Shown here: positions 1-64,000 of the stretch, in pieces | Numbering within the stretch: position 1 is the first letter of the stretch | How the letters are laid out: each line of letters starts with the position of its first letter | Assembly (NCBI GenBank): GCA_019636795.1 | Contig: JAHBWW010000004.1 | Location: 186,001-250,000, forward strand | DNA: 64,000 nucleotides | Direction: 5' to 3' | Origin: Phycisphaeraceae bacterium | GTDB taxonomy: Bacteria; Planctomycetota; Phycisphaerae; Phycisphaerales; UBA1924 | Position numbers and translations under genes: made by a program | Notes under the pieces: model-generated | What the model was told of the DNA's origin: nothing | Seen by the model: the letters and a program-made list of their open reading frames with translations, nothing else | The model's database searches: none

Positions 1-293
1 TCAACACCAGCCGCGGCGAAGTAGTGGTCGAAGAGGCGCTCATCGAGGCGGTCAAGACCAAAGGCATCCGCGCCGCGCTCGATGTCTATCACAATCAGCC
101 CAAGGAACCGGCCGCACCGTGGACCTCGAAGGTCGCTCAGACCAGTGGCGTGTACGGTTCGCATCACTGCGGTGCGTCCACCGATCAGGCGCAGTTCGCC
201 GTGGCTGAGGAAGTCGTGCGCATTGTCAGCGAGCACATGTCAGGCGGCGAGTGGCTGCATCAGGTCAACGCGGCGAGCACGGCTCGTCGGTGA
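1..293 (+). CDS. serA: D-3-phosphoglycerate dehydrogenase, C-terminal part (5' end outside window)
   Basis: The frame is open from the window edge (NTSRGEVVVEEALIEA) to a TGA at 291-293. NTSRGEVV followed by ALDVYHNQP and a GSHHCGASTDQAQ stretch is the end of the catalytic/NAD-binding region of D-isomer-specific 2-hydroxyacid dehydrogenases; the His in GSHHCGAST sits where the family's catalytic His lies. The protein ends about 25 residues later, so no ACT regulatory domain follows and this would be a short SerA type. serC starts 70 bp downstream on the same strand, which supports the first step of phosphorylated serine synthesis rather than another 2-hydroxyacid dehydrogenase. The N-terminal part cannot be assessed. 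Confidence 0.85.
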   Translation, partial: NTSRGEVVVEEALIEAVKTKGIRAALDVYHNQPKEPAAPWTSKVAQTSGVYGSHHCGASTDQAQFAVAEEVVRIVSEHMSGGEWLHQVNAASTARR

Positions 294-362
294 GTGGGGC
301 GGATTCGAGCGACAACAACGACGCAGGCCGCGGCGCGGCGTCAGCATTCAGGGAGTGATTTC

Positions 363-1466
363 ATGAGCAAGCGTGTGTTCAACTTCTCGGCCGGCCCCGC
401 GTGTCTGCCGCCCAGCGTCATCAAGCAGGCCCAGGCCGACATTGTCGATATCTTCGGCTCGGGCATCGGCATTCTCGAGCACAGCCATCGCGGCAAGGTC
501 TTCGATCGCATCACGCACGAGACCGAGGCCGCCTGCCGCCAGATCGCCAATATCCCCGACTCCTACGCGGTGTTCTGGATGCAGGGCGGCGCGACGAGCC
601 AGTGCTACTTTGTGCCCGCCAATCTGCTCCCGGCCGATCGCACGGCCGACTATTTCGAGACCGGCAAGTGGGCGGAAGACTCGATCGCCGAGGCGCCGCT
701 CTATGGCACCTGCCACATCTGCGCTTCGAGCAAGGCGAGCAAGTACGACCACATCCCGGGCACCGCCGAGACGAAGTATTCGTCGAACCCTGCGTATGTT
801 CATTTCACCGCCAACAACACGATCATGGGCACGGAGTTCCGGTCCGAGCCTGCGGTGCCCGCGGGTTCGTTCCTGGTGTGCGATGCGTCGAGCAATATCT
901 TCAGCAGGCCGATCGATGTCACGAAGTACGGCCTGATCTACGCCGGAGCGCAGAAGAACCTGGGCCCGGCGGGCATCACGCTGGTCATTGCCCGCAAGGA
1001 TCTGATCGCCAGCCCCCCCCGCGAGCTGCCGAAGATGATGCAATATCGCCTGCATGCCGAAAAGGAAGGCCGCTACAACACGCCCCCGACCTTTGCGGTG
1101 TATCTCATGGGTCAGGTCTTCAAGTGGATCCTGGCCGAGGGCGGTCTGAAGGCGATGGAGGAGATCAACCGCGAGAAGGCGGCGGTTCTCTACGACTTCC
1201 TCGACAGCCAGGACTTTTATATCCCGCACGCCCGCAAGGATTCGCGCAGCATGATGAATTTTACATTCAAGTGCCCGACCCCGGAGCTTGACGCATTGTT
1301 CACCAGGCAGGCCGAGGCCCGCGGGCTTGACAGTCTTTCCGGGCATCGCTTCATCGGCGGCATGCGCGCGAGCATGTACAACGCCTTCCCGAAAGAAGGC
1401 GCGGTCGCGCTGGTCGAGTTCATGAAAGAGTTCGCGCGCCAGCACGCGGCAACGGCCAGCCGCTAG
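363..1466 (+). CDS. serC: phosphoserine aminotransferase (367 aa)
   Basis: Converts 3-phosphohydroxypyruvate and glutamate to phosphoserine with PLP, the second step of serine synthesis. It opens with VFNFSAGPACLP, the standard SerC N-terminus. WMQGGATSQ is the phosphate-binding segment, YAGAQKNLGPAG contains the PLP-binding Lys, and GLDSLSGHRFIGGMRASMYNA is the conserved C-terminal region. I start at the ATG at 363, where the family homology begins, preceded by an AGGGAG-like ribosome site; an upstream in-frame ATG at 294 adds only low-complexity sequence. Full family length. It lies 70 bp after the serA-like gene, so the two are probably co-transcribed. Confidence 0.97.
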   Translation: MSKRVFNFSAGPACLPPSVIKQAQADIVDIFGSGIGILEHSHRGKVFDRITHETEAACRQIANIPDSYAVFWMQGGATSQCYFVPANLLPADRTADYFETGKWAEDSIAEAPLYGTCHICASSKASKYDHIPGTAETKYSSNPAYVHFTANNTIMGTEFRSEPAVPAGSFLVCDASSNIFSRPIDVTKYGLIYAGAQKNLGPAGITLVIARKDLIASPPRELPKMMQYRLHAEKEGRYNTPPTFAVYLMGQVFKWILAEGGLKAMEEINREKAAVLYDFLDSQDFYIPHARKDSRSMMNFTFKCPTPELDALFTRQAEARGLDSLSGHRFIGGMRASMYNAFPKEGAVALVEFMKEFARQHAATASR

Positions 1467-1510
1467 GGCCAGCAACTGATCGCGCCGCGTCCGGCGAACC
1501 CCGCGCGCAA

Positions 1511-1537
1511 CGCGGGCCGGATCGAGTCCGGCCCGCG
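1511..1537. terminator. strong hairpin after serC, no T-tract
   Basis: An 11-bp perfect GC-rich stem (CGCGGGCCGGA / TCCGGCCCGCG) with a TCGAG loop starts 45 bp after the serC stop. There is no T-run on either side, so it may be a factor-dependent terminator or a 3'-end stabilising stem. Confidence 0.55.
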
Positions 1538-1567
1538 CTAACACGACTCAGGTTGGTTGCGGCGATG

Positions 1568-1714
1568 TCAGGCCGCGTAGGTCAGCCCGGGCAGGTTGGG
1601 CGTCGTGCTGCTGGCGCTGCTGGTGAATGTGCTGGCGCCGGTGCCGAAGTAAACGACGGTGGGGTCGCTCGGGCTGCTGGCTCCGCCCGAGCGGATGGCC
1701 ACGACGTGATACAC
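1568..1714 (-). CDS. small ORF resembling the tail of a fibronectin III-like domain (48 aa)
   Basis: On the minus strand a GTG at 1714 follows TAAGGAG with an 8-nt gap, and the frame runs to a TGA at 1568. The product begins VYHVVAIRSGGASSPSD, which looks like the last strands of a fibronectin type III-like domain, then continues as a Ser/Thr/Ala-rich tail ending LPGLTYAA. An in-frame TAA just upstream of the GTG prevents any longer product. It may be a decayed end of a larger surface-protein gene or a chance ORF. No function is assigned. Confidence 0.3.
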   Translation of the reverse strand: MYHVVAIRSGGASSPSDPTVVYFGTGASTFTSSASSTTPNLPGLTYAA

Positions 1715-1926
1715 GGCGTTGGCTCCTTACGGAAAAAAGGTTGTCGTCCGCAGTGATGTCGTCGGCTTTCCGGCCCGACTTGAGCGTGCACAGCGTGCAA
1801 TTGGTACTCTCCGGCGCGGCCTGAGCGGCCTTCCCCCCGGTTGCAGCGGCGGGCGGGCGCAAAAATATGTGCGTCTGCTGCGTACAGCAACAGGAAATCT
1901 CGCTTGATCGAATAGACTGGAACGTG

Positions 1927-4900
1927 ATGACCGAGCACGACCCCAACCCGATGCAAGCCCCCGAGACCGGCGCAACGTCTGCCGAGAGGCAGCAGGTCCC
2001 CGCCGTAGTCCGGCGGCCGCTCAGATTGTGGAGCAAGCGGGGGGGCTGGCTCATGCAGAGCCATCCGATGCCGAAACTGGCCGCTGTGCTGGTTGCGTTG
2101 CCGATTCTGCTGCTGTTTCCCGGCCTGCCGCTGCTGCTGATGATGCGCGGGCTGGCGTGGGATCTGGCAAACCTGTGGCAGGAGCATCGCACGCTGTGCC
2201 TGATCGGCGTGCCGCTGGCGGTGATCGCGCTGCAGGCGATCGCGGCGGCGTTTATGCTGTCGCGGCGCAGCGGCAACGCGGGCGTGCGACCACTCGGGCC
2301 GCGCTCGCTGGCGGCCCACGGCGCGGTGGGCGCGATCTGGATGCTCGGCAACGTCACCCTCGGCGTGGTGGACAACCGCGTGCACGACTATCTCTCGGGC
2401 GCCCAGCCGACGGTGCGCGAGTTTTACCGCAATCACGACGGAGCCGCGCTCGCGGGCCGCACCGTGCGCATGGTGCTGCTGCGCGAGCGCGAAGCGAGCC
2501 GCGGCGAAGCAGACCGGGCGGCGCTGGCGGCCATGGCGAAGATCATGCCCGAAGCGTGGGTCCAGCTCGTCGACGCGCAGGCGGCCGCTGCCGGCGCGGC
2601 GGACTCAAGCGAGAGCGCGACGACGGCACGCGGCGACACCGCGGGCGCGGATGCGAACGCATCGTCGTCGCTCATCGGCGGCGAGAACAGCGTCGATGAG
2701 CCGCTGCTGTCGGTGTTTCTGTTCGATCGCGGGCAGCCCGCGATGGATCCGGCCCGCTGGGGCGCGGTGCTCGACCGATTGTGCGCCGCGCGCGGCGTCG
2801 AGCCGCTCTCGGGCGCGGTCCGCGAGCGCGCGGCGCAGCGCCTGACCGACACCTTCGGCCTCAGCCTGCGCGAAGCACTCAAGCACGCCTGGAAAACCGG
2901 CGACAAGGCCTGGCCCGCGCTGGTCATCGACATGCAGACGCTGGCTCTGGAGCGCATTCGCAGCGCGATTGACGAGCAGAGCGTCGAATGGCGCACAGAG
3001 TTCGCCGCCCTGCACGGCTCGATGGCGGGTCTGAAGCGCGAACTGGCCACTCTGTCGGAGCAGCAGCGCGACAACCACCGTCAGGTCATCGACCGCCTGA
3101 TGCGACTGGAAGAAAAGATCGACGCGATGGCGCGCACGCTGGACCGGATCGAACAGATCGCGGGAGAAACCCGGCAGGAAGCGGCGGCGGCTCGCCACGA
3201 GGCCGCGGCAACGCGGGCCGAGGTTGCGCTGCTGCGCGAAGATTTCGCCCGCGTGGCCAGCGCTCTGAGCGCGGTCAGCAGCGGCGAGGGCGCGCCCACG
3301 CCGCAGATCACGCCGGACATGGCCGAGCCGATCCGGCGCTTGCTCGCCTTCGGCGATCCGATCGACAAGGCGCTGGCCTTGATCGCTTCTGTCAAGCGGC
3401 CGTACACCGATGCGACATGGACAGAGGCCGATGCGTTTCTGGCCCAGGCAAACCTGTGGCGGGCCAGCGGTGTGGACTGGACAGACGACAGTGCATACCG
3501 GTATCAGATCGTGCAGGGCGAACGGCGTCGCTTCGACGACGACCCGGACGGGGCCGCGCCTTTTTATAAGGCCGCGCTGGTGTTGCGACCGGGCGATCCG
3601 ATGGCGACGATCCGCCTCGCGCTGGTGCTCAAGGACAGCCGGGCGGTGGATCATGGCGATCGCCTGCGTCAGGCGCTCGCGCTGCTCGACGGACTGCTCG
3701 AACGGCCCGATGAGCTGGACGAATCCACGCTCGCGGTCGTGTGCAACAACCGCTCGGGCATTCTCGGCAACCTCGGTCGCCACGTCGAGGCCCTCGAAGC
3801 CATCGACCGCGCCATCGCGATCAGCCTCATGCACTTCGCGCCCGATCATCCGAGCCTCGCGACGATGCACTCGAACCGCGCGAACATCCTCAGCGACCTC
3901 GGTCGCCACGCCGAGGCCCTCGAAGCCATCGACCGCGCCATCGCGATCAGCCTCATGCACTTCGCGCCCGATCACCCGACGCTCGCGACGAGCCACTCGA
4001 ACCGCGCGAACATCCTCGGCAACCTCGGTCGCCACGCCGAGGCCCTCGAAGCCATCGACTACGCCATCGAGATCAACCGCCAGCACTTCCCGTCCGATCA
4101 CCCGGACATCGCGACCCGCCACTCGAACCGCTCACTCATCCTCCGCAACCTCGGCCGCCTTGCCGAGGCTCTCGAAGCCATCGACCGCGCCATCGAGATC
4201 GACCTCTTGCACTTTCCGCCCGATCACCCGACGCTCGCGACGAGCCACTCGAACCGCTCGAACATCCTGGGTGACCTCGGCCGTCACGCCGAGGCTCTCG
4301 AAGCCATCGACCGCGCCATCGAGATCTTCCTGACGCACTTCCCGCCCGACCACCCGACGCTTGCGACCCGCCACTCGAACCGGGCGAACATCCTGGGTGA
4401 CCTCGGCCGTCACGCCGAGGCTCTCGAAGCCATCGACCGCGCCATCGAGATCGACCTCTTGCACTTCCCGCCCGACCACCCGACCCTCGCGACGATGCAC
4501 TCGAACCGCGCGAATATCCTCAAGGTCCTCGGCCGCTACGCCGAGGCCCTCGAAGCCGTCGACAGGGCCATCGAGATCTTCCTGACGCACTTCCCGCCCG
4601 ATCATCCGAGCCTCGCGACGATGCACTCGAACCGTGCAAACATCCTCGGCGACCTCGGTCGCCATGACGAGGCCCTCACGGCCATCGACCGCGCCATCGA
4701 ATTACAACTCCAGCACTTCCCGCCCGATCACCCGAGCCTCGCGACGATGCACTCGAACCGCGCATTCATACTCCATACCTCGAAAAGGATGGACGAGGCG
4801 GTCGAGGCGATGCAGCGGGCGATGGTGATCGTCGATGCCTTCGAGCACACGCGAGGCTTCTCGTTGCGGGGCCGAGAGATCATGGTGTATTGGCTCTCTC

Positions 4901-5070
4901 AGAACGGACAACCGGAGCGGGCGATCGAGGCAATGGCCGAACTGCTGGCGCGGGCTGAGGACTGGCTCGGGCCGGATGATGAGCAAACGATCAGGCACCG
5001 GACCAAACTTGAAGAATTGCGGGCCGAGCAGGCCGCATCGCCTGGCGCGTCGGACCCGGAGCAACCCTGA
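1927..5070 (+). CDS. membrane-anchored tetratricopeptide-repeat protein (1047 aa)
   Basis: Order of parts from the chosen ATG at 1927: a soluble head of about 45 residues; two or three hydrophobic segments at roughly 50-180; an Ala-rich linker; a coiled-coil region near residues 345-440 (QQRDNHRQVIDRLMRLEEKI); then a C-terminal repeat domain from about 608. The repeats are 42 residues (126 bp) of the form NRANILGDLGRHAEALEAID with a HFPPDHPTLAT linker, typical of kinesin-light-chain-like TPRs. Eight units are very similar at DNA level and a ninth is diverged. TPR arrays are protein-binding scaffolds, so a membrane-tethered interaction platform is inferred. An upstream in-frame ATG at 1867 is possible but less likely, since the following residues look non-coding. 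No neighbour suggests a partner. Confidence 0.85.
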   Translation: MTEHDPNPMQAPETGATSAERQQVPAVVRRPLRLWSKRGGWLMQSHPMPKLAAVLVALPILLLFPGLPLLLMMRGLAWDLANLWQEHRTLCLIGVPLAVIALQAIAAAFMLSRRSGNAGVRPLGPRSLAAHGAVGAIWMLGNVTLGVVDNRVHDYLSGAQPTVREFYRNHDGAALAGRTVRMVLLREREASRGEADRAALAAMAKIMPEAWVQLVDAQAAAAGAADSSESATTARGDTAGADANASSSLIGGENSVDEPLLSVFLFDRGQPAMDPARWGAVLDRLCAARGVEPLSGAVRERAAQRLTDTFGLSLREALKHAWKTGDKAWPALVIDMQTLALERIRSAIDEQSVEWRTEFAALHGSMAGLKRELATLSEQQRDNHRQVIDRLMRLEEKIDAMARTLDRIEQIAGETRQEAAAARHEAAATRAEVALLREDFARVASALSAVSSGEGAPTPQITPDMAEPIRRLLAFGDPIDKALALIASVKRPYTDATWTEADAFLAQANLWRASGVDWTDDSAYRYQIVQGERRRFDDDPDGAAPFYKAALVLRPGDPMATIRLALVLKDSRAVDHGDRLRQALALLDGLLERPDELDESTLAVVCNNRSGILGNLGRHVEALEAIDRAIAISLMHFAPDHPSLATMHSNRANILSDLGRHAEALEAIDRAIAISLMHFAPDHPTLATSHSNRANILGNLGRHAEALEAIDYAIEINRQHFPSDHPDIATRHSNRSLILRNLGRLAEALEAIDRAIEIDLLHFPPDHPTLATSHSNRSNILGDLGRHAEALEAIDRAIEIFLTHFPPDHPTLATRHSNRANILGDLGRHAEALEAIDRAIEIDLLHFPPDHPTLATMHSNRANILKVLGRYAEALEAVDRAIEIFLTHFPPDHPSLATMHSNRANILGDLGRHDEALTAIDRAIELQLQHFPPDHPSLATMHSNRAFILHTSKRMDEAVEAMQRAMVIVDAFEHTRGFSLRGREIMVYWLSQNGQPERAIEAMAELLARAEDWLGPDDEQTIRHRTKLEELRAEQAASPGASDPEQP
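3748..4755 (+). repeat. eight tandem 126-bp coding repeats (TPR units)
   Basis: Units start at 3748, 3874, 4000, 4126, 4252, 4378, 4504 and 4630. Long identical stretches such as CTCGAAGCCATCGACCGCGC recur in most units, so the array is far more similar in DNA than protein function requires. This suggests recent duplication or gene conversion. Copy number may vary between strains and may be mis-assembled from short reads. Confidence 0.9.
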
Positions 5071-5186
5071 CCGCTCGCGCCGCGCTGGCGGGCTGCGGGG
5101 CCGCGTGCTTTGGCTGCTTTGCGCTGCGTCGGTGCCGCAGGCCGCTGCGACGGGGCGGCCTCGTCGGCTGCGCGTCGCAGCATCCG

Positions 5187-5709
5187 GTGCATTCGTCTTT
5201 GGACACAGTGCATTCGTCTTTGAACTCGGTGCAACCGGTTTTGAACATGGTCCAACCACGCGCGGGGGCGGGCGCTCTCGGCCCTTGTTCATCTCCTCTT
5301 TCTTCCCCTTCTTCCCGCTCAGCGATGCGGAGTGCGAGCCGGGCACCACGAACAGAACGCTGGCGGCACAATGGAGGCGCACAAACTGGCATAGGCCGAG
5401 AAAAACCGCGTCCGGGCGCGAAGAACGCCGAGCGGACCGTGCGGTGCGCCGATCGTGCGCCTCGCCGCGTCCGAATAGGCGCTCGCCGCGGTCATAATTC
5501 CTCTCGCCGAGTTCATAATTCCTCGCTCCGCGGTCATAATTCCGCGCGTCAACATGAGGTTGACGCGCTCCCCGATGAAGTTGACACGCGTCAAGATGAA
5601 GTTGACGCGCTCCCCGATGGCCGCAAAGCGCGTTCCGATAAAGGTGGTGCGCGTCTCGAAGGCAGTTCCGCGCGTCCCGATAAAGTTGACGCGCCTCCCG
5701 ATCACCCTC
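5187..5709. repeat. gene-free stretch with 21-bp-period degenerate tandem repeats
   Basis: The interval 5071-5816 holds no gene I can support. Three units with a 21-bp period lie at 5187-5249 (GTGCATTCGTCTTT...). A longer array of about twelve units runs 5463-5709, built on words such as GGTCATAATTCC, GTTGACGCG, CTCCCCGATGAAG and CGCGTCAA. Each unit differs from the next but keeps the 21-bp phase, so several reading frames on both strands stay open as heptapeptide repeats. I treat those frames as by-products of the repeat. Spurious overlapping ORFs here should not be annotated. Confidence 0.75.
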
Positions 5710-5816
5710 ACCACAGCACCCGGCGGCTCAGGGCGCATCGTTCGCCTTGCGATTGAACCCGGCGCTGCGGTCATCGGGCGCAGGACCGCAGCGGCGTCGA
5801 TCGCGGCCAGGCGCGT

Positions 5817-8105
5817 TTACGGGCAGCCCGCGCTGAAGGCCGCCAGGTAGGCCGAGACATCGAAGAAGTCGAACAGTCCGTCACCATTGAAGTCGGCGGC
5901 GGGATTCTGCGCGGCATAGGCCGCCAGGAAGGCCTGCACATCGAAGAAATCCAGCGTGCCATCCCCCGTCATGTCCGCCGGGCATGGCAGGCACGACACC
6001 GCGATGTACAAACCCGGCGAACCGATCTCGCCTGTTGCCGACGCGTACGAGCCGAACACGTCTCCGGCGGCCGACAGCACCCACGCATCGATCGCATTGG
6101 CGCCCAGCGACTCGCGGCAGACCTGCCCGCTGATGTTCTGGGTGCGGATGGTGCCTGCAAAAGTCTGGTCGCCGTAGTCCAGCCTGTCGATGAGCGCGCC
6201 TGCGCTGTCATAGAGATGAATCTGGTCGTTGCGACCGAGGTTGTTGCCGCTGACAGCGCCCAGTTGGCCCAGGATGGCGACCTGCGGGTCGATGTTCCAT
6301 GCGGACCTGAAAGACACGGCGTCGGATTCGGTGATGATGACCGACGCGCCGGGCTGCACGATGCCCAGCGGGGACAGATCGAACGCGCCCGCGACGGCAT
6401 GATCGTCATCCATGCTCCAGCCGGAGAGATCGATCGGCAGCGCGGAGCGATTGGTCAGCTCGACAAACTCGCCCGACGTGCCCGAGTACATGAACTCGGT
6501 GATGCGCATGCCCGGCGCAGCGGGCACACCGAACTGCAGCACCGCCGGACCGCGCTCAGCCAGCGCCGGAGCGAAGGTCAGGGACGAAAACGCGTTGCCC
6601 GCAGTCGCCGCGACGTAATACTCGACCCGTTCGCCGCCGTTTGCCGGCACCGGGAGCACCGCTCCGTACACCCCGTCGCCCGCCGCTCCGTCGCCGGAGA
6701 GCCCGTCGTCGGCCATCATGGTGCGCGCAAAGACCCCGCTCTGGCCCACGCGCCAGAACAGTTCGACCTGCGTGACCGGACTGCCCGCCGAGAGCGCCTG
6801 GGCGCTGATCGTCACGACATCGCCGGGAAGCGGGGCGTCATCGGAGGCCGCCACGTCCGACACAATCGGACCCGAGGCCATCAACTCGCTGCTCGTGGCC
6901 AGAAAAGCGGCCCTCTGATTCACGAACTGCTCAAGCCCGACGATCGAGCCGCCCGCAAGCCCGGCGTAGGGCATCGTGACCGTGGACGTGAAGTTGTTCT
7001 GGAACAGCGTGTAGGAGTACAACTTCTTCGGGTCGGCCTGCACGTGCGCATCGATGAGCGTGCGCAGGGTCGTGAACTCGGCTCCGAAGTGCGACCAGTT
7101 GAGCTGCGCGGCCGCGGTGCGGTAATGGGCCATGTAGCGCTGACGCAACTGGGACACGGCCAGCACCCGGCTGAGCACGGGGCGGCTGGTGTTCGTGAAA
7201 TTCCGCGTCACCGACCACGAAGTCTGCGTAAACGTCTCGTTGGCGTCGCGCTGGAGCAGATGCATGCGACCATCGAGCGGGTCGGTGTAGGTCATGAAGT
7301 CGCAACCCTTGTTCACGTACGAGTCGTCGTCGGTCAGCAGGTTCTCGAGCACGACCGACCAGATCGAAGGATCGATCGCAAACACCTGGTCGATGTTTGG
7401 CCAGGTCGCGAGCGGCTCATTGGTCAGGGCGTTGCAGACCGCGATGAGCGAACCGAGCGGATCGGCCAGCCCGCCGTCGTTCTGGATCTCATACCCCGCG
7501 TAATTCGCCGGGTTGGTGCCGTTATAGCGCAGCCCGGGGCCGTTCGGGTTGTTCGCGCAGCGGATCCGCAGCCCGTCGGCGTTGGTAAAAAAGTCGCGGA
7601 GCATCGTTTTGTCCGGCTGCTGCACGTTGACATACACCCCCCAGTTCGCCCCGTTGAGCGTGACGAGCGCATGATTGGCCCGGGGATTGGGAATGTACTG
7701 AGCGACGAAGTTGTTGTAGACCACTTCGCGGCAGAAGGTCGGGTCGCGGAAACCATTGTTCAGGTTGATCGTGTCATACCCGAGCAGGTCCTGATCCGAG
7801 TGCACATGATCCATCTTGATTTTGAGGCTGAACTTCTCACTGCCCGCAGGAAGCCCCGTATACGACGTGTTGCCGCGGATCCGCACGCCCACATCGGGAT
7901 ACACGGTGCCGTCGACTTCCAGATCGGCCAGGATCAGCGTCTCCGAGATGTAGTTGTTGCGCAGCAGCGTCAGCCAGTTCGCATCATGGAAGCTCAGGTT
8001 GAACGACCGCAGGGTCGCGGTGTCGTACAGATCCTGTGCAGCAGCCACCGACGACGACAAAGTGACCGCAACGACCGCGCTGGCGGCAGCAAACCTCAAT
8101 GACAT
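5817..8105 (-). CDS. secreted CotH-family protein with lamin-tail domain and GC-type dockerin tail (762 aa)
   Basis: The start at 8105 follows GGGAGAAG and gives a clean Sec signal peptide (residues 1-23, cut after VAAA). Residues about 30-430 match CotH spore-coat-kinase-like proteins: the RIRGNTSY and FSLKIKMDH motifs, and LLQRDANETF near 284-293 in the position of the catalytic acidic motif. A region near 490-570 with GDGAAGDGVYGA looks like a beta-sandwich. Residues about 575-700 (MRITEFMYSG, GEFVELTNRS, IDLSGWSM) form a lamin-tail domain. The C-terminus (about 707-762) has two D-x-N/T-G-D-G loops, each followed by DFFDV, and ends in GCP: a GC-type dockerin-like tail. It probably acts outside the cytoplasm. 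Substrate unknown. Confidence 0.88.
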   Translation of the reverse strand: MSLRFAAASAVVAVTLSSSVAAAQDLYDTATLRSFNLSFHDANWLTLLRNNYISETLILADLEVDGTVYPDVGVRIRGNTSYTGLPAGSEKFSLKIKMDHVHSDQDLLGYDTINLNNGFRDPTFCREVVYNNFVAQYIPNPRANHALVTLNGANWGVYVNVQQPDKTMLRDFFTNADGLRIRCANNPNGPGLRYNGTNPANYAGYEIQNDGGLADPLGSLIAVCNALTNEPLATWPNIDQVFAIDPSIWSVVLENLLTDDDSYVNKGCDFMTYTDPLDGRMHLLQRDANETFTQTSWSVTRNFTNTSRPVLSRVLAVSQLRQRYMAHYRTAAAQLNWSHFGAEFTTLRTLIDAHVQADPKKLYSYTLFQNNFTSTVTMPYAGLAGGSIVGLEQFVNQRAAFLATSSELMASGPIVSDVAASDDAPLPGDVVTISAQALSAGSPVTQVELFWRVGQSGVFARTMMADDGLSGDGAAGDGVYGAVLPVPANGGERVEYYVAATAGNAFSSLTFAPALAERGPAVLQFGVPAAPGMRITEFMYSGTSGEFVELTNRSALPIDLSGWSMDDDHAVAGAFDLSPLGIVQPGASVIITESDAVSFRSAWNIDPQVAILGQLGAVSGNNLGRNDQIHLYDSAGALIDRLDYGDQTFAGTIRTQNISGQVCRESLGANAIDAWVLSAAGDVFGSYASATGEIGSPGLYIAVSCLPCPADMTGDGTLDFFDVQAFLAAYAAQNPAADFNGDGLFDFFDVSAYLAAFSAGCP

Positions 8106-8544
8106 GATGCTTCTCCCTCGCAAAACTCGACAACACTCGAACCAACACGCTGCCCCGGTCAGCCCGAGGCTCAACGCCGCCGGCCCGGCTTCGATTGCAA
8201 AGAAATCTTCACACTTCGCGTGCGGGCCATCATACCCCCGCGCGGCGCCGGTCGGTCTTTGTTTCGACTCGTGGTCGCACAAGGCCGCCCTGTCCGAAGG
8301 CACGATCGGGGCGATGACGCAAACCTCCAGTCAATCGTGCCTCACCGCGCGGCCAAGAGAAGGAGAAAAGAGGACAAAGAAGAGTTCTGCGCGCTCTGGC
8401 ACCCGTGTCGCGCTACCGGGCATCGAAATGGCCGATTTGTCTTGCATCGCCGCCGCGCCGGGGGTATGCTGGCCGGACGCGAGCAGCGGCGGCCGTGGGG
8501 AATGTCTCCTCGGGTTGTGGTTGCGCAAACCCTGGAGAACGACC
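8106..8544. promoter_or_regulatory. divergent intergenic region between two secreted-protein genes
   Basis: This 439-bp gap separates two divergently transcribed genes and must hold both promoters. A purine-rich run (8354-8388, AGAGAAGGAGAAAAGAGGAC) is visible. I see no clear -35/-10 pair and no supported gene. Confidence 0.4.
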
Positions 8545-9990
8545 ATGCCGATCAATCCCGTGAAGTGTTCCACGCGCGCTGCGGCGTCTGTGTCCGGCGC
8601 GGCCCTGGCGTGCGCCGCGCTGGCGCTGGCGTGCGGCTCGGCCGCGGCGCAGCCGACTGTCCCCAATGGTTTCTCGGCCCGGCTCATCGCGCCCGTGCTC
8701 GATGGAGTGATGCCCGAACTCTCGGCGATCGATCATCCGTCTTTCGGCAGCGGAGTTGTCTCCGCGACAGTCGCAAACAACATCGCAACCTTCCGGCTCA
8801 TCAGCCCCTCGGGCGTGATTTCCAACCTGGGCACCTTTACGACCAGCAACCTGTTCAATGCGCTGAGCATCCACTTCGATCATGACAACATCATCGCGCC
8901 GCTCATCCACGCGACGCTCTATCGCTTCTCTCCAGGGAGGGATACCCTGTACCTGACGATCGCGCCGGGCGGGCAGGTCACGCAGCGCTGGATTCTCGGC
9001 GCGTCGAACAACCAACTCATGTATAACTTCGCCCTGACCGACGGCTCGGCGGGCAACCCGGTCGGGGCGGTGCTGCTCGATCGCAACGCAAGCAACGGCA
9101 CCGTGCTGGCGCGGATGGACACCGACTACCAGGTGACCGTTGTCGCGCAGAACTCGGTGCCCTCAGGCCGCGTGGACACCGATGTCTGGGGCATGCAGCG
9201 CGATGTGACGGGGCTGTACGGCGGCGGAGTCCTGATTGCCGACTCTGACGACAACGATCAGCGCAGCGCGATCTACGAAATGCGCAACGTCATGACCGGG
9301 GGCACCTATCGCCAGATCAGCAATGTCCACTGGAACACGCTGCGTTACGGCGACCTGGCGATCGTGGCCGGCGGCGACTTCGGCGGCGTCATCTACATCA
9401 CCGACACGCTGAGCAACCAGATCCAGCAGGTCGCAACCGACGGCACTCACACGATGTGGGCCAGCGGTTTCACCGGTCTTGACGCGCTGGCGATCAGCCA
9501 CGACGGCATGAGCATGTACGCGGCCGACGCCAGCGGCATCTGGCTCATCCGCGCGACCGGCACGCAGCCCGGGCCGGTCATTCTTGCAACCGATCCGTCG
9601 ATCCCGGCTTCGTCGCACCTGACCGGCGGCCCGGTTTCGAGCGCCCGCATCATCTTCAATGAAGCCGTGTCGTTCACGCAGGCGCACATCTCGATTGTCA
9701 ACAGTGCCAACCAGAACGTTGGCTTCGCCGCCTCCGGCTCGGGCAGCCAGTTCATGCTCCTCTCCTTCGCCCAGCCGCTCAAGGCCGACACATACACGGT
9801 CACGATCAGCGATGCCGTGCTCTCGGTCGCGACCGGCGAGCCGCTCGACGGCAACAACGACGGGACCAGCGGCGGCGACGCGGTCGTGACGTTCAAGCAT
9901 TTCTGCCTGGCCGACACCAACACCGATCGCGTGCTCGATTTCTTCGACGTGCAGACGTTCCTCAACGCCTATTCGAGCCAGTGCCAGTGA
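8545..9990 (+). CDS. secreted protein with GC-type dockerin-like tail (481 aa)
   Basis: The ATG at 8545 follows CTGGAGAAC and gives a signal peptide (Ala-rich core, cut near SAAAQP). The body, with repeated LYLTIAPGG, VLIADSDDND and GVIYITDTLSNQIQQ segments, looks like a beta-propeller or NHL-type fold, followed by a domain around residues 355-445 (ARIIFNEAVSFTQAHI, DTYTVTISDAVLS) resembling the Ig-like domains of cell-surface proteins. The C-terminus, DTNTDRVLDFFDVQTFL ending SSQCQ, is a single-loop version of the dockerin-like tail seen in the divergent neighbour and at 49146. Function unknown; probably extracellular or surface bound. Longer upstream ORF sequence is not used because it overlaps the neighbour's start region. 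Confidence 0.8.
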   Translation: MPINPVKCSTRAAASVSGAALACAALALACGSAAAQPTVPNGFSARLIAPVLDGVMPELSAIDHPSFGSGVVSATVANNIATFRLISPSGVISNLGTFTTSNLFNALSIHFDHDNIIAPLIHATLYRFSPGRDTLYLTIAPGGQVTQRWILGASNNQLMYNFALTDGSAGNPVGAVLLDRNASNGTVLARMDTDYQVTVVAQNSVPSGRVDTDVWGMQRDVTGLYGGGVLIADSDDNDQRSAIYEMRNVMTGGTYRQISNVHWNTLRYGDLAIVAGGDFGGVIYITDTLSNQIQQVATDGTHTMWASGFTGLDALAISHDGMSMYAADASGIWLIRATGTQPGPVILATDPSIPASSHLTGGPVSSARIIFNEAVSFTQAHISIVNSANQNVGFAASGSGSQFMLLSFAQPLKADTYTVTISDAVLSVATGEPLDGNNDGTSGGDAVVTFKHFCLADTNTDRVLDFFDVQTFLNAYSSQCQ

Positions 9991-10080
9991 GTGCAGCGCG
10001 CCGGGCAGGCCTAGGTGGGCATATCCCTCGCCTCGCGCCCCCGCCTTGACACGACGCCGCAACACGCGACGATCCTTCTT

Positions 10081-11526
10081 ATGCACACCACGCTCCTCCC
10101 ATCGCGCAAGCCGTTGTCATTTCGCGTCCCGCTGCCCGCGCTGCCCGCACTGGCCGCACTGGCTGCCGCACTGCTCGCCTCGCCCGCGACGGTGCTCGCC
10201 CAGCCCGAAAACATCGCGCCCCAGCCCGCGCACACCATCGCCCGCCCCGAGCCCATCTTCAATGGCCGCGACCTGAGCGGATGGTGGGGGGCCGAGACGG
10301 AAAACCCCGCAGACTATCTCGCCCTGACGCCCGATGAACTGACACGCAAGAAAGCGCAAAGCCTCGACAACATCCACAAACACTGGCGCGTCGAGGATGG
10401 AGAGCTCATCAACGACGGCCACGGGCTCTATCTCACCACCGATCGCTTCTTCGGCGACTTCCACCTCATGCTCGAATACCGCACCGTCGCCGGCGCCGAC
10501 AGCGGGATCTATCTCCGCGGCTACCCGCAGGTGCAGATCTGGGACACGACCGAGGCCGGGGGCAAGTGGAATCTGGGCGCGGACAAGGGTTCGGGCGGTT
10601 TGTGGAACAACTCGCCCGATGCGCCCGGCAAGGATCCGCTCCGCCTGGCCGATGCGCCGTTCGGGCATTGGAACGCGCTCGAAGTCATCATGATCGGCGA
10701 GCGCGTGACGGTCATGCTCAACGGCCACGTCGTCGTCGATCACGCCCGGCTCGAAAACTACTTCGACCGCAGCAAGCCGCTGATCGCGCGCGGGCCGATT
10801 CAGTTGCAGACCCACGGCGGAGAGATCCGCTTTCGCAACATCGCGGTGCGCGAGATCAGCCCGCACGAAACCAACATGGCCCTGCTGCGCGGCGGACCGA
10901 TGCGGCACGCCGGTTTCGACGGCCCGCGCTTCGAACAGGTTTTCAATGGCCTGACCCTCGCGGGCTGGGCGGGCGACACCGACAGTTATGAAGTCGTCGA
11001 TCGCACGATCCGCTGCCTTCCCGGCAAGGGCGGCACGATCTACACCGAAAAAGAGTGGGACGATTTTGAGGCCAAGTTCGAGTTTCTCCTCCCGCCCGGC
11101 GGCAACAACGGCCTGGCGATCCGCTATCCCGGAGCGGGCGACACCGCCTACGTCGGCATGTGCGAACTCCAGGTTCTCGACGACACGCACCCGAAGTACG
11201 CACGACTCGACCCGCGGCAGTATCACGGCTCGGCCTACGGCATGGTCGCCGCCCATCGCGGGTACCTGCGTCCGGTCGGGCAATGGAACGTCCAGTGGGT
11301 GCGCGTCGTTGGCAGCCGGATCACGGTCGAACTCAACGGCACGCAGATCCTCGATGCCGACCTGGCAGCAGTCACCGATTTCATGGGCGAGGCGGCCCAC
11401 TACGCCGGACGCACGCGCACGAGCGGCCACTTCGGCTTCGCGGGCCACCATGACCCCGTTGCGTTCCGCTCGATCGAGATCCGGCGGATCGAGGCGGGCG
11501 CCGATGCCGCGTCTCAGCCGCGCTGA
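10081..11526 (+). CDS. secreted protein with two DUF1080 (3-keto-disaccharide hydrolase) domains (481 aa)
   Basis: The ATG at 10081 gives a signal peptide ending near TVLAQP. Two copies of the DUF1080 fold follow: the first begins PIFNGRDLSGWWG and contains LMLEYRT and SGIYLRGYPQVQIWD; the second begins QVFNGLTLAGWAG and contains FEFLLPPGGNNGLAIRYPG and CELQVLDD. DUF1080 proteins are abundant in planctomycetes and adopt a concanavalin-like jelly roll; characterised members cleave 3-keto-glycosides. A role in sugar breakdown outside the cytoplasm is inferred. The last 13 bp overlap the convergent recQ gene. A GTG at 10015 would add 22 residues ahead of the signal peptide and is less likely. 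Confidence 0.9.
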   Translation: MHTTLLPSRKPLSFRVPLPALPALAALAAALLASPATVLAQPENIAPQPAHTIARPEPIFNGRDLSGWWGAETENPADYLALTPDELTRKKAQSLDNIHKHWRVEDGELINDGHGLYLTTDRFFGDFHLMLEYRTVAGADSGIYLRGYPQVQIWDTTEAGGKWNLGADKGSGGLWNNSPDAPGKDPLRLADAPFGHWNALEVIMIGERVTVMLNGHVVVDHARLENYFDRSKPLIARGPIQLQTHGGEIRFRNIAVREISPHETNMALLRGGPMRHAGFDGPRFEQVFNGLTLAGWAGDTDSYEVVDRTIRCLPGKGGTIYTEKEWDDFEAKFEFLLPPGGNNGLAIRYPGAGDTAYVGMCELQVLDDTHPKYARLDPRQYHGSAYGMVAAHRGYLRPVGQWNVQWVRVVGSRITVELNGTQILDADLAAVTDFMGEAAHYAGRTRTSGHFGFAGHHDPVAFRSIEIRRIEAGADAASQPR

Positions 11527-13718
11527 AGCACGCGAAGGTGAGCGACGACAATGCGAATCGTGCTGTAGTCAACCTGTTCGCCGAGCGCTTCAAAAATGGG
11601 CTTCAGCCGTTCGAGCCCGGTGCTGCGTGCGGCCTGCTCGACCGTCGCATACGTGGCCGGGTCGATCCAGGCGCTGATGTCAGCGGGGGCCGTGGCTTCG
11701 ATCCACGCCCCGAGCTTCTCAGCAATCGTTCTTTGTTTCAAGCCCAGCGCGAGCGCGACCTCCTCGATCGACTGTCCGCGCTCGAAGTACGCGGCTGATG
11801 GATGAGCACGCACGCGATCGACAGACAGGGTTGACACGCGCGGCGACGTGATGTCCACCGGTCCTGTCCGGGCGGCAGCATCGGGATTGCTCTGGCACCA
11901 CTGACGCACCACATCGACCACCGCCTCCCCGAACTGCTCGCGCTTGCTCGCGCCGATGCCCGAAATCACCGCCAGATCACTGATGTTCGTCGGCCGGCGC
12001 CGCGCAATCTCATGCAGGACGCTGTCATGAAAGATCATGAACGGCGGCAGCCCACGCTCGGTCGCCAGCGCCATGCGCATCGCGCGCAGCCGCTCGAAGA
12101 GTTCGGCCTCCGGACCGCCTGGAGTGTTCGAGCTGGTTTCGGCGGGGCGGGCCGCGCTGACCAGCGTCACCGGCTTCTTCCCGCTCAGCACTTCCCACGA
12201 GCCCGCGCACAGCGTCACCGTCGGATAATCGCCGCTCCCGCGCGCCAGCGCCCCCTGATCGACCAGTTGATGCACGTACCCGGCCAGTTCGGCCTTGGGC
12301 ACATCCTTGAGCAGGCCGTGCGTGCTCAGCCTGTCGTGGCCCCGATCGAGCACTCTCGCCGCCCGCGAGCCGCGCAGCACGTCCACGATGTGCGCGGTGC
12401 CGAACGACACACCCGAAGCCCGCTCACACCGCGCGACACACGACAGAATCTTCTGCGCCGTGACCATCGGCGTCTCATTGACGACCATCTCATCAAGGCA
12501 GACATCGCACGCGTTGCAGTTGGCAAACGCATACGTCTGCCCGAAGTGCGCGCTCAGCGCCGCGTGGCGGCAAGTCCTGCCGGCCGCGAAGCGCCCCATC
12601 ATCGCGACCTGCTCGATCGATCTGGCGGTGATGGCCCGATCGACCCCCGCCTCGGCATTGCTCTTCTCGATCAGCCGCGACCACTTCTCGACGTCGCCCC
12701 CGCTGTAGAGCAGCACGCACTCGGCCTCGAGCCCGTCGCGCCCGGCCCGCCCGGTCTCCTGCTGATACGCCTCGATACTCTTGGGCAGGGCTGCATGGAG
12801 CACGCACCGCACGTTGGAGCGATCAATCCCCATCCCGAACGCCACCGTCGCCACCACCACATTGAGCCTCTCGCACGCGAACCGCTCCTGCACCCTCGTG
12901 CGGTCGCGCGCACTCAGCCCGGCGTGATACGCCCGCGCTTCGATGCCGCGCGACGAAAGCATCTCGGCCACACGCTCGGTCTCCTTGCGGGTGATGCAAT
13001 ACACAATCGACGCCTCATCTCTGTGGCGGCCCAGCACGCCCGCGATCTGCTCATCCGCCCGCGTGCGCGGCACAATCCGGTACGTCAGGTTGGGCCGATC
13101 GACATCACCGACGATTACTTCCGGCTCGCGCAGCCGCAGTTGCCTGATGATGTCCTTGCGCACACGCTGCGTCGCGGTGGCCGTGAAAGCGCTCAGCGCC
13201 ACGCGCGGCAGGGAATCACGCAACACCCCCAGCGTGCGATACTCCGGGCGAAAGTCGTGCCCCCAGCTGCTCACGCAGTGCGCCTCGTCGATCGCCACGC
13301 GCGTCACAAACGGATAGTCAGCTAGCACACCCAGCAGGCCGCCGCTGAGCAACCGCTCGGGCGCGACATACAGCAGCCGCAATCGCCCCGCCGCAAGCTG
13401 GTCGAGCACCTCCTGCTGCGTGCCGGCATCCATCGACGAGTTCAGACACGCCGCCGCGACGTTGAGCACCCGCAGCGCATCGACCTGATCCTTCATCAGC
13501 GAGATCAGCGGGCTGACCACGATCGTCGTGTCGCCGTTCACCAGCGGCGGCAACTGGTAGCACAGGCTCTTGCCCCCACCCGTCGGCAGCACGGCCAGAC
13601 AATCCTGCCCCGCCAGGGCCGCCCGGATCGCCGCCGCCTGCACCGGTCGCGGCTCGGTGAACCCCCACACGCGGCGGAGAATGTCAAGAGCAGCGCCAGG
13701 AAGCGAATGGGGCATCAT
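11514..13718 (-). CDS. recQ: ATP-dependent DNA helicase RecQ (734 aa)
   Basis: A 3'-to-5' superfamily 2 helicase for recombination and fork repair. Walker A is TGGGKSLCYQLP near residue 46 and motif II is DEAHCVSSWGHDFRPEY. Motif VI lies in QETGRAGRDG. A zinc-binding region has Cys in CRHAAL and NCNACDVC. An HRDC domain lies near 545-610 (FMIFHDSVLHEIARRRP ... ISGIG). The last 90 residues (SIEEVALALGLKQRTI) form a helix-turn-helix of the HTH_40 type found at the end of some RecQ proteins. It sits 33 bp downstream of the K+ channel gene on the same strand, possibly the last gene of the pdh transcript. Confidence 0.96.
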   Translation of the reverse strand: MMPHSLPGAALDILRRVWGFTEPRPVQAAAIRAALAGQDCLAVLPTGGGKSLCYQLPPLVNGDTTIVVSPLISLMKDQVDALRVLNVAAACLNSSMDAGTQQEVLDQLAAGRLRLLYVAPERLLSGGLLGVLADYPFVTRVAIDEAHCVSSWGHDFRPEYRTLGVLRDSLPRVALSAFTATATQRVRKDIIRQLRLREPEVIVGDVDRPNLTYRIVPRTRADEQIAGVLGRHRDEASIVYCITRKETERVAEMLSSRGIEARAYHAGLSARDRTRVQERFACERLNVVVATVAFGMGIDRSNVRCVLHAALPKSIEAYQQETGRAGRDGLEAECVLLYSGGDVEKWSRLIEKSNAEAGVDRAITARSIEQVAMMGRFAAGRTCRHAALSAHFGQTYAFANCNACDVCLDEMVVNETPMVTAQKILSCVARCERASGVSFGTAHIVDVLRGSRAARVLDRGHDRLSTHGLLKDVPKAELAGYVHQLVDQGALARGSGDYPTVTLCAGSWEVLSGKKPVTLVSAARPAETSSNTPGGPEAELFERLRAMRMALATERGLPPFMIFHDSVLHEIARRRPTNISDLAVISGIGASKREQFGEAVVDVVRQWCQSNPDAAARTGPVDITSPRVSTLSVDRVRAHPSAAYFERGQSIEEVALALGLKQRTIAEKLGAWIEATAPADISAWIDPATYATVEQAARSTGLERLKPIFEALGEQVDYSTIRIVVAHLRVLQRG

Positions 13719-13751
13719 GTCACAGGATACCCCAAGCGCGGCCTGCTTGCA

Positions 13752-15443
13752 TCACTCCTCATCGCGCGCCAGCGACTCCAGACGCTCCTCGGCTCCGCTT
13801 CCGCCGATCATCAGCAGCTCGCTGCCTTCGATCAGCGGCTCGGTGGGCGACGGATTGGCACGCATCACGCCATCCACATACACCGCGACAACACTGCACC
13901 CGGCACGACGCCGCAGCGCCAGATCCGCAAGCGACCGCCCGGCCATGTCGGCGTCCACCCTGAAGCGAAAGACCGTCAGCCCCTCGGCCAGCATCAGCAT
14001 GCTCGAGCGGTCGAGCAGGTTGAGCACATAACTTGAGAAGATCGACGCAGTCGAAATCACGAAATCCGCCCCCGCGCGGTGCAGCGTCTCGACGCTGCGC
14101 TCAAGTGACGAACGACTGATGATCTGAATGTCCGGCCGCAGGTGGCGAATCAGAATCGTGAGATACACATTCGTCGCGTCGTCGTGCGTCGTGATGACCA
14201 CCGCGTGCGCCGCGTCCAGCCCGGCCGAGCGCAGGACATCGGGATCCGAGGCGTCGCCTGTCACGAGCGAGGCCTTGGCGCTGGCGCGACTCGATCGCTC
14301 GATGAGGCGATGCTCCACGCCCCGACGTTCGAGCGCCCGCGCCGTCGCCGTGCCGACCCGCCCCGCGCCGATGATCAGCACATGCCCGTCTGAGACGTTG
14401 TAGATCGAGAACTCCTCGTCATAACGCTCGAGCTGGGCGGCCGTGCCCGCAAGGACAAGAATCGTGCTCGACGTAATGACCGTCTCGGGGCCGGCGGGTT
14501 GAAATTGCCCGCGATCCCACACACCCACGACCGTCACGCCCAGTTCATTGAGCCGGTTTTCTCGCAGAGTCTTGCCCACGAGCGGCGTCCGCAATGCGTT
14601 GGCCTCGGCGATGCGAAGCTCGTCGAGCGAACCAATCACATGCGTCATCGCGTCGCCGCCCACGATGCGGTGTGCCAGCGACGTACCCGTGACATGCCCC
14701 AGCGAAAGCACCTGCGAAACGCCAGCAGCGCTATACACCTTGTCGGCGTGCGCCCGACTGGCCACCGCAATCACCCGCACAGACTCGCTGACCGCACGCA
14801 CCGCGATCGTAACCGCGGCATTGTCCGGGTCGTCGAGCGTCGTCACCACCAGCGCCGCCTTCTCAATGCGCGCAGCGATGTAGGTCTGAGGATCATCCAC
14901 CTCGCCGACCATCACGCTGATGCCCTGATCGTGCAGTCTGATCGCTTCCTCCACATCACTGACGATCACGACATGCGGGCGGCCCCGACGGACAAGACGC
15001 GTCACCAGCGACGTCGTGAGCGGGCCGAACCGCGTCATGATGATGTGCCCCTCCGTGCCTGCCGGCAGCGAGCGAGGCGCGATGGCAGCCTTGCGAGCTT
15101 CCATCCACGGGCTGTAGAAAAACTGGATGAACGCGAACGGCAGCAGCGTCAACATGAACAGCGTGCCCGAGATGATGACAACGATCGAAAACATGCGGCC
15201 CGGTGTCTCACGGAACGTAATGTCGCCAAAACCGAGCGTCGACATCGTCACCAGCGTCCAGTAGATCCCATCGAAAAATGAGTGTTCCTGCCCTTCGTGA
15301 CGCATGAAAACCTGGAACAGCGCCGCATAGATCACCACAAGCGCCGCAAGCGCCAGCAGAAAACGCACCAGCACCCCGACATTGCGCCGACCGGTGCGAT
15401 TGGCCATCAACGCGATCAAATTGGCAGGCAAAGCCTTGTACAT
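13752..15443 (-). CDS. potassium channel with two RCK (TrkA-type) domains (563 aa)
   Basis: Two membrane helices (about 22-44 and 75-105) flank the pore sequence TMSTLGFGDITF, whose TLGFGD is a K+ selectivity filter variant. The cytoplasmic part has two Rossmann-like RCK_N domains, HIIMTRFGPLTTSLV and HVLIIGAGRVGTATARAL, each followed by an RCK_C segment (TPLVGKTLRENRL; GRSLADLALRRRAG). The first RCK_N lacks the usual GxGxxG and may not bind nucleotide; the second has GAGRVG. I start at the ATG at 15443; a GTG at 15503 would add 20 poorly conserved residues. It begins 78 bp after the pdhC stop. Confidence 0.92.
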   Translation of the reverse strand: MYKALPANLIALMANRTGRRNVGVLVRFLLALAALVVIYAALFQVFMRHEGQEHSFFDGIYWTLVTMSTLGFGDITFRETPGRMFSIVVIISGTLFMLTLLPFAFIQFFYSPWMEARKAAIAPRSLPAGTEGHIIMTRFGPLTTSLVTRLVRRGRPHVVIVSDVEEAIRLHDQGISVMVGEVDDPQTYIAARIEKAALVVTTLDDPDNAAVTIAVRAVSESVRVIAVASRAHADKVYSAAGVSQVLSLGHVTGTSLAHRIVGGDAMTHVIGSLDELRIAEANALRTPLVGKTLRENRLNELGVTVVGVWDRGQFQPAGPETVITSSTILVLAGTAAQLERYDEEFSIYNVSDGHVLIIGAGRVGTATARALERRGVEHRLIERSSRASAKASLVTGDASDPDVLRSAGLDAAHAVVITTHDDATNVYLTILIRHLRPDIQIISRSSLERSVETLHRAGADFVISTASIFSSYVLNLLDRSSMLMLAEGLTVFRFRVDADMAGRSLADLALRRRAGCSVVAVYVDGVMRANPSPTEPLIEGSELLMIGGSGAEERLESLARDEE

Positions 15444-15521
15444 GGGTCGTTCATCGAGCCGCTCAGCCCAACACCGCCAGCGCGGTACGCCTTGAGGAGG
15501 CACCCTGTCCTCAACAGGAAC

Positions 15522-16910
15522 CTACCCGCGCGCCGGAGTCAGCAACTGGTTCGGAGCCTCAATCAATCGCACGATCTCGGCCAGACACAACGCAGCCGTC
15601 GCGCCGTCCACCACACGATGGTCGCACGCCAGACTCAGCGGCATCAACTTGCCGACGCGGAACCAGCCGTTCTTCACGACCATCCCCTCGCGCGTGCGGC
15701 CCACCGCAAGAATCCCGACCTCCGGAGCATTGATTACGGGCGTCGCAAACCGCCCTGCATGACTCCCGACGTTGCTGATCGTGAACGTCGAGCCCGACAG
15801 CGACTCGCGCCCGATCGAACGGTCGCGCGCCGACGCCGCAATGCTCGCAATCTGACGCGAAATCTCCAGCACCCCCAGCCGATCCGCATCCCGCATCACC
15901 GGCACCATCAGCCCGCTCTCGGTGTCGGTCGCAATGCCCAGGTGCACGCTGCGATGCTGCACAATCTCGCTCGCCTCGTCATCCACAGTGGCATTCAGCG
16001 CGCCAAACTGGCTAGTCAACGCACGCGCCACCGCCGAACACACGAACGGCAGGAAACTCACCTTCTCACCCGACGCAGCGGCAAGCTGCTTGCGAAGCAG
16101 ATCCAACTCCGAAACATCCGCCTCGTCCATCACGGTAAAGTGCACCGCAGTGTCAACACTGGCCCGCAGACGCTCGGCAATCTTGCGCCGCACACCGCGG
16201 AACGGCACCCGCGTCGCCTCTGCTCCCGGCTCGAACGCAACACGCTGCACCGCCGGTGCAGGTGCCGCCGTCGCCGCAGCGACATGAGCACTCGATGTCA
16301 CACTCGGCGTAGTACGCGGGGCCGCAGGTGCACGCGAGGCAGCCTGGCGCGGCGAGCCGCCACCGGCTGCAAATGACTCAATGTCCTTGGCCGTCACACG
16401 CCCGCCAATGCCCGAGCCCGGCACAAGATCAATCTCCACACCAAGATCACGGGCAAGCCTGCGTACAGCCGGCGTCGCAAGCGCCTTGCCTTCGCGGGCC
16501 GACATGCCCGGCGTCTCGGCGCTCATCGCCCCGACCACCGTGCCCGCGTCCTCATCGGCCGCGCCGTTGTTGTTCATGCCCGCCTTGGTGCCCTGTGCCT
16601 TGGCCGGCTTGTCTTCGACATGCGATGCTGCCGGGCTTTCGCTGGCATTCGATCCGCCTTCATACGTCACGAGCGGATTTCCGACATGCAGAATCTCGCC
16701 CGCCTCGCCGTGCAGCGTCTTGATCACGCCCTTGCGCGGGCTGGGCACTTCCACAAGAGCCTTGTCCGTCTCCATCTCGGCAAGAATGTCATGCTCCTCG
16801 ACACTGTCGCCCACCTTGACCTTCCACGCAATGAGTTCGGCCTCATGCACGCCCTCACCGAGGTCCGGAAGAATGAACACGTTGGGATCTGTCGAAGTCT
16901 TGCCTGCCAT
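15522..16910 (-). CDS. pdhC: dihydrolipoamide acetyltransferase, E2 of pyruvate dehydrogenase (462 aa)
   Basis: Moves the acetyl group from lipoate to CoA and forms the complex core. One lipoyl domain lies at residues 1-85 with the modified Lys in EMETDKALVE. A flexible Ala-rich linker follows. A peripheral-subunit-binding domain lies near 150-190 (ATPAVRRLARDLGVEIDLV, GGRVTAKDIESF). The catalytic domain ends with ACDHRVVDGA, the acyltransferase His/Asp motif. It lies downstream of pdhA, pdhB and two tiny membrane ORFs. Branched-chain or 2-oxoglutarate E2 cannot be fully excluded, but the E1 alpha/beta partners fit pyruvate dehydrogenase. No lpd (E3) gene is in the window. Confidence 0.92.
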   Translation of the reverse strand: MAGKTSTDPNVFILPDLGEGVHEAELIAWKVKVGDSVEEHDILAEMETDKALVEVPSPRKGVIKTLHGEAGEILHVGNPLVTYEGGSNASESPAASHVEDKPAKAQGTKAGMNNNGAADEDAGTVVGAMSAETPGMSAREGKALATPAVRRLARDLGVEIDLVPGSGIGGRVTAKDIESFAAGGGSPRQAASRAPAAPRTTPSVTSSAHVAAATAAPAPAVQRVAFEPGAEATRVPFRGVRRKIAERLRASVDTAVHFTVMDEADVSELDLLRKQLAAASGEKVSFLPFVCSAVARALTSQFGALNATVDDEASEIVQHRSVHLGIATDTESGLMVPVMRDADRLGVLEISRQIASIAASARDRSIGRESLSGSTFTISNVGSHAGRFATPVINAPEVGILAVGRTREGMVVKNGWFRVGKLMPLSLACDHRVVDGATAALCLAEIVRLIEAPNQLLTPARG

Positions 16911-16917
16911 GATGTAC

Positions 16918-17100
16918 TCAACCCCTGTTACGCTTATTCTGTGTCATCTTCAGGAAGAGAATGAAAAGAACGATACCGCCGACGAGAACGAGCGTCACGA
17001 TTTCAAGCGGTTCCTCATAACCTTCAAGCACGCGTGATCTGGGCCACCCACGCAACCTCATTAAAGAATGGTCGTGCAGCGCCTCCCCAGCGGTGAGCAT
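16918..17100 (-). CDS. tiny single-pass membrane protein in the pdh operon (60 aa)
   Basis: The ATG at 17100 is preceded by GAGGG and follows the previous small ORF's TAA by 3 nt. The ORF stops 7 nt before the pdhC start, so it is packed tightly in the operon. The C-terminal half has one hydrophobic helix (IVTLVLVGGIVLFILFLKM) and a basic tail ending NKRNRG, which predicts the C-terminus inside. No family recognised. An internal ATG at 17061 would give a 47-residue form retaining the helix. Confidence 0.6.
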   Translation of the reverse strand: MLTAGEALHDHSLMRLRGWPRSRVLEGYEEPLEIVTLVLVGGIVLFILFLKMTQNKRNRG

Positions 17101-17103
17101 GCT

Positions 17104-17253
17104 TTACCCTCGCGACCATTCCTTTGCAATCTTCGTGGTCAGCACGAGCCCCATCAGCAAACCCATGGCAATCATCACCGTCATGATGATTTTCGTCACA
17201 TCGCCTTCAGGTCGAGCAATCTCTGCTGCTGCAATCATCAATACGCCAGGCAT
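17104..17253 (-). CDS. tiny single-pass membrane protein overlapping the pdhB end (49 aa)
   Basis: The ATG at 17253 lies inside the last codons of pdhB (16-nt overlap), an arrangement that favours translational coupling. The product starts MPGVLMIAAAEIARPEGD and has one hydrophobic helix (IIMTVMIAMGLLMGLVLTT) followed by KIAKEWSRG. The stop is 3 nt from the next small ORF. Both small ORFs lie between pdhB and pdhC. The arrangement, not homology, is the evidence for a real gene. Confidence 0.6.
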   Translation of the reverse strand: MPGVLMIAAAEIARPEGDVTKIIMTVMIAMGLLMGLVLTTKIAKEWSRG

Positions 17254-18212
17254 TCACGAATCCCCTTTCCGATGCGGTTGGCATCCGGCAGATAGTCAAG
17301 CTCCAACTTGTAATACGGCATGATCGTATCGAACCCCGCGACTCGCTGCACGGGCGCTTCAAGATGCAGGAAGCATCGCTCCTGAATCCGCGACGAGATC
17401 TCCGCCCCCAGCCCGCACGTCAGCGGCGCCTCATGCACCACCACACACCGCCCCGTCTTCTCCACACTCGCCGCGATCGTGTCCGTGTCGATCGGGTCAA
17501 TCGTCCGCAGGTCAATCAACTCCACGCTCACGTCTTCGGGAAGATCGTCGAGCGCTTCGAGGCATTGAAACACACTCGCGCCCCACGTCACAATCGTCAG
17601 GTCCTCGCCCTCGCTCACAATCTTCGCCTGCCCGATCGGAATCGTGTATTCCTCCTCCGGCACCTCCTCGCGATACGCCCGATACACCCGCTTGGGCTCA
17701 AAGAAAATCACCGGATCCGGATCCCGAATCGCACTGATCAGCAGCCCCTTGGCGTCATACGGTGTGCAAGGCATCACCACCTTCAACCCCGGCGAATGCG
17801 TGTAGATCGCCTCCGGCGAGTCCGAGTGCAGTTCCGGCGCATGGATCCCGCCACCAACCGGCACCCGAATCGTCATCGGAATCGTGATCGCACCACGCGT
17901 GCGGTTGCGGAATCTCGCCGCATGATTCACAATCTGGTCATACGCCGGGCCCAGGAAACCCTCGAACTGAATCTCCGGCACCGGCCTCATCCCCGCAATC
18001 GCAAGCCCGACCGCCGCACCCAGAATCCCCGATTCATCCAGCGGCGTGTTCTGCACGCGATGCTCGCCGAACCGCTCCGCCAACCCCTCCGTCACCCGAA
18101 AAACCCCGCCATTGACCCCGACGTCTTCGCCAAGAATCACCACGCGATTGTCGCGCTCCATCTCCTGCGCAAGCGCCTGATTGATTGCCTGAACTAGTGT
18201 GAGATTGGCCAT
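17238..18212 (-). CDS. pdhB: pyruvate dehydrogenase E1 component, beta subunit (324 aa)
   Basis: With the alpha subunit it decarboxylates pyruvate using thiamine diphosphate and acetylates the lipoyl arm of E2. Characteristic segments are LTLVQAINQALAQEM, ILGEDVGVNGGVFRVTEGL (cofactor-site Glu in GEDVG), FGEHRVQNTPLDESGILGAA, HSPGLKVVMPCTPYDAKGLL and VSVELIDLRTIDPID. I start at the ATG at 18212 where homology begins; a GTG at 18248 is the alternative. It lies 42 bp after the pdhA stop. Confidence 0.94.
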   Translation of the reverse strand: MANLTLVQAINQALAQEMERDNRVVILGEDVGVNGGVFRVTEGLAERFGEHRVQNTPLDESGILGAAVGLAIAGMRPVPEIQFEGFLGPAYDQIVNHAARFRNRTRGAITIPMTIRVPVGGGIHAPELHSDSPEAIYTHSPGLKVVMPCTPYDAKGLLISAIRDPDPVIFFEPKRVYRAYREEVPEEEYTIPIGQAKIVSEGEDLTIVTWGASVFQCLEALDDLPEDVSVELIDLRTIDPIDTDTIAASVEKTGRCVVVHEAPLTCGLGAEISSRIQERCFLHLEAPVQRVAGFDTIMPYYKLELDYLPDANRIGKGIRECLAY

Positions 18213-18254
18213 CACATGACTCCGAGCGGCCGGGCCGACGCCCGACACGCATCA

Positions 18255-19394
18255 TTATGCGTTCTGCGTTTCCGCCTTCAGTCCGATCTGATCCGGGTTC
18301 TGCCCGAGACTGCTCGTCCGCATCGTGTCGCGCTGCGTACGCAAATCATCATCGAGCGCCGCGAACATATGGTCAAAGAACTCCGCTCTCTCCGGTGCTT
18401 CGATCCCCTGGGCCGCAGCCACGATCTCGCCCACAATCTTCTCCGCCCGCGTCTGCAACTCCAACTGCCGCTCATCCGTCCACACCCCGCGCATCTCCAG
18501 ATACTTCCGCGTCCGAATCAACGGATCCTTCGCCAGCCACTGCCGCACCTCATCCTCCGACCGATACCGCCGCGCATCATCCGCCGTCGTGTGGTCGCCA
18601 AGCCGATACGTCACGCCTTCGATGAAAAACGGCGCGCTGTTCTCCGTGCAGTACCGCCGCGCATCGCGTACAGCCTTGTACACAGCGAAAATATCATTCC
18701 CATCAACCTGCAGCGCCGGCATCTCGTACGCAATCGCCTTCTGCACCACCGTCGGCGAGTTCATCTGCTGCTCGCGCGGCACGCTGATCGCCCACTGATT
18801 GTTCTGGCAGAAGAAAATCACCGGCACACCCAGCGTCGAGGCGAAGTTCATCGCCCCATGAAAATCGCCCTCGCTCGTCGCGCCATCGCCAAAGTACGTG
18901 ATCGCGCAGCGGTCTTTCTCACCGCGCAACTTGAACGACCACGCAATCCCCGTCGCGTGCAGCATGTGCGTCCCGATCGGCACACTGATCGGCGTCACCA
19001 GCACCCCCTCCGGAATCTGGTTCCCGCGCTCATCGCCCATCCAGTGCAGCAGCACATAGTGATACGGCAGGCCGTGCATGAACATCGCGATATTCTCGCG
19101 GTAGCACGGCACAATCCAGTCCTTCCCCTTGACCATCGCCAGCCCCGACCCCGCCGCATTGGCCTCCTGCCCCTTGTTCTGCGGATACGTCCCCATCCGT
19201 CCCGAACGCTGCAACTTGAACGCAATCTCGTCCAGATGCCGCCCGATCCACATCTGCTCGTACAGATACATGACCTGCTCGTCGCTCAGGATCGGCTCGC
19301 CATCCTCCATCCCCAGCGATTCGTCAAAATTCCCCTCCTCGTCGAGGATCTGGAGGTTGTCGATGGCAGCGGTATAGACGGTTTTTCTAGGCAT
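18255..19394 (-). CDS. pdhA: pyruvate dehydrogenase E1 component, alpha subunit (379 aa)
   Basis: Thiamine-diphosphate-binding subunit of E1. The ThDP motif runs from GDGATSEGDFHGAMNFA to CQNNQWAISVP. Other family segments are MYLYEQMWIGRHLDE, YPQNKGQEANAAGSGLA and TYRLGDHTTADDARRYR, which includes the regulatory-loop region. The ATG at 19394 follows GGAGAG with a short gap. It is the first gene of the minus-strand pdh run and diverges from rpsL, with about 230 bp between the starts. Confidence 0.95.
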   Translation of the reverse strand: MPRKTVYTAAIDNLQILDEEGNFDESLGMEDGEPILSDEQVMYLYEQMWIGRHLDEIAFKLQRSGRMGTYPQNKGQEANAAGSGLAMVKGKDWIVPCYRENIAMFMHGLPYHYVLLHWMGDERGNQIPEGVLVTPISVPIGTHMLHATGIAWSFKLRGEKDRCAITYFGDGATSEGDFHGAMNFASTLGVPVIFFCQNNQWAISVPREQQMNSPTVVQKAIAYEMPALQVDGNDIFAVYKAVRDARRYCTENSAPFFIEGVTYRLGDHTTADDARRYRSEDEVRQWLAKDPLIRTRKYLEMRGVWTDERQLELQTRAEKIVGEIVAAAQGIEAPERAEFFDHMFAALDDDLRTQRDTMRTSSLGQNPDQIGLKAETQNA

Positions 19395-19562
19395 AGGGAC
19401 TCTCCGCAGGTCGGCAGCCTCGATGTCGCGACCGCCTCTTCAAGCCAAGCGTATGCCTTCCCCCCGCCCCAGACCGCCCCGCGAGCCCCATCCGCCGTCC
19501 GCTCAGCCCGCGTGCACCTCCAATCTCTCCTCAAACCGCATGAGTCGTGCTAGAGTCACGCT

Positions 19563-19581
19563 CGGCCCCTTGCCCGGGCCG
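19563..19581 (+). promoter_or_regulatory. leader hairpin upstream of rpsL
   Basis: CGGCCC / GGGCCG stem with a 7-nt loop about 45 bp before the rpsL start. It may be part of the 5' leader of the ribosomal-protein transcript; a regulatory role is only a possibility. Confidence 0.25.
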
Positions 19582-19626
19582 AACTGAGGGCTACCATTAG
19601 GGCCCGTTTTGGAGGATGTTTTCTTC

Positions 19627-19995
19627 ATGCCCACGATCAACCAGTTGATTCGCAAGCCACGCCGCACCCCGATCGAGAAGTCAAAGTCACGCGACCTCGA
19701 CTCGTGCCCACAGCGCCGCGGCGTCTGTCTCACCGTCAAGACCACCACGCCAAAGAAGCCGAACTCCGCGCTCCGCAAGATCGCCCGCGTTCGCCTCTCC
19801 AACGGCAAGGAAGTCACCGCATACATCGGTGGCGAAGGTCACAACCTCCAGGAACACTCCATCGTCCTCGTCCGTGGCGGCCGCGTCCGCGACCTCCCCG
19901 GCGTCCGCTACCACGTCGTCCGCGGAGCACTCGACTCCCTCGGTGTCGATGGCCGCAAGCAGGGACGCTCCAAGTACGGCGCCAAGAAAAAGTAA
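19627..19995 (+). CDS. rpsL: 30S ribosomal protein uS12 (122 aa)
   Basis: Decoding-centre protein of the small subunit. [12 protein letters not shown] is the canonical start and matches the ATG at 19627, which follows [22 protein letters not shown] contains the Lys at the usual streptomycin-resistance position, and [19 protein letters not shown] carries the second. It ends [10 protein letters not shown]. rpsG follows 135 bp downstream, as in the str operon. Confidence 0.99.
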
Positions 19996-20011
19996 TCCAG
20001 TTCAACCACAG

Positions 20012-20035
20012 GCCCGAACGCGTGTCCGGGCTTTT
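20012..20035 (+). terminator. weak hairpin with short T-run between rpsL and rpsG
   Basis: GCCCG...CGGGC stem followed by TTTT, 17 bp after the rpsL stop. It could attenuate transcription into rpsG. Confidence 0.35.
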
Positions 20036-20130
20036 CTCACCCACGGCAAGTAATCGGTAAACCCCCCGACCGGGGCACGCCGGTGAACACAAAGCGGGCT
20101 AGTTCCCGCAGATGAGCCAAGGAGTTCAAA

Positions 20131-20625
20131 ATGTCCGGTCGCATCACAGCGTCAGAGTCCCAACTTCGCCCAGACCCGCGGTACAACGACATGGTCGTGG
20201 CCAAGTTCATCAACTGCATCATGCGCGAGGGCAAGAAGACCCGCGCCGAGCGCGTCGTATACGGCGCAATCGATCTGCTCGACGAAAAACTCGCCAAGAA
20301 CGAAGAAGAAGGCAAGCCACCGCACGGCCTGGCAGTCTTTCACAAAGCCGTCGAAAACGCAAAACCCTACGTCGAAGTCCGCTCCAAGCGCATCGGCGGC
20401 GCCAACTACCAGGTGCCGATCCAGGTCAACCGCAAGCGGCAGCAGTCGCTCGCGTTCCGCTGGCTGATCGAAGCCGCCCGCAGCGACAAGGGACGCCCCA
20501 TGGCGGCTCGCATGGCCGACGAACTCTGGGCCGCAGCACGCGGCGAAGGCAAAGCCATGGCCACCCGCGAACAAACCCACCGAATGGCCGAAGCAAACAA
20601 AGCCTTCGCCCACTTCGCCAAGTAA
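20131..20625 (+). CDS. rpsG: 30S ribosomal protein uS7 (164 aa)
   Basis: Primary 16S rRNA-binding protein that nucleates the small-subunit head. YNDMVVAKFINCIMREGKK, AVENAKPYVEVRSKRIGG, YQVPIQVNRKRQQSLAFRW and the AEANKAFAHFAK end are typical. The ATG at 20131 follows AAGGAG. A strong terminator follows, so fusA and tuf are not part of this transcript. Confidence 0.98.
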   Translation: MSGRITASESQLRPDPRYNDMVVAKFINCIMREGKKTRAERVVYGAIDLLDEKLAKNEEEGKPPHGLAVFHKAVENAKPYVEVRSKRIGGANYQVPIQVNRKRQQSLAFRWLIEAARSDKGRPMAARMADELWAAARGEGKAMATREQTHRMAEANKAFAHFAK

Positions 20626-20704
20626 CCAACCCTCCCTCTACAACCCTGCCTCTATTACCCCTCCCTCTACAACCCCGCTTCCTCCACAACCCCACAAAAC
20701 TCCA

Positions 20705-20738
20705 AAGCCCAGGGATCCCAATCCCTGGGCTTCTTTTT
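20705..20738 (+). terminator. intrinsic terminator after rpsG
   Basis: An 11-bp stem AAGCCCAGGGA / TCCCTGGGCTT with a 6-nt loop is followed by CTTTTTT. It lies 80 bp after the rpsG stop and before the convergent mdh gene. Confidence 0.9.
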
Positions 20739-20836
20739 TCTCCTCACTCCACCGCACCAGGGCACCCCAGGCGATGGCAACTCCGCTCTCATGCCCATGC
20801 TCAGACCAGCATGGGCATGCCGCCTGCACGCAGTTC

Positions 20837-21787
20837 TCACGCCAGATCAGGGAAGAGTTTCTTGACCGTGTCGACCAGGTCGCGGACGTGGCTGGACGAT
20901 TCGTCAAAGAGTTTCTGTTCCTCGGGCAGCAGTTTAAACTCGACGATTTTCTCGACCCCGCCTGCGCCGAGCAGAGCCGGCACGCCGACGAAGAGGCCCT
21001 TGGCGCCGAACTGCCCGTTGCAGTACGCCGCCGAAGGGATGATGCGCTTCTTGTCCTTGATGATCGCCTCCGCCATCTGCACGCTCCCCGATGCCGGGGC
21101 GTAGTAGGCGCTGGTGCCCATGAGTTTGACAATCTCGCCGCCGCCGACCTTGGCGCGCTCCACACAGGCCGCAATCTTGTCGGCCGGGAGCAGATCGGAG
21201 ACCGGGATGCCGTGGACGCTGGTGAGGCGTGGCAGGGGCACCATGTCGTCGCCGTGGCCGCCGAGCAGCAGCGCCTGCACATCCTCGATCGAGCAGCCGA
21301 CCTCCCAGGCGATGAACGTGCGGAAACGCGCGACATCGAGCGCACCGGCCTGGCCCATGATGCGGTGAGTGGGGAATCCCGACGACTTCCACGCGGTGTA
21401 CACCATCGCATCGAGCGGATTCGAGACGACGATCACGCAAGACTCAGGAGCGAACTCCGCGACCTTCTCGCTCACAGCGCGGACGATCTTGACATTGGTT
21501 TCGATGAGGTCGTCGCGACTCATCCCCGGTTTGCGGGGGATGCCGGCAGTAATGATCACAACGTCCGAGCCTGCAATGTCCTTGTAGTCGGACGTACCGA
21601 CGATGGCCGAATCGAAGCGCTCGATCGGGCCGCAGCAGGCCAAGTCGATCATTTTGCCCTTGGCGAAATCACCTTTTTCGGGGATGTCGAGGACAACGAT
21701 GTCGCCCAGTTCCTTCGCAGCGGCCCAATGGGCACAGGTGGCTCCGACGTTTCCGGCTCCGATGATGCTGAGTTTCGCGCGACGCAC
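20837..21787 (-). CDS. mdh: malate dehydrogenase, LDH-like type (316 aa)
   Basis: NAD-dependent oxidation of malate to oxaloacetate. KLSIIGAGNVGAT is the NAD-binding turn, with an Asp (VLDIPE) ending strand 2. PRKPGMSRDDL carries the substrate-loop Arg residues, VVSNPLDAM binds substrate, and GGHGDDMVPLP contains the catalytic His. The Arg at the specificity position (PRKPG) favours malate over lactate. I choose the GTG at 21787: AAGGAG lies 7 nt upstream and the product then begins directly with the Rossmann strand at family length. An ATG at 21829 adds 14 unconserved residues. Confidence 0.93.
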   Translation of the reverse strand: MRRAKLSIIGAGNVGATCAHWAAAKELGDIVVLDIPEKGDFAKGKMIDLACCGPIERFDSAIVGTSDYKDIAGSDVVIITAGIPRKPGMSRDDLIETNVKIVRAVSEKVAEFAPESCVIVVSNPLDAMVYTAWKSSGFPTHRIMGQAGALDVARFRTFIAWEVGCSIEDVQALLLGGHGDDMVPLPRLTSVHGIPVSDLLPADKIAACVERAKVGGGEIVKLMGTSAYYAPASGSVQMAEAIIKDKKRIIPSAAYCNGQFGAKGLFVGVPALLGAGGVEKIVEFKLLPEEQKLFDESSSHVRDLVDTVKKLFPDLA

Positions 21788-22108
21788 GGGGATCTCCTTG
21801 GATTCTGTTTGGTGCTGAGGCGGCTTCATAAACGAAGCGGAGCAAAGTATAGGGCGGTCAGGCGGAATCATGCATCTTTTTGAAGTGGTAGTCCGAAGGG
21901 TGGGCAGAGAAGTGAAAAATATTTAGGCTTGGGGTGAAAATACCGTAAATATGGAACCCAAGTGTCGCTAAAACGGAAAGTTGTGATAGAATAGAGAAGG
22001 TGGGTTTGTCGCTGCTTGGGAGGGGAGGGCTCGGCGTTGAGGCCTCAAATTTCCAGTGGCGGATTCAAGAGTCCCGATCGGGACCACAGTGTGCAAGAGG
22101 AGATGAAT
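21788..22108 (+). promoter_or_regulatory. AT-richer divergent promoter region, mdh / PEP-CTERM gene
   Basis: This gap is visibly more AT-rich than its surroundings around 21910-21995. TAGAAT at 21987-21992 is a plausible -10 for the plus-strand gene; no convincing -35 pairs with it. The mdh promoter must also lie here. No gene seen. Confidence 0.35.
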
Positions 22109-22903
22109 ATGAAGCGATCGATGATTGGTGCGGCATTGGTTCTCGCTGCGGGGAGCTTTGCCAGCGCGGATACGTTCCTCGTGACTCGTGGCGACCAGAT
22201 GTTCCGCTACAACTCAAACACGAACACAATTGACCAGTTCACAATGACCGACACATTCCACTCGCTGTCCAACACGAAGCTGGGTGTCATCGGCGTGAGC
22301 AACCTTCAGGAGAACGTCGGCAACCCGCCGCCGGACTTCGAAATCTGGCGCGTTGACAACATCAACACGGTTCCAAGTCTGACGCGCATCGGCACCTCGA
22401 CCGATCAACGCTTCCCGTCGTTGACGCAGGTTGGCAACACGATCTACGGACTTGGCGAGGGCAACATCGTCACGCTCGACAACAACTTCAATCAGACGTT
22501 TGTCACGAACATTCAGCCGGGCGAAGCGATCGGTGGCTCGGGCTATGACCCGATCTCGGACACCTTCTATGTGACGAGCCAGACCACTGACCGTTTCTTC
22601 ACCCTCGACCTCGGCAACGGCAGCCTCAACGCGATCGGTTCGCTCGGCATCGACGTGCGTAACCAGGGTGGCGAGTGGTGGCGCGGGCAGTATTGGGCTG
22701 CGTTCGAGGATCTGACCAATGACCGTCTCGTGCTTGGCACGGTGGACACGGGTTCGGGTCTCTTCACGATGCACGTCGTGCTTCAGAACGGGCTAGGCGA
22801 TCTGGTTTCCAACCGCACTGTCGGCCTCGCGATCATCCCCAGCCCGAGCGGGTTGGCGCTGCTCGGCCTTGGCACGCTGGCAGCTCTGCGTCGTCGTCGC
22901 TGA
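22109..22903 (+). CDS. secreted protein with PEP-CTERM-like sorting signal (264 aa)
   Basis: The ATG at 22109 follows AAGAGGAG at 7 nt (the ATG at 22103 is too close to the ribosome site). The signal peptide is MKRSMIGAALVLAAGSFASA. The body is a beta-rich domain with repeated VFLV, FEIWRVDNINTVPSLTRIG and FFTLDLGNGSLNAIGSLG segments, suggesting a propeller-like fold. The C-terminus, IPSPSGLALLGLGTLAALRRRR, has a short Pro-containing motif, a hydrophobic helix and an Arg cluster, the layout of PEP-CTERM exosortase signals. No exosortase gene is in the window. Function unknown. Confidence 0.8.
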   Translation: MKRSMIGAALVLAAGSFASADTFLVTRGDQMFRYNSNTNTIDQFTMTDTFHSLSNTKLGVIGVSNLQENVGNPPPDFEIWRVDNINTVPSLTRIGTSTDQRFPSLTQVGNTIYGLGEGNIVTLDNNFNQTFVTNIQPGEAIGGSGYDPISDTFYVTSQTTDRFFTLDLGNGSLNAIGSLGIDVRNQGGEWWRGQYWAAFEDLTNDRLVLGTVDTGSGLFTMHVVLQNGLGDLVSNRTVGLAIIPSPSGLALLGLGTLAALRRRR

Positions 22904-22932
22904 ACGATCGACCTGAGACTTGATTGATTCCT

Positions 22933-24813
22933 TTACAACGCCCGGGCTTCGGCTCGGGCGTTGTTGTTTGTATCGATGCCGCCACGCGAGCCGAAAATCG
23001 CGGCATCCCAGAGCGCGAGATTGATCATCGGCCAGGCGATGCGCCAGGCCGAGCCCGGGTTCTGTGCGACGATCTCGATGGCGGCGGTGCTGAAGATGTC
23101 TCGCACAAGCGTGCTGCTGCGCACGCGCGGCGCGAGCGTGTGCATCCACTCCTGAAACGGGAGAGGGAAACTGGCTTTGGGGCGTGCGAGAGGCTCTGCC
23201 GGAATCATGTCAGCAAAAGCGCGGCGGAGCGGGATTTTGGTTTCGACATGAGTCTCCACACGATCAGTACGCCAGTTGATGAGCGCATCCATCGAAAGGC
23301 TGCGGGCGTGGGCGGCAACGACGGCATCGGCCAATGGCGTGCGGCCCTCAACGCTTTCAAGCATGGTCGAGGTATCGAGACGCTGGAGAAGGCCGGCCAG
23401 ATTGACGCGCTGCTGAAAGAGCAGGTGATGATGCAGGCGGCGATCCAGAGACGTGCCCGATGCGGCGGCTGCGGCGGCGCGCTCGCACCAGCGGAACTCG
23501 CGCTCGAGCTCGCAGGCGAGCAGTTCGTCACGGTCGGTGTCGAGCGTGAAGCGATCGGTAAGGGCTGCGGGTTTGAGCGAGGTTGGAATCCAGGCGTTGG
23601 ATTCGATCTCGAAACGGGCCATGTCGCTCAGCGAAGCGTGGGGATTGCGGGCGTGAAAGTCGCGCGCCAGAGCGAGCGAGTGGTCGTAGCCCCCGAAGAG
23701 TTCGTCGGCGCCTTCGCCCGAGAGCGCGACGGTGTGGCTGGCGGATTTGAGATCGCGTGCGACGGCGTTGATGGCGACTTCGTTGGGAGTGCTGAGCGGA
23801 ACACCCAGGCGTGTGATGAGCGATGGCCAGAGTTCGGAAAAGGCGTGATGATCGATGATGGTTTGTGTGTGCGCCAATCCGAGCGATTGTGCGGCGCGGC
23901 GTGCGCAGGCGAGATCGTCAGTATCGCTGGCGGGTTCGGGGCTGCCGGCGCAGTAGGTGTGGAGGCCAGAGTGGTGTTGTGCCGAGACAGCGGCGATGAT
24001 GGTGCTGTCGAGCCCGCCACTGAGCAGACTGCACAGCGGGACATCGGTGCGCAGGTGCGCGACGATTGAGCGTTCAACGATCTCGCGCGTTGTGGCGTCT
24101 GGGGCGCGAGTGATGAGGCTGTTGTCGCAGATGTCAGGTTCGAGCGTCGGGTCGCGCAGGTCAAAGGTGAGCCACTGTCCGGGGCGGACGGTGCGGACGC
24201 CTTCAAAGAGTGTGTGATCGGTTAGTGTTGTGCGGATCGTGGTCAGATAGTGGTTGATGGCGTGGAGATCGGGGCGTGCAGGGACGTGCGGGTGAGCGAG
24301 AATCGCGCGAGGTTCTGACGCAAAGACAAGCTCGAGGTGGTCGCCCGCAGGGCCAATCCAGTAATAGAGAGGTTTGATGCCCAGCGGGTCGCGTGCCAGA
24401 ATAAGGCGATGTGCAGCGAGATCGAGATATGCGAAGGCGTACATGCCTCGCAGGTGCTCGGCAGCGTCGGAGCCGAAGCGGGCGAGGACGGCAAGCAAAG
24501 TCTCTGTGTCGCAGTTCGAGGCGAATGTCACGCCCTGACGGGCGAGGCGATGGCGCAGCTCGGTGTCGTTGTAGAGTTCACCGTTGTAGACAAGTGCGTG
24601 CCGGGCATCAGGCGTGAGCATGGGCTGGTGGCCGGCGGGTGTGGGGTCGAGAATGCTCAGACGCCGATGGGCCAGGGCGACGTTGGGGGTCGACCAGATG
24701 CCGGCGTCGTCGGGGCCTCGGTGTGTGAGAAGATCGCGCATGTGCGCGAGCCGCGCGGGCGAAACAGAGAGTCGATAGGGGAGCGCACAAGCCGCGCCGA
24801 CGATGCCACACAT
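22933..24813 (-). CDS. asnB: asparagine synthase, glutamine-hydrolysing (626 aa)
   Basis: MCGIVGAAC exposes the catalytic Cys2 of the class II glutaminase domain (residues 1-210), with LTHRGPDDAGIW, ALVYNGELYND and SNCDTETLL. The synthetase domain (about 230-560) has LLSGGLDSTIIAA, the ATP pyrophosphatase loop, and LSGEGADELFGGYD. It makes asparagine from aspartate, glutamine and ATP; paralogues also act in cell-envelope or natural-product pathways. The kinase gene lies 53 bp upstream on the same strand. Confidence 0.92.
   Translation of the reverse strand: MCGIVGAACALPYRLSVSPARLAHMRDLLTHRGPDDAGIWSTPNVALAHRRLSILDPTPAGHQPMLTPDARHALVYNGELYNDTELRHRLARQGVTFASNCDTETLLAVLARFGSDAAEHLRGMYAFAYLDLAAHRLILARDPLGIKPLYYWIGPAGDHLELVFASEPRAILAHPHVPARPDLHAINHYLTTIRTTLTDHTLFEGVRTVRPGQWLTFDLRDPTLEPDICDNSLITRAPDATTREIVERSIVAHLRTDVPLCSLLSGGLDSTIIAAVSAQHHSGLHTYCAGSPEPASDTDDLACARRAAQSLGLAHTQTIIDHHAFSELWPSLITRLGVPLSTPNEVAINAVARDLKSASHTVALSGEGADELFGGYDHSLALARDFHARNPHASLSDMARFEIESNAWIPTSLKPAALTDRFTLDTDRDELLACELEREFRWCERAAAAAASGTSLDRRLHHHLLFQQRVNLAGLLQRLDTSTMLESVEGRTPLADAVVAAHARSLSMDALINWRTDRVETHVETKIPLRRAFADMIPAEPLARPKASFPLPFQEWMHTLAPRVRSSTLVRDIFSTAAIEIVAQNPGSAWRIAWPMINLALWDAAIFGSRGGIDTNNNARAEARAL
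22936..22970 (+). terminator. terminator between PEP-CTERM gene and asnB
   Basis: A 9-bp stem CAACGCCCG / CGGGCGTTG with a 10-nt loop is followed by TTGTTTG. It starts 32 bp after the PEP-CTERM stop and covers the last codons of the convergent asnB gene. Confidence 0.75.
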
Positions 24814-24866
24814 GACTGGAGCATCGGACGGATAGCAGGTGAAGCCGAAGAAAATGGGGGCGTGAA

Positions 24867-26261
24867 TCAGGAACTGGCAAGGAACTGCCAGAGATTCAAA
24901 GCCAGACTGATGAGAAACATGCCGACCAGAACCAGGAAGAGCGGTTCGACAAGGAGGTCTGAGATCGGCGGCTTGGCTGAGGGCGATGAGGAATCGATCG
25001 GGAGTTCGGCGGGTGCGGACGCCTCGGCAGCGGCGAGCTGGGCCAGTTCGTCGACAGCGTTGATTTCACGATGAGCCAGTGGAGGAGTTTCATTCCGGCG
25101 CAGCGCCCGAAGATCGACGAGCAGGTCGGTGCAGTTGCGGTAGCGGGCACCGGGTTTCTTGGCCATCATCATTTCGATGACTTCGCTGATGCCTGCCGAG
25201 AGTTTCGGGTTGACGTGATCGGGCGGGACCAGGTCGGCCTTGAGATGCTTGTGCATGACCGACGTCGGGTTCTTGCCCTCAAAGGGGACGGACCCGGTGA
25301 CCATGTGGTAGAGGGTGGCGCCAAGCGAGTAGATGTCGGCGGGCGGAGCGATATCGACTTCGCCGCGGATCTGCTCGGGGCTGATGTAGTAGGGCGTGCC
25401 GAAGGCCTTGCCTTTTTCCGCTTCCGCAGCATCCTTGTCGGAGATGGCGCGTGCCAGACCCATGTCGGCGACCTTGACCACGCCTTCCTTCGAGATCATC
25501 AGGTTCTTCGGCTTGATATCGCGGTGGATGAGACCCTTCGAGTGCGCGTGTTCGAGGGCTTCAGCGACCTGAATGACGATATCGAGAGCTTCAGATTCGG
25601 CGTAGCGCTTGTGCTTGACGATGTCGTCGTGGACAGTGCGTCCTTCGACGTACTCCATGACGAAGTAATACACGTCGCCGGCGCGACCGACATCGAAGGC
25701 CTGCACGATGTTGGGGTGATTGAGTTGAGCCGCGGCTCGCCCTTCGGCAAAGAAACGCTCGATGAACTGCGGGTTCTGGCTGTGCTGCTTCGGCAGGACC
25801 TTGATGGCGACTGAGCGATTGAGACTCAGTTGGCGTGCTCGATAGACCGTGGCCATCGCGCCCGAGCCGAGTTTGACCTCGATCTTGAATCCCGGGATCT
25901 GCTGGCCGGAACGTTCGGCCTCGATGCGCTCCTTGAGGCGTGCGAGCTGACGCTTGGTGATGAACTCCTTGTCCAGGAGAATCTGTGCCAGCGATTGATC
26001 GCGTCGGTCTTCGCCTTCGGTCGTGTGCTTGGCGGCGGTCAGGCAGGCTTGCACTTCGTCGGTGGTGGCCAGCCCCTGCTCAACCACGAGTCGACCGACC
26101 AGCGTGTCGATGTTGGTGTTGCCCTTCGCAGCGCGCTGAATGGCTTCTTCGACTTCCTCGACCGACAGCTCGTCGCTGTTGTTTGCGATGGGCGTCGTGT
26201 CGTCGCTCCCTGCCAGCGGCGCGGTCTTGTTCGGATCTTGTTCTTGCGACGAGTGATTCAT
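24867..26261 (-). CDS. membrane-anchored Ser/Thr protein kinase (464 aa)
   Basis: Residues 1-120 form an acidic N-terminal region with a helical segment (TLVGRLVVEQGLATTDEVQACL). The kinase domain runs about 124-395: Gly loop LGSGAMATVYRA, Lys154 in VAIKVL, HRDIKPKN near 246-253, VADMGLA in place of the usual DFG (a DMG variant), and GTPYYISPEQ. A single C-terminal helix (LVLVGMFLISLALNLW) anchors it, with almost nothing beyond, so the kinase faces the cytoplasm. It is upstream of asnB on the same strand. Substrate unknown. Confidence 0.92.
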   Translation of the reverse strand: MNHSSQEQDPNKTAPLAGSDDTTPIANNSDELSVEEVEEAIQRAAKGNTNIDTLVGRLVVEQGLATTDEVQACLTAAKHTTEGEDRRDQSLAQILLDKEFITKRQLARLKERIEAERSGQQIPGFKIEVKLGSGAMATVYRARQLSLNRSVAIKVLPKQHSQNPQFIERFFAEGRAAAQLNHPNIVQAFDVGRAGDVYYFVMEYVEGRTVHDDIVKHKRYAESEALDIVIQVAEALEHAHSKGLIHRDIKPKNLMISKEGVVKVADMGLARAISDKDAAEAEKGKAFGTPYYISPEQIRGEVDIAPPADIYSLGATLYHMVTGSVPFEGKNPTSVMHKHLKADLVPPDHVNPKLSAGISEVIEMMMAKKPGARYRNCTDLLVDLRALRRNETPPLAHREINAVDELAQLAAAEASAPAELPIDSSSPSAKPPISDLLVEPLFLVLVGMFLISLALNLWQFLASS

Positions 26262-26469
26262 GTCGAAGAGAAGCCTCGGATGGTGAGAGGGAACGTATGG
26301 GGGGATTCAGGCGCTGTCAAACTCCCTCCAGTTTGACAGGCCCCTATTGCCCTTACGCAGTTCATCGCTCTGTGGATCGGCCGGACAAGGGTTCCAAGCC
26401 CAATCTCAGCATGCGTGTGCAGCTGATGGTTCCATAATTTGAGGGATTCCAGAGTGTGCAAGGCCCGCT

Positions 26470-27995
26470 TCAATCACGCCAGAATCTGATCGAAAAGAGG
26501 ACGAGGAGGGCAAAGATTTCGAGTCGGCCCAGGAGCATGACGCCGCACAGCATGAGTTTTGAAGGCTCGCCGAGCCACGCGTAGGTCTCGGTGGCACCGA
26601 CACGCCCGAGGCCCGGACCGACCGTGCTGAAGCAGGCCACCACAGCGGTGCCGGCCGTGGTGAAGTCGATTGCGGGCTCGAGGAGCAGCAGCACGCCCGT
26701 TCCGACGACCCAGAGCAGGATCACGGCGATGAAGTAACTCATGGCCGCGCGCATGGCGGTGTCGTCGATGATGCTGCCTCCGACGCGCACGGGGCGCACG
26801 ACGTTGGGGCGGAAGGAGCGTTCGATTTCACCGGCAAGAGCGCGCACGACGATCCAGACGCGAATGACCTTGATGCCGCCGGAGGTCGAGCCCGAGCAAC
26901 CGCCGATGAACATGAGCAGGACAAGAAGCGACTTGGCAATCAGAGGCCACTGATTGAAGTCGCTGGTGGCAAAGCCGGTGGTGGTCTGAATGGTCGCGGT
27001 CTGGAAGGCAGCAGCGCGGACGGCTTCGACGGTCGTCGCGCTGGCAGCCTGGCCCGCGGTCGAGGTGATGGATGTATGCACGATGACAGCAGCGATGATC
27101 GCGGTGACGACGGCGATCGACCCAAGATACAACCGCAGTTCGGTATCGGCCAGGACCGCGCGAAAGCGCCTGCGCACCAACTGGCAATACAGCCCGAAGT
27201 TCGCCCCACCGAGGATCATGAAGAGAATGATGATCCATTCGATGCCCGGCGAGCTGAAAGCAGCGGCCGAGGCATCGCGCGTGCTGAATCCGCCGGTCGC
27301 CAGCGTCGAAAAGGCGTGGCAGGTCGCGTCGAACCAGGTCATGCCGGCCAGACGCAGAGCGATGAGCTGAGCAAGCGTCAGGCACGAGTAGATGATCCAG
27401 AGCAGACGCGCAGTCTGGCGCACTTCGGGGCGCACGCCCGAACGTGTTGTGCCGGTCTCGGCGACGAACAGGCGCTTGGTGGCCGCGCCGAGGCTGGGCA
27501 AAATGGCGACGAAGAGCACGATGATGCCCAGCCCACCGATCCACTGTGTCAACGCACGCCACAGCAGGATGCTCCGAGGCATCTCGTCAAGCCCGCTGAT
27601 GATCGTCGCGCCCACCGTGGTCAGCCCGCTGACAGCCTCGAAGTAGCAGTTCACCGCCACCGGAGCAGCGCCCGCGCGGGAATCTCCGAAGGACACCACA
27701 GCGCCCAGAAGTAGTACGGCAGGCTCGCCAGCGCCGCACCGACGATCCACGTCAGTGCAACCAGCAGCATGGCCTCGCGACGCTCGATCTGGGGCGTGGC
27801 ACGCCTGAACGGCACGAACGCAAGCAAGCCCGCGAGCAGCCCGCACGCTCCAGCAACGGCAAAAGCGGCAGGCGTGCGCGATTCAAGATCGTCCGTGAGA
27901 CCAAGCACGAAGGCATACGCCCCGAGCGCTCCCAGCACGCACGAGAGTGCAAGCAGGAGCACACCGATCTGCCTGATGACGAAGCGGTGGTTCAT
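26470..27995 (-). pseudogene. trkH: TrkH-type K+ transporter, split by an apparent frameshift
   Basis: The N-terminal part is read in one frame from the ATG at 27995 (hydrophobic, REAMLLVALTWIVGAALASL, PYYFWALW) and runs out of homology near 27690. The rest continues in the -1 frame from NCYFEAVSGLTTVGATI to the stop at 26470. Joined, they give about 490 residues, the normal TrkH length. The four pore loops are all present: SGLTTVGAT, FSTLATGGFST, TTTGFATSD and FSTVGPGLG. The intact pores argue for a recent mutation or a single-base sequence error rather than long decay. I see no slippery heptamer. It follows the TrkA_C gene by 6 bp. Confidence 0.8.
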
Positions 27996-28001
27996 GGCGG
28001 A

Positions 28002-28292
28002 CTACGCACTTCCCGCAAGCCTGGCCAGATCGGCAGCACGCTTGTGCGGGCCGACGACCAGCAGGGTATCTCCAGCGCGGATGGTTGAGTCGCCGTCGGG
28101 GACGTACGCATCACCCGCACTGCTGATGGACGCGATGATGAAGCCCTCGGGCGTGACGCGGTCGCGCAGCATGCGTCCAGCTGCGGGCGAATCGGGGGCG
28201 ATGCGGACCTGATAGACATCCAGCACGCCACGATTCAGGCTCGTCAGCAGGGCGACAGGCTTGTCGCTGAGCAGTTGATTCAGTTCACGCAT
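28002..28292 (-). CDS. TrkA_C (RCK_C) domain-only protein (96 aa)
   Basis: The whole product is one RCK_C domain: VYQVRIAPDSPAAGRMLRDR, FIIASISSAGDAYVPDGDSTI, GDTLLVVGPHKRAADL. The frame is closed by a TGA upstream, so no NAD-binding RCK_N domain precedes it. It lies 6 bp from trkH on the same strand and probably regulates that transporter by binding a ligand at the RCK_C fold. It could be the remnant of a full trkA, but the length fits a clean single domain. Confidence 0.75.
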   Translation of the reverse strand: MRELNQLLSDKPVALLTSLNRGVLDVYQVRIAPDSPAAGRMLRDRVTPEGFIIASISSAGDAYVPDGDSTIRAGDTLLVVGPHKRAADLARLAGSA

Positions 28293-28371
28293 CGCGGATC
28301 TCTCGGCCCAGAGCGAAAAGAGCCAAGATCTTCACGCCGAAGCCGAAATCGAAGCCGAAATCGCCGAGCAC

Positions 28372-28620
28372 ATGGCCCACGAATCCCCCGAGGGTCGACC
28401 CGGCGGCGCCATGATTCACGGCTCAAGCCTGGGCCTCATGTTCATCCTCGTCTTCGGCTCGATGATCGTCGTCGGGATCGTCATCGGGCTGGTCTGGAAC
28501 TGGTTCGCAGGAGCCGCCGCCGCCGCACTGGGAATCGCCCTGATGCTCTTCAATCCCGAAGTCTGGGCCAATGTCCTGCGAAGCCGCGAGCACGACCAGA
28601 TCAAACGCGAAGAACTCTGA
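28372..28620 (+). CDS. small two-helix membrane protein (82 aa)
   Basis: Begins MAHESPEGRPGGAMIHG and has two hydrophobic helices (LGLMFILVFGSMIVVGIVIG and WFAGAAAAALGIALMLF), then a charged tail ending QIKREEL. It diverges from the TrkA_C gene across 79 bp. The frame is open upstream without an ATG, reading alternating EAEI segments from a 12-bp duplication, so an earlier unusual start is possible. No family recognised. Confidence 0.5.
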   Translation: MAHESPEGRPGGAMIHGSSLGLMFILVFGSMIVVGIVIGLVWNWFAGAAAAALGIALMLFNPEVWANVLRSREHDQIKREEL

Positions 28621-28832
28621 CGCACAGGAGCACGCCGGAGGTTTGCACCGCAGGGGCACACCTCCGGGTGGCGGTCCGAGGGGCAGCAATCGCCAGCGAA
28701 CAGGATCGCCGAACGATGGGTCGCATGCCACGCCGCTTCGGCGCGAGGCGAGGCGGCACCAAAGTCTGCCTTCCCCCGTGCCACCGAAGTCGGCTCTGCG
28801 ACTTCCGTGCCGGTCTCGCACAACGGGCATGA
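28621..28832. other. spacer before the RHS tip module
   Basis: No supported gene. It contains a hairpin at 28782-28809 (CACCGAAGTCG / CGACTTCCGTG, one mismatch), which opens the 303-bp block repeated at 30963. An unrelated 185-residue frame runs across the region and is not convincing. Confidence 0.5.
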
Positions 28833-29083
28833 TTGTCTCTGCGCCGCCTGGACCGCAACGCCGACGGCGACTTTGCCGATGGCGGCGACGGGATCTTTTT
28901 CATGGCGACCGACGTACAGTTCAGCGTGGTTGCTGTGCTCGACGATGCCGGGGTGCTCTATGAACGCGTGGCGTACTCGCCATACGGCCGGGCCGAGCAC
29001 CGCTGGGGCGGCGATGTCAATGGCGACGGCGCGGTCGATTACTACGACGCGCAGGCTGTGATCAACGGGGCGGGCAAGTCGAT
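28781..29083 (+). repeat. 303-bp direct repeat, copy 1 (5' part of RHS-core module)
   Basis: Aligns without gaps to 30963-31265 (constant offset 2182 bp) with only scattered substitutions. It starts at a CACCGAAGTCG hairpin and ends in GGGCAAGTCGAT, after which the copies diverge. It encodes LDRNADGDFAD...YSPYGRAEHRWGGD...VINGAGKS in both copies. Confidence 0.9.
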
Positions 29084-30143
29084 CGGCAACACGGGCTATC
29101 ACCCGGACCTGGATCTTGATCGCGACGGGTCGATCCTGCCGTACGGCGTGTCGGAGGACATCACGCGCCTGCAGGCGTTCGGCACGCGTGCGGCCCTGCC
29201 GACGGGCTGGATCAGCGGACCTCGCGACGAAGACGGGCCGGACAACGAAGTCGGCTACGCGGGGTATCGGTTCAACTGCGAGGAGCAGATCTACTGCGTG
29301 CGCTTCAGGCACTACAGCCCGCGGCTAGGGCGGTGGATCGAGAGAGATCCAATTGGGTATGTCGATGGGATGGGGTTGTATGAGTATGCAATGTCGAACT
29401 CAGTAGGCCTCACCGATCCCCTCGGCTTGTTCAGCGGTGTGACTTCTGCCATCATGTTGGCTCGAGAGTGTTCGGAACTCGCGCGCAGAATCAGAAATTT
29501 GAATTCTGCTCTGATATCTCAGTGCCCCTCGACCTGGAGCTCACTCCTTGCGACTGTGCCAGCTTTGTGGCAAGATGTGTTGCTCACTGCGACGGAGGAG
29601 TTGCTTTCGGAGGTGGCTGAGGTTTACCTTATTGATCCTGCTAGGCTCAAACTTGATTCCTTTGATGCCGAGCTGAAAAAGAAGCTTGAATCTATGCGCA
29701 ATCGTAAGCCAAAGCGCATCGAGATGATGCGATGCCAAACTATGGCGAATCACAATTATACACGTCAGTTCCTTAAGAAAACAACAGGGGAAGTCGCTAG
29801 ACGAAGCGTTTCTGGTGTCGGAGCATGCATGAACCTCAGCGACGTAGAATCAGCATTGAGCGAAGGTCAATACATGGAAGCCGCTACAAGCGCAGGCCTC
29901 GCAGCCATAGACGTCGTCGAACCATGCTTGAAGCCGATCCCAGTGGCTGGGTGGATCTTGCTGGGCGGCGATGTAGCAGCCGCCGTGTGGGTGAGTGCGG
30001 CGGAGATTCAGTTTCAGATGAGTTTGGACCCAAGCCGTAACGGCCTGTGCGACTCTTGGGCTGGTCATCTGCGGGCGAATCTTCAAAGATGGCAGAAGAC
30101 CTGCACGAAAATGACTTCATGCTGTGAGCACAACGATAACTAG
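28833..30143 (+). CDS. truncated RHS-core protein with dockerin-like insert and variable C-terminal domain (about 436 aa)
   Basis: There is no signal peptide, YD-repeat shell or N-terminal domain; a TGA directly precedes the first possible start (TTG at 28833), so this is only the 3' tip of an RHS gene. LDRNADGDFADGGDGIFFMATDVQFSVVAVLD and YSPYGR are late RHS repeats. Next comes a dockerin-like loop pair (GDVNGDGAVDYYDAQAVING; DLDLDRDGSI). The RHS core resumes at YAGYRFNCEEQIYCVRFRHY, SPRLGRWIERDPIGY and ends SVGLTDPLGLF, the usual boundary before the variable toxin. The final 238 residues (from about 29430) are low in GC, Cys-rich (CTKMTSCCEH end), and carry a hydrophobic patch PIPVAGWILLGGDVAAAVWV. 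I recognise no toxin family. Translation and function are inferred. Confidence 0.65.
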   Translation: MSLRRLDRNADGDFADGGDGIFFMATDVQFSVVAVLDDAGVLYERVAYSPYGRAEHRWGGDVNGDGAVDYYDAQAVINGAGKSIGNTGYHPDLDLDRDGSILPYGVSEDITRLQAFGTRAALPTGWISGPRDEDGPDNEVGYAGYRFNCEEQIYCVRFRHYSPRLGRWIERDPIGYVDGMGLYEYAMSNSVGLTDPLGLFSGVTSAIMLARECSELARRIRNLNSALISQCPSTWSSLLATVPALWQDVLLTATEELLSEVAEVYLIDPARLKLDSFDAELKKKLESMRNRKPKRIEMMRCQTMANHNYTRQFLKKTTGEVARRSVSGVGACMNLSDVESALSEGQYMEAATSAGLAAIDVVEPCLKPIPVAGWILLGGDVAAAVWVSAAEIQFQMSLDPSRNGLCDSWAGHLRANLQRWQKTCTKMTSCCEHNDN

Positions 30144-30153
30144 AGGCTATTCC

Positions 30154-30891
30154 ATGATCAATGAGTGCAATGTCGTAGAACGGCTCTTTGAGGCGCAAGG
30201 TCCCACAATAAGGGAAGCAGCGGCCCCGCTTCGTATCGTACATTTCACGGAGATCAACGGGGTTGTTCTCGAGGATCGCCCGGGCAGTTCATTTGAATGG
30301 ACACTCAGGGTTCGTCAGCGCGGAGCGATTGCTGTGACGTTTATCATTGTGGTTGCCATGCTAGGCCTTGTGTACGTGCTTGTTTTATTTTATAATCCCG
30401 GTTATGCTTCATCGCGACAGGTCGGAATCGAAGAGCCGGTTATCGCACTAAGTGCTATTATTACACTGCTTTCATTTCATAGTATTATGTGCCGCCAGCG
30501 CGTAGTCTTTCGGAAAGGAGATGGCTTACATGGAGTTCGGACTTCCCTTGAGAAGAAGCTCCCGCTTCGACGCGCCAAAGAGCGCGATGTAGCTCTCATA
30601 ACTTCACCGGGATCTCGCAACGAAATATTTGGCTTTTCTGGTTCTTCAACTGGCGTTTACCTGCTCGCGACTGACGGAACAAAGTCATATGTGTGCGCCT
30701 TTTTTTCAGCTGGAACGGGAGTTGGGGAGCAGCTTCGCCGCGAGTGGCGTCGCTTTTGTGACTCTGCCCCAATCGAGCTGCGAGAGAGCTTGAGAGATAT
30801 TCCTGAATCGTCCACATGGCTTTCCTTTTATGTGTTCCCACTTCCCCTCATATCTTGGCTTCGCGATTTGTGTCGGCATCGCAAGTGGTAG
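30154..30891 (+). CDS. membrane protein, candidate immunity partner of the RHS C-terminal domain (245 aa)
   Basis: Starts at the ATG at 30154, 10 bp after the RHS gene's stop. Two hydrophobic helices lie near residues 57-87 (IAVTFIIVVAMLGLVYVLVL) and 98-115 (VIALSAIITLLSFHSI); the remaining 125 residues are soluble (FGFSGSSTGVYLLATDGTKS). No family recognised. The case for immunity is positional: it directly follows the variable RHS tip, shares its low-GC composition, and the pair is bracketed by the two RHS repeat copies. A membrane location would suit protection against a toxin acting at the membrane. Confidence 0.55.
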   Translation: MINECNVVERLFEAQGPTIREAAAPLRIVHFTEINGVVLEDRPGSSFEWTLRVRQRGAIAVTFIIVVAMLGLVYVLVLFYNPGYASSRQVGIEEPVIALSAIITLLSFHSIMCRQRVVFRKGDGLHGVRTSLEKKLPLRRAKERDVALITSPGSRNEIFGFSGSSTGVYLLATDGTKSYVCAFFSAGTGVGEQLRREWRRFCDSAPIELRESLRDIPESSTWLSFYVFPLPLISWLRDLCRHRKW

Positions 30892-30962
30892 AGCAACGCG
30901 TATGCCGGAGTTATTGCAGAGGTGGTGGCACCGATGTTCCGCGATCAATCATGCTCGGCGTC

Positions 30963-31265
30963 CCACCGAAGTCGGCTCTTCGACTTCGGTGCCGGTCCCG
31001 CACAACGGGCATGATTGTCTCTGCGCCGCCTGGACCGCAACGCCGACGGCGACTTTGCCGACAGCGGCGACGGGATCTTTTTCATGGCGACCGACGTACA
31101 GTTCAGCGTGGTTGCTGTGCTTGACGATGCCGGGGTGTTGCACGAACGCGTGGCGTACTCGCCATACGGCCGGGCCGAGCACCGCTGGGGCGGCGATATC
31201 AATGGCGACGGCGCGATCGATGACTTCGACGCGCAGGCTGTGATCAACGGGGCGGGCAAGTCGAT
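30963..31265 (+). repeat. 303-bp direct repeat, copy 2 (RHS-core module)
   Basis: Ungapped match to 28781-29083. It starts with a perfect 11-bp hairpin (CACCGAAGTCG / CGACTTCGGTG, 30964-30991). It ends at the same AAGTCGAT. Confidence 0.9.
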
Positions 31266-31320
31266 GGGTGCCGTGCGCTTCAGACGCTACAGCCATGGTC
31301 GTGGCTTTGCTAAGCCATAA
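31015..31320 (+). pseudogene. degenerate second RHS-core fragment
   Basis: Repeats the first 84 residues of the RHS tip gene (NADGDFAD...VINGAGKS). It then jumps to AVRFRRYSHGRGFAKP and stops. The jump removes the second dockerin loop and most of the core, joining to a remnant of VRFRHYSPR. It has no variable C-terminal domain. It looks like the scar left when an RHS tip was displaced or deleted. Probably not functional. Confidence 0.75.
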
Positions 31321-31504
31321 AGAACATCCGCAAAGGGCGTGTCGGAATCCGGGTCAATCAAGACCGGGCGTCTTTGCCCTGGATTTGCCCCTGATCGTGG
31401 CCAAGGAGAGCCATGGCCACTGCACCCGGCATGAAGATCTCCTGATAGGCTGAGGGATCGGATAGAATGGGGGAAGGTCCGCAGGCAGCCTGGAGGTGAT
31501 GGCG
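31321..31504. other. spacer with direct-repeat copy, upstream of zinc-ribbon gene
   Basis: No gene. It contains the first 61-bp direct repeat (31366-31426) and a TAGAAT at 31463-31468 that could be a -10 for the following gene. Confidence 0.4.
31366..31426. repeat. 61-bp direct repeat, left copy
   Basis: Matches 32982-33042 at 56 of 61 positions. It contains a 7-bp inverted repeat GTGGCCA / TGGCCAC around a 10-nt loop, so it can fold as a hairpin. The two copies bracket the zinc-ribbon membrane gene. Confidence 0.85.
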
Positions 31505-32839
31505 ATGGGAATGGTGATCGGGCTGGTGGGGCTGTTGCTGCTGGTCGGAATCGGATTGGTGGTCGTCGGCCTGCGCGGGCGGCGGGTGGATGACCACCCC
31601 GTGTGCCGCGGGTGCGGGTTTGACTTGGCGGGGTTGTATCCGGGTGGGGAGCGCTGCCCGGAGTGCGGAAAGGCGCTCGATGAGGGCGCGGTGCGTATCA
31701 AGCGGCGGGAGCGACGGCGGGCGGTGTTCTTCGGCGGGGCGTTCTTGACGGCAGCGATGCTGTTCGCTTTGATCGGGCTCTGGGCGGCGAGCGGGGTGAA
31801 CTGGAACACCTATAAGCCGACGGGCTGGCTGATTCGGCAGGCACGAAGCGGAACCCCGGCCAGTGTCCATTCTGCGGTCGAAGAGCTGTCGATCCGGTAC
31901 GCGGCTGACCAACTCGGCGATTCAGCGATCGACCGGATCATCGACACCGGACTCGCGTTTCAAGCAGATCGAGCGCGGACGACATGGGAGCCGCTGTGGG
32001 GCAATCTGATCGAAGCGATGGGTGCGGACGGGCATCTGGAGGAGGAACAACTTGCCGTCTATTGGCGTCAGGCCTTTACGGTTACTCCGCGCATGCAACA
32101 GAAAGTTCGCCCCGGCAAGCCGGTAGCCATCATGTGCTCGGTCAGAGCGGACCGCAGCGGAACCGGTACCCCAATCTCCTACTCTCAAGCGATCGAGCAA
32201 ATCTCGATTGAGGGCGGCCGCACTTTCACGCGATCGCCGGGCGTGAGCGCCGGCTATGGCACCTCGCAGGGCATGAGCACCGGCGGTTCATCGAGCACGC
32301 GGAGAAACCTCCCGCTGAACATTGGAAACAACACGGTCACGATCACCTGGTCTTGCACCGTCGGCGAGCCGGGCACGGACCCATCGATTTCCGAGACCTA
32401 CTTGAGCCGTTGGATGGTCGAGAAGACCTTTCAAGTTGAGGTCGTGGCGGAGCCGGAGCCGCTGGTGACCTGGTCCTCTGATCCGGACTTGTCGCTGCAT
32501 TTCACGAAGAACCTGCGGATCAGCCGCATCGTCCCGCAAATCGACGAGTTCAGCCCATCGATCTATGTCAGCGTAAGCGTGGATGCGCCGCCAGTTGCCG
32601 TGGCGATGGATGTGCTTCTACTCGTCGAGGGTGCTGAGAAGCACCTGTTTTATCTCACGACTCCAGCCAGGGCCGGCTCACATGAACAGGGCGACGCGAT
32701 CAGGCTCGAAACCACGCCCGCCGACGCGATTGTCGTTCTGCGTCCGAGCGATGATGCGCTGGGGGTGCTGGAGACTGATGAGGCGTTTGGAGAGGAATTG
32801 ACTTTTCCCATCACGATCACTTGGCCCGATGAGGAATGA
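31505..32839 (+). CDS. zinc-ribbon membrane protein (444 aa)
   Basis: The ATG at 31505 lies 8 nt after GGAGG. A first helix (MVIGLVGLLLLVGIGLVVVG) is followed by a zinc ribbon with CRGCGFDLAG and CPECG, a combination common in planctomycetal membrane proteins. A second helix lies near residues 78-96 (FFGGAFLTAAMLFALIGLW). The remaining 350 residues are soluble, and with two helices would face the opposite side from a cytoplasmic loop; they contain beta-rich segments and a Ser/Gly stretch. No enzyme motif seen. The gene is bracketed by 61-bp direct repeats. Confidence 0.75.
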   Translation: MGMVIGLVGLLLLVGIGLVVVGLRGRRVDDHPVCRGCGFDLAGLYPGGERCPECGKALDEGAVRIKRRERRRAVFFGGAFLTAAMLFALIGLWAASGVNWNTYKPTGWLIRQARSGTPASVHSAVEELSIRYAADQLGDSAIDRIIDTGLAFQADRARTTWEPLWGNLIEAMGADGHLEEEQLAVYWRQAFTVTPRMQQKVRPGKPVAIMCSVRADRSGTGTPISYSQAIEQISIEGGRTFTRSPGVSAGYGTSQGMSTGGSSSTRRNLPLNIGNNTVTITWSCTVGEPGTDPSISETYLSRWMVEKTFQVEVVAEPEPLVTWSSDPDLSLHFTKNLRISRIVPQIDEFSPSIYVSVSVDAPPVAVAMDVLLLVEGAEKHLFYLTTPARAGSHEQGDAIRLETTPADAIVVLRPSDDALGVLETDEAFGEELTFPITITWPDEE

Positions 32840-32981
32840 TGCAGAGATAGGAACTACATGAGACAAAAAGCCCGGTGCCATGGACGATTTCTCATGAAGG
32901 CTGGATGGCATGGCCATGGCTTTGCATGGCCATGACGGACTTCGCTTGCGGCCGCGGCGGGATCCGGGCCCGATCGATGTC

Positions 32982-33042
32982 GGGTGTCCTTGCCCCGGCT
33001 TTGCCACTGATCGTGGCCAAGGAGAGCCATGGCCACTGCACC
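32982..33042. repeat. 61-bp direct repeat, right copy
   Basis: Second copy of the repeat at 31366-31426, same orientation, five substitutions, same 7-bp hairpin. Confidence 0.85.
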
Positions 33043-33170
33043 AGGCCGGGTCGGTCGGCTGGCGGGTGCTGAAACACCAGCAATAGGGGAATCGTCGGCC
33101 TTCTGACCCTCGAAAACGCGAGTGTGACGCTCCGATTGCCCCAAAAAGCGCGCCGAATTGCTCCTGATAC

Positions 33171-33443
33171 GCGCGTTGACACGACAATTCGGCGCGTTGA
33201 CACGACAATTCGTCGCGTCAACCTCGTGTTTCGGCGCGTTGACACGACAATTCGTCGCGTCAACCTCGTGTTTCGGCGCGTTGACACGACAATTCGGCGC
33301 GTCAACATCGTGTATCGTCGCGTTGACACGACAATTCGGCGCGTCAACATCGTTTATCGGCGCGTTGACACGACAATTCGTCGCGTCAACCTCGTGTATC
33401 GTCGCGCCGACACGACAATTCGTCTCGTCAAGATCGTGTATCC
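33171..33443. repeat. 13-unit 21-bp tandem array with two alternating unit types
   Basis: Type alpha is (G/T)CGCGTTGACACGACAATTCG-like; type beta is (G/T)CGCGTCAACMTCGTGTWTCG-like. Starts: alpha 33171, 33192, 33234, 33276, 33318, 33360, 33402 (diverged); beta 33213, 33255, 33297, 33339, 33381, 33423. After a doubled alpha the types strictly alternate. GTTGAC in alpha is the reverse complement of GTCAAC in beta, and ACACGA of TCGTGT, so neighbouring units can pair. Confidence 0.92.
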
Positions 33444-33717
33444 GCGCGGCGCAGGGCTTGATCGTCGGGTGGCATGCCCACACCGTCTTCTGCGGGCATC
33501 ATCGGGCCACATGAAACCAGGGCCCACTCGAATCAGGCCAGCCGGAGCCCGCCGTGGCCTCGGGTCGGCGCGGTTTTCGCCTCTTTTGGCGAATGCGAAG
33601 GCACGAAGAGGCCAGCCCTGAGAATCAATCTCAATAGCGCGTGACTTTCGACACTTGACCGCCAACGATCAGCGGTAGGCACGATCCAGTTTTCGCTTGT
33701 TCGAAGGATGTTCGCGA

Positions 33718-34179
33718 ATGCTCACGACCAGCCAAACGATTATCAGCCCTTCTCACTCGGCCCCAGCCGTGCGGCCGATGCCCGTGCGGGCCGTCCGCTG
33801 GTCGCTGGCCGGGGTCGGCGTGTGCTGCGTCGCGCTGGGTGCCGTAGGGGCCGTGCTGCCGGGCTTGCCGACAACGATTTTTCTCATCATGGCGACATGG
33901 TGCTTCACCCGCTCGTGCCCGTGGCTGAGCGACAAATTGGTCCACAACCGCTTCTTCAGCCCCTTCACGAAGTACCTCGTGCCCGGAGCCGTCATGCCGC
34001 CGCGTGCCAAGGCGATCGCGATGAGTGCGATGTGGCTGGCCATCGCGGGTTCGTCGGCGCTGCTCTTCTGGCGCGAAGCGCCGCTCTGGGTCATCGCCGC
34101 CGTCGCGGCGTCGGGCGTCGTCGGCTCGTGGTGCATCGTGCGCCAGGGCGCAAAGACACGGCGGAGCATCAGCCGCTGA
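33718..34179 (+). CDS. DUF454 (YbaN-like) inner-membrane protein (153 aa)
   Basis: The core WSLAGVGVCCVALGAVGAVLPGLPTTIFLIMATWCF, followed by TRSCPWLSDKL and HNRFFSPFTKYL, is the DUF454 signature with its PGLPTT motif. Two further helices follow (AMSAMWLAIAGSSALLFW; LWVIAAVAASGVVGSW). The ATG at 33718 follows GAAGGA; a TTG at 33697 is possible. The family's role is unknown. It is transcribed toward the S9 peptidase gene. Confidence 0.88.
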   Translation: MLTTSQTIISPSHSAPAVRPMPVRAVRWSLAGVGVCCVALGAVGAVLPGLPTTIFLIMATWCFTRSCPWLSDKLVHNRFFSPFTKYLVPGAVMPPRAKAIAMSAMWLAIAGSSALLFWREAPLWVIAAVAASGVVGSWCIVRQGAKTRRSISR

Positions 34180-34232
34180 CGGCATCGTGACGCTCGGCCG
34201 CATCAGGCACATCGCGCAGCAGGTGCAAAGAA

Positions 34233-34258
34233 CCGCCCCCTGAACTCTCAGAGGGCGG
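34233..34258. terminator. hairpin between convergent DUF454 and S9 peptidase genes
   Basis: CCGCCC / GGGCGG stem in the 144-bp gap between two convergent genes, without a T-run. A bidirectional terminator is plausible. Confidence 0.45.
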
Positions 34259-34323
34259 CACCGGTCATTGCGAACATGCACAGCACACCTCGGCGGAGGA
34301 ATCACGCCGAGTCGCCGATAGCG

Positions 34324-36612
34324 TTACTTCTTGACCGCGTCGAGGCGGTCCTGAAGTTCGCCGATCAGATACTGCAGCAGCGGCTTCTCGGCGGGCGGAG
34401 CCTGATTGAGCGCGGCCTTGGCCTGACGGATCGCGTCGGGCAGAACCATCGCGAGCATCTCGACAGGAATCGTGTCAACCTGATCGAGCATCTGCATCGC
34501 GTAGTCCTGCAACTGCGGGTCCAGATCCTCGAACGCAATGCGCTCGAACTCGGCGCCTTGTGCCGGAGCAGAGGCAGGCGCAGCACCGACGGCCGCATCG
34601 CCCCAGCCGACTTCCTCAGCCGGGAGATCGAGCTCTCCCTTACTGATGATGATCGCGCTTGACGATTCGATCTCGTCGCTGATCGGCTCGACGCGCCCGC
34701 CGATATGGCGAGCCAGGAAGGCTTCGACGACGCTGTTGAAGGCGATGTTGTTCTCAGGCTTGGCAAAGCCGTGGCCCTCGTCGGGGAAGAGGACATAGGT
34801 GACGGGCAGACCCTTCTTCTGCATCGCGTGGACGATCTGATCGCTCTCGGCCTGCTTGACGCGCGGGTCGTTGGCGCCCTGACCGATCAGCAGCGGACGG
34901 ACGATCTCATCGACGTGAGTGAGCGGGGACATGTCGCGGAGTTTGCGGCGGCCTTCGGGCGTGCGCTTGTCGGCGACGCGCTTGGCGAAGAGCTCGACCA
35001 TCGGCGCCCAGTAGGGCGGGACGGATTCGAGAAGGGTGATGAGGTTTGACGGGCCGACGATCGAGATGCCGGCCGCGAAGACTTCGGGTGTGAAGGTCAT
35101 GCCGGCCAGAGCGGCGTATCCGCCATAACTTCCGCCCATGATGGCGACGCGGTCCTTGTCGGCCACGCCGCGCGCGATGGCCCAGTCGACGGCGTCGAGC
35201 AGGTCGTTGTGCATCGAGTCGGCCCACTCGCCGTCGCCGGCGTTGACGAAGGCTTTGCCGAGGCCGGTTGAGCCGCGGAAGTTGACGCTCAGCACGGCGT
35301 AGCCGCGATTGGCGAGCCACTGGTGGTATGGATTGAAACCCCACGAGTCGCGTGCCCACGGTCCGCCGTGGACGAGCAGGACCATCGGCAAGGGCCCGGA
35401 GGGCGTTGCGTCGCCGTCGGTGTCGGACCAGACGGGGAGGGTGAGGTAGCCGGTGAGGGTGAGGCCGTCGCGCGAGGGAACCTCAATCGGGTGCATGGTG
35501 GCGAGCGGGAGGCCTTCGAGTTTGCTGCTGCTGGTGAAAAGTTTGCGGGCGTTGCCGGCGGCGCGATCGTAGAAGAAGAAGGCGGTGGGGCCGTTGTCGC
35601 GGCGGAAGGAGACGATCCACTTCGAGTCGTCGAGGCTGCGGCTGCTGACGTTGAGTTCGCCATCGTCGAGGGTGCGGAGGTAAGCCAGGTCCTTAGCGAC
35701 CTTGGGCGAGAGGACGGTCCACTCGGTGCGGAGGTAGCTGGTGGCGACGGCTTCGACTTCGGAGGTGATGGGATTGACCATCGCGCCGGCGACATCGGAC
35801 TTGGTGCCTTCGAAGATGACCTTGGAAGCGCCGGTTTCAAGATTGGTCACTGTGAGTGCCGAGAGATTGCGGCCTCGGCTATCGACGGCAAAGACATTTT
35901 CTCCCTTGCGGTCGAGGCCGGCGAAATTGGTGGTCATCGCGTCTTCGTAGGGGATGGTCTGGAAGGGGAGGATCTCGTCGTTGCGGACGAGGTGGTAGCT
36001 GGTGGAGCCGTCGGTGTTCATCTCGGAGACCATGCGGACGCGCATGGAGTCATCGACGGTGACGCCTGCAAAGCGGGGATTCTCGAAGAGGAGTTTGCGT
36101 TCGCCGGATTCGGCGTTGATGAGATAGACGTCGTGGTATCGGCGGTCGCGGTCGTTGAGACCGATGGCCAGAACATCGGGAGAGTCTTCGCTGACATTGA
36201 CGATGGTGGCGCGGGTGCCTTCGAAGGGGGTGAGATCGACTTCTTCGCCGGACTCGAGATTGACTGAGTAGGCGCGCCAGTTTTCGTCGCCTCCGCGATC
36301 CTGGAGATAGACGATGTGGGTGCCATTGGGCATCCAGAAGTACTGCCGGATGCCGCGATCGTCGTCGCCGGTGATTGGGAAGGCACTGTCGAGATCGTCG
36401 AGTGGTGCGACCCAGACGTTGAGGACGTCATTGACGGGGGCGATGAATGAAACGCGCTCGCCGTCGGGGCTGATCTGGACGCCGATGCGTTCGGGGTTGC
36501 CAAAGAGGATCTCGCGCGGGATGAGCGGGACTGAGTCGGGCTGGGCGGCGAACGCGAGAGCAGAGGAGAAAGCCAGCGCGGCGGTGCAGATGGATGAGGT
36601 GAAAACGCGCAT
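34324..36612 (-). CDS. secreted S9-family prolyl-oligopeptidase-like peptidase with C-terminal extension (762 aa)
   Basis: The ATG at 36612 follows AAAGGACA and gives a signal peptide ending ALAFAAQ. A seven-bladed propeller-type region (about 25-380; VQISPDGERVSFIAP, WMPNGTHIVYLQDRGG) precedes the alpha/beta hydrolase. The nucleophile Ser is in MGGSYGGYAALAG, the Asp in GQGANDPRVKQAES and the His in FPDEGHGFA. About 115 residues follow the usual end of the fold: an Ala/Pro linker and a helical segment (QLQDYAMQMLDQVDTIP ... LIGELQDRLDAVKK) that I do not recognise. It probably degrades peptides outside the cytoplasm. Confidence 0.93.
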   Translation of the reverse strand: MRVFTSSICTAALAFSSALAFAAQPDSVPLIPREILFGNPERIGVQISPDGERVSFIAPVNDVLNVWVAPLDDLDSAFPITGDDDRGIRQYFWMPNGTHIVYLQDRGGDENWRAYSVNLESGEEVDLTPFEGTRATIVNVSEDSPDVLAIGLNDRDRRYHDVYLINAESGERKLLFENPRFAGVTVDDSMRVRMVSEMNTDGSTSYHLVRNDEILPFQTIPYEDAMTTNFAGLDRKGENVFAVDSRGRNLSALTVTNLETGASKVIFEGTKSDVAGAMVNPITSEVEAVATSYLRTEWTVLSPKVAKDLAYLRTLDDGELNVSSRSLDDSKWIVSFRRDNGPTAFFFYDRAAGNARKLFTSSSKLEGLPLATMHPIEVPSRDGLTLTGYLTLPVWSDTDGDATPSGPLPMVLLVHGGPWARDSWGFNPYHQWLANRGYAVLSVNFRGSTGLGKAFVNAGDGEWADSMHNDLLDAVDWAIARGVADKDRVAIMGGSYGGYAALAGMTFTPEVFAAGISIVGPSNLITLLESVPPYWAPMVELFAKRVADKRTPEGRRKLRDMSPLTHVDEIVRPLLIGQGANDPRVKQAESDQIVHAMQKKGLPVTYVLFPDEGHGFAKPENNIAFNSVVEAFLARHIGGRVEPISDEIESSSAIIISKGELDLPAEEVGWGDAAVGAAPASAPAQGAEFERIAFEDLDPQLQDYAMQMLDQVDTIPVEMLAMVLPDAIRQAKAALNQAPPAEKPLLQYLIGELQDRLDAVKK

Positions 36613-37184
36613 TGATCGGTTGTCCTTTATGTTGGGTAAATGCTTTGTGTTGGACGGGATTGTAGTGGGGTGGGTCGGGTTCGGTGCGAAACGGGTTGCA
36701 GGGGACATCAAGGGGCGCGAGGACGCGTGTGTGCGCACGATGAGTGGCAGTGAGTGCGGGGCGGAGGGCGGTAAGTCGGTTGGGGTGAAGAGGCCAAAAA
36801 AATAATTGAGTTGGGCGTGGGAGGTGCGGAAGGCGGGCCAGGGTGTGCGCACAGCGGTGACGGTTGTGGTCATGGGGAGAGGCGAGCAAGGCACACCGAC
36901 CGCGAAGCAGCGGTCGGTGGCACGGGGAGGTGTATCACGGATCGTGGTTGGTGGCTCAACCTGTGTGAACGAGACCCGGATCTTTGGGCGGGGGATCGCT
37001 CGGTGAGATTGGGTGGTTGGGGTGCGCCCAAAGATCCGGCGTCTAGAGAATGGTTGGGAAGTTGATGTTGTTGATGTTGATGACGTTGTTAGGGGACAAT
37101 CGGACACCGACCGCGAAGCAGCGGTCGGTGGCACGGGGAGGGTTTTTGGTGCCGCCCTACCCAAGAGCCGGGGCCCTTCGCTCT
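36613..37184. repeat. gene-free region with composite hairpin repeats (left cluster)
   Basis: Module A hairpins (CACCGACCGC / GCGGTCGGTG) lie at 36894-36919 and 37105-37130. Module B, a 64-bp unit whose ends pair as CCGGATCTTTGGGCG / CGCCCAAAGATCCGG, lies at 36976-37039. A GTTGATG-type microsatellite (about 37060-37085) links B to the next A. The same parts recur to the right of the orphan gene. No gene seen. Confidence 0.88.
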
Positions 37185-37685
37185 TCAACCGTCAAAGTAA
37201 GCCGACTCTGGATGGAAATCATCGGAGAGCACCAGAATAAGATCATGGCTACCGATCAGGTCGCCTGCGTCGTGGATGTGCATCTCATGCGATTCCTCTC
37301 CCATACTCAGGTTCAAATGCGTGATCTCTCCACTATCGAGCAGCTCCTGCGCGGTCGGGGCACGCTCGTCAGGAATCTGCCAGAAGCGAGCGACCGCTGA
37401 CTCGATGGTCGGTATGGCCTCGTGGAGAATCCGATCAAGGTCATTGACCCATTGGTCAAACTGCCGCTCGAGTGCTGTTACGAAGTGTGTCATGTCGAGG
37501 ACATTTACTTCAGGTAACCAGATGACCAGTCGGAGCCCTAATGGACAGAGGCGAACCCGCCGAGTTGGGATCGTGAGTCGCTCAGACGCTTCGTAGAGGT
37601 GCAAATCAGATTCGAGTTTGAGCGTGCCAAGGCGACGAGATTCAATCGCCGGAGGATAAGTGACTTTATTTTGCTTGCGAGGCAT
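37185..37685 (-). CDS. hypothetical protein between hairpin-repeat clusters (166 aa)
   Basis: The ATG at 37685 starts MPRKQNKVTYPPAIESRRLG. The sequence has a beta-rich front half (LRLVIWLPEVN), a helical middle (HFVTALERQFDQWVNDLDRILHE, IESAVARFWQIPD) and an acidic, His-containing end (GEESHEMHIHDAG). There is no signal peptide and no recognised family. It is isolated, with composite hairpin repeats on both sides. A small soluble immunity- or antitoxin-like protein is one possibility, but nothing in it proves this. Confidence 0.6.
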   Translation of the reverse strand: MPRKQNKVTYPPAIESRRLGTLKLESDLHLYEASERLTIPTRRVRLCPLGLRLVIWLPEVNVLDMTHFVTALERQFDQWVNDLDRILHEAIPTIESAVARFWQIPDERAPTAQELLDSGEITHLNLSMGEESHEMHIHDAGDLIGSHDLILVLSDDFHPESAYFDG

Positions 37686-38213
37686 CGAATTAAACCTCCG
37701 TTGCGTGGTAGTACAGGTGGCATGAACCATCGGTTACGGGGGACACACTCCTGCCGGAGATGTTTGGCACCGAAGTCCGAGACCAGACAATATGGATTGT
37801 CTCGGGCGTCTGGTGGCTTTATCCGGTGAACCGGGTCGCTAGGCAGCAAGTCACACCGACCACTCAGAGCTTTCCGATCGGGGACATGGTGAGCGTGACC
37901 CGGATCTTTGGGCGGGGAGCGTTGGGAGAGTTTGGGTGGTTAGGGTGCGCCCAAAGATCCGGCGTCTAGAGCATGGTTGGAAATTTGATGTTGATGATAC
38001 TGATGATGTTGATGATGTTGATCAAGGACAATCGGACACCGACCACTCAGAGCCGTGGTCGGTGGCACGGGGAGGTGTATCACGGATCGTGGTTGGTGGC
38101 TCAACCTGTGTGAACGAGACCCGGATCTTTGGGCGGGGGAGCGCTGGGTGAGATTGGGTGGTTAGGGTGCGCCCAAAGATCCGGCGTCTAGAGCATGGTT
38201 GGGAATTAGGGGG
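37686..38213. repeat. gene-free region with composite hairpin repeats (right cluster)
   Basis: A broken module A (left arm only, 37854-37870) is followed by module B at 37899-37962, a GATGATGTT microsatellite (about 37985-38025), module A at 38037-38064 (stem CACCGACCAC / GTGGTCGGTG) and module B at 38121-38184. The last ends 30 bp from the stop of the next minus-strand gene. Confidence 0.88.
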
Positions 38214-39638
38214 TTAATGGTCGATTGGCGCGGAGGCTTTTTGCCATGCGAGGAAGCCGCCTTGGAGGTTGATGACTTCGCGGCCTTGGCGTTTGAGGAA
38301 TGCGGCGGCGCGAGCGGAGCGGAACCCGCTTCGGCAGTTGATGAGGATGGGCGAAGCAGCAGGGAGTTTGTCGAGATGGGCGGCGAGGCGAGTGTGGGCG
38401 AGGTTGGTGGCACCGGGGATGTGGCCTTCGGAGAACTCGGTGGCGCGGCGGACATCGAGGAGCCCGACATCGCGGCGTTGAACGAGGGGGAGAGCATCTG
38501 CCACGGAGAGTTCGCTGATGGCAGCGAGGTTGGGGGCGGTTGCGAGTTCGAGGGGCGGGAGCCAGCCTTTGATGCGGTCGAGGCCGATGCGGATGAGATC
38601 GCGGACGGCTTCGTCGAGGCGTTCGGGCGCGACGACGAGGTAGATATCTTCGGTATCGCGGACCATTGAGCCGGCATCGGTGTTGAAGGATTTGACGAGA
38701 GGAAACGAGAGTGAGCCGGGGATGTGACCGGTGCGGAAGTCGTCCCATGGGCGGGTGTCGATGATGGCGACGGCGCGTGGATCGAGGGCGCGGAAGGTTT
38801 CGAGGGGGAGGTGTGGGGGCGATGGGACTTGGCCGAGGATGCGCGGGCCGAGTTTGTTGTCGCGTTTCATGTTGGCGAAGTAGAGGGGTGGCTCGGGCTG
38901 GCCTGCGAGGATGAAGTCGACGAAGTGCTGTTCGGTGGATGCGGCGTTGATGGCGGGGTTGAAGCGTTTTTCGTAGCCGATGGTGCTGGTGGGGATTGCT
39001 CCGAGCGCCTTGCCACAGGCGCTGCCTGCGCCGTGCGCGGGCCAGACCTGAACGAAGTCGGGGAGGGAATCGAGGGTGCGGATTGTTTTGTAGAGGCGGC
39101 GTGCGGAAGGTTCCATGTTTCCGAGTTGGCCTGCGGCGGTTTCGAGGAGGTCGGGGCGGCCGAGATCGCCGACGAAGAGAAAGTCGCCGGTGACGAGAGC
39201 GATGGGTTCGGTCGCGCCGGAGCCGTGATCGGTGATGAGGAAGACGATGTGTTCGGGAGTATGTCCTGGGGTGTGGATGGCTTTGAGTTCGATGTTGCCG
39301 ATGTGGAAAGAGTCGCCATTCTTGAGCAGTGTGTGTGGGTAGGAGCCTCCGCTTTGTCTTTTGTCGAGCCAGGAGTACTTCCAGTCGGCATCGCCTTCGT
39401 CGGAGACGTAGACCCTGGCGGCGATTTGTTCGGCGAGTTCGCGTGATCCTGAGATGAAGTCGGCGTGGATGTGGGTTTCGGCGGTGGCGACGATGCGCAG
39501 GCCATTGGCGGTTGCGAGGTTGATGTAGCGATCGACATCACGCTCCGGGTCGATGATGACTGCTTCGCCGGTCTTCTGGCATCCGATGAGATAGGCGGCC
39601 TGGGCGAGTTTGTCGTCGTAGATCATGCGCATGAACAC
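38214..39638 (-). CDS. MBL-fold hydrolase fused to two rhodanese domains (474 aa)
   Basis: The metallo-beta-lactamase domain (about 1-245) has TAETHIHADFISG, HTPGHTPEHIVF and VTGDFLFVGDLGRPD, the persulfide-dioxygenase (ETHE1-like) type of metal motif. Rhodanese domain 1 (about 265-360; IIDTRPWDDFRTGHIPGS) lacks Cys at its active loop (VVAPERLDE). Rhodanese domain 2 (about 370-474; LLDVRRATEFSEGHIPGA) keeps it in INCRSGFRSA. Such fusions oxidise glutathione- or protein-bound sulfane sulfur, with the active rhodanese moving sulfur. It lies at the end of the nos block, 97 bp after the VOC gene. Confidence 0.9.
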   Translation of the reverse strand: MFMRMIYDDKLAQAAYLIGCQKTGEAVIIDPERDVDRYINLATANGLRIVATAETHIHADFISGSRELAEQIAARVYVSDEGDADWKYSWLDKRQSGGSYPHTLLKNGDSFHIGNIELKAIHTPGHTPEHIVFLITDHGSGATEPIALVTGDFLFVGDLGRPDLLETAAGQLGNMEPSARRLYKTIRTLDSLPDFVQVWPAHGAGSACGKALGAIPTSTIGYEKRFNPAINAASTEQHFVDFILAGQPEPPLYFANMKRDNKLGPRILGQVPSPPHLPLETFRALDPRAVAIIDTRPWDDFRTGHIPGSLSFPLVKSFNTDAGSMVRDTEDIYLVVAPERLDEAVRDLIRIGLDRIKGWLPPLELATAPNLAAISELSVADALPLVQRRDVGLLDVRRATEFSEGHIPGATNLAHTRLAAHLDKLPAASPILINCRSGFRSARAAAFLKRQGREVINLQGGFLAWQKASAPIDH

Positions 39639-39735
39639 GGTGAGGACTCCTTGGGGGAGGGATTTTGTGCGCGTGATTATTGTGCGCTGGCTGGGCGAGC
39701 GTGCAGTGCGAGCGGGAGATGGCGAGGGAGGGAAG

Positions 39736-40113
39736 TCAGGCCTTGTTCATTGACTTCCAGAGGCCGATGATGTTGCCTTCGGGGTCGCTGAACCATGCGA
39801 ACCAGCCCATGCCCGGGACTTCCTGCTTGGGGATGACGGTTTTGCCGCCGAGTTTTTCGGCTTTGGCGAGGGTTGATTCGATATCTTCGACGAGGGCGTA
39901 GATGGTGACGTATTGATGAGGCGGGTGGCCGAGAGAGGTGATGTGGCCTCCGATGCCGTCGGTTTTTTTCTCGGCGTATGGGCCGAGGTTGCCGATCATG
40001 GACATGCTGGGCATGCCGGACTCGTACTTCCAGCCGAAGAGTGTGGAGTAGAAGTCGCTGGTTTTGGAGAGGTCTTTGCAGCCGATTTCGAAATGGACGA
40101 TTGGTGCGGGCAT
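39736..40113 (-). CDS. VOC-family (glyoxalase-like) protein (125 aa)
   Basis: A single vicinal-oxygen-chelate domain pair: IVHFEIGCKDLSKTSDFYSTLFGW with the first-module His/Glu pattern, and WFAWFSDPEGNIIGLWK at the end with the metal-ligand Glu position. Members bind metals and act as lyases, dioxygenases or resistance proteins; the substrate cannot be inferred. Same strand as its neighbours. Confidence 0.85.
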   Translation of the reverse strand: MPAPIVHFEIGCKDLSKTSDFYSTLFGWKYESGMPSMSMIGNLGPYAEKKTDGIGGHITSLGHPPHQYVTIYALVEDIESTLAKAEKLGGKTVIPKQEVPGMGWFAWFSDPEGNIIGLWKSMNKA

Positions 40114-40243
40114 GATGAGGCTCCTGCGTTTTAGATTGAGGATGACGCTGATGACGGGTTCATAACTTGGGTGTCATGATACCAGAGAAGGGCAAGTTTG
40201 AGTCATGGGGAGCGGCTACGGGCCGTACTTTTGCCTGCGGGCA

Positions 40244-40693
40244 TTACTTTTTGCGGCTGACGGGTGGGTTCATGAGCGATGTGCAGGTTGAGTTTTTGGT
40301 GTTTGTGGCAAGGATCTCAGCGAGCGAGGTGCGGCATAACTCTTGCTCGATCATCGCGAGGGCATCGTCGAGGCGTCGATGGAGCGGGCAGAGATTGACA
40401 TGTTCGGGATTGCCGAGGGGGCATTTTGTAATTCGGTCGATCTGGTCAACAGCGTTGACGACATCGAGCATCGAGATCTGCGCGGGGGTGCGGGCGAGCG
40501 TGAATCCTCCGTTTGGTCCGCGTTGAGAGGTGATGAGTTCGGCGACAACAAGGTCGCGGAGAATCTTGGAGAGGTAGCCTTTGGGGACTTGCGTGTGGTC
40601 TGCGATGGCTTTGCTGTTGACTGATGAATCGGGGGTGAGGGAGGCGAGGTGGATCATTGCGCGGAGGGCGTATTCGACAGTTTGTGAGAGCAT
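40244..40693 (-). CDS. Rrf2-family transcription regulator with Cys pair (149 aa)
   Basis: Winged helix (SQTVEYALRAMIHLA, AIADHTQVPKGYLSKILRDL, LITSQRGPNGGFTLAR) followed by the sensor region KCPLGNPEHVNLCPLHRRLD, with two Cys about 11 residues apart and a third in ELCRTS. Rrf2 proteins such as NsrR and IscR bind an Fe-S cluster there and sense NO, oxygen or cluster status. Its position beside the N2O reductase genes suggests control of that operon by nitrogen oxides or redox state. It is the second of two adjacent paralogues. Confidence 0.88.
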   Translation of the reverse strand: MLSQTVEYALRAMIHLASLTPDSSVNSKAIADHTQVPKGYLSKILRDLVVAELITSQRGPNGGFTLARTPAQISMLDVVNAVDQIDRITKCPLGNPEHVNLCPLHRRLDDALAMIEQELCRTSLAEILATNTKNSTCTSLMNPPVSRKK

Positions 40694-40737
40694 GGTCAGG
40701 TTGTTCCGTAGCGTTGAGATTGAGGCTGGCGGCTTGA

Positions 40738-41184
40738 TTATGTGATAAGAGTAGGCGGATATCCGGGATTGTCAGTTGGAGCCGTATTGCGATCGGACAC
40801 ACGGAGGAGGCTTTCGAGTGATGTGGTGGCGAAGTGATTGAGAATGTAGGTGAGTGCGTCGTCGAGGCATTGATCGAGTGGGGTGTTGGCGATGTGCTGT
40901 GGTTTGTCGGACGGGTGAGAGTCGTTGCGGCGGATCGGGTCGACGGCGTTTAGGATGTCGAGGACGGAGATGGTGGACGGGTTGCGAGCGAGGACGAATC
41001 CGCCGTTGCGTCCGCGATATGACTTAACAAGATTTGCACGGACGAGGTTTCGCATGATCTTTGAGAGGTAGCCTCGGGGTACATGAGTCGCGTCGGCGAT
41101 GACCTGGCTGGTGGTTGCGATCGAGCCCAGCAAGGCGAGGTGGCTCATGGCGCGTAGAGCGTATTCGACTGACTGCGAGACCAT
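40738..41184 (-). CDS. Rrf2-family transcription regulator lacking the Cys cluster (148 aa)
   Basis: Start at the ATG at 41184 (SQSVEYALRAMSHLAL). The winged helix is very like its neighbour (VIADATHVPRGYLSKIMRNL, SYRGRNGGFVLAR). In the sensor region the Cys residues are replaced (DSHPSDKPQHIANTPLDQCLDD) leaving a single Cys, so it probably cannot hold the same Fe-S cluster. It could use a different ligand set with His residues or act as a cluster-free repressor. It sits 49 bp downstream of nosL. Confidence 0.87.
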   Translation of the reverse strand: MVSQSVEYALRAMSHLALLGSIATTSQVIADATHVPRGYLSKIMRNLVRANLVKSYRGRNGGFVLARNPSTISVLDILNAVDPIRRNDSHPSDKPQHIANTPLDQCLDDALTYILNHFATTSLESLLRVSDRNTAPTDNPGYPPTLIT

Positions 41185-41233
41185 TGGGTAACTCCGAGCA
41201 TTCTTGCCCACCAACATTGGATGTTCAGCAAGG

Positions 41234-41734
41234 TTACGGGGAGGTGTAGCGGCGTTGCTTCCATGCGATTCGGGCATCAGCGAGTTGTGCGAGATCGAGA
41301 ACCATTCCGCCGTGAGTCTCGGCTGCGGCGATGGCGTCTGATTTGGTTGAGTAGGCGACGATGCCGGAGCCCATTGGGGTGTAGAGCGTTTGAGGATCGG
41401 TGAAGAGGAAGGAGGCGTTTTCGGCCTGGACCCAGTGACGTGTGTTGTGGTCGTGGACGTATCGCTCGATGATGTTGAAGCCGGGGAGACCCTTGTGCTC
41501 GTGATCAAGCATGCATCCGATGTCATCGTAGAGCAGGTGTTCGCGCAGGCCGCGAGACTCGACGAGGAGGCTGCTTGAACAACGATCTTCGCTGACGAGC
41601 ATGCCACATTCGGCGCATTCGCTGCGTCCGAGGCGGAGTTCTGGGGGGCCTTGGAGGGATGTGCGGCCGCAGGCGGCGAGGGTTGCGGCGATGGCGATGA
41701 GTGTGATGGTGCGTATGCGAATGTATGTATTCAT
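41234..41734 (-). CDS. nosL: NosL, copper-binding lipoprotein (166 aa)
   Basis: The ATG at 41734 overlaps the nosY stop by 4 bp and follows GGAGG. The lipoprotein signal ends at LAACGR. The segment SECAECGMLVSEDRCSS holds the Cys/Met Cu(I)-binding motif of NosL, which supplies copper for the CuZ centre of N2O reductase. FNIIERYVHDHNTRHWVQAENASFL and PMGSGIVAYSTKSDA are typical of the fold. Confidence 0.93.
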   Translation of the reverse strand: MNTYIRIRTITLIAIAATLAACGRTSLQGPPELRLGRSECAECGMLVSEDRCSSSLLVESRGLREHLLYDDIGCMLDHEHKGLPGFNIIERYVHDHNTRHWVQAENASFLFTDPQTLYTPMGSGIVAYSTKSDAIAAAETHGGMVLDLAQLADARIAWKQRRYTSP

Positions 41735-42618
41735 AGTGGGGACCTCCGAGAGAGCAGGAATGATGCGAGGAGCAATGGGATGAAGATCCAGACGATGAGG
41801 CATCCTGCGAAGATGGCGTGAAGGAGGCTGCCATATTCCTCGGTTGCGTAGAGGCCTGCCGGTCCGAGGACATCGATGCTGGCGTCAACGGCGTGGAGAG
41901 ACCACATCTTAAAGACTTGAAGCGGGTTTGCGAGTGAAAGGGCAAAGAGTTGCTCGATGCGGAGTCGCAAGGCGACTGCTCCGGCCATGAGCGCGAGGTC
42001 GGTGACGAAGACGAGTGTGAGCCAGACGAAGATGGCGGTTCCGACTGCGACGGAGGAACGGCGGGCGAGTACGGAGATGAGAAATCCGAGACTGAGCATG
42101 CCGAGCGCGAGAAGGAATGAGAGTCCGGCGAGCCAGAGGATGCTTGTTTGAGAAGTGCGCAGGCCCTTCCACGCGAGGATGATCGCGCAGGTGCCCAGTC
42201 CAAGGGCGATTGACGCGAGAAGCGCCCCACCGAGACCGAGGTACTTTCCGAGAAGAACTTCGGAGCGTGAGATTGGCTGAGCGAGGAGATAGGCGAGCAT
42301 TCCGCGTTCCCGGTCGGAGGCGATTGCAGCGGCACCAGCGGTGAGAGCCATGAGCGGTACTACGAGGAGGACGAGATTGACGAGTCCTGCGGTGGTGCGG
42401 CCGAAACCGGAGAGGCCGATTCCTCCGGTGCCTGCGGCCGAGACGAAGGAGACTGCCAGGCCGAGGATGACGAAGGCGATGGAGTAGAGGAGGAACCACC
42501 GGCTGCGGATTGCGTCGCGCAGTTCGCGGTGTGCAACGGTGAGGATGTTGCGGAGTGCGGATGGCGGTGATTTGTGTGCAGGAGAGTGCCCGTGCAATGA
42601 AGTGGAGAGAGTTGTCAT
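41731..42618 (-). CDS. nosY: NosY, ABC transporter permease for NosZ maturation (295 aa)
   Basis: ABC-2-type permease with six predicted helices. It begins with a soluble N-terminus and VAHRELRDAIRSRWFLLYS, and has ASDRERGMLAYLLAQPISR, a conserved NosY segment. With NosF and NosD it forms the complex that provides sulfur or copper for CuZ assembly. It overlaps nosF (42615-42618) and nosL (41731-41734) by 4 bp each. Confidence 0.93.
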   Translation of the reverse strand: MTTLSTSLHGHSPAHKSPPSALRNILTVAHRELRDAIRSRWFLLYSIAFVILGLAVSFVSAAGTGGIGLSGFGRTTAGLVNLVLLVVPLMALTAGAAAIASDRERGMLAYLLAQPISRSEVLLGKYLGLGGALLASIALGLGTCAIILAWKGLRTSQTSILWLAGLSFLLALGMLSLGFLISVLARRSSVAVGTAIFVWLTLVFVTDLALMAGAVALRLRIEQLFALSLANPLQVFKMWSLHAVDASIDVLGPAGLYATEEYGSLLHAIFAGCLIVWIFIPLLLASFLLSRRSPL

Positions 42619-43517
42619 GGGAGCTTCTCCTGGCGTTGATTGGCGTGTGCGGCGGCGTGGGCCACGGAAACGAGTTCGAAGTCGTCAATGGTGATGCGTG
42701 CTTCGGCGAGGACGCGGAACGGGGCGGCTTTCTGTTCGGGTGTGACGGGAACGAGCAGCCCGATGCCATTGAGTTGCGGGGCAAATCCGCTGTTTGAGAG
42801 CGATTGCAGTGCCTGCTGGCGTGCGGCCGGCTTGACGTGCAGATGCAGGACCGCGCCGTGCCTCATCTGAGAGACAAAGTCGCTGCATGCGAGGACTTTC
42901 GTGACTTTGCCTCGTTCGAGGGTGGCAACGCGATGGGCGAGTGTTGCGACTTCGTCGATGCGGTGTGAGGCGAAGAGCATGGTGCGGCCGGTGCCGGTGA
43001 GGCTTTTGAGTAGAGTGACGAATTCCTCTCTTCCGACGGCGTCGAGGCTTGCGGTGACTTCGTCGAGGATGAGTACAGGCGGATCGCCGAGGAGCGCGAT
43101 TGCGAGGGCGAGGCGCTGCTTCATGCCTCCGGAGAGATGACGGATTCGTTTTGAACCGTGACCTGAGAGTCCGACGCTGGCGAGAGAGGCGGCTTGCGAG
43201 ACGCGGCGTAGTCCCTTGAGTCTGGCGAAGAAGGAGATGGCGTCGGCGACACCGAGGTCGTCGTAGAAGCCGAGCTCCTGTGGGACATATCCGATGAGGA
43301 GCCTGGCGGCCTTGCCATGCTTGCGGACATTGTGTGCTCCGACGGATATGGAACCACGAAATCGAAGGAGGCCAAGGGCACAGCGAATGAGCGTAGTTTT
43401 TCCTGCTCCGTTGGAGCCCCAGAGGGCGAGGCTGTCTCCGGGTTCGATGGTGAGCGTGACGTCATTGACAGCGGTGTCGCGGCCAAAGCGTTTTGTGACG
43501 TGATTGAAGTTGATCAT
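42615..43517 (-). CDS. nosF: NosF, ABC transporter ATPase for NosZ maturation (300 aa)
   Basis: Walker A LWGSNGAGKTTLIRC, signature LSGGMKQRLALAIALL and Walker B PPVLILDEVTASLD are all intact, with the switch His in FASHRIDE. The C-terminal 90 residues (VLHLHVKPAARQQALQSL) are the usual NosF extension. Its neighbours and 4-bp overlaps with nosD and nosY place it in the NosDFY complex. Confidence 0.94.
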   Translation of the reverse strand: MINFNHVTKRFGRDTAVNDVTLTIEPGDSLALWGSNGAGKTTLIRCALGLLRFRGSISVGAHNVRKHGKAARLLIGYVPQELGFYDDLGVADAISFFARLKGLRRVSQAASLASVGLSGHGSKRIRHLSGGMKQRLALAIALLGDPPVLILDEVTASLDAVGREEFVTLLKSLTGTGRTMLFASHRIDEVATLAHRVATLERGKVTKVLACSDFVSQMRHGAVLHLHVKPAARQQALQSLSNSGFAPQLNGIGLLVPVTPEQKAAPFRVLAEARITIDDFELVSVAHAAAHANQRQEKLP

Positions 43518-44983
43518 GCGAGGGCTCCGATCGATGCATCCGCCTCTGGAGGGGCTTGTGCGTGCGATGTGCGCTGGAAAGCGAGCAACATGATGGTTGT
43601 GCTGAGCAGAATGAGTGCTGCTCCGCTTGCGAACAAGGCGGGTGCAGGGTTGGCGTTCATTGCGGGGTTTGGTCTGACGGGAACAGGGCGCATGAGCGGG
43701 ACTTCGTCGACGAACTTTGGCTCTGGACGAACTGCGGGGATTGCGCGTCCGACGAATTCGATTGCCTGTTGGGCGGGGCTGAAGAGGAAGAGGCGCAGTG
43801 AGGGTTGTTTGTCCATGAGGTTTTCGAAGAGGGTGTAGGACTCGTGAACGAAATCGCCGATGCCGTCGTTGTTCTGGTCGTATCCGGTGTAGTCGCTCCA
43901 GAAGTTCCCTCGCTCGCCTCTCCAGAATTGATTGGCGTCGAGCGAACCGCGACCGGCAACGGCGATCTGATTGATGTTTTCGATGAAGTTGTTGTCGACG
44001 AGTTCGTTGTTTCGTGCAGAGGGGAGGAATGTGATGCCGACGTCGTTGTAGGCGATGGTGTTGCCAGTGAACTCGCCTGGCTGCGTGCTTGTGAATGGAG
44101 AGCCGTCAATGTACACGCCGGATCGGTTGCCGACGATGATGTTGTCGCGGACGGAGAACTGGTCGGTTTCCTTGAGTCCGATGCCATAACCGCTTGGGCC
44201 GCGGTTTTTGATGAGGCGATTACGGGTGAGTTTGACTCCGGTGCTGTACATCAGGTAGATGCCTACGGAGTTTCGGGTGAACTCGTTGTCTTCGATGATG
44301 ATGTTGTCGCTGAACATGAGGTGCAAGCCGTAGCGGCAGTCGTACCCGGTGTTGCTGCGAACAACGACGTCATTTGAATACCAGAGTATGGCGTCGCGTC
44401 CGTCGTGGATGATGTTGTTTTCGATGATGGTTCGGTCGGCGCGCCACAGTCGGAGGCCGTCGCCGCGGCGAGCAATATCGAGTATTTTACCTCCGATACG
44501 ATTTCCAATAATGCGTCCGTCGGGTGCCTGACGAAGGTCGATTCCAAAGAGGATATTTTCGAGGGTATTGTCTTGAAGTGTGACGTCCGAAGCGAGGACG
44601 CGGATTGCGGCGTTCTCGTTGTCGAGGTCGATTCCGGTGTTGCGAATTGTAAAGCCGCGCACAGTGACATTTGGGGCGTTGATTTCGATGATGTCTCCGG
44701 ACCCGCCGCCGTCGATGATGACGCGTCCTTGTGCGATAAGGGAAATGGTCTTGTCGATGACGAGGTGTTCGTGGTAGGTTCCTGCCGAGACGATGATTGT
44801 GTCACCTGGACTTGCTGCCTGGATGCGTTGACCGATTTCGCCGAGCGTGCGCGGGGTGCTGGTGGTGCTGTTGAACTTCGGTTCAGTATGCACTGGTGAT
44901 TGGGCCGGAGTTGGCGATGCGGCAGTACATGCCATTGCGGCGACGAGAAGGACTTTGAATTGGAGTGAGATGCGATTCATCAT
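43514..44983 (-). CDS. nosD: NosD, periplasmic beta-helix protein for NosZ maturation (489 aa)
   Basis: A signal peptide (FKVLLVAAMACTAASPTPAQ) is followed by a right-handed beta-helix of parallel repeats (TIIENNIIHDGRDAILWYS, GLHLMFSDNIIIEDNEF, GIYLMYSTGVKLTRN), the NosD/CASH fold. The C-terminus has an added helix (ALFASGAALILLSTTIMLLAF) that would anchor it in the membrane, which not all NosD proteins have. It overlaps nosF by 4 bp and follows the membrane gene by 1 bp. Confidence 0.93.
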   Translation of the reverse strand: MMNRISLQFKVLLVAAMACTAASPTPAQSPVHTEPKFNSTTSTPRTLGEIGQRIQAASPGDTIIVSAGTYHEHLVIDKTISLIAQGRVIIDGGGSGDIIEINAPNVTVRGFTIRNTGIDLDNENAAIRVLASDVTLQDNTLENILFGIDLRQAPDGRIIGNRIGGKILDIARRGDGLRLWRADRTIIENNIIHDGRDAILWYSNDVVVRSNTGYDCRYGLHLMFSDNIIIEDNEFTRNSVGIYLMYSTGVKLTRNRLIKNRGPSGYGIGLKETDQFSVRDNIIVGNRSGVYIDGSPFTSTQPGEFTGNTIAYNDVGITFLPSARNNELVDNNFIENINQIAVAGRGSLDANQFWRGERGNFWSDYTGYDQNNDGIGDFVHESYTLFENLMDKQPSLRLFLFSPAQQAIEFVGRAIPAVRPEPKFVDEVPLMRPVPVRPNPAMNANPAPALFASGAALILLSTTIMLLAFQRTSHAQAPPEADASIGALA

Positions 44984-44984
44984 T

Positions 44985-45662
44985 TCACACTGAGGTTGAT
45001 GCTGTGCTCTGTGATTTCAAGCGGAGTTGCAGGGGGCGGTATGCTCGACGGTGAAAGTAGAAGCCGATGATGATGAGGATTGCGGCGGCGACTGCGAGGT
45101 GGTACCCGATGCCGAACTCGGCGTAGGTTTTGAACTGACCGATACCTCCTTCGCCGATGACTGTGGGTATGAACGGTTTGACGGAGGACGAGAGTGGCGC
45201 GTCGGGATCGAGGTTGAGACCGAAAGTGCGCATCCAGAAGTAGAGATCTGCGATGAAGGCGACGGGAAATGTCACTGCTGGGATTGCGAGGAGGACAGCC
45301 CATTTGCTGTGAATGAATGCTGCGCCTTCGACGAGCAGGAACATTGCGATGATCATCCATACTGCGACAGATCGTTCGAATGCGGCGGCTTCGCCGAGCG
45401 GGCGCATACCGATGTAGTGGTTGAGGCCGTCAATTTCGCGAACGTCTCCGGTGAGGTGGTTGCAGTATGCGGTGAGGAAGAGGCCATTGGGATATTGCGG
45501 CGCGTCGAGTTCCATGTGCCAGTATGGGAAGAAGATGGAGACAAGAAGCAGGACGCGGGCTGCCATGAGGATGAAAGTGGGTGTGAGATAGCGAAATCGG
45601 TTGGCTTGCAGGTCGTGCTCAGGGACTCGCGGCCCGATGAGTGTGCGGAGGAAAGTGCCCAT
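44985..45662 (-). CDS. multi-pass membrane protein of the nos cluster (225 aa)
   Basis: Four to five hydrophobic helices (TFILMAARVLLLVSIFFPYW, VAVWMIIAMFLLVEGAAFI, WAVLLAIPAVTFPVAFIADL, LAVAAAILIIIGFYF). A loop between the first two carries CNHLTGDVREIDGLNHYIGM with Cys and His residues. It lies between nosZ and nosD, the position where clade II nos clusters encode a membrane protein (nosB in some genera). A role in maturation or electron supply is inferred from position; I do not claim orthology to NosB. Confidence 0.7.
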   Translation of the reverse strand: MGTFLRTLIGPRVPEHDLQANRFRYLTPTFILMAARVLLLVSIFFPYWHMELDAPQYPNGLFLTAYCNHLTGDVREIDGLNHYIGMRPLGEAAAFERSVAVWMIIAMFLLVEGAAFIHSKWAVLLAIPAVTFPVAFIADLYFWMRTFGLNLDPDAPLSSSVKPFIPTVIGEGGIGQFKTYAEFGIGYHLAVAAAILIIIGFYFHRRAYRPLQLRLKSQSTASTSV

Positions 45663-45749
45663 GCTGGACTCCCGAATGGTGTTGTGCGCGTGCTTGGGCG
45701 CGACTGAAAAGCCCGCTGCGATCGTCAGACCGCTGCGGACTGGCGTGTG

Positions 45750-47828
45750 TTACTCAATGGCTGCGGAATTGTGAGACTTTGGTTTGACGTGGAGGTAGCC
45801 CATCATTTCAAGATGCAACGCGGAGCAGAACTCGGTGCAGTAGAAGGGATAGGTGCCGGGGCGATCGGCGACGAACTTGATCTCAGCGAACTCTCCTGGT
45901 TCGAGAGAGAGGTTGATGTTGTAGCCACCGATGCAGAATCCGTGTGTGGCGTCCATGGCAGTTTCGAGAGCTGTGATGCGCCATGTGACGGAGTCGCCCT
46001 CGGTGACTTCGACATGCTCGGGGAAGAAGTGACTGCGGACTGCGGTCATGGTGACGAGCACGTTGTTGCCATTGCGAACGACACCCTCCTGGCCTTTTTT
46101 GGGTGCGATGGGAGAGAGACGTTGCGTGTGCGGATCCCAGCCGACTTCGGGGTAGACGGTCCAGGTCTTGAGTTTGTCGGCCTTGATCATCTGGCAATAG
46201 TGGGGCTCGCCGACGCCGATGGGGCTGTCGTAGATGACAGGCATGGTGTTGCCAGGTTGGGCGATGTCGAGGAGTTGGAAGTTCTGCGGCAGGAGCGGCC
46301 CGGTGGGCAGGAAGCGATCGACCGACCACTTGCTCATGGAGATGAGATACTTTCCATCGGGGCTGACGGTGTCGCCTTCAGCGGCGGAGAGGTGCCCGAT
46401 GTTGTACTGGACTGGTGTTTTCTGAACGAGTTTCCAAGGCTGTTCGGCGTTGAGTTTTGCATACTCTCCGCCGAGGGTCCATCGAGCGACAGCGGAGTCG
46501 AGGAAGAGGGATGTGTATGCGTAGCCCTTGTCGTCGAACTGGGTATGAAGTGGCCCGAGGCCGAGTTCGACCTGTGCTTCCATGACGGCGTCGAAGTCGA
46601 GGACGGGCACGCCGTATGCGTCGGATCCGGAGAACTTCTTTTGTGCGATTGCGTTCTTGATTTTGTCGATTGAGTAGACGGTGACGTGCGGGTCGAGTTT
46701 GCCTGCGACGACGATGAACTGTCCGTTGGGTGTGACATCCACGCCGTGCGGGCTCTTGGGCTCAGGCGCGAAGTACATGATTTCGTCTTCGATCAGAGTC
46801 GAGAGCGAGAGAACGGGGAAGCCGTTGATGGATTGTGCCTTGCCAGCGACGAATGCGGCTTCTGCTTTTTTCCAGTTGATAATGTGGAGGTAGTCCATGT
46901 CGCGTTTGCTTGCGCCGGCTTCGAATGGGGGATTGCCGCGTTCGACGCCACCGGTTGCCATTTCGGTGTTGAAGGAGTTGATGAAGATCCAGCCGTCGCT
47001 GGCGAGTTTTCCTGCGTCGGCAAGATCCTGCCAGTAGGGCGGGAGTTCGAGTGCGAAGGACTTAGATTCGTCGATGCGTCCTTTGGCACGATCAAACTTC
47101 CACATCGTGACCATTCCGCGATAGGACTCTTTGTACTCTTCCGGCGGGGCGTAGCCGTAGCCGAGGACAGTGGCGTACTGTCCGCCTTCGATGATGTACT
47201 CGGTGTTGGGGGTGACGAAGGCTGCGCCGTGATCGCTGATTGTGAGCGGGTTCTTGACGATCTGCTTGGTTTCCCAGTCGCGCAGGTCGATGACTGCGAC
47301 GCGCGCATTGGCTTTGTCTCCGATGAAGAGGAAATCTCCGTCGTAGTCACCCTTGGTTTCGGAGAGTGCGGGATGGTGCGTGTCGCCCCAGGTGACGGGT
47401 TTGCCGTTGATTTTGAGGGATTCGATGGCGCGATCTTCATCTCCGGAATAGCCGTAGCCTTGCCATGGCTCGGGTGTGAAGACGGCGATCGTGCGCAGCA
47501 GTCGCATGCTGGGGACGCCGATGGCATGGATCTGCCCGCTGTGGCCTCCGGAAGAGAAAAGCACGTATTCGTCGTGGCGGCCGCTGGGCATGAAGGTCTT
47601 TGCAGCCGCGAGCAAGTCATCGACATTGAGACTGCGCTCGTTGGCGATGCGAGTCAGTTGTGCGACTTGCTCGGGGGTGAGCTCGATGGGCCTGACCTCC
47701 TGTGTGCCGCGGCGTCTTCGGCCTTCCTGCTGGGCATCGGCTTCGGGTGTGACGAAGGTCATGATGGATCCCACCGCCATAATCATGGCCAGAGCATTGA
47801 GAGGAGAGGAACGCCGTTTGTGTTTCAT
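45750..47828 (-). CDS. nosZ: nitrous-oxide reductase, clade II type (692 aa)
   Basis: Reduces N2O to N2 outside the cytoplasm. The ATG at 47828 follows CAGGAGAA. The signal (MKHKRRSSPLNALAMIMAVG) is a Sec type without a twin-Arg RRxFLK motif, as in clade II. Seven His for the CuZ centre are visible: DTHHPAL (two), TISDHGAA, DYLHIINW, KSPHGVDV, GPLHTQFD and NIGHLSAA. The CuA domain at the end has DATHGFCIGG and YCTEFCSALHLEMMGY, giving both Cys, both His and Met. The cytochrome gene lies 61 bp upstream. No nosR or nosX is present, consistent with clade II. Confidence 0.96.
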   Translation of the reverse strand: MKHKRRSSPLNALAMIMAVGSIMTFVTPEADAQQEGRRRRGTQEVRPIELTPEQVAQLTRIANERSLNVDDLLAAAKTFMPSGRHDEYVLFSSGGHSGQIHAIGVPSMRLLRTIAVFTPEPWQGYGYSGDEDRAIESLKINGKPVTWGDTHHPALSETKGDYDGDFLFIGDKANARVAVIDLRDWETKQIVKNPLTISDHGAAFVTPNTEYIIEGGQYATVLGYGYAPPEEYKESYRGMVTMWKFDRAKGRIDESKSFALELPPYWQDLADAGKLASDGWIFINSFNTEMATGGVERGNPPFEAGASKRDMDYLHIINWKKAEAAFVAGKAQSINGFPVLSLSTLIEDEIMYFAPEPKSPHGVDVTPNGQFIVVAGKLDPHVTVYSIDKIKNAIAQKKFSGSDAYGVPVLDFDAVMEAQVELGLGPLHTQFDDKGYAYTSLFLDSAVARWTLGGEYAKLNAEQPWKLVQKTPVQYNIGHLSAAEGDTVSPDGKYLISMSKWSVDRFLPTGPLLPQNFQLLDIAQPGNTMPVIYDSPIGVGEPHYCQMIKADKLKTWTVYPEVGWDPHTQRLSPIAPKKGQEGVVRNGNNVLVTMTAVRSHFFPEHVEVTEGDSVTWRITALETAMDATHGFCIGGYNINLSLEPGEFAEIKFVADRPGTYPFYCTEFCSALHLEMMGYLHVKPKSHNSAAIE

Positions 47829-47889
47829 GTCGATTCTCCTGGGTTGCAATGACGGGCGCTCCGACAGGGAGCTTCGCATTGCAGGTGAG

Positions 47890-48834
47890 TTACTTGGGGT
47901 TTGCCGAACCATGAGCGTCGCCTTGCAGAGTGCGCAGGTAGGCGATGACATCGAGAATGTCGTCTTGGGACATTGCCGGGTTTCCGCCTTTGGGTGGCAT
48001 CTGAATTCCGGTCGTGTTTTTGGGGTCAGAAGGGGAGCGGCCCTGCGTTATGAACGCGAGCAGTGCGTCGTCGTCGATGGACTTGATGAAGTCGTTGCGG
48101 ACGAGTGCCTTACCGTTTCCTGCGACGCCGGTGCCTGATTTGCCGTGACAAGCCATGCATGAGGAGTGATAGATTCTGTCGCCGCTGGCTATCCACTCGG
48201 CGAGTTCCGGATCGCCGCCAGCAGCTGCGAGTGCTGAGTCGAGTTGGGAGGCCGTGGGTGTTTTGTCGACAACCATTTCGGGGAGTTCGGGCATCCTGCG
48301 CGGATCCTGAAGCCCGCGTAGGTATACGACGATGTGATGGAGGTCGTCGTTTGTGAGATCGTCGCGTCCGGCCAAGGGTGGCATAGGAATGGGCTTGCCA
48401 GTTGGGCGACCGGTGATGATGAACTGCCGGAGCATTTCGTCATCCTGCAACGCGACGAAGTCACTTTCGACGAGGTTTTTTCCGAGTCCGGTTGCGCCTT
48501 TACCAGACGTGCCGTGACATGCGGCGCAGGCAGAGGCGAAGAGTTCGCGGCCGTGAATCGCTGCATCGAGCGTGAGCATTGGGCCTGGGGCTGAAGCAAT
48601 GAGTCGTTCGTAGGCCTGGGCTTGCTCGATTGCGAGTTGGCGTTGGTCTTCGCGTTCGCGCCATGAGCTGTAGATTCTCCAGCCACCGGTGCCGAGGATC
48701 AGTGTCGAGATTGACAACGCCCAGAGGAGCGCGATACCGGCTTCGCGGAATCCGTTTCCCGGCATGTGTCTCCCATGGGGAAGGTCGGAGATTCGGCGAG
48801 GGCGATTCTGAACGGTTTTGGTTTGGGAGGTCAT
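47890..48834 (-). CDS. membrane-anchored dihaem cytochrome c (314 aa)
   Basis: The ATG at 48834 follows GAGGACTC. An N-terminal helix (EAGIALLWALSISTLILGTGG) anchors it. Two c-type domains follow, with haem sites CAACHGTSG and CMACHGKSG; each has a distal Met candidate (KPIPMPPLAG; TGIQMPPKGG). Its place directly ahead of nosZ suggests it carries electrons from the quinone pool or bc complex to N2O reductase, like NosC proteins of clade II clusters. It is the first gene of the operon. Confidence 0.92.
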   Translation of the reverse strand: MTSQTKTVQNRPRRISDLPHGRHMPGNGFREAGIALLWALSISTLILGTGGWRIYSSWREREDQRQLAIEQAQAYERLIASAPGPMLTLDAAIHGRELFASACAACHGTSGKGATGLGKNLVESDFVALQDDEMLRQFIITGRPTGKPIPMPPLAGRDDLTNDDLHHIVVYLRGLQDPRRMPELPEMVVDKTPTASQLDSALAAAGGDPELAEWIASGDRIYHSSCMACHGKSGTGVAGNGKALVRNDFIKSIDDDALLAFITQGRSPSDPKNTTGIQMPPKGGNPAMSQDDILDVIAYLRTLQGDAHGSANPK

Positions 48835-48870
48835 CGAAGAGTCCTCGTGGCTACAGAAAGGCATAACTGG

Positions 48871-48910
48871 AGATCTATATAGATTTATCGGTAATCTAGT
48901 ACCAAGTCAA
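48871..48910 (-). promoter_or_regulatory. candidate nos operon promoter with inverted-repeat operator
   Basis: On the minus strand TTGACT (48905-48910) is a good -35; 17 bp on lies TAAATC (48882-48887), a weak -10. An inverted repeat AGATT-7 bp-AATCT (48881-48897) fills the spacer, and an adjacent imperfect palindrome AGATCTATATAGATTT (48871-48886) overlaps the -10. Such placement fits a repressor; the two Rrf2 proteins of the block are candidates. The region to 49145 holds no gene. Confidence 0.5.
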
Positions 48911-49080
48911 GAGAACTCTGCGATAATTTTTGGTAGCCGATAGCACCGCGGAGTTGTCAAGAGACTGCGCTTTTGGCCTGACGCAGTGCGTATGAGTCGA
49001 GCACGATTTTCTGGCATGGTGCTGACTGTGCCTGCGCGAATTGCCAGGAGATTGACTGCCAGCCTGATGCGTCAATAAAG

Positions 49081-49115
49081 ACAAACCCCGCCGAGTCGTT
49101 TCCGTCTCGACGGGG
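49081..49115 (-). terminator. terminator after the dockerin-tailed gene
   Basis: Read on the minus strand, CCCCGTCGAG / CTCGGCGGGG (one mismatch) with a 10-nt loop is followed by TTTGTCTTT. It begins 31 bp after the stop of the gene at 49146. Confidence 0.8.
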
Positions 49116-49145
49116 AGGATTGTTCTGAGGCTTTGAGGGTTGGAG

Positions 49146-50492
49146 TTACGGGCAGCCTGCTGCGTATGCGTGGAGGAACTGCTGCACGTCGAAGAAGTCG
49201 AGGTTGCCGTTGCCGTCAAAGTCTGCTGCCGGGTTTCCCTGCGAGTAGAGGTTCAGGAACATCTGGACATCGAAGAAGTCGAGGAGGCCGTCGCCATTGA
49301 GGTCAATGCGGCAGGGGCGACCAAAGTCGAAGGTGGCGTTGCCGTTTGGCCCGGACGGGAGACCCTCGAGTTCGATGATCTGGGACTTGATGCGATCGAA
49401 TTCAACCGTGGGGTCTTGTGGCATCACCCGGAGCACCACAGGACCTGTGGTCATGCCTTCGTAGACATTCGGAATCTGAACGAAGAAGGGTTCGGTGTCG
49501 CACGATGAGAGCGCGACGGTGTCCTGGCCCGTGACATCATCCTGCTCGATCGAGTAGACGAGGCAGGTGGGGAGACGGTCGAAGCGGATGAGTGGTTGGC
49601 TTGTCTGTCCGCCCTGAACCATGTTGCCCAAGTTGCAGATCAATTGGCCGTTCTCGCCGATGAGGCAGATGATCGTGATGTGGCTGAATGTGCCTTCGGA
49701 GGTGAGTTCGAACACCGGGTCTGCGTTGGGAAAGTCGACGCGGGTGAAGTTGTATGAGACCTGCTCGGTGGGGAAGTGCTGACCGGGAGCGCTCTCCAGC
49801 GTGAGGCTTGGAGTGGCTTTGCGGGGCGTGGCCACGAGGTCCATTCGAACCGCTGCCTCTCGCACTTTCTGGATGGCTGGCAAGAGCAGACCGATGAGGA
49901 TGGCCTCGTCATCTGGTGTTGCGATGACCAGACCATCTGGGGTGGTGTCCATGGCCGTGCCTTCGCCTGGGGCCACATGTCCCACGCCTGAGATGTGAAC
50001 GGGATCGACCCACAAGTAGGTTCGCCAGGGGTCCGCATCGCACGATACGCTCGACGAGGTGAGATCGCTCGGGTAGAACCAGAGCGATTGCGGGTGGGTT
50101 TCGATCTTGATGAGTTTGGGCCCGGGAGAAGCGGGAGAGTAGACGCCGGACCAGACTCGAAGCGGGTTGGTGGGGTCGGCGAACTGGCCAGCGAAGGGCG
50201 CGTGTGCTTGCGAGAACTCAATCCCGCTCACCCAGCCGCCACCGATAACTCCATCCGAAGCCTGTTGCCACATGGGAGCGCTTGCCTGGACATCGAACTG
50301 CGTGCTCGCAAGGGCGAAGGCAGAGGCGGGGAAATGCGCGAAGACGTTGATGAACGCCGATTCGCCGAAGGCCACGGTGGAGCGGTCGCTTGTGATGCCG
50401 AGGCGACAATCTGTTGACGCGAGAGAGGTGCTCGCGCCGGCCGCTGCGACGAGAGCGGCTCCCATGAAACGATTCCATGACTTGACTTGCAT
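49146..50492 (-). CDS. secreted protein with GC-type dockerin tail (448 aa)
   Basis: The ATG at 50492 gives a signal peptide (MGAALVAAAGASTSLAS). The body begins with a cohesin- or Ig-like beta region (STVAFGESAFINVFAHFPAS, ASTQFDVQASAPMW) and includes AIQKVREAAVRMDLV. The tail has two calcium-loop-like repeats (DLNGDGLLDFFDVQMFL; DFDGNGNLDFFDVQQFL) and ends AAGCP, like the CotH protein at 5817. Function unknown. A divergent hydrolase gene begins 295 bp away. Confidence 0.82.
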   Translation of the reverse strand: MQVKSWNRFMGAALVAAAGASTSLASTDCRLGITSDRSTVAFGESAFINVFAHFPASAFALASTQFDVQASAPMWQQASDGVIGGGWVSGIEFSQAHAPFAGQFADPTNPLRVWSGVYSPASPGPKLIKIETHPQSLWFYPSDLTSSSVSCDADPWRTYLWVDPVHISGVGHVAPGEGTAMDTTPDGLVIATPDDEAILIGLLLPAIQKVREAAVRMDLVATPRKATPSLTLESAPGQHFPTEQVSYNFTRVDFPNADPVFELTSEGTFSHITIICLIGENGQLICNLGNMVQGGQTSQPLIRFDRLPTCLVYSIEQDDVTGQDTVALSSCDTEPFFVQIPNVYEGMTTGPVVLRVMPQDPTVEFDRIKSQIIELEGLPSGPNGNATFDFGRPCRIDLNGDGLLDFFDVQMFLNLYSQGNPAADFDGNGNLDFFDVQQFLHAYAAGCP

Positions 50493-50787
50493 TGCTGTGT
50501 TCCTTTTCCTGCTGTCCGATCTGGACAACGGTTCTGTGTTCCGGCCTCTGCCCACATTGGCTGGAGGCGTTGAGCTGGGCTGCCCGGAACACCACGCGAA
50601 GAACGGCAGCGTGGTGCGCCACATTGAGGGCAAAATTGTGGTTGTGGGCTTCAGAGTGATGAACTTGGGCTACAAATGTGTGGCGCAGCTGGCGAATCGA
50701 TTACGCGTTGTGGTAGGCGAAGGTCTGGTCGTAGGGCCAGGTCAACCCGCAACACGGACGGATCTCGTGTGTAATTCGAGTACAACC
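50493..50787. other. divergent gap, dockerin-tailed gene / hydrolase
   Basis: 295 bp between divergent starts. Promoters must lie here, but no clear pair, repeat or extra gene is visible. Confidence 0.4.
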
Positions 50788-51732
50788 ATGCGACAGCGAA
50801 AGTCTCAACCCATGTTTTGTTTCTGGCTTGCGACCATGATGCTTTTCGGCGGTCTTGCATCGTGCGAGGGGGAGAATCCGTCGCGTCTCGAGGAGATGCT
50901 GTCTGTTCCGAGTCGGTCAGAGTCAGGGACTGTTGAAGTACTCACGATTGAGGCCCATGGGCATCAGTTTGAAGCCGTGGTGCACACACCTTCGCCTTCG
51001 AGGAACACGGGCTGGGCAGTGCTCATGATTGGCGGCGGACTGGGGAACACGCTTGATTGGGATGTTCCGGGGTCTCTCATTCACAACGGGGAGTCGATGC
51101 AGTTGACTATCAGCGGAGAGCCACATGCGGATGCGCCGCTGCTGCGTGCTGCGTTGGTCAGCGAGGGCTTGACGGTGCTGCATTGGAGCACGATTGCACA
51201 CGGTGATCCGCTTGCCGATCAATGGCCGACGATGGCAACTGCTCGTACGCAGGCAGAACTACTGGAGCAGGCTCGTGCGGCGCTTGGCATGCTTCGAGCA
51301 AGGCCAGGAGTGCGAGTGGATCGGGTGCTCTTGCTGGGGCACAGCCAGGGAGCGATGCGAGCGTGGTCACTGGCGTCGGAGGACCGGAGCGTTGCGGGGT
51401 TGATTCTGCTCGCGCCAGCCTACTTCTCTCGCGATGAACGTGTGGCGGGGTCGCTAGCAAAGCAAGGGCTTTCGTTTGGCGAGGATGTTGTTCGCGTGTG
51501 CGGGATAAGAACTCTGGCGATTTTTGGCGCGTTAGATAAATCTTCAGCGGTGAATGCTGATGCCGCCCTCATGCTCATGAACTCTCCGGGCTTTGAGAAA
51601 CTGAGCGTGCATGTTCTGCCGCGGCTTGGGCATCAACTGGGTCCACAGGTTGGAGATCTGTCTGGCCCGATCGATGCGAGCGTGATTCGCACTGTCACAG
51701 AATGGAGCCTGCAGTTTGTCAACACTCCATGA
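50788..51732 (+). CDS. alpha/beta-hydrolase, probable lipoprotein (314 aa)
   Basis: The N-terminus has a hydrophobic stretch ending LFGGLASC, a lipobox. The hydrolase fold shows LMIGGGLGN (oxyanion region), VLLLGHSQGAMRAWSLA with nucleophile Ser, an Asp in IFGALDKSS, and a His in VLPRLGHQLG. Substrate unknown. An internal ATG at 50812 is an equally possible start. The end overlaps the next gene by 17 bp. Confidence 0.82.
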   Translation: MRQRKSQPMFCFWLATMMLFGGLASCEGENPSRLEEMLSVPSRSESGTVEVLTIEAHGHQFEAVVHTPSPSRNTGWAVLMIGGGLGNTLDWDVPGSLIHNGESMQLTISGEPHADAPLLRAALVSEGLTVLHWSTIAHGDPLADQWPTMATARTQAELLEQARAALGMLRARPGVRVDRVLLLGHSQGAMRAWSLASEDRSVAGLILLAPAYFSRDERVAGSLAKQGLSFGEDVVRVCGIRTLAIFGALDKSSAVNADAALMLMNSPGFEKLSVHVLPRLGHQLGPQVGDLSGPIDASVIRTVTEWSLQFVNTP

Positions 51733-52591
51733 GATCAGTTGGCCTCACCGGCTTGAGTTGTATCGCTGGGCGGTGCAGGACCCGGAGACGCACGCGGTGC
51801 TGTTTCGTGTGATCTATGAGCGAGTGCGCTCGGGTCGGACTCCTGCGGTGCTTCGCGAAGATTTCGCGGGGACCGCAGCGGATTCGGTCGCGTGGGTGGC
51901 GATCAAGTCGGGGCGCACTGCCATTGTCATCGACATCGATCGACCCACGATTGATTGGGCACGGAATCGGGCGTCGCGGATCCTGGGGAAGCGCGTCGAC
52001 GCGATTCAGTTTATCGAGGCCGACTTGTTTGGTCCGTCACCGTTGGAAGTTGCCAAAGCCGACATTACGGTTGCGCTCAATTACAGCATCATGCAACTGC
52101 ATGAGAGGGCGAGTCTGTTGAGTTATCTGCGAGCCGCTCGTGCGGGGCTTGATGCCAAGGGTGTGTTCATCTGCAACATTTTCGGCGGAATTGATGCGAG
52201 CAGGGCTGGCACGACTCGGCATCAGATTGTTCCCGCGCCGAGGCTGCCGTCTGAAAAGCCGATCAGGCCGTTTGAATACGAGTGGGAGATCGTCGGGGTC
52301 GATTCGCAGTCTTTGGTGGCGGATTGTCGCATCCATTTCCAACTGAATCCGATAAGCACTGACGACCTTGGGCACGCGTTAAAGGATGCATTCAGATATC
52401 ACTTTCGCCTATGGTCGGCTGAAGAGATCGTGTCTGCGTGTGAGGAGGCTGGCTTTCGATGTGCTCAGGTGTGGCGGCACACGTATGACCCGGCGAAGGG
52501 CACGCACGGGGTTTTCCTGGGCCCAGTCGAGCCATTGTCGCTGGCCGGATTGTCCACATGGAACGTCTACATCGTGGCAATGAGTGACTGA
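51716..52591 (+). CDS. class I SAM-dependent methyltransferase (291 aa)
   Basis: Motif I is LREDFAGTAADSVAW, motif II has the acidic end in AIVIDIDRPTIDWA, and IQFIEADLF follows. The TTG at 51716 has a GGAG 9 nt upstream and starts inside the previous gene, which suggests translational coupling. Substrate not predictable. Confidence 0.85.
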   Translation: MSTLHEISWPHRLELYRWAVQDPETHAVLFRVIYERVRSGRTPAVLREDFAGTAADSVAWVAIKSGRTAIVIDIDRPTIDWARNRASRILGKRVDAIQFIEADLFGPSPLEVAKADITVALNYSIMQLHERASLLSYLRAARAGLDAKGVFICNIFGGIDASRAGTTRHQIVPAPRLPSEKPIRPFEYEWEIVGVDSQSLVADCRIHFQLNPISTDDLGHALKDAFRYHFRLWSAEEIVSACEEAGFRCAQVWRHTYDPAKGTHGVFLGPVEPLSLAGLSTWNVYIVAMSD

Positions 52592-52707
52592 ACGTCAATG
52601 TGCCGCCAATAAGTCGTCTATGCCTGATTTGTGTGCTCAGTTTTGTGGTGCCTATGTATACTAGAATTGGAGAACTCGCCTTGGCATCGATCATTTTGGC
52701 GGAACCC

Positions 52708-53286
52708 ATGTCCATCAACTCTGGCGACATCACACTTCTTCTCCGCTCGGTTGCATCGGGGCGTCGAGAGCATGTAGACCAGCTGATGGCTGCGATTTAT
52801 GACGACATGCGACGGCTTGCGCAGACGCATCTTGCGGCAGAACGGGCGAACCACACGCTGCAGCCGACCGCACTCGTACACGAGGCGTATCTGAAACTGG
52901 TCAATCAGCATTCTGCAAACTGGTCAGACCGATTGCACTTCTTTTCTGTGGCATCACAAATCATCCGGCGGATCCTGATCGATCATGCGCGCGAACGCAA
53001 AGCCCTCAAGCGCGGGGGGTCGCAAAGACCAATCTCGATCAGCATGACAGATGTCGCTTCGCCATCGCGCGATCTTGATCTTGTTGCGCTAGACGAGGCT
53101 CTGGAAGAACTCGCAGCCATCGATCCGCGACAGGCACGCATTGTGGAACTCCGGTTTTTTGGAGGCTGCACCGTTGACGAGATTGCTCAACTGCTTGATG
53201 TCGGTCGCCGCACGGTCGATCGGGACTGGATGGCTGCGAGAACATGGCTCTACTGTCGCCTTTCTGACGAGGACGACGACTCATGA
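52708..53286 (+). CDS. ECF RNA polymerase sigma factor (192 aa)
   Basis: Sigma region 2 (YDDMRRLAQTHLAAER, LQPTALVHEAYLKLV, LHFFSVASQIIRRILIDHARER) and region 4 (ARIVELRFFGGCTVDEIAQLL, DVGRRTVDRDWMAARTWL) are present, the pattern of the planctomycetal/acidobacterial ECF subfamily. Its stop overlaps the following kinase start by 4 bp, so the two are co-translated. No anti-sigma gene is adjacent; the kinase is the likely controller. Upstream in-frame ATGs at 52654 and 52600 are less likely starts. Confidence 0.92.
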   Translation: MSINSGDITLLLRSVASGRREHVDQLMAAIYDDMRRLAQTHLAAERANHTLQPTALVHEAYLKLVNQHSANWSDRLHFFSVASQIIRRILIDHARERKALKRGGSQRPISISMTDVASPSRDLDLVALDEALEELAAIDPRQARIVELRFFGGCTVDEIAQLLDVGRRTVDRDWMAARTWLYCRLSDEDDDS

Positions 53287-56200
53287 AAGCCGACGGCACC
53301 GAACGCACTCGCCGAACGTATGAGTTGTTTCGGGCAGCGTTCGATGTCGAACCACATGATCGCGAAGCGTGGCTGGATGCATCGTGTGATGGGGATGCGG
53401 ACCTGCGTGCTGCGGTAGCCAGATTACTAGTCGCGGTAGACATTGGGGCCAATTTTCTCGAGTCACCGGCGATCAGTATCCTCGACGATCAACTTTCAAG
53501 CAGTCTCGAAGCCGAGACACCCGAACTGATTGACGGGTACAAGGTTCTCGGGATTCTGGGGTCAGGAGGCATGGCGACGGTGTATGAAGCCGAGCAGCGC
53601 CACCCTCACAGGCGTGTTGCGCTCAAGGTCATGCACCGCATGCTTGCGCATACTTCTGCTGCACAGCGATTCACATTCGAGGCGCAGACTCTGGCGCGGC
53701 TGCGTCATCCGAACATCGCGGCCATCTACGAGGCAGGCACTTTTGAGGACGCCTTCGGGCAAGCGATGCCGTATTTTGCGATGGAGTTTGTGAAAGATGC
53801 TCGCTCTATAACGGAGTATGCTCGAACGGTTTGCATGCCGCTGCGTGATCGTCTAGGCATCTTTGCTGAAATATGCGATGCGATACAGCATGGGCACCAA
53901 CTGGGCATTATTCATCGCGATCTCAAGCCGAGCAACATTCTCGTCGAACCTGATGGGAGGTTCAAGATCATTGACTTCGGGATTGCGCGTTCTGTGGATC
54001 CACTGGACAGCAGCCGAATCACGTTGCACACCGAGTTGGGCCAACTTCTCGGAACCCTGAACTTCATGAGCCCGGAACAGTGCTCGGGCGCAGATCGGGT
54101 TGACACACGAGCCGATGTGTATTCGCTTGGCGTCATCCTCTACGAACTCATCACTGACCGCTTGCCGTACGACCTTTCCAGGGTGGCGATTCCCGAGGCC
54201 ATTCGAATGGTTGAGACGCAGTCGCCTGCGCGCCCTTCATCGATCAACGCAGAAGCATCTGGCGATCTGGATGCGATTGTTGCGATGGCAATGCACAAGG
54301 ATTCCTTGAGCCGCTATCAGGGTGCGGATGCCCTTGCGAGTGATGTTCGTCGCTATCTTGCTCACAAGCCGATACAGGCGCGGCTGCCAAGCCCGTGGCA
54401 CCAAGCGAGACTTTTTGCCCGCAGGCACCGGGTTCTAGTATCGCTGGGGTCAGTTTTTGTTGTCACGTTATTCGCGTTGACCATGATGATCGCGATTCTC
54501 GGGTATCGCGCGTGGCGAGAGTCTGATCTGCGCATCGATGCAGAGCGGCTCGCAATTGATGAGCGCAATATCGCGAGGCGACAGGCGTATGTTGCGAGTG
54601 TGGCCAGCGGGTATTCGTCCTACCGCGCGCGCGAGTATTCACAAGCGCGCGAGCGACTCGAGCTTGCGCCTCCTTCGTTGCGGAACTGGGAGTGGTCTCT
54701 GGTTGCAGCCCTGGCCGATCGTGGCGAGTCAGTCATCGACGCCCACGATACTCTGGCTTCAATGGCCGTGGCTACGGAAGCGCGTCGAATCGTCTCAGCG
54801 TCGCAGTCAGGCGATGTTGCTGTCTGGAATCTCGATACCGCACAACTGATTGTGCGAATTCCAGAGCGTCTTGAAGAGTTTGATCGCACGGTCGCAGTAT
54901 CGCACGATGGACGAGCCGTCTATCTCGGGCTCCGTAACGGCAATTTGCTGGTTTGGTACCCCGATGTGCAGCAAATGCCACAATTGATTGCAACGCTTCC
55001 GCGTGCGATTGTCGGGCTTCATACGAGTTCGCAAGGTGTGCTTGCATGCACGGACTCGCGCGGGAAAACGGTATTCCTCAACGCAGACACTTTGACCCCG
55101 ATTGTCGTTGATATCGACGACCAACATTTCACCAGGGGAGTCCATTTCTCAATCGATGGAGCATTGGCGACGGTCTGGACACGATCGGGGGCGGTGTTGC
55201 TGATCGACATGGATGAACGAAGCATCATGAATACTTTCGACCTCGGAGTCAGTGCCGAAGTCGCTGTCTTGAGCGAAGATCGGCAGTTCATCGCGGCAGC
55301 AGGGGCCGAAGGGAAGTTCAGGGTATGGAACTTGCGGACGTCAGAATTGGTGCTTGATGGGGATACCAGTCCGACGATCAGCACCGTGCGTGGCCTGGCG
55401 TTTTCGTCGGATTCGTCGCAGCTCTTTACCGGGCAGGTAGATCGTGCCATCTTTCACTGGTCACTCGATGGCACTGAACGGCGAGTGCCATATCTTGGGC
55501 ACGATGAGTCAATCACGCAGCTGGCGTTCGACCGTGCGACGTCGAGGCTGATCTCCTGTTCGTGGGATGGCACAGTTCGATACTGGTCGGTTGGCCATCG
55601 CTCGGGCTTCTCGCCCATGAACGTCATCGATGCGCACGAAGGGAACGTGCTCTCTGTAGCGTTTTCTCCCTCAGGACATGTGCTGGCCTCTGCTGGACGA
55701 GATGGTGTGGTGAAGCTCTGGGATCCGCTGTTGAATCAGCAGGTTGCCGTGCTTGCGGGTCATGAATCCGCGATTTACACTGTGACGTTTTCCTCTGACG
55801 GGCAGTACCTCGCGTCGAGTTCCTCAGATGGCACAGTCCGGCTCTGGTCCGCACTGACTGGTCGTTTGATCGAGACGGTCCTCGAAACGAACGCAGACAT
55901 ATGGACGGTCGCGTTTACACCTGACAACAAGTTGCTTGCCGCTGCGGGAGAGGGAGGGGATGTCATCTTCGTGGATGTTGAAGCGAGAACGATCGTTCGA
56001 TCAATCGAAGCGCACGAAGAGCGGATCATTCGTCTGGTTTTCAGTCCTGATGGTCGAACACTTGCAACTTGCGGCCGCGATGCGATTGTCAAACTCTGGG
56101 ATATGCCCAGTGGCAGGATTCGCTCCATACTTCGCGGGCATCGGCTTGATGTGTTTGCGGCGGCGTTCACGAACGACTCGACGAAGCTCTTTACCGGCTC

Positions 56201-56726
56201 GCGCGATCAGACCGTGCAGGTGTGGCGTGTCGCAACCGGCGAACATCTGGACACGCTTGATCGCAAGGGGCAGTTCATCACGTCGCTTGCGGTCCATCCA
56301 GATGGCACCCGGGTTGCAGCCAGTTCGTGGTATGCCGATGTCACGCTTTTTGACACAACCGATCATGGCGCTGTGATTTCGTTCCCGGCTCAGAACTCGG
56401 CCATTCGATCGCTTGCCTTCTCGCCTCAGGGAAGCATGCTTGCCTGCTCTGGGCATGATGGAACGGTGATCATCTACGACGCGCGATCGCGGTCAGAACT
56501 TGCGAGCATACGGCGAGACGCCAGCGAGCGACTGGCGTGGGCACGACAAGTCCTACAGGACCACTTCGCAGGTGAACTGAGCTCCCAATCACCGATCACC
56601 GACGAGGCGGTTGCGAGGCTTATTCGAGAGGCATCGTTGAGCGATCCAGCGTTTGAGCCTTTTCTGCACAAGGCAGCTTTGTCGCTGTTTTCGGAAATTG
56701 AAAGTGTGCATGACACAAGCCGGTGA
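53283..56726 (+). CDS. Ser/Thr protein kinase with WD40 repeats (1147 aa)
   Basis: Residues 1-80 form a short helical region. The kinase domain spans about 86-360: LGSGGMATVYEAEQ, Lys in VALKVM, HRDLKPSNILV (HRD 211-213), IIDFGIARS and FMSPEQCSG are all intact. A membrane helix lies near 383-408 (VLVSLGSVFVVTLFALTMMIAI). The rest is a WD40 propeller region, with units such as VLSVAFSPSGHVLASAGRDGVVKLWD and VRLWSALTGR. This gives a cytoplasmic kinase and an outside sensor propeller. It overlaps the ECF sigma gene by ATGA; kinase-controlled ECF pairs are known in planctomycetes. Confidence 0.94.
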   Translation: MKADGTERTRRTYELFRAAFDVEPHDREAWLDASCDGDADLRAAVARLLVAVDIGANFLESPAISILDDQLSSSLEAETPELIDGYKVLGILGSGGMATVYEAEQRHPHRRVALKVMHRMLAHTSAAQRFTFEAQTLARLRHPNIAAIYEAGTFEDAFGQAMPYFAMEFVKDARSITEYARTVCMPLRDRLGIFAEICDAIQHGHQLGIIHRDLKPSNILVEPDGRFKIIDFGIARSVDPLDSSRITLHTELGQLLGTLNFMSPEQCSGADRVDTRADVYSLGVILYELITDRLPYDLSRVAIPEAIRMVETQSPARPSSINAEASGDLDAIVAMAMHKDSLSRYQGADALASDVRRYLAHKPIQARLPSPWHQARLFARRHRVLVSLGSVFVVTLFALTMMIAILGYRAWRESDLRIDAERLAIDERNIARRQAYVASVASGYSSYRAREYSQARERLELAPPSLRNWEWSLVAALADRGESVIDAHDTLASMAVATEARRIVSASQSGDVAVWNLDTAQLIVRIPERLEEFDRTVAVSHDGRAVYLGLRNGNLLVWYPDVQQMPQLIATLPRAIVGLHTSSQGVLACTDSRGKTVFLNADTLTPIVVDIDDQHFTRGVHFSIDGALATVWTRSGAVLLIDMDERSIMNTFDLGVSAEVAVLSEDRQFIAAAGAEGKFRVWNLRTSELVLDGDTSPTISTVRGLAFSSDSSQLFTGQVDRAIFHWSLDGTERRVPYLGHDESITQLAFDRATSRLISCSWDGTVRYWSVGHRSGFSPMNVIDAHEGNVLSVAFSPSGHVLASAGRDGVVKLWDPLLNQQVAVLAGHESAIYTVTFSSDGQYLASSSSDGTVRLWSALTGRLIETVLETNADIWTVAFTPDNKLLAAAGEGGDVIFVDVEARTIVRSIEAHEERIIRLVFSPDGRTLATCGRDAIVKLWDMPSGRIRSILRGHRLDVFAAAFTNDSTKLFTGSRDQTVQVWRVATGEHLDTLDRKGQFITSLAVHPDGTRVAASSWYADVTLFDTTDHGAVISFPAQNSAIRSLAFSPQGSMLACSGHDGTVIIYDARSRSELASIRRDASERLAWARQVLQDHFAGELSSQSPITDEAVARLIREASLSDPAFEPFLHKAALSLFSEIESVHDTSR

Positions 56727-56877
56727 GTCAACAAGCGGTGAAATTTGCCGGCCCGAGGGTCTGAGGACAAGGGCTTGAGACCGGCCTTCGAACGGGTTGC
56801 GTATCACAAATGGATCCGTATCTTGCCGCGCAAGTCGATTCAGCGTGAAGCCCAACGGGCTGTCGGCAGCCGACGTT

Positions 56878-58863
56878 TCATTCGCTCTTGCGGATCCATT
56901 CTTCCTCAAGCTGACTGATCTCGATTGCGAGCGAGTCGCGCTCTTCAGTCAGGGCATTGGCACGCTCCACATCCTTCCAGACGTCAGGGTCTGCCAGATC
57001 GGCGTCGATAGTGCGCACGCGAAGAGACAATTCATGAATGCGCTGTTCGATCTGCTCGACACGCATCCAGGAGAACTTACTCTTCTTGCGTGCGCTCGTG
57101 TCGGAGTGGTGTGCAGGTTGGGGCCCAGAGGATGCAGCGGCGGCGGGGGCTGCGCGCTGTGGCGGGGGTGCTGGCCGAGATTCCGGAGACGGGCTGCTGC
57201 GTGCTGCGATGAAGCGGTCCCATTCGGCGTACGTTCCTGGAAAAACCTCGGCCCCGCCGCGACCATCGAGGATGAGCAAATGGTCGCAGGTGGCATCGAG
57301 GAAGGCGCGGTCGTGGCTGATGATGACGAGCGTGCCGTCGAATCCGCCACCTTCTTCACCGCGCGAGAGCGTCTGTTCGAGGCGCTCGGCTGAGGGAATG
57401 TCGAGGTGGTTGGTGGGTTCGTCGAGGATGAGCAGGTTTTTGGCGCTGGCCATCAGCCCGGCCAGGACCGCGCGGGTGCGCTCGCCGCCCGAGAGCACGC
57501 CCATAGGCTTTTCCTGATCTGAGCCGCTGAAGAGAAACGCACCGGCCAGATCGCGAGCGGCCTGTTCGCTCAGGGCCTGGCTCGGGCATTCCTTGCGGAC
57601 GATGGCTTGGAGATATTGATAGACGGGCCGCTCGGGGTCGAGATCGTCGTGCATCTGGCTGTAGTAGCCGATGACGAGTTTGGTGCCGAGTTTGGTCGTG
57701 CCCGAGTCGGGATCGATGAGCCCGAGGAGCGTGCGTACGAGAGTGGTCTTGCCCGCGCCGTTGGGGCCGATGATGCCCCATCGCTCGCCGCGCGAGATCT
57801 GAACATCAAGATCGTGGAAGAGCACTTTCTTTGAGCCGTCGTCGTCGGTGTACGACTTTGACAGGCCTCGTGCGGTGACGACCAGGTCGCCCGATCGCTC
57901 AGCCTTGGGGAGGTTCAGGCGCAGTGTGGCCAGTTCGACCGGGCGTTCGAGCGAAGTATCCTCGCGGAGGCGCTCGAGGCGAGACTCGCGCCCCCGAGCC
58001 TGCTTGGCACGTTGCCCGGCTTTGTACTTGCGGATGAAGGCCTCTTCACGCTTGAACTGGACCTGCTGGTTCTCGTAGGCCCGCTGCTGCGCGATGCGGC
58101 GTTCGGCGCGGAGTTTGCGAAAGGTGTGGTAGTTGCCGGGATACTCGATCAGGCGGCCCAGTTCGGTTTCGAGGATGCGATCGACGACGTTGTCGAGCAG
58201 GTAGCGATCGTGCGAGACGAGGACGACGGCACCCTTGTATTCGTCGCGCAGGAATCGTTCGAGCCAGACGCGGCCGGCAATGTCGAGGTGATTGGTCGGT
58301 TCGTCGAGGAGCATGAGGTCGGGCTGTTCGAGCAGAACGCGCGCCAGGGCCAGCCGCGAACGCTGCCCGCCACTGAGCGCTTCGACGGGCAGAGCGAACT
58401 GCTCGGTGGTGAACCCGAGGCCATGGAGAACTTCGGTGATGCGGTGGTCGATGGCGTGTCCGCCGGCGGCTTCGATGCGGCGTTCGAGGTCTTCCTGGCG
58501 GCGTAGAAGTCGGGCGAGAGTTTCGCCGGTCGCGCTCGCCATTTCGTCAAAGACCTTGTGCAGTTCGATGTGGAGTTCGTGCAGGGCGTTGAAGGCGGCT
58601 TCGGCTTCGTCCTTGAGAGTCTGACCCGGAGTGAGTCTGGGGTCCTGTTCGAGATACGACACGGTGATGCCGCGCTGCGACGAGACAAGCCCTGAGTCGG
58701 GCTTGAGGCGGCCGCTGAGGATGCGCAGGAGCGTGGACTTGCCCGCGCCGTTGCGTCCGACCAGGCCGATGCGTTCGCCGGGCTCGACGCTGATGGAGCA
58801 GTTTTCGAGAATGATGTCATTCCCGAAAGAGTGGGCGATGTTGGTGGCTGCGACGACCGGCAT
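56878..58863 (-). CDS. ABC-F family ATPase (661 aa)
   Basis: Two ATPase cassettes in one chain with no membrane segments: Walker A GLVGRNGAGKSTLLR and GIIGPNGAGKTTLVR, signatures LSGGQRSRLALA and LSGGERTRAVLAG, Walker B LMLLDEPTNHLD and LLILDEPTNHLD. A linker between them holds charged helices (KAGQRAKQARGRESRLERL). A C-terminal coiled coil (RVEQIEQRIHELSLRV) matches the DNA- or ribosome-binding tail of Uup. Likely acts on ribosomes. It converges with the kinase gene across 151 bp that hold no gene. Confidence 0.94.
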   Translation of the reverse strand: MPVVAATNIAHSFGNDIILENCSISVEPGERIGLVGRNGAGKSTLLRILSGRLKPDSGLVSSQRGITVSYLEQDPRLTPGQTLKDEAEAAFNALHELHIELHKVFDEMASATGETLARLLRRQEDLERRIEAAGGHAIDHRITEVLHGLGFTTEQFALPVEALSGGQRSRLALARVLLEQPDLMLLDEPTNHLDIAGRVWLERFLRDEYKGAVVLVSHDRYLLDNVVDRILETELGRLIEYPGNYHTFRKLRAERRIAQQRAYENQQVQFKREEAFIRKYKAGQRAKQARGRESRLERLREDTSLERPVELATLRLNLPKAERSGDLVVTARGLSKSYTDDDGSKKVLFHDLDVQISRGERWGIIGPNGAGKTTLVRTLLGLIDPDSGTTKLGTKLVIGYYSQMHDDLDPERPVYQYLQAIVRKECPSQALSEQAARDLAGAFLFSGSDQEKPMGVLSGGERTRAVLAGLMASAKNLLILDEPTNHLDIPSAERLEQTLSRGEEGGGFDGTLVIISHDRAFLDATCDHLLILDGRGGAEVFPGTYAEWDRFIAARSSPSPESRPAPPPQRAAPAAAASSGPQPAHHSDTSARKKSKFSWMRVEQIEQRIHELSLRVRTIDADLADPDVWKDVERANALTEERDSLAIEISQLEEEWIRKSE

Positions 58864-58893
58864 GAGGCGATGGTAGGTGATGGTGGTGAGCGA

Positions 58894-60084
58894 TCAGGGC
58901 ACAAGGCGATAGATCGCGCCGGCGCGGATGTCGAGCAGGTAGAGTTCGCCGTGATTGTCTTTGCCGAACGAGGAGATGCGCTGAAGTGGACTCTGGCCTT
59001 CGAGAACCGGGTTCAGAAGATCGGTGTGCTCAGCCACGTCGAAGGCGGCCCCATCGCGGAGTCGCAACGACCAAAAGCGTCCGCGCTGGAACTCGGCGAA
59101 AAAGTAGCGATCCTTGAATGACGGGATCTTCTGACCCTCGTAGAAGTAGCCGCCGGTGATTGAGCCATCGGGGTCGTGGCGGTAGGCCCAGATGGGGGCT
59201 TCGAGTCCGCGCTCGGCGTGCTGCTCGGGGCTCAGGCGTGGGGGATCCTGTGAACGCTGCCCGCCGCGGCGGAACACGCCGAAGCCTTCCATGATCTTCC
59301 AGCCGTAGTTTTCGCCACCCTTGGAGCCTTCTTTCTGGAGGTGGATTTCTTCGTAGCGGTTTTGGCCGACGTCGGCGATCCAGAGTCGTCCGAGCGAGTC
59401 GAACTCATATCGCCAGGGGTTGCGCAGGCCATAGGACCAGATCTCGGGCAAGACACCTTCGCGCCCGATGAATGGGTTGTCCTTGGGGATGACGTAGGAC
59501 TTGCCTTCTTCGGGCTCGGAGGTGACGTCGATGCGGAGCATCTTGCCGAGCATGGTGTCGAGGCGCTGGCCGGCGTTGAGCGGGTCGTCGGCCGCGCCGC
59601 CGTCGCCCAGGCCGATGTAGAGCATGCCGTCGGGCCCAAATCGGAGGCTGCCGCCGTTGTGGTTGCCGAAGGGTTGTTTGACGACGAGGATGACCATTTC
59701 GGATGCGGGGTCGAGTTTGTGTGGCGACTGCGCGATGAATCGGCTGATGTGAGTGGAGCCATCTTTGGCCGAATAGTTGAGGTAAACGCGTTTGTTGTCG
59801 GCGAACTTGGGGTCAAGTGCGATGCCGAGCAGGCCTTGCTCCCAGTTCTTGTCCGTGAAGTTGGATGGATCGGAGGAGAAGAAAGGCTCATCGAGAAGTT
59901 TTCCGCCTTCGATGATGCGAATTGCGCCGACCTGCTCGACGACATAGAAGCGGTCGTCCTGAGTGGGATCGGCAGCAAAGTCGACGGGCTTTCGCAGGCC
60001 TGAGACGAACTTTTCGATGCTCTGTGCGGGGGCGTGCGAGGCGAGCAGCACTGCTGCGACGATGACAGAGAGGCAGTGGTTCAT
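58894..60084 (-). CDS. secreted PQQ-type sugar (glucose/sorbosone) dehydrogenase (396 aa)
   Basis: The ATG at 60084 gives a signal peptide ending SHAPAQS. The six-bladed propeller signature is clear: LRKPVDFAADPTQDDRFYVVEQVGAIR, GLLGIALDPKFADN, FGNHNGGSLRFGPDGMLYIGLGDGG and YGLRNPWRYEFD. The His in GNHNGG and the GLGDGG loop belong to the PQQ/calcium site. Related proteins oxidise sugars outside the cytoplasm; the cofactor here is inferred. It lies 30 bp after the start side of the ABC-F gene, same strand. Confidence 0.9.
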   Translation of the reverse strand: MNHCLSVIVAAVLLASHAPAQSIEKFVSGLRKPVDFAADPTQDDRFYVVEQVGAIRIIEGGKLLDEPFFSSDPSNFTDKNWEQGLLGIALDPKFADNKRVYLNYSAKDGSTHISRFIAQSPHKLDPASEMVILVVKQPFGNHNGGSLRFGPDGMLYIGLGDGGAADDPLNAGQRLDTMLGKMLRIDVTSEPEEGKSYVIPKDNPFIGREGVLPEIWSYGLRNPWRYEFDSLGRLWIADVGQNRYEEIHLQKEGSKGGENYGWKIMEGFGVFRRGGQRSQDPPRLSPEQHAERGLEAPIWAYRHDPDGSITGGYFYEGQKIPSFKDRYFFAEFQRGRFWSLRLRDGAAFDVAEHTDLLNPVLEGQSPLQRISSFGKDNHGELYLLDIRAGAIYRLVP

Positions 60085-60108
60085 ACGCAAGGGTAGCACG
60101 CTGTGGCG

Positions 60109-60669
60109 TCAGGTCTTGAGCCCGCGCATGACGAACCACGGCGAACCGAGCGGGCGGTGGTAGCGGAGGTAGTTCATCCCTACGCGATCGGCCAGTTCGA
60201 TGACCTGACGCTTGTTGAGTCCCGGGCGGTGCGTGTGATCGACCCAGACGACTCCCTTGGAAGCAAGGCGATCGATCATCCGCAGCCAGGTCATGCGCGG
60301 GACTTCGCGTAGGGTTGCGGTTCGCAGTTGAGTGCAGACGAAGTCGAAGGATCCTGGGCCGAAGGCATTGATGGCGTCGAATGGACTCATGGCGATGCGT
60401 TCGAAGGCTTCGAGTTGTGCCGTGGGTTCGGGGCGTGAGCTGGGGCCTTGGGTATCGATGATGCTGACGACCCGAAGGGGGCACCCGCGGTCGCGTGTGC
60501 GGCGCAGGAGATCCTGACACGCTTCGGCCGCGCCGATGCCCGTATCGAGAAGGGTGATCGGTGATCCGCGCGGACACGATCGCAGAAAACGAGCGACATG
60601 ACGGACCATGAGTCGAGCGGCTCGATGGGTCTGCTCGTGGTGAAGTTCGAGGAAGGGCGAAGGCACCAT
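60109..60669 (-). CDS. SAM-dependent methyltransferase-like protein (186 aa)
   Basis: Starts MVPSPFLELHHEQTHRAARLM. ITLLDTGIGAAEACQDLL is motif I and VVSIIDTQ is strand 2. FDFVCTQLRTATLREVPRM and GVVWVDHTHRPGLNK follow the methyltransferase plan. It is shorter than most members and the substrate is unknown. It diverges from panB across 55 bp and runs 24 bp ahead of the sugar dehydrogenase. Confidence 0.8.
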   Translation of the reverse strand: MVPSPFLELHHEQTHRAARLMVRHVARFLRSCPRGSPITLLDTGIGAAEACQDLLRRTRDRGCPLRVVSIIDTQGPSSRPEPTAQLEAFERIAMSPFDAINAFGPGSFDFVCTQLRTATLREVPRMTWLRMIDRLASKGVVWVDHTHRPGLNKRQVIELADRVGMNYLRYHRPLGSPWFVMRGLKT

Positions 60670-60724
60670 GAGAGCATGGTAATCACTTCGCGGAGCCTGT
60701 GCTTGGTTCAACGTATACTTTGCC

Positions 60725-61624
60725 ATGAGCGTGAACGTGGAACCGACCGGGCCCAGGCGGGTGACGCTGCGAACCTTGCGGCAGATGGCAGCCCGGAGAG
60801 AGCCCTTTGCTTGTCTTGCTGCGTATGACGCCACGATGGCCAGATGGCTTGATCGAGCGGGCGTGCATGTGTTGCTGGCGGGCGATTCGGCAGCCCAGGT
60901 TGTGCTCGGGTACGACCGGACCACGGATATGCCGTTGGAAATCATGATCGCGTTGACCGCGGCGTTGCGGCGTGGCGCAAGCCAGGCACTGGTGATGGCG
61001 GACATGCCGTTTATGAGCTATCACGCTTCGGATGCCAGCGCGATGCGCAACGCCGGTCGATTTATGACCGAAGGGCAGGCCGATGTCGTCAAGCTGGAAG
61101 TAGACGCGCAGCATGCTGGTCTGGTTCGCAAGCTTTCGCGGGCGGGAATACCGGTGTGTGCTCATGTGGGGCTCAGGCCTCAGATGGTTGCGATGGAAGG
61201 CCAATACCGGGCAGCGGGGCGTACAGCGAAGGAGGCTGCGGCTCTGGTTCGCGATGCGATGGCGATGGAGGACGCTGGCGCTGCGCTGCTCCTGGTCGAA
61301 GCGGTGCCCGAGGCGGTGTCGGACGCAATCATGGCGCATACGTCGCTGCCTCTGATCGGGATCGGGGCGGGAGCGGGATGCCATGGGCAGATTCTCGTGG
61401 TCCATGATCTGCTCGGATTGTCGGATGTTCCGCCACGGTTTGCCGTGCCTGTGCTGAAGCTTGGTGAGGCGATTCGGGATGCCGCGTCGATGTGGGTGCA
61501 GCGTGTTGCAGCGAAGCAGATGGGCGGAGAGGGGTACGGCATGCTCGAAGGCGAGCTGGCCAAGCTTTCCGAAGCGGTGCGCGATGCCCTGATCGAGCGG
61601 AATCAGAAGTCCGGCCCGCGATGA
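60725..61624 (+). CDS. panB: 3-methyl-2-oxobutanoate hydroxymethyltransferase (299 aa)
   Basis: First step of pantothenate synthesis. RVTLRTLRQMAARREPFACLAAYDATMARWLD, VLLAGDSAAQVVLGY (metal-binding Asp), VMADMPFMSY, VCAHVGLRPQ, LLLVEAVPE (catalytic Glu) and IGIGAGAGCHGQILV are diagnostic. Full length. panC is not next to it. Confidence 0.96.
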   Translation: MSVNVEPTGPRRVTLRTLRQMAARREPFACLAAYDATMARWLDRAGVHVLLAGDSAAQVVLGYDRTTDMPLEIMIALTAALRRGASQALVMADMPFMSYHASDASAMRNAGRFMTEGQADVVKLEVDAQHAGLVRKLSRAGIPVCAHVGLRPQMVAMEGQYRAAGRTAKEAAALVRDAMAMEDAGAALLLVEAVPEAVSDAIMAHTSLPLIGIGAGAGCHGQILVVHDLLGLSDVPPRFAVPVLKLGEAIRDAASMWVQRVAAKQMGGEGYGMLEGELAKLSEAVRDALIERNQKSGPR

Positions 61625-61776
61625 CCAGATGACCGATTGCAATAGATGGCGCGGTTGTGCGTCATGCTGACCCGTACAGCCAGCGAATCCGAACAGAATG
61701 CGACGGTATTGTCTCGATCGACAATCCATGGTGTGGTAGGCTGCGAAGAGGCAGGAAGGACCGACCGGAGAAACCC

Positions 61777-63198
61777 ATGAGACGCTTTTTGACATTTATG
61801 CCCGCGATGGTGGTGTTGCTGACTGCCTTGACGGTCCTGCAGGCGGCTCCGACGGCACTGCGCAAGATCGGCCACAGTGCCACGGCAGTGCGCATTGATA
61901 TTGCGCATCAGACGCTTGGTGAAGATGACATTCTCGAGCGAATCGACCGTGCGGTGTCTGCGATTGCGGAGGCGATCGAGCCGGGCGTGGTCCATGTCGA
62001 TGTGAGTTCGTCGGGGTCTCGCGCTTCGACTACAGGTTCGGGATGGGTGCTCGACAAGCGCGGGCACATCGTGACCAACTCGCACGTCGTGCGCGGGGCG
62101 GATGCAGTACGGGTGCAGTTCTTCGATGGGCGAGTTGTTCAGGCCGAACTGATCGGGGCCGATCCTTTTACAGATATTGCGGTCCTCAGAGTGAATACGT
62201 CCGACGGGCTCTTTCCGCTGACGCTCGCGCGTGGGCGTGTGCCTCGCAAGGGTGAGCGTGTGTATGCCTTCGGCTCGCCATTCGGGTTCAAGTTCTCAAT
62301 GAGCGAGGGGATCGTGTCGGGACTCGGGCGAAACCCGTCGGGGTCGCTCGGGTTCGGGGGGTACACGAATTTCATTCAGACCGATGCTGCGGTCAATCCG
62401 GGCAATTCCGGTGGGCCTCTGGTCGATGTTCGCGGGCAACTGGTAGGGATGAACGTCGCGATCGCGACCGGGCGCGACACGCAGGGAACGCAGGACTCGG
62501 GCGACTCTGCGGGCATCAGTTTCGCGATTCCGGTCGGGACGATTGAGCCGATTGTGTCGCAGATCATCGAAGGGGGCCAGGTGGCGCGCGGGTTCGTGGG
62601 CGTGCAGTTTCGCGAAAGCGAAGATCGCGTGTCGCTCCCGGATGGCTCGTCGGTGGTTGGCACTCGTGTGACTCGGGTGATCGACGATGGTCCAGCAGCC
62701 CGTGCAGGTTTGCGGGCTGACGATGTCATTGTGTCGATCGCGGACTACTCGGTCACGGGTTCGCAGGCTTTGCAGGCGTTGATCAGTTCGTCGAGACCAG
62801 GAGCGGTGATTCCGATGCAGGTGTTGCGGGGTGATCGGTTGTTGCCGGTGCAGATCACACTCGATGAAATGCCGCTCTCGAATATGCTCGATCGGATCGA
62901 AGGCCAGGTCTACCGGCAACTCGGTGTGCGCGTGCGGACGGTCTATCTCGAGAACGGCGGGACTGGCGCGGCGATCATGACGGTCACGGAAGGATCGATC
63001 GCATCGAGACTGGGGCTGCGCCCGGGTCAGATTGTGCTTTCGGTTGATGGGCGGTTGATCGCAACTCGCAACGACTTCCTCGAAGCGGTCTATACCGGCA
63101 GGCTGCTCAATGGCGGGGAACTACCGTTCGTGGTTGTCTCGAGCGACGAGAGCAACGCCACTCGTGCAACGATCAGGGTTCGGATCTATCCTCGCTAG
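61777..63198 (+). CDS. HtrA/DegP-type serine protease with two PDZ domains (473 aa)
   Basis: The ATG at 61777 follows CCGGAGAAA and gives an N-terminal signal or anchor (FLTFMPAMVVLLTALTVLQA). The trypsin-like triad is His in VTNSHVVRG, Asp in ADPFTDIAVLR and Ser in NPGNSGGPLVD. PDZ1 starts near RGFVGVQFRESED and PDZ2 near GQVYRQLGVRVRTV. Periplasmic protein quality control is the usual role. The final 26 bp overlap the convergent YdjY-like gene. Confidence 0.94.
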   Translation: MRRFLTFMPAMVVLLTALTVLQAAPTALRKIGHSATAVRIDIAHQTLGEDDILERIDRAVSAIAEAIEPGVVHVDVSSSGSRASTTGSGWVLDKRGHIVTNSHVVRGADAVRVQFFDGRVVQAELIGADPFTDIAVLRVNTSDGLFPLTLARGRVPRKGERVYAFGSPFGFKFSMSEGIVSGLGRNPSGSLGFGGYTNFIQTDAAVNPGNSGGPLVDVRGQLVGMNVAIATGRDTQGTQDSGDSAGISFAIPVGTIEPIVSQIIEGGQVARGFVGVQFRESEDRVSLPDGSSVVGTRVTRVIDDGPAARAGLRADDVIVSIADYSVTGSQALQALISSSRPGAVIPMQVLRGDRLLPVQITLDEMPLSNMLDRIEGQVYRQLGVRVRTVYLENGGTGAAIMTVTEGSIASRLGLRPGQIVLSVDGRLIATRNDFLEAVYTGRLLNGGELPFVVVSSDESNATRATIRVRIYPR

Positions 63199-63922
63199 AC
63201 CGAATGATGATCGCCACCGGAGCAGCGAACTTCGGAATTGACGGGTTGCGAGCGAGGAACGAAGGCGTCTGGATCATCGAATCAGGATGATGCATCGCGA
63301 GCGGGGAAATGACCTCGGAGCCGAAGGTCGTCAGTCCGATGATCGTGCCTTCGAGATCGGCCCAGTATCGCTCCTGCCCGGCAATTCGGCGGATTGCCGA
63401 ACCAGCAAACACCCATTGCTGTGGTCCGAGCGTGCTTCGATCAGGCAGAACTTCGATCCAGTTTTCAGGCGGGACAAGCGCTGCGCCGCCATCGGGTGGC
63501 ACGCGAAAGTGCACCTCGAGCGGTGGGCCTGTCGGAGGGATCGCGCGAAGCGAGCCATCGGCAAGTTCGAAGCGACCTGGCGAGCCCGGCTCAAGACCGA
63601 GCATCAAGAGAGCAGCGTGGATGTGCGAAGGTCTGGCGTCGGTGACGACGAGAGCCTCGTGTTCACGCGAGTCAGGCGAGCATGCGATCAGTTCGAGGTA
63701 CACATCGGGCGTCTGCGGATCGTGCATGTCTGTTGCAATACGCGCGTCGATTTCGATGGTGCGGGAGGCCAGATCGAGGCGCACATGCGGAAAAACTTCG
63801 ATGAAACGAGACTCTGTTGAGGGTCTTGTTGACTCGAACGGTTCACTTGCCGATTGATTGCGCGGCGAGGACGCGCACCCCGCGAGCGTGGCCAGGGCCA
63901 GTGTGAGCAATGCCGCCCTCAT
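63173..63922 (-). CDS. YdjY-like lipoprotein (249 aa)
   Basis: Lipobox LATLAGCASS at the N-terminus. VFPHVRLDLASRTIEIDARI, VYLELIACSPDSREHEALVV and ARPSHIHAALLMLGLEPG form the YdjY-type domain, followed by VQ-like beta segments (PENWIEVLPD; GTIIGLTTFGSEVISP). Function unknown. Its ATG overlaps the stop of the upstream gene by 4 bp. Confidence 0.82.
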   Translation of the reverse strand: MRAALLTLALATLAGCASSPRNQSASEPFESTRPSTESRFIEVFPHVRLDLASRTIEIDARIATDMHDPQTPDVYLELIACSPDSREHEALVVTDARPSHIHAALLMLGLEPGSPGRFELADGSLRAIPPTGPPLEVHFRVPPDGGAALVPPENWIEVLPDRSTLGPQQWVFAGSAIRRIAGQERYWADLEGTIIGLTTFGSEVISPLAMHHPDSMIQTPSFLARNPSIPKFAAPVAIIIRSSEDRSEP

Positions 63923-64000
63923 TGGCCGAATCTCCCGACAAGTTCTGCAAACCGTTGTCCCCGTTCAATGAAGTTGCTGAACTGATCCCACGAGGCGCAT
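63919..64000 (-). CDS. C-terminal end of an upstream gene (cut by window edge)
   Basis: A frame open at the window edge ends WDQFSNFIERGQRFAEL then VGRFGQ and stops at 63919, sharing ATGA with the YdjY-like gene. The overlap indicates translational coupling. Too short to identify. Confidence 0.6.
   Translation of the reverse strand, partial: CASWDQFSNFIERGQRFAELVGRFGQ

Follow-up and report, generated by a model that had tools for sequence, protein, structure and literature searches.

A probable orphan Rhs tip/immunity module at a decayed trkHA locus of a Phycisphaeraceae bacterium

The window considered here, meaning the whole 64,000-nucleotide stretch that was analysed, lies on contig 4 of a 3.49 Mb genome in 8 contigs, and its features are collected in Table 1. 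The RHS frame at 28833-30143 comprises 436 codons and consists of a terminal core and a variable tip, with a match to the Rhs_assc_core family TIGR03696 at residues 134-199 that scores 59.5 bits against a cut-off of 32.5. As the initial annotation had described, the core lacks its N-terminal shell and a TGA stands immediately ahead of the first start, which is a TTG codon. No RHS repeat is detected by Pfam in this frame, no clear ribosome site was seen by eye ahead of it, and a crude hydropathy screen found no signal-peptide-like stretch within it. At 30959-31320 the hairpin recurs together with the junction and the beginning of the core, 95% identical to copy A; in the underlying direct repeat, positions 28777-29076 match 30959-31258 at 95% over 300 nt with a spacing of 2182, and base-by-base comparison places the gap-free high identity at ~28781 to 29083, in agreement with the 303-bp duplication noted earlier. 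The second copy is also the degenerate core fragment it had been taken for, since beyond the deletion it retains a 23-bp piece (31272-31294, 91% identical to 29297-29319) and then ends. Between the two copies lie only the tip (from ~29427) and one further gene, again as first reported, and the GC content is lower in this cargo (49-54% between 29450 and 30949) than in the core (60-68%).

Table 1. Coordinates of the features at the RHS locus within the window
Feature	Position	Strand	Details
Decayed left flank	26470..28292	-	trkH in two separate frames; of trkA, only the last 96 codons remain
Dispersed palindromic repeat (REP-like)	28747..28810	+	Hairpin CACCGAAGTCG-N6-CGACTTC at 28782-28809
Junction of hairpin and RHS core	28811..28838	+	Among the genome's own loci compared, confined to the two copies of the window
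Terminal RHS core fragment, copy A	28833..29426	+	TIGR03696; complete DPxG-x19-DPxG autocleavage motif
Dockerin/EF-hand-like loop pair in the core	29013..29147	+	Loops DVNGDGAVDYYD and DLDLDRDGSILPYG
Variable tip, probable toxin	29427..30143	+	238 aa, GC-poor; no Pfam family over cut-off
Partner gene, probable immunity gene	30154..30891	+	245 aa, two predicted membrane helices
Second hairpin copy	30963..30991	+	Sequence match
Eroded second RHS core, copy B	31015..31320	+	Tip lost; ~207-bp internal deletion

The partner gene starts 11 bp after the stop codon of the tip, and the position of the two genes suggests that they are probably a toxin and its immunity protein. Neither matches a Pfam family over its cut-off. 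Among 347 genomes of the class, the search with the tip returned the tip itself and two weak matches (E 0.002 and 0.009), at loci in which no RHS core is found by motif, and the search with the partner returned the partner itself and four weak matches. In the genome_contigs collection none of 31 pattern matches was confirmed as a tip homologue, and the viral_contigs and plasmids collections gave none. AlphaFold2 predictions from single sequences have a mean pLDDT of 37 for the tip and 44 for the partner, in which residues 61-80 are helical (block pLDDT 76-84) and the rest is mostly poor. With no family over its cut-off and no predicted fold, the tip is a putative toxin. Hydropathy indicates one hydrophobic stretch in the tip and two in the partner, and the combination of a hydrophobic tip with a predicted membrane protein as its partner makes a membrane-active tip conceivable, as with Tse5, pore formation being a guess. 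A tip/partner pair at C3 is similar in outline, with a hydrophobic tip and a membrane partner, and BLASTP of the window pair against it gave no match.

The module sits in a decayed stretch, as trkH to its left is split and trkA is cut short. The trkA gene lies beside trkH in all six relatives fetched, which were taken from seven whose trkH is at least 39% identical, and the three relatives' trkA genes that were measured span 456-476 codons from stop to stop, the window's own trkA aligning with the last domain. The gene on the right flank belongs to a large family, present in 113 of 120 genomes, and offers no usable synteny. Further to the right, an 87-bp direct repeat (31344-31430 and 32960-33046, 82%) surrounds a gene at 31496-32839 that has weak zinc-ribbon matches under the cut-off; pieces of this repeat also occur at loci L062, L059 and L022. 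A 42-bp tandem repeat at 33147-33482 has a close copy at L059 654-790, in a stretch with another hairpin.

The genome contains 14 TIGR03696 cores, 13 of them over the cut-off, and a profile built from these cores adds one frame (L061 9457-11130) to give 15 RHS frames, copy B uncounted. Two are full-length, of 2657 and 2174 aa from stop to stop, and both are on contig 2. The search for a full-length gene sharing the window core led to the 2657-aa frame, which matches it at 90.4% DNA identity over 532 bp (28839 to 29369) and carries an unrelated tip; copy B matches the full-length gene at 89.6% over 249 bp, and the orphan frame behind the 2657-aa gene matches the window core at 89.3% from 28996 to 29388. 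The same core thus occurs with another tip on a full-length frame of the same genome, which agrees with the idea of tip exchange through conserved core sequence. Since the core match ends there and the tips are unrelated beyond it, the border of exchange falls around 29369-29388, directly after the first DPxG. Positions 29083 and 30963, which had been proposed as points of cargo swapping, are rejected in this role: the ~90% identity runs unbroken through 29083, and the break there is the edge of the deletion in copy B. In an all-against-all BLASTP comparison of the 15 tips (E 1e-3), two pairs match, and the window tip is in neither. No other core over the family threshold, and so no main rhs gene upstream of the module, is found within the window, and the nearest other RHS cores on contig 4, at C4:361-367k, are all short. 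Locus L058 has four tandem RHS cores (4728-11428), of which two tips are 93% alike over 120 residues, and the 16 kb fetched contain no full-length frame. Contig 3 starts within an RHS core (L021, position 1); this repeat thus interrupts the assembly, and some RHS modules may be absent from it or lack an assigned place.

When the 4 kb that follow the last module (3.9 kb in one locus) are searched with the RHS DNA of the 15 frames, seven of the eight RHS loci of this genome show a leftover RHS fragment, the locus at C2:170-176k (L022) being the only one without. The shortest leftover measures 48 bp (L058), and some derive from the region just ahead of the core proper. Since the 15 frames have mostly unrelated tips and seven of the eight loci hold such leftovers, the repeat that brackets the window module is the usual trace of displaced tips. 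On the 2657-aa frame, leftovers at L020 (~6600-7410) and L021 (1517-1833) have their ends at 6831 and 6870, and the start of the window core falls near 6838, which puts three breakpoints within 40 bp, at a RYIDDAV stretch; at L020 another RHS subtype follows the leftover fragment. An RHS core is matched in 48 of 61 genomes, the present one included, and over the cut-off in 46; no second genome of the genus is among the 61 and 120 genomes compared. Among 11 loci of relatives (12 stretches, two of them adjoining), which were picked for holding clusters, six have a frame of at least 1500 aa followed by short core-bearing frames on the same strand, including a short frame with a 7-residue tip at L080, and five have short frames only within the stretch fetched.

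The core is split by a loop pair that resembles a dockerin. In the window the pair scores 21.9 bits against the Pfam family Dockerin_1 (PF00404), below the cut-off of 22.9, as does the end of the 2657-aa frame with 22.0 bits, and four of 16 RHS sequences of this genome, copy B included and the two full-length frames scanned at their ends only, pass it with 23.2, 24.9, 28.8 and 32.0 bits. The insert is present in both full-length frames. Its distribution was surveyed in 98 RHS frames from 78 named loci, an insert being defined as a distance of over 45 residues from the YxxYG motif to the core end and loops being counted with a relaxed pattern; the sample is biased in favour of the insert because the query contains it, some genomes contribute more than one frame, and the group labels come from record titles. 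Frames titled Phycisphaerales, Phycisphaeraceae, Phycisphaera or Phycisphaerae include 39 with the insert, 11 with none and 9 not measurable, and 34 of the 39 inserts contain at least one EF-type loop. The other named groups include one frame with the insert (Opitutae), 18 with none, one of them from Sedimentisphaerales, an order usually placed in Phycisphaerae, and three not measurable, while frames titled only Planctomycetota, planctomycete or uncultured divide into 5, 4 and 8. A calcium-loop insert in the core looks like a lineage trait. The initial annotation had linked the loops to the dockerin tails of this genome; the loops themselves are real and common in these cores, while a dockerin-cohesin connection of the RHS proteins is rejected, as the cohesin family PF00963 has no match at E 0.001 in the genome, which is 97% complete. 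The loop pair is more likely to be calcium loops with a structural role. Separate Rhs and dockerin modules occur in scaffoldins, according to the accessible part of one report (PMC6780208), and no description of a core insert of this kind was found in the portions of the literature on RHS proteins with dockerins that were available.

The palindrome at the 5′ edge of both cores is a dispersed intergenic repeat, with 14 genomic sites when up to two mismatches are allowed, compared with none for a reversed control pattern, and with a longer similarity of ~60 bp at C1:727758, C1:234451, C2:168020 and C2:179724. It is thus rejected as an RHS-specific element; judged from first residues, the genes next door to other sites include what we take to be those for RpoN and glutamyl-tRNA synthetase, with those for EF-Ts and PdxJ presumably within ~1.7 kb. 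The earlier proposal of an exchange unit that starts at the hairpin loses ground with this dispersal, although sites near RHS genes are nonetheless over-represented. When the 14 sites are grouped by hand into 10 clusters, four are no more than 5 kb from an RHS core, in a zone that makes up 2.5% of the genome (binomial P 8e-5, or 3 of 9 and P 9e-4 without the window, in a post hoc test). This proximity, together with the start of both window cores at the same hairpin, is what favours a mobile unit bounded by hairpins, in which the palindrome would be a recognition site that moves tip/immunity units. A further point in its favour comes from L057 (4025-6860), where three small frames, possibly an immunity-gene array, stand behind another RHS tip and ahead of an RHS remnant, with hairpin-bearing 300-bp repeats (95% identical) between them. 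Against such a unit, the six other clusters lie elsewhere, some beside the housekeeping-like genes mentioned, a hairpin at the core edge is found in the window alone among the eight RHS loci, the longer hairpin sequence is no more stably folded than shuffled versions of it (z -0.41), and the genome has just two matches to Y1-transposases, one of them over the cut-off and neither near an RHS locus. Upstream of the two window hairpins the flanking sequences are unlike each other, each being similar to other copies in the genome. The mobile unit is accordingly regarded as improbable; if it were true, tips would reach sites without an RHS gene, independently of homologous exchange through the core. 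A dedicated site is a possible role of the palindrome, which may also have served as a recombination edge.

The anatomy of the module, the core shared with a full-length gene, the unrelated tips, the leftover RHS fragments and the decayed flank are very probably those of an orphan Rhs C-terminal tip/immunity module that has ended up at a trkHA locus in decay. Such a module would be the end piece of a larger RHS gene, with the core end, the autocleavage motif and a toxin-like tip, together with the downstream gene for a membrane protein, and copy B 2.2 kb further on would be the remnant of a neighbouring module whose tip has been lost. With neither a clear ribosome site nor a signal peptide, the module is probably silent where it stands. 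It could act as a reservoir for an alternative tip and its immunity gene, from which homologous recombination through the core (~530 bp at 90%) would place the tip on a complete full-length shell. The lack of a full-length gene upstream speaks against this assignment, in that the orphan tips of the cited work lie behind a main gene; such a position is taken here as usual for an orphan module and not as defining. The want of a family match for tip and partner and the one RHS locus without a leftover count against it as well. The assignment concerns the identity of the module, whereas its continued usability is the subject of the main rival, and the two do not exclude each other. According to that rival, which appears rather unlikely, the same orphan fragment was brought in by chance recombination between dispersed repeats and is now a decaying, dead relic, as the truncated trkA in the decayed flank, the erosion of copy B, the missing upstream gene and the start codon directly after a stop would suggest. 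The tip-bearing and partner frames are nevertheless open over 436 and 245 codons, with an intact autocleavage motif, so that it is copy B that displays decay by contrast. That the frame encodes a short secreted RHS protein which stands on its own and is currently used is highly improbable. Arrays at L022 (5107-11332) and L074 (6973-16777), in which all short RHS frames (3/3 and 4/4) have a signal-peptide-like start ahead of the core, may represent expressed mini-RHS proteins rather than silent orphans and lend this possibility its support, while the window frame has no such start and is preceded by a stop and a hairpin, and 80 of 87 short frames screened are likewise without one (by crude hydropathy, with frames excluded if longer than 900 aa or in contact with the end of a locus, and some loci overlapping).

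The orphan module has close parallels in enterobacteria. The accessible part of Jackson 2009 (PMC2935791) describes rhs loci at which detached GC-poor tips carry stretches of core that vary in length, and explains these tips by recombination with circular intermediates. The module resembles these orphan tips, as far as the available parts of two reports present them (PMC2935791, PMC3150448), in the repeated arrangement of a core fragment, a non-homologous GC-poor tip and a downstream gene, in the leftover core fragments, and in a core held in common with a full-length gene. It differs from them in a locus without a full-length gene, in its host among the Phycisphaerales (Planctomycetota), in the dockerin-like insert of the core and in the palindromic repeat at the 5′ edge. 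From Salmonella LT2, an rhs-CT orphan lacking initiation and export signals is described in the portion consulted of Koskiniemi 2014 (PMC3967940), with evidence of recombination with the main gene over 522 bp at 95% identity. The shared core of roughly 500 bp is similar here, at ~90% over 532 bp; the main gene, which in LT2 lies upstream and with which recombination is shown, is in this case on another contig and known from sequence alone. A further likeness is to Tse5, for which a DPXG-x19-DPXG spacing is given in the accessible text (PMC10684867), the window having the same motif ahead of its tip; unlike Tse5, the window tip matches no Pfam family over the cut-off, and the likeness is one of motif. 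Spare tips are well known in other bacteria, and the present module is an unexceptional example apart from a few unusual details. It supplies a tip/partner pair without known relatives, and it shows the displaced-tip pattern known from enterobacterial rhs loci in the Phycisphaerales as well, where RHS cores are widespread and often short.
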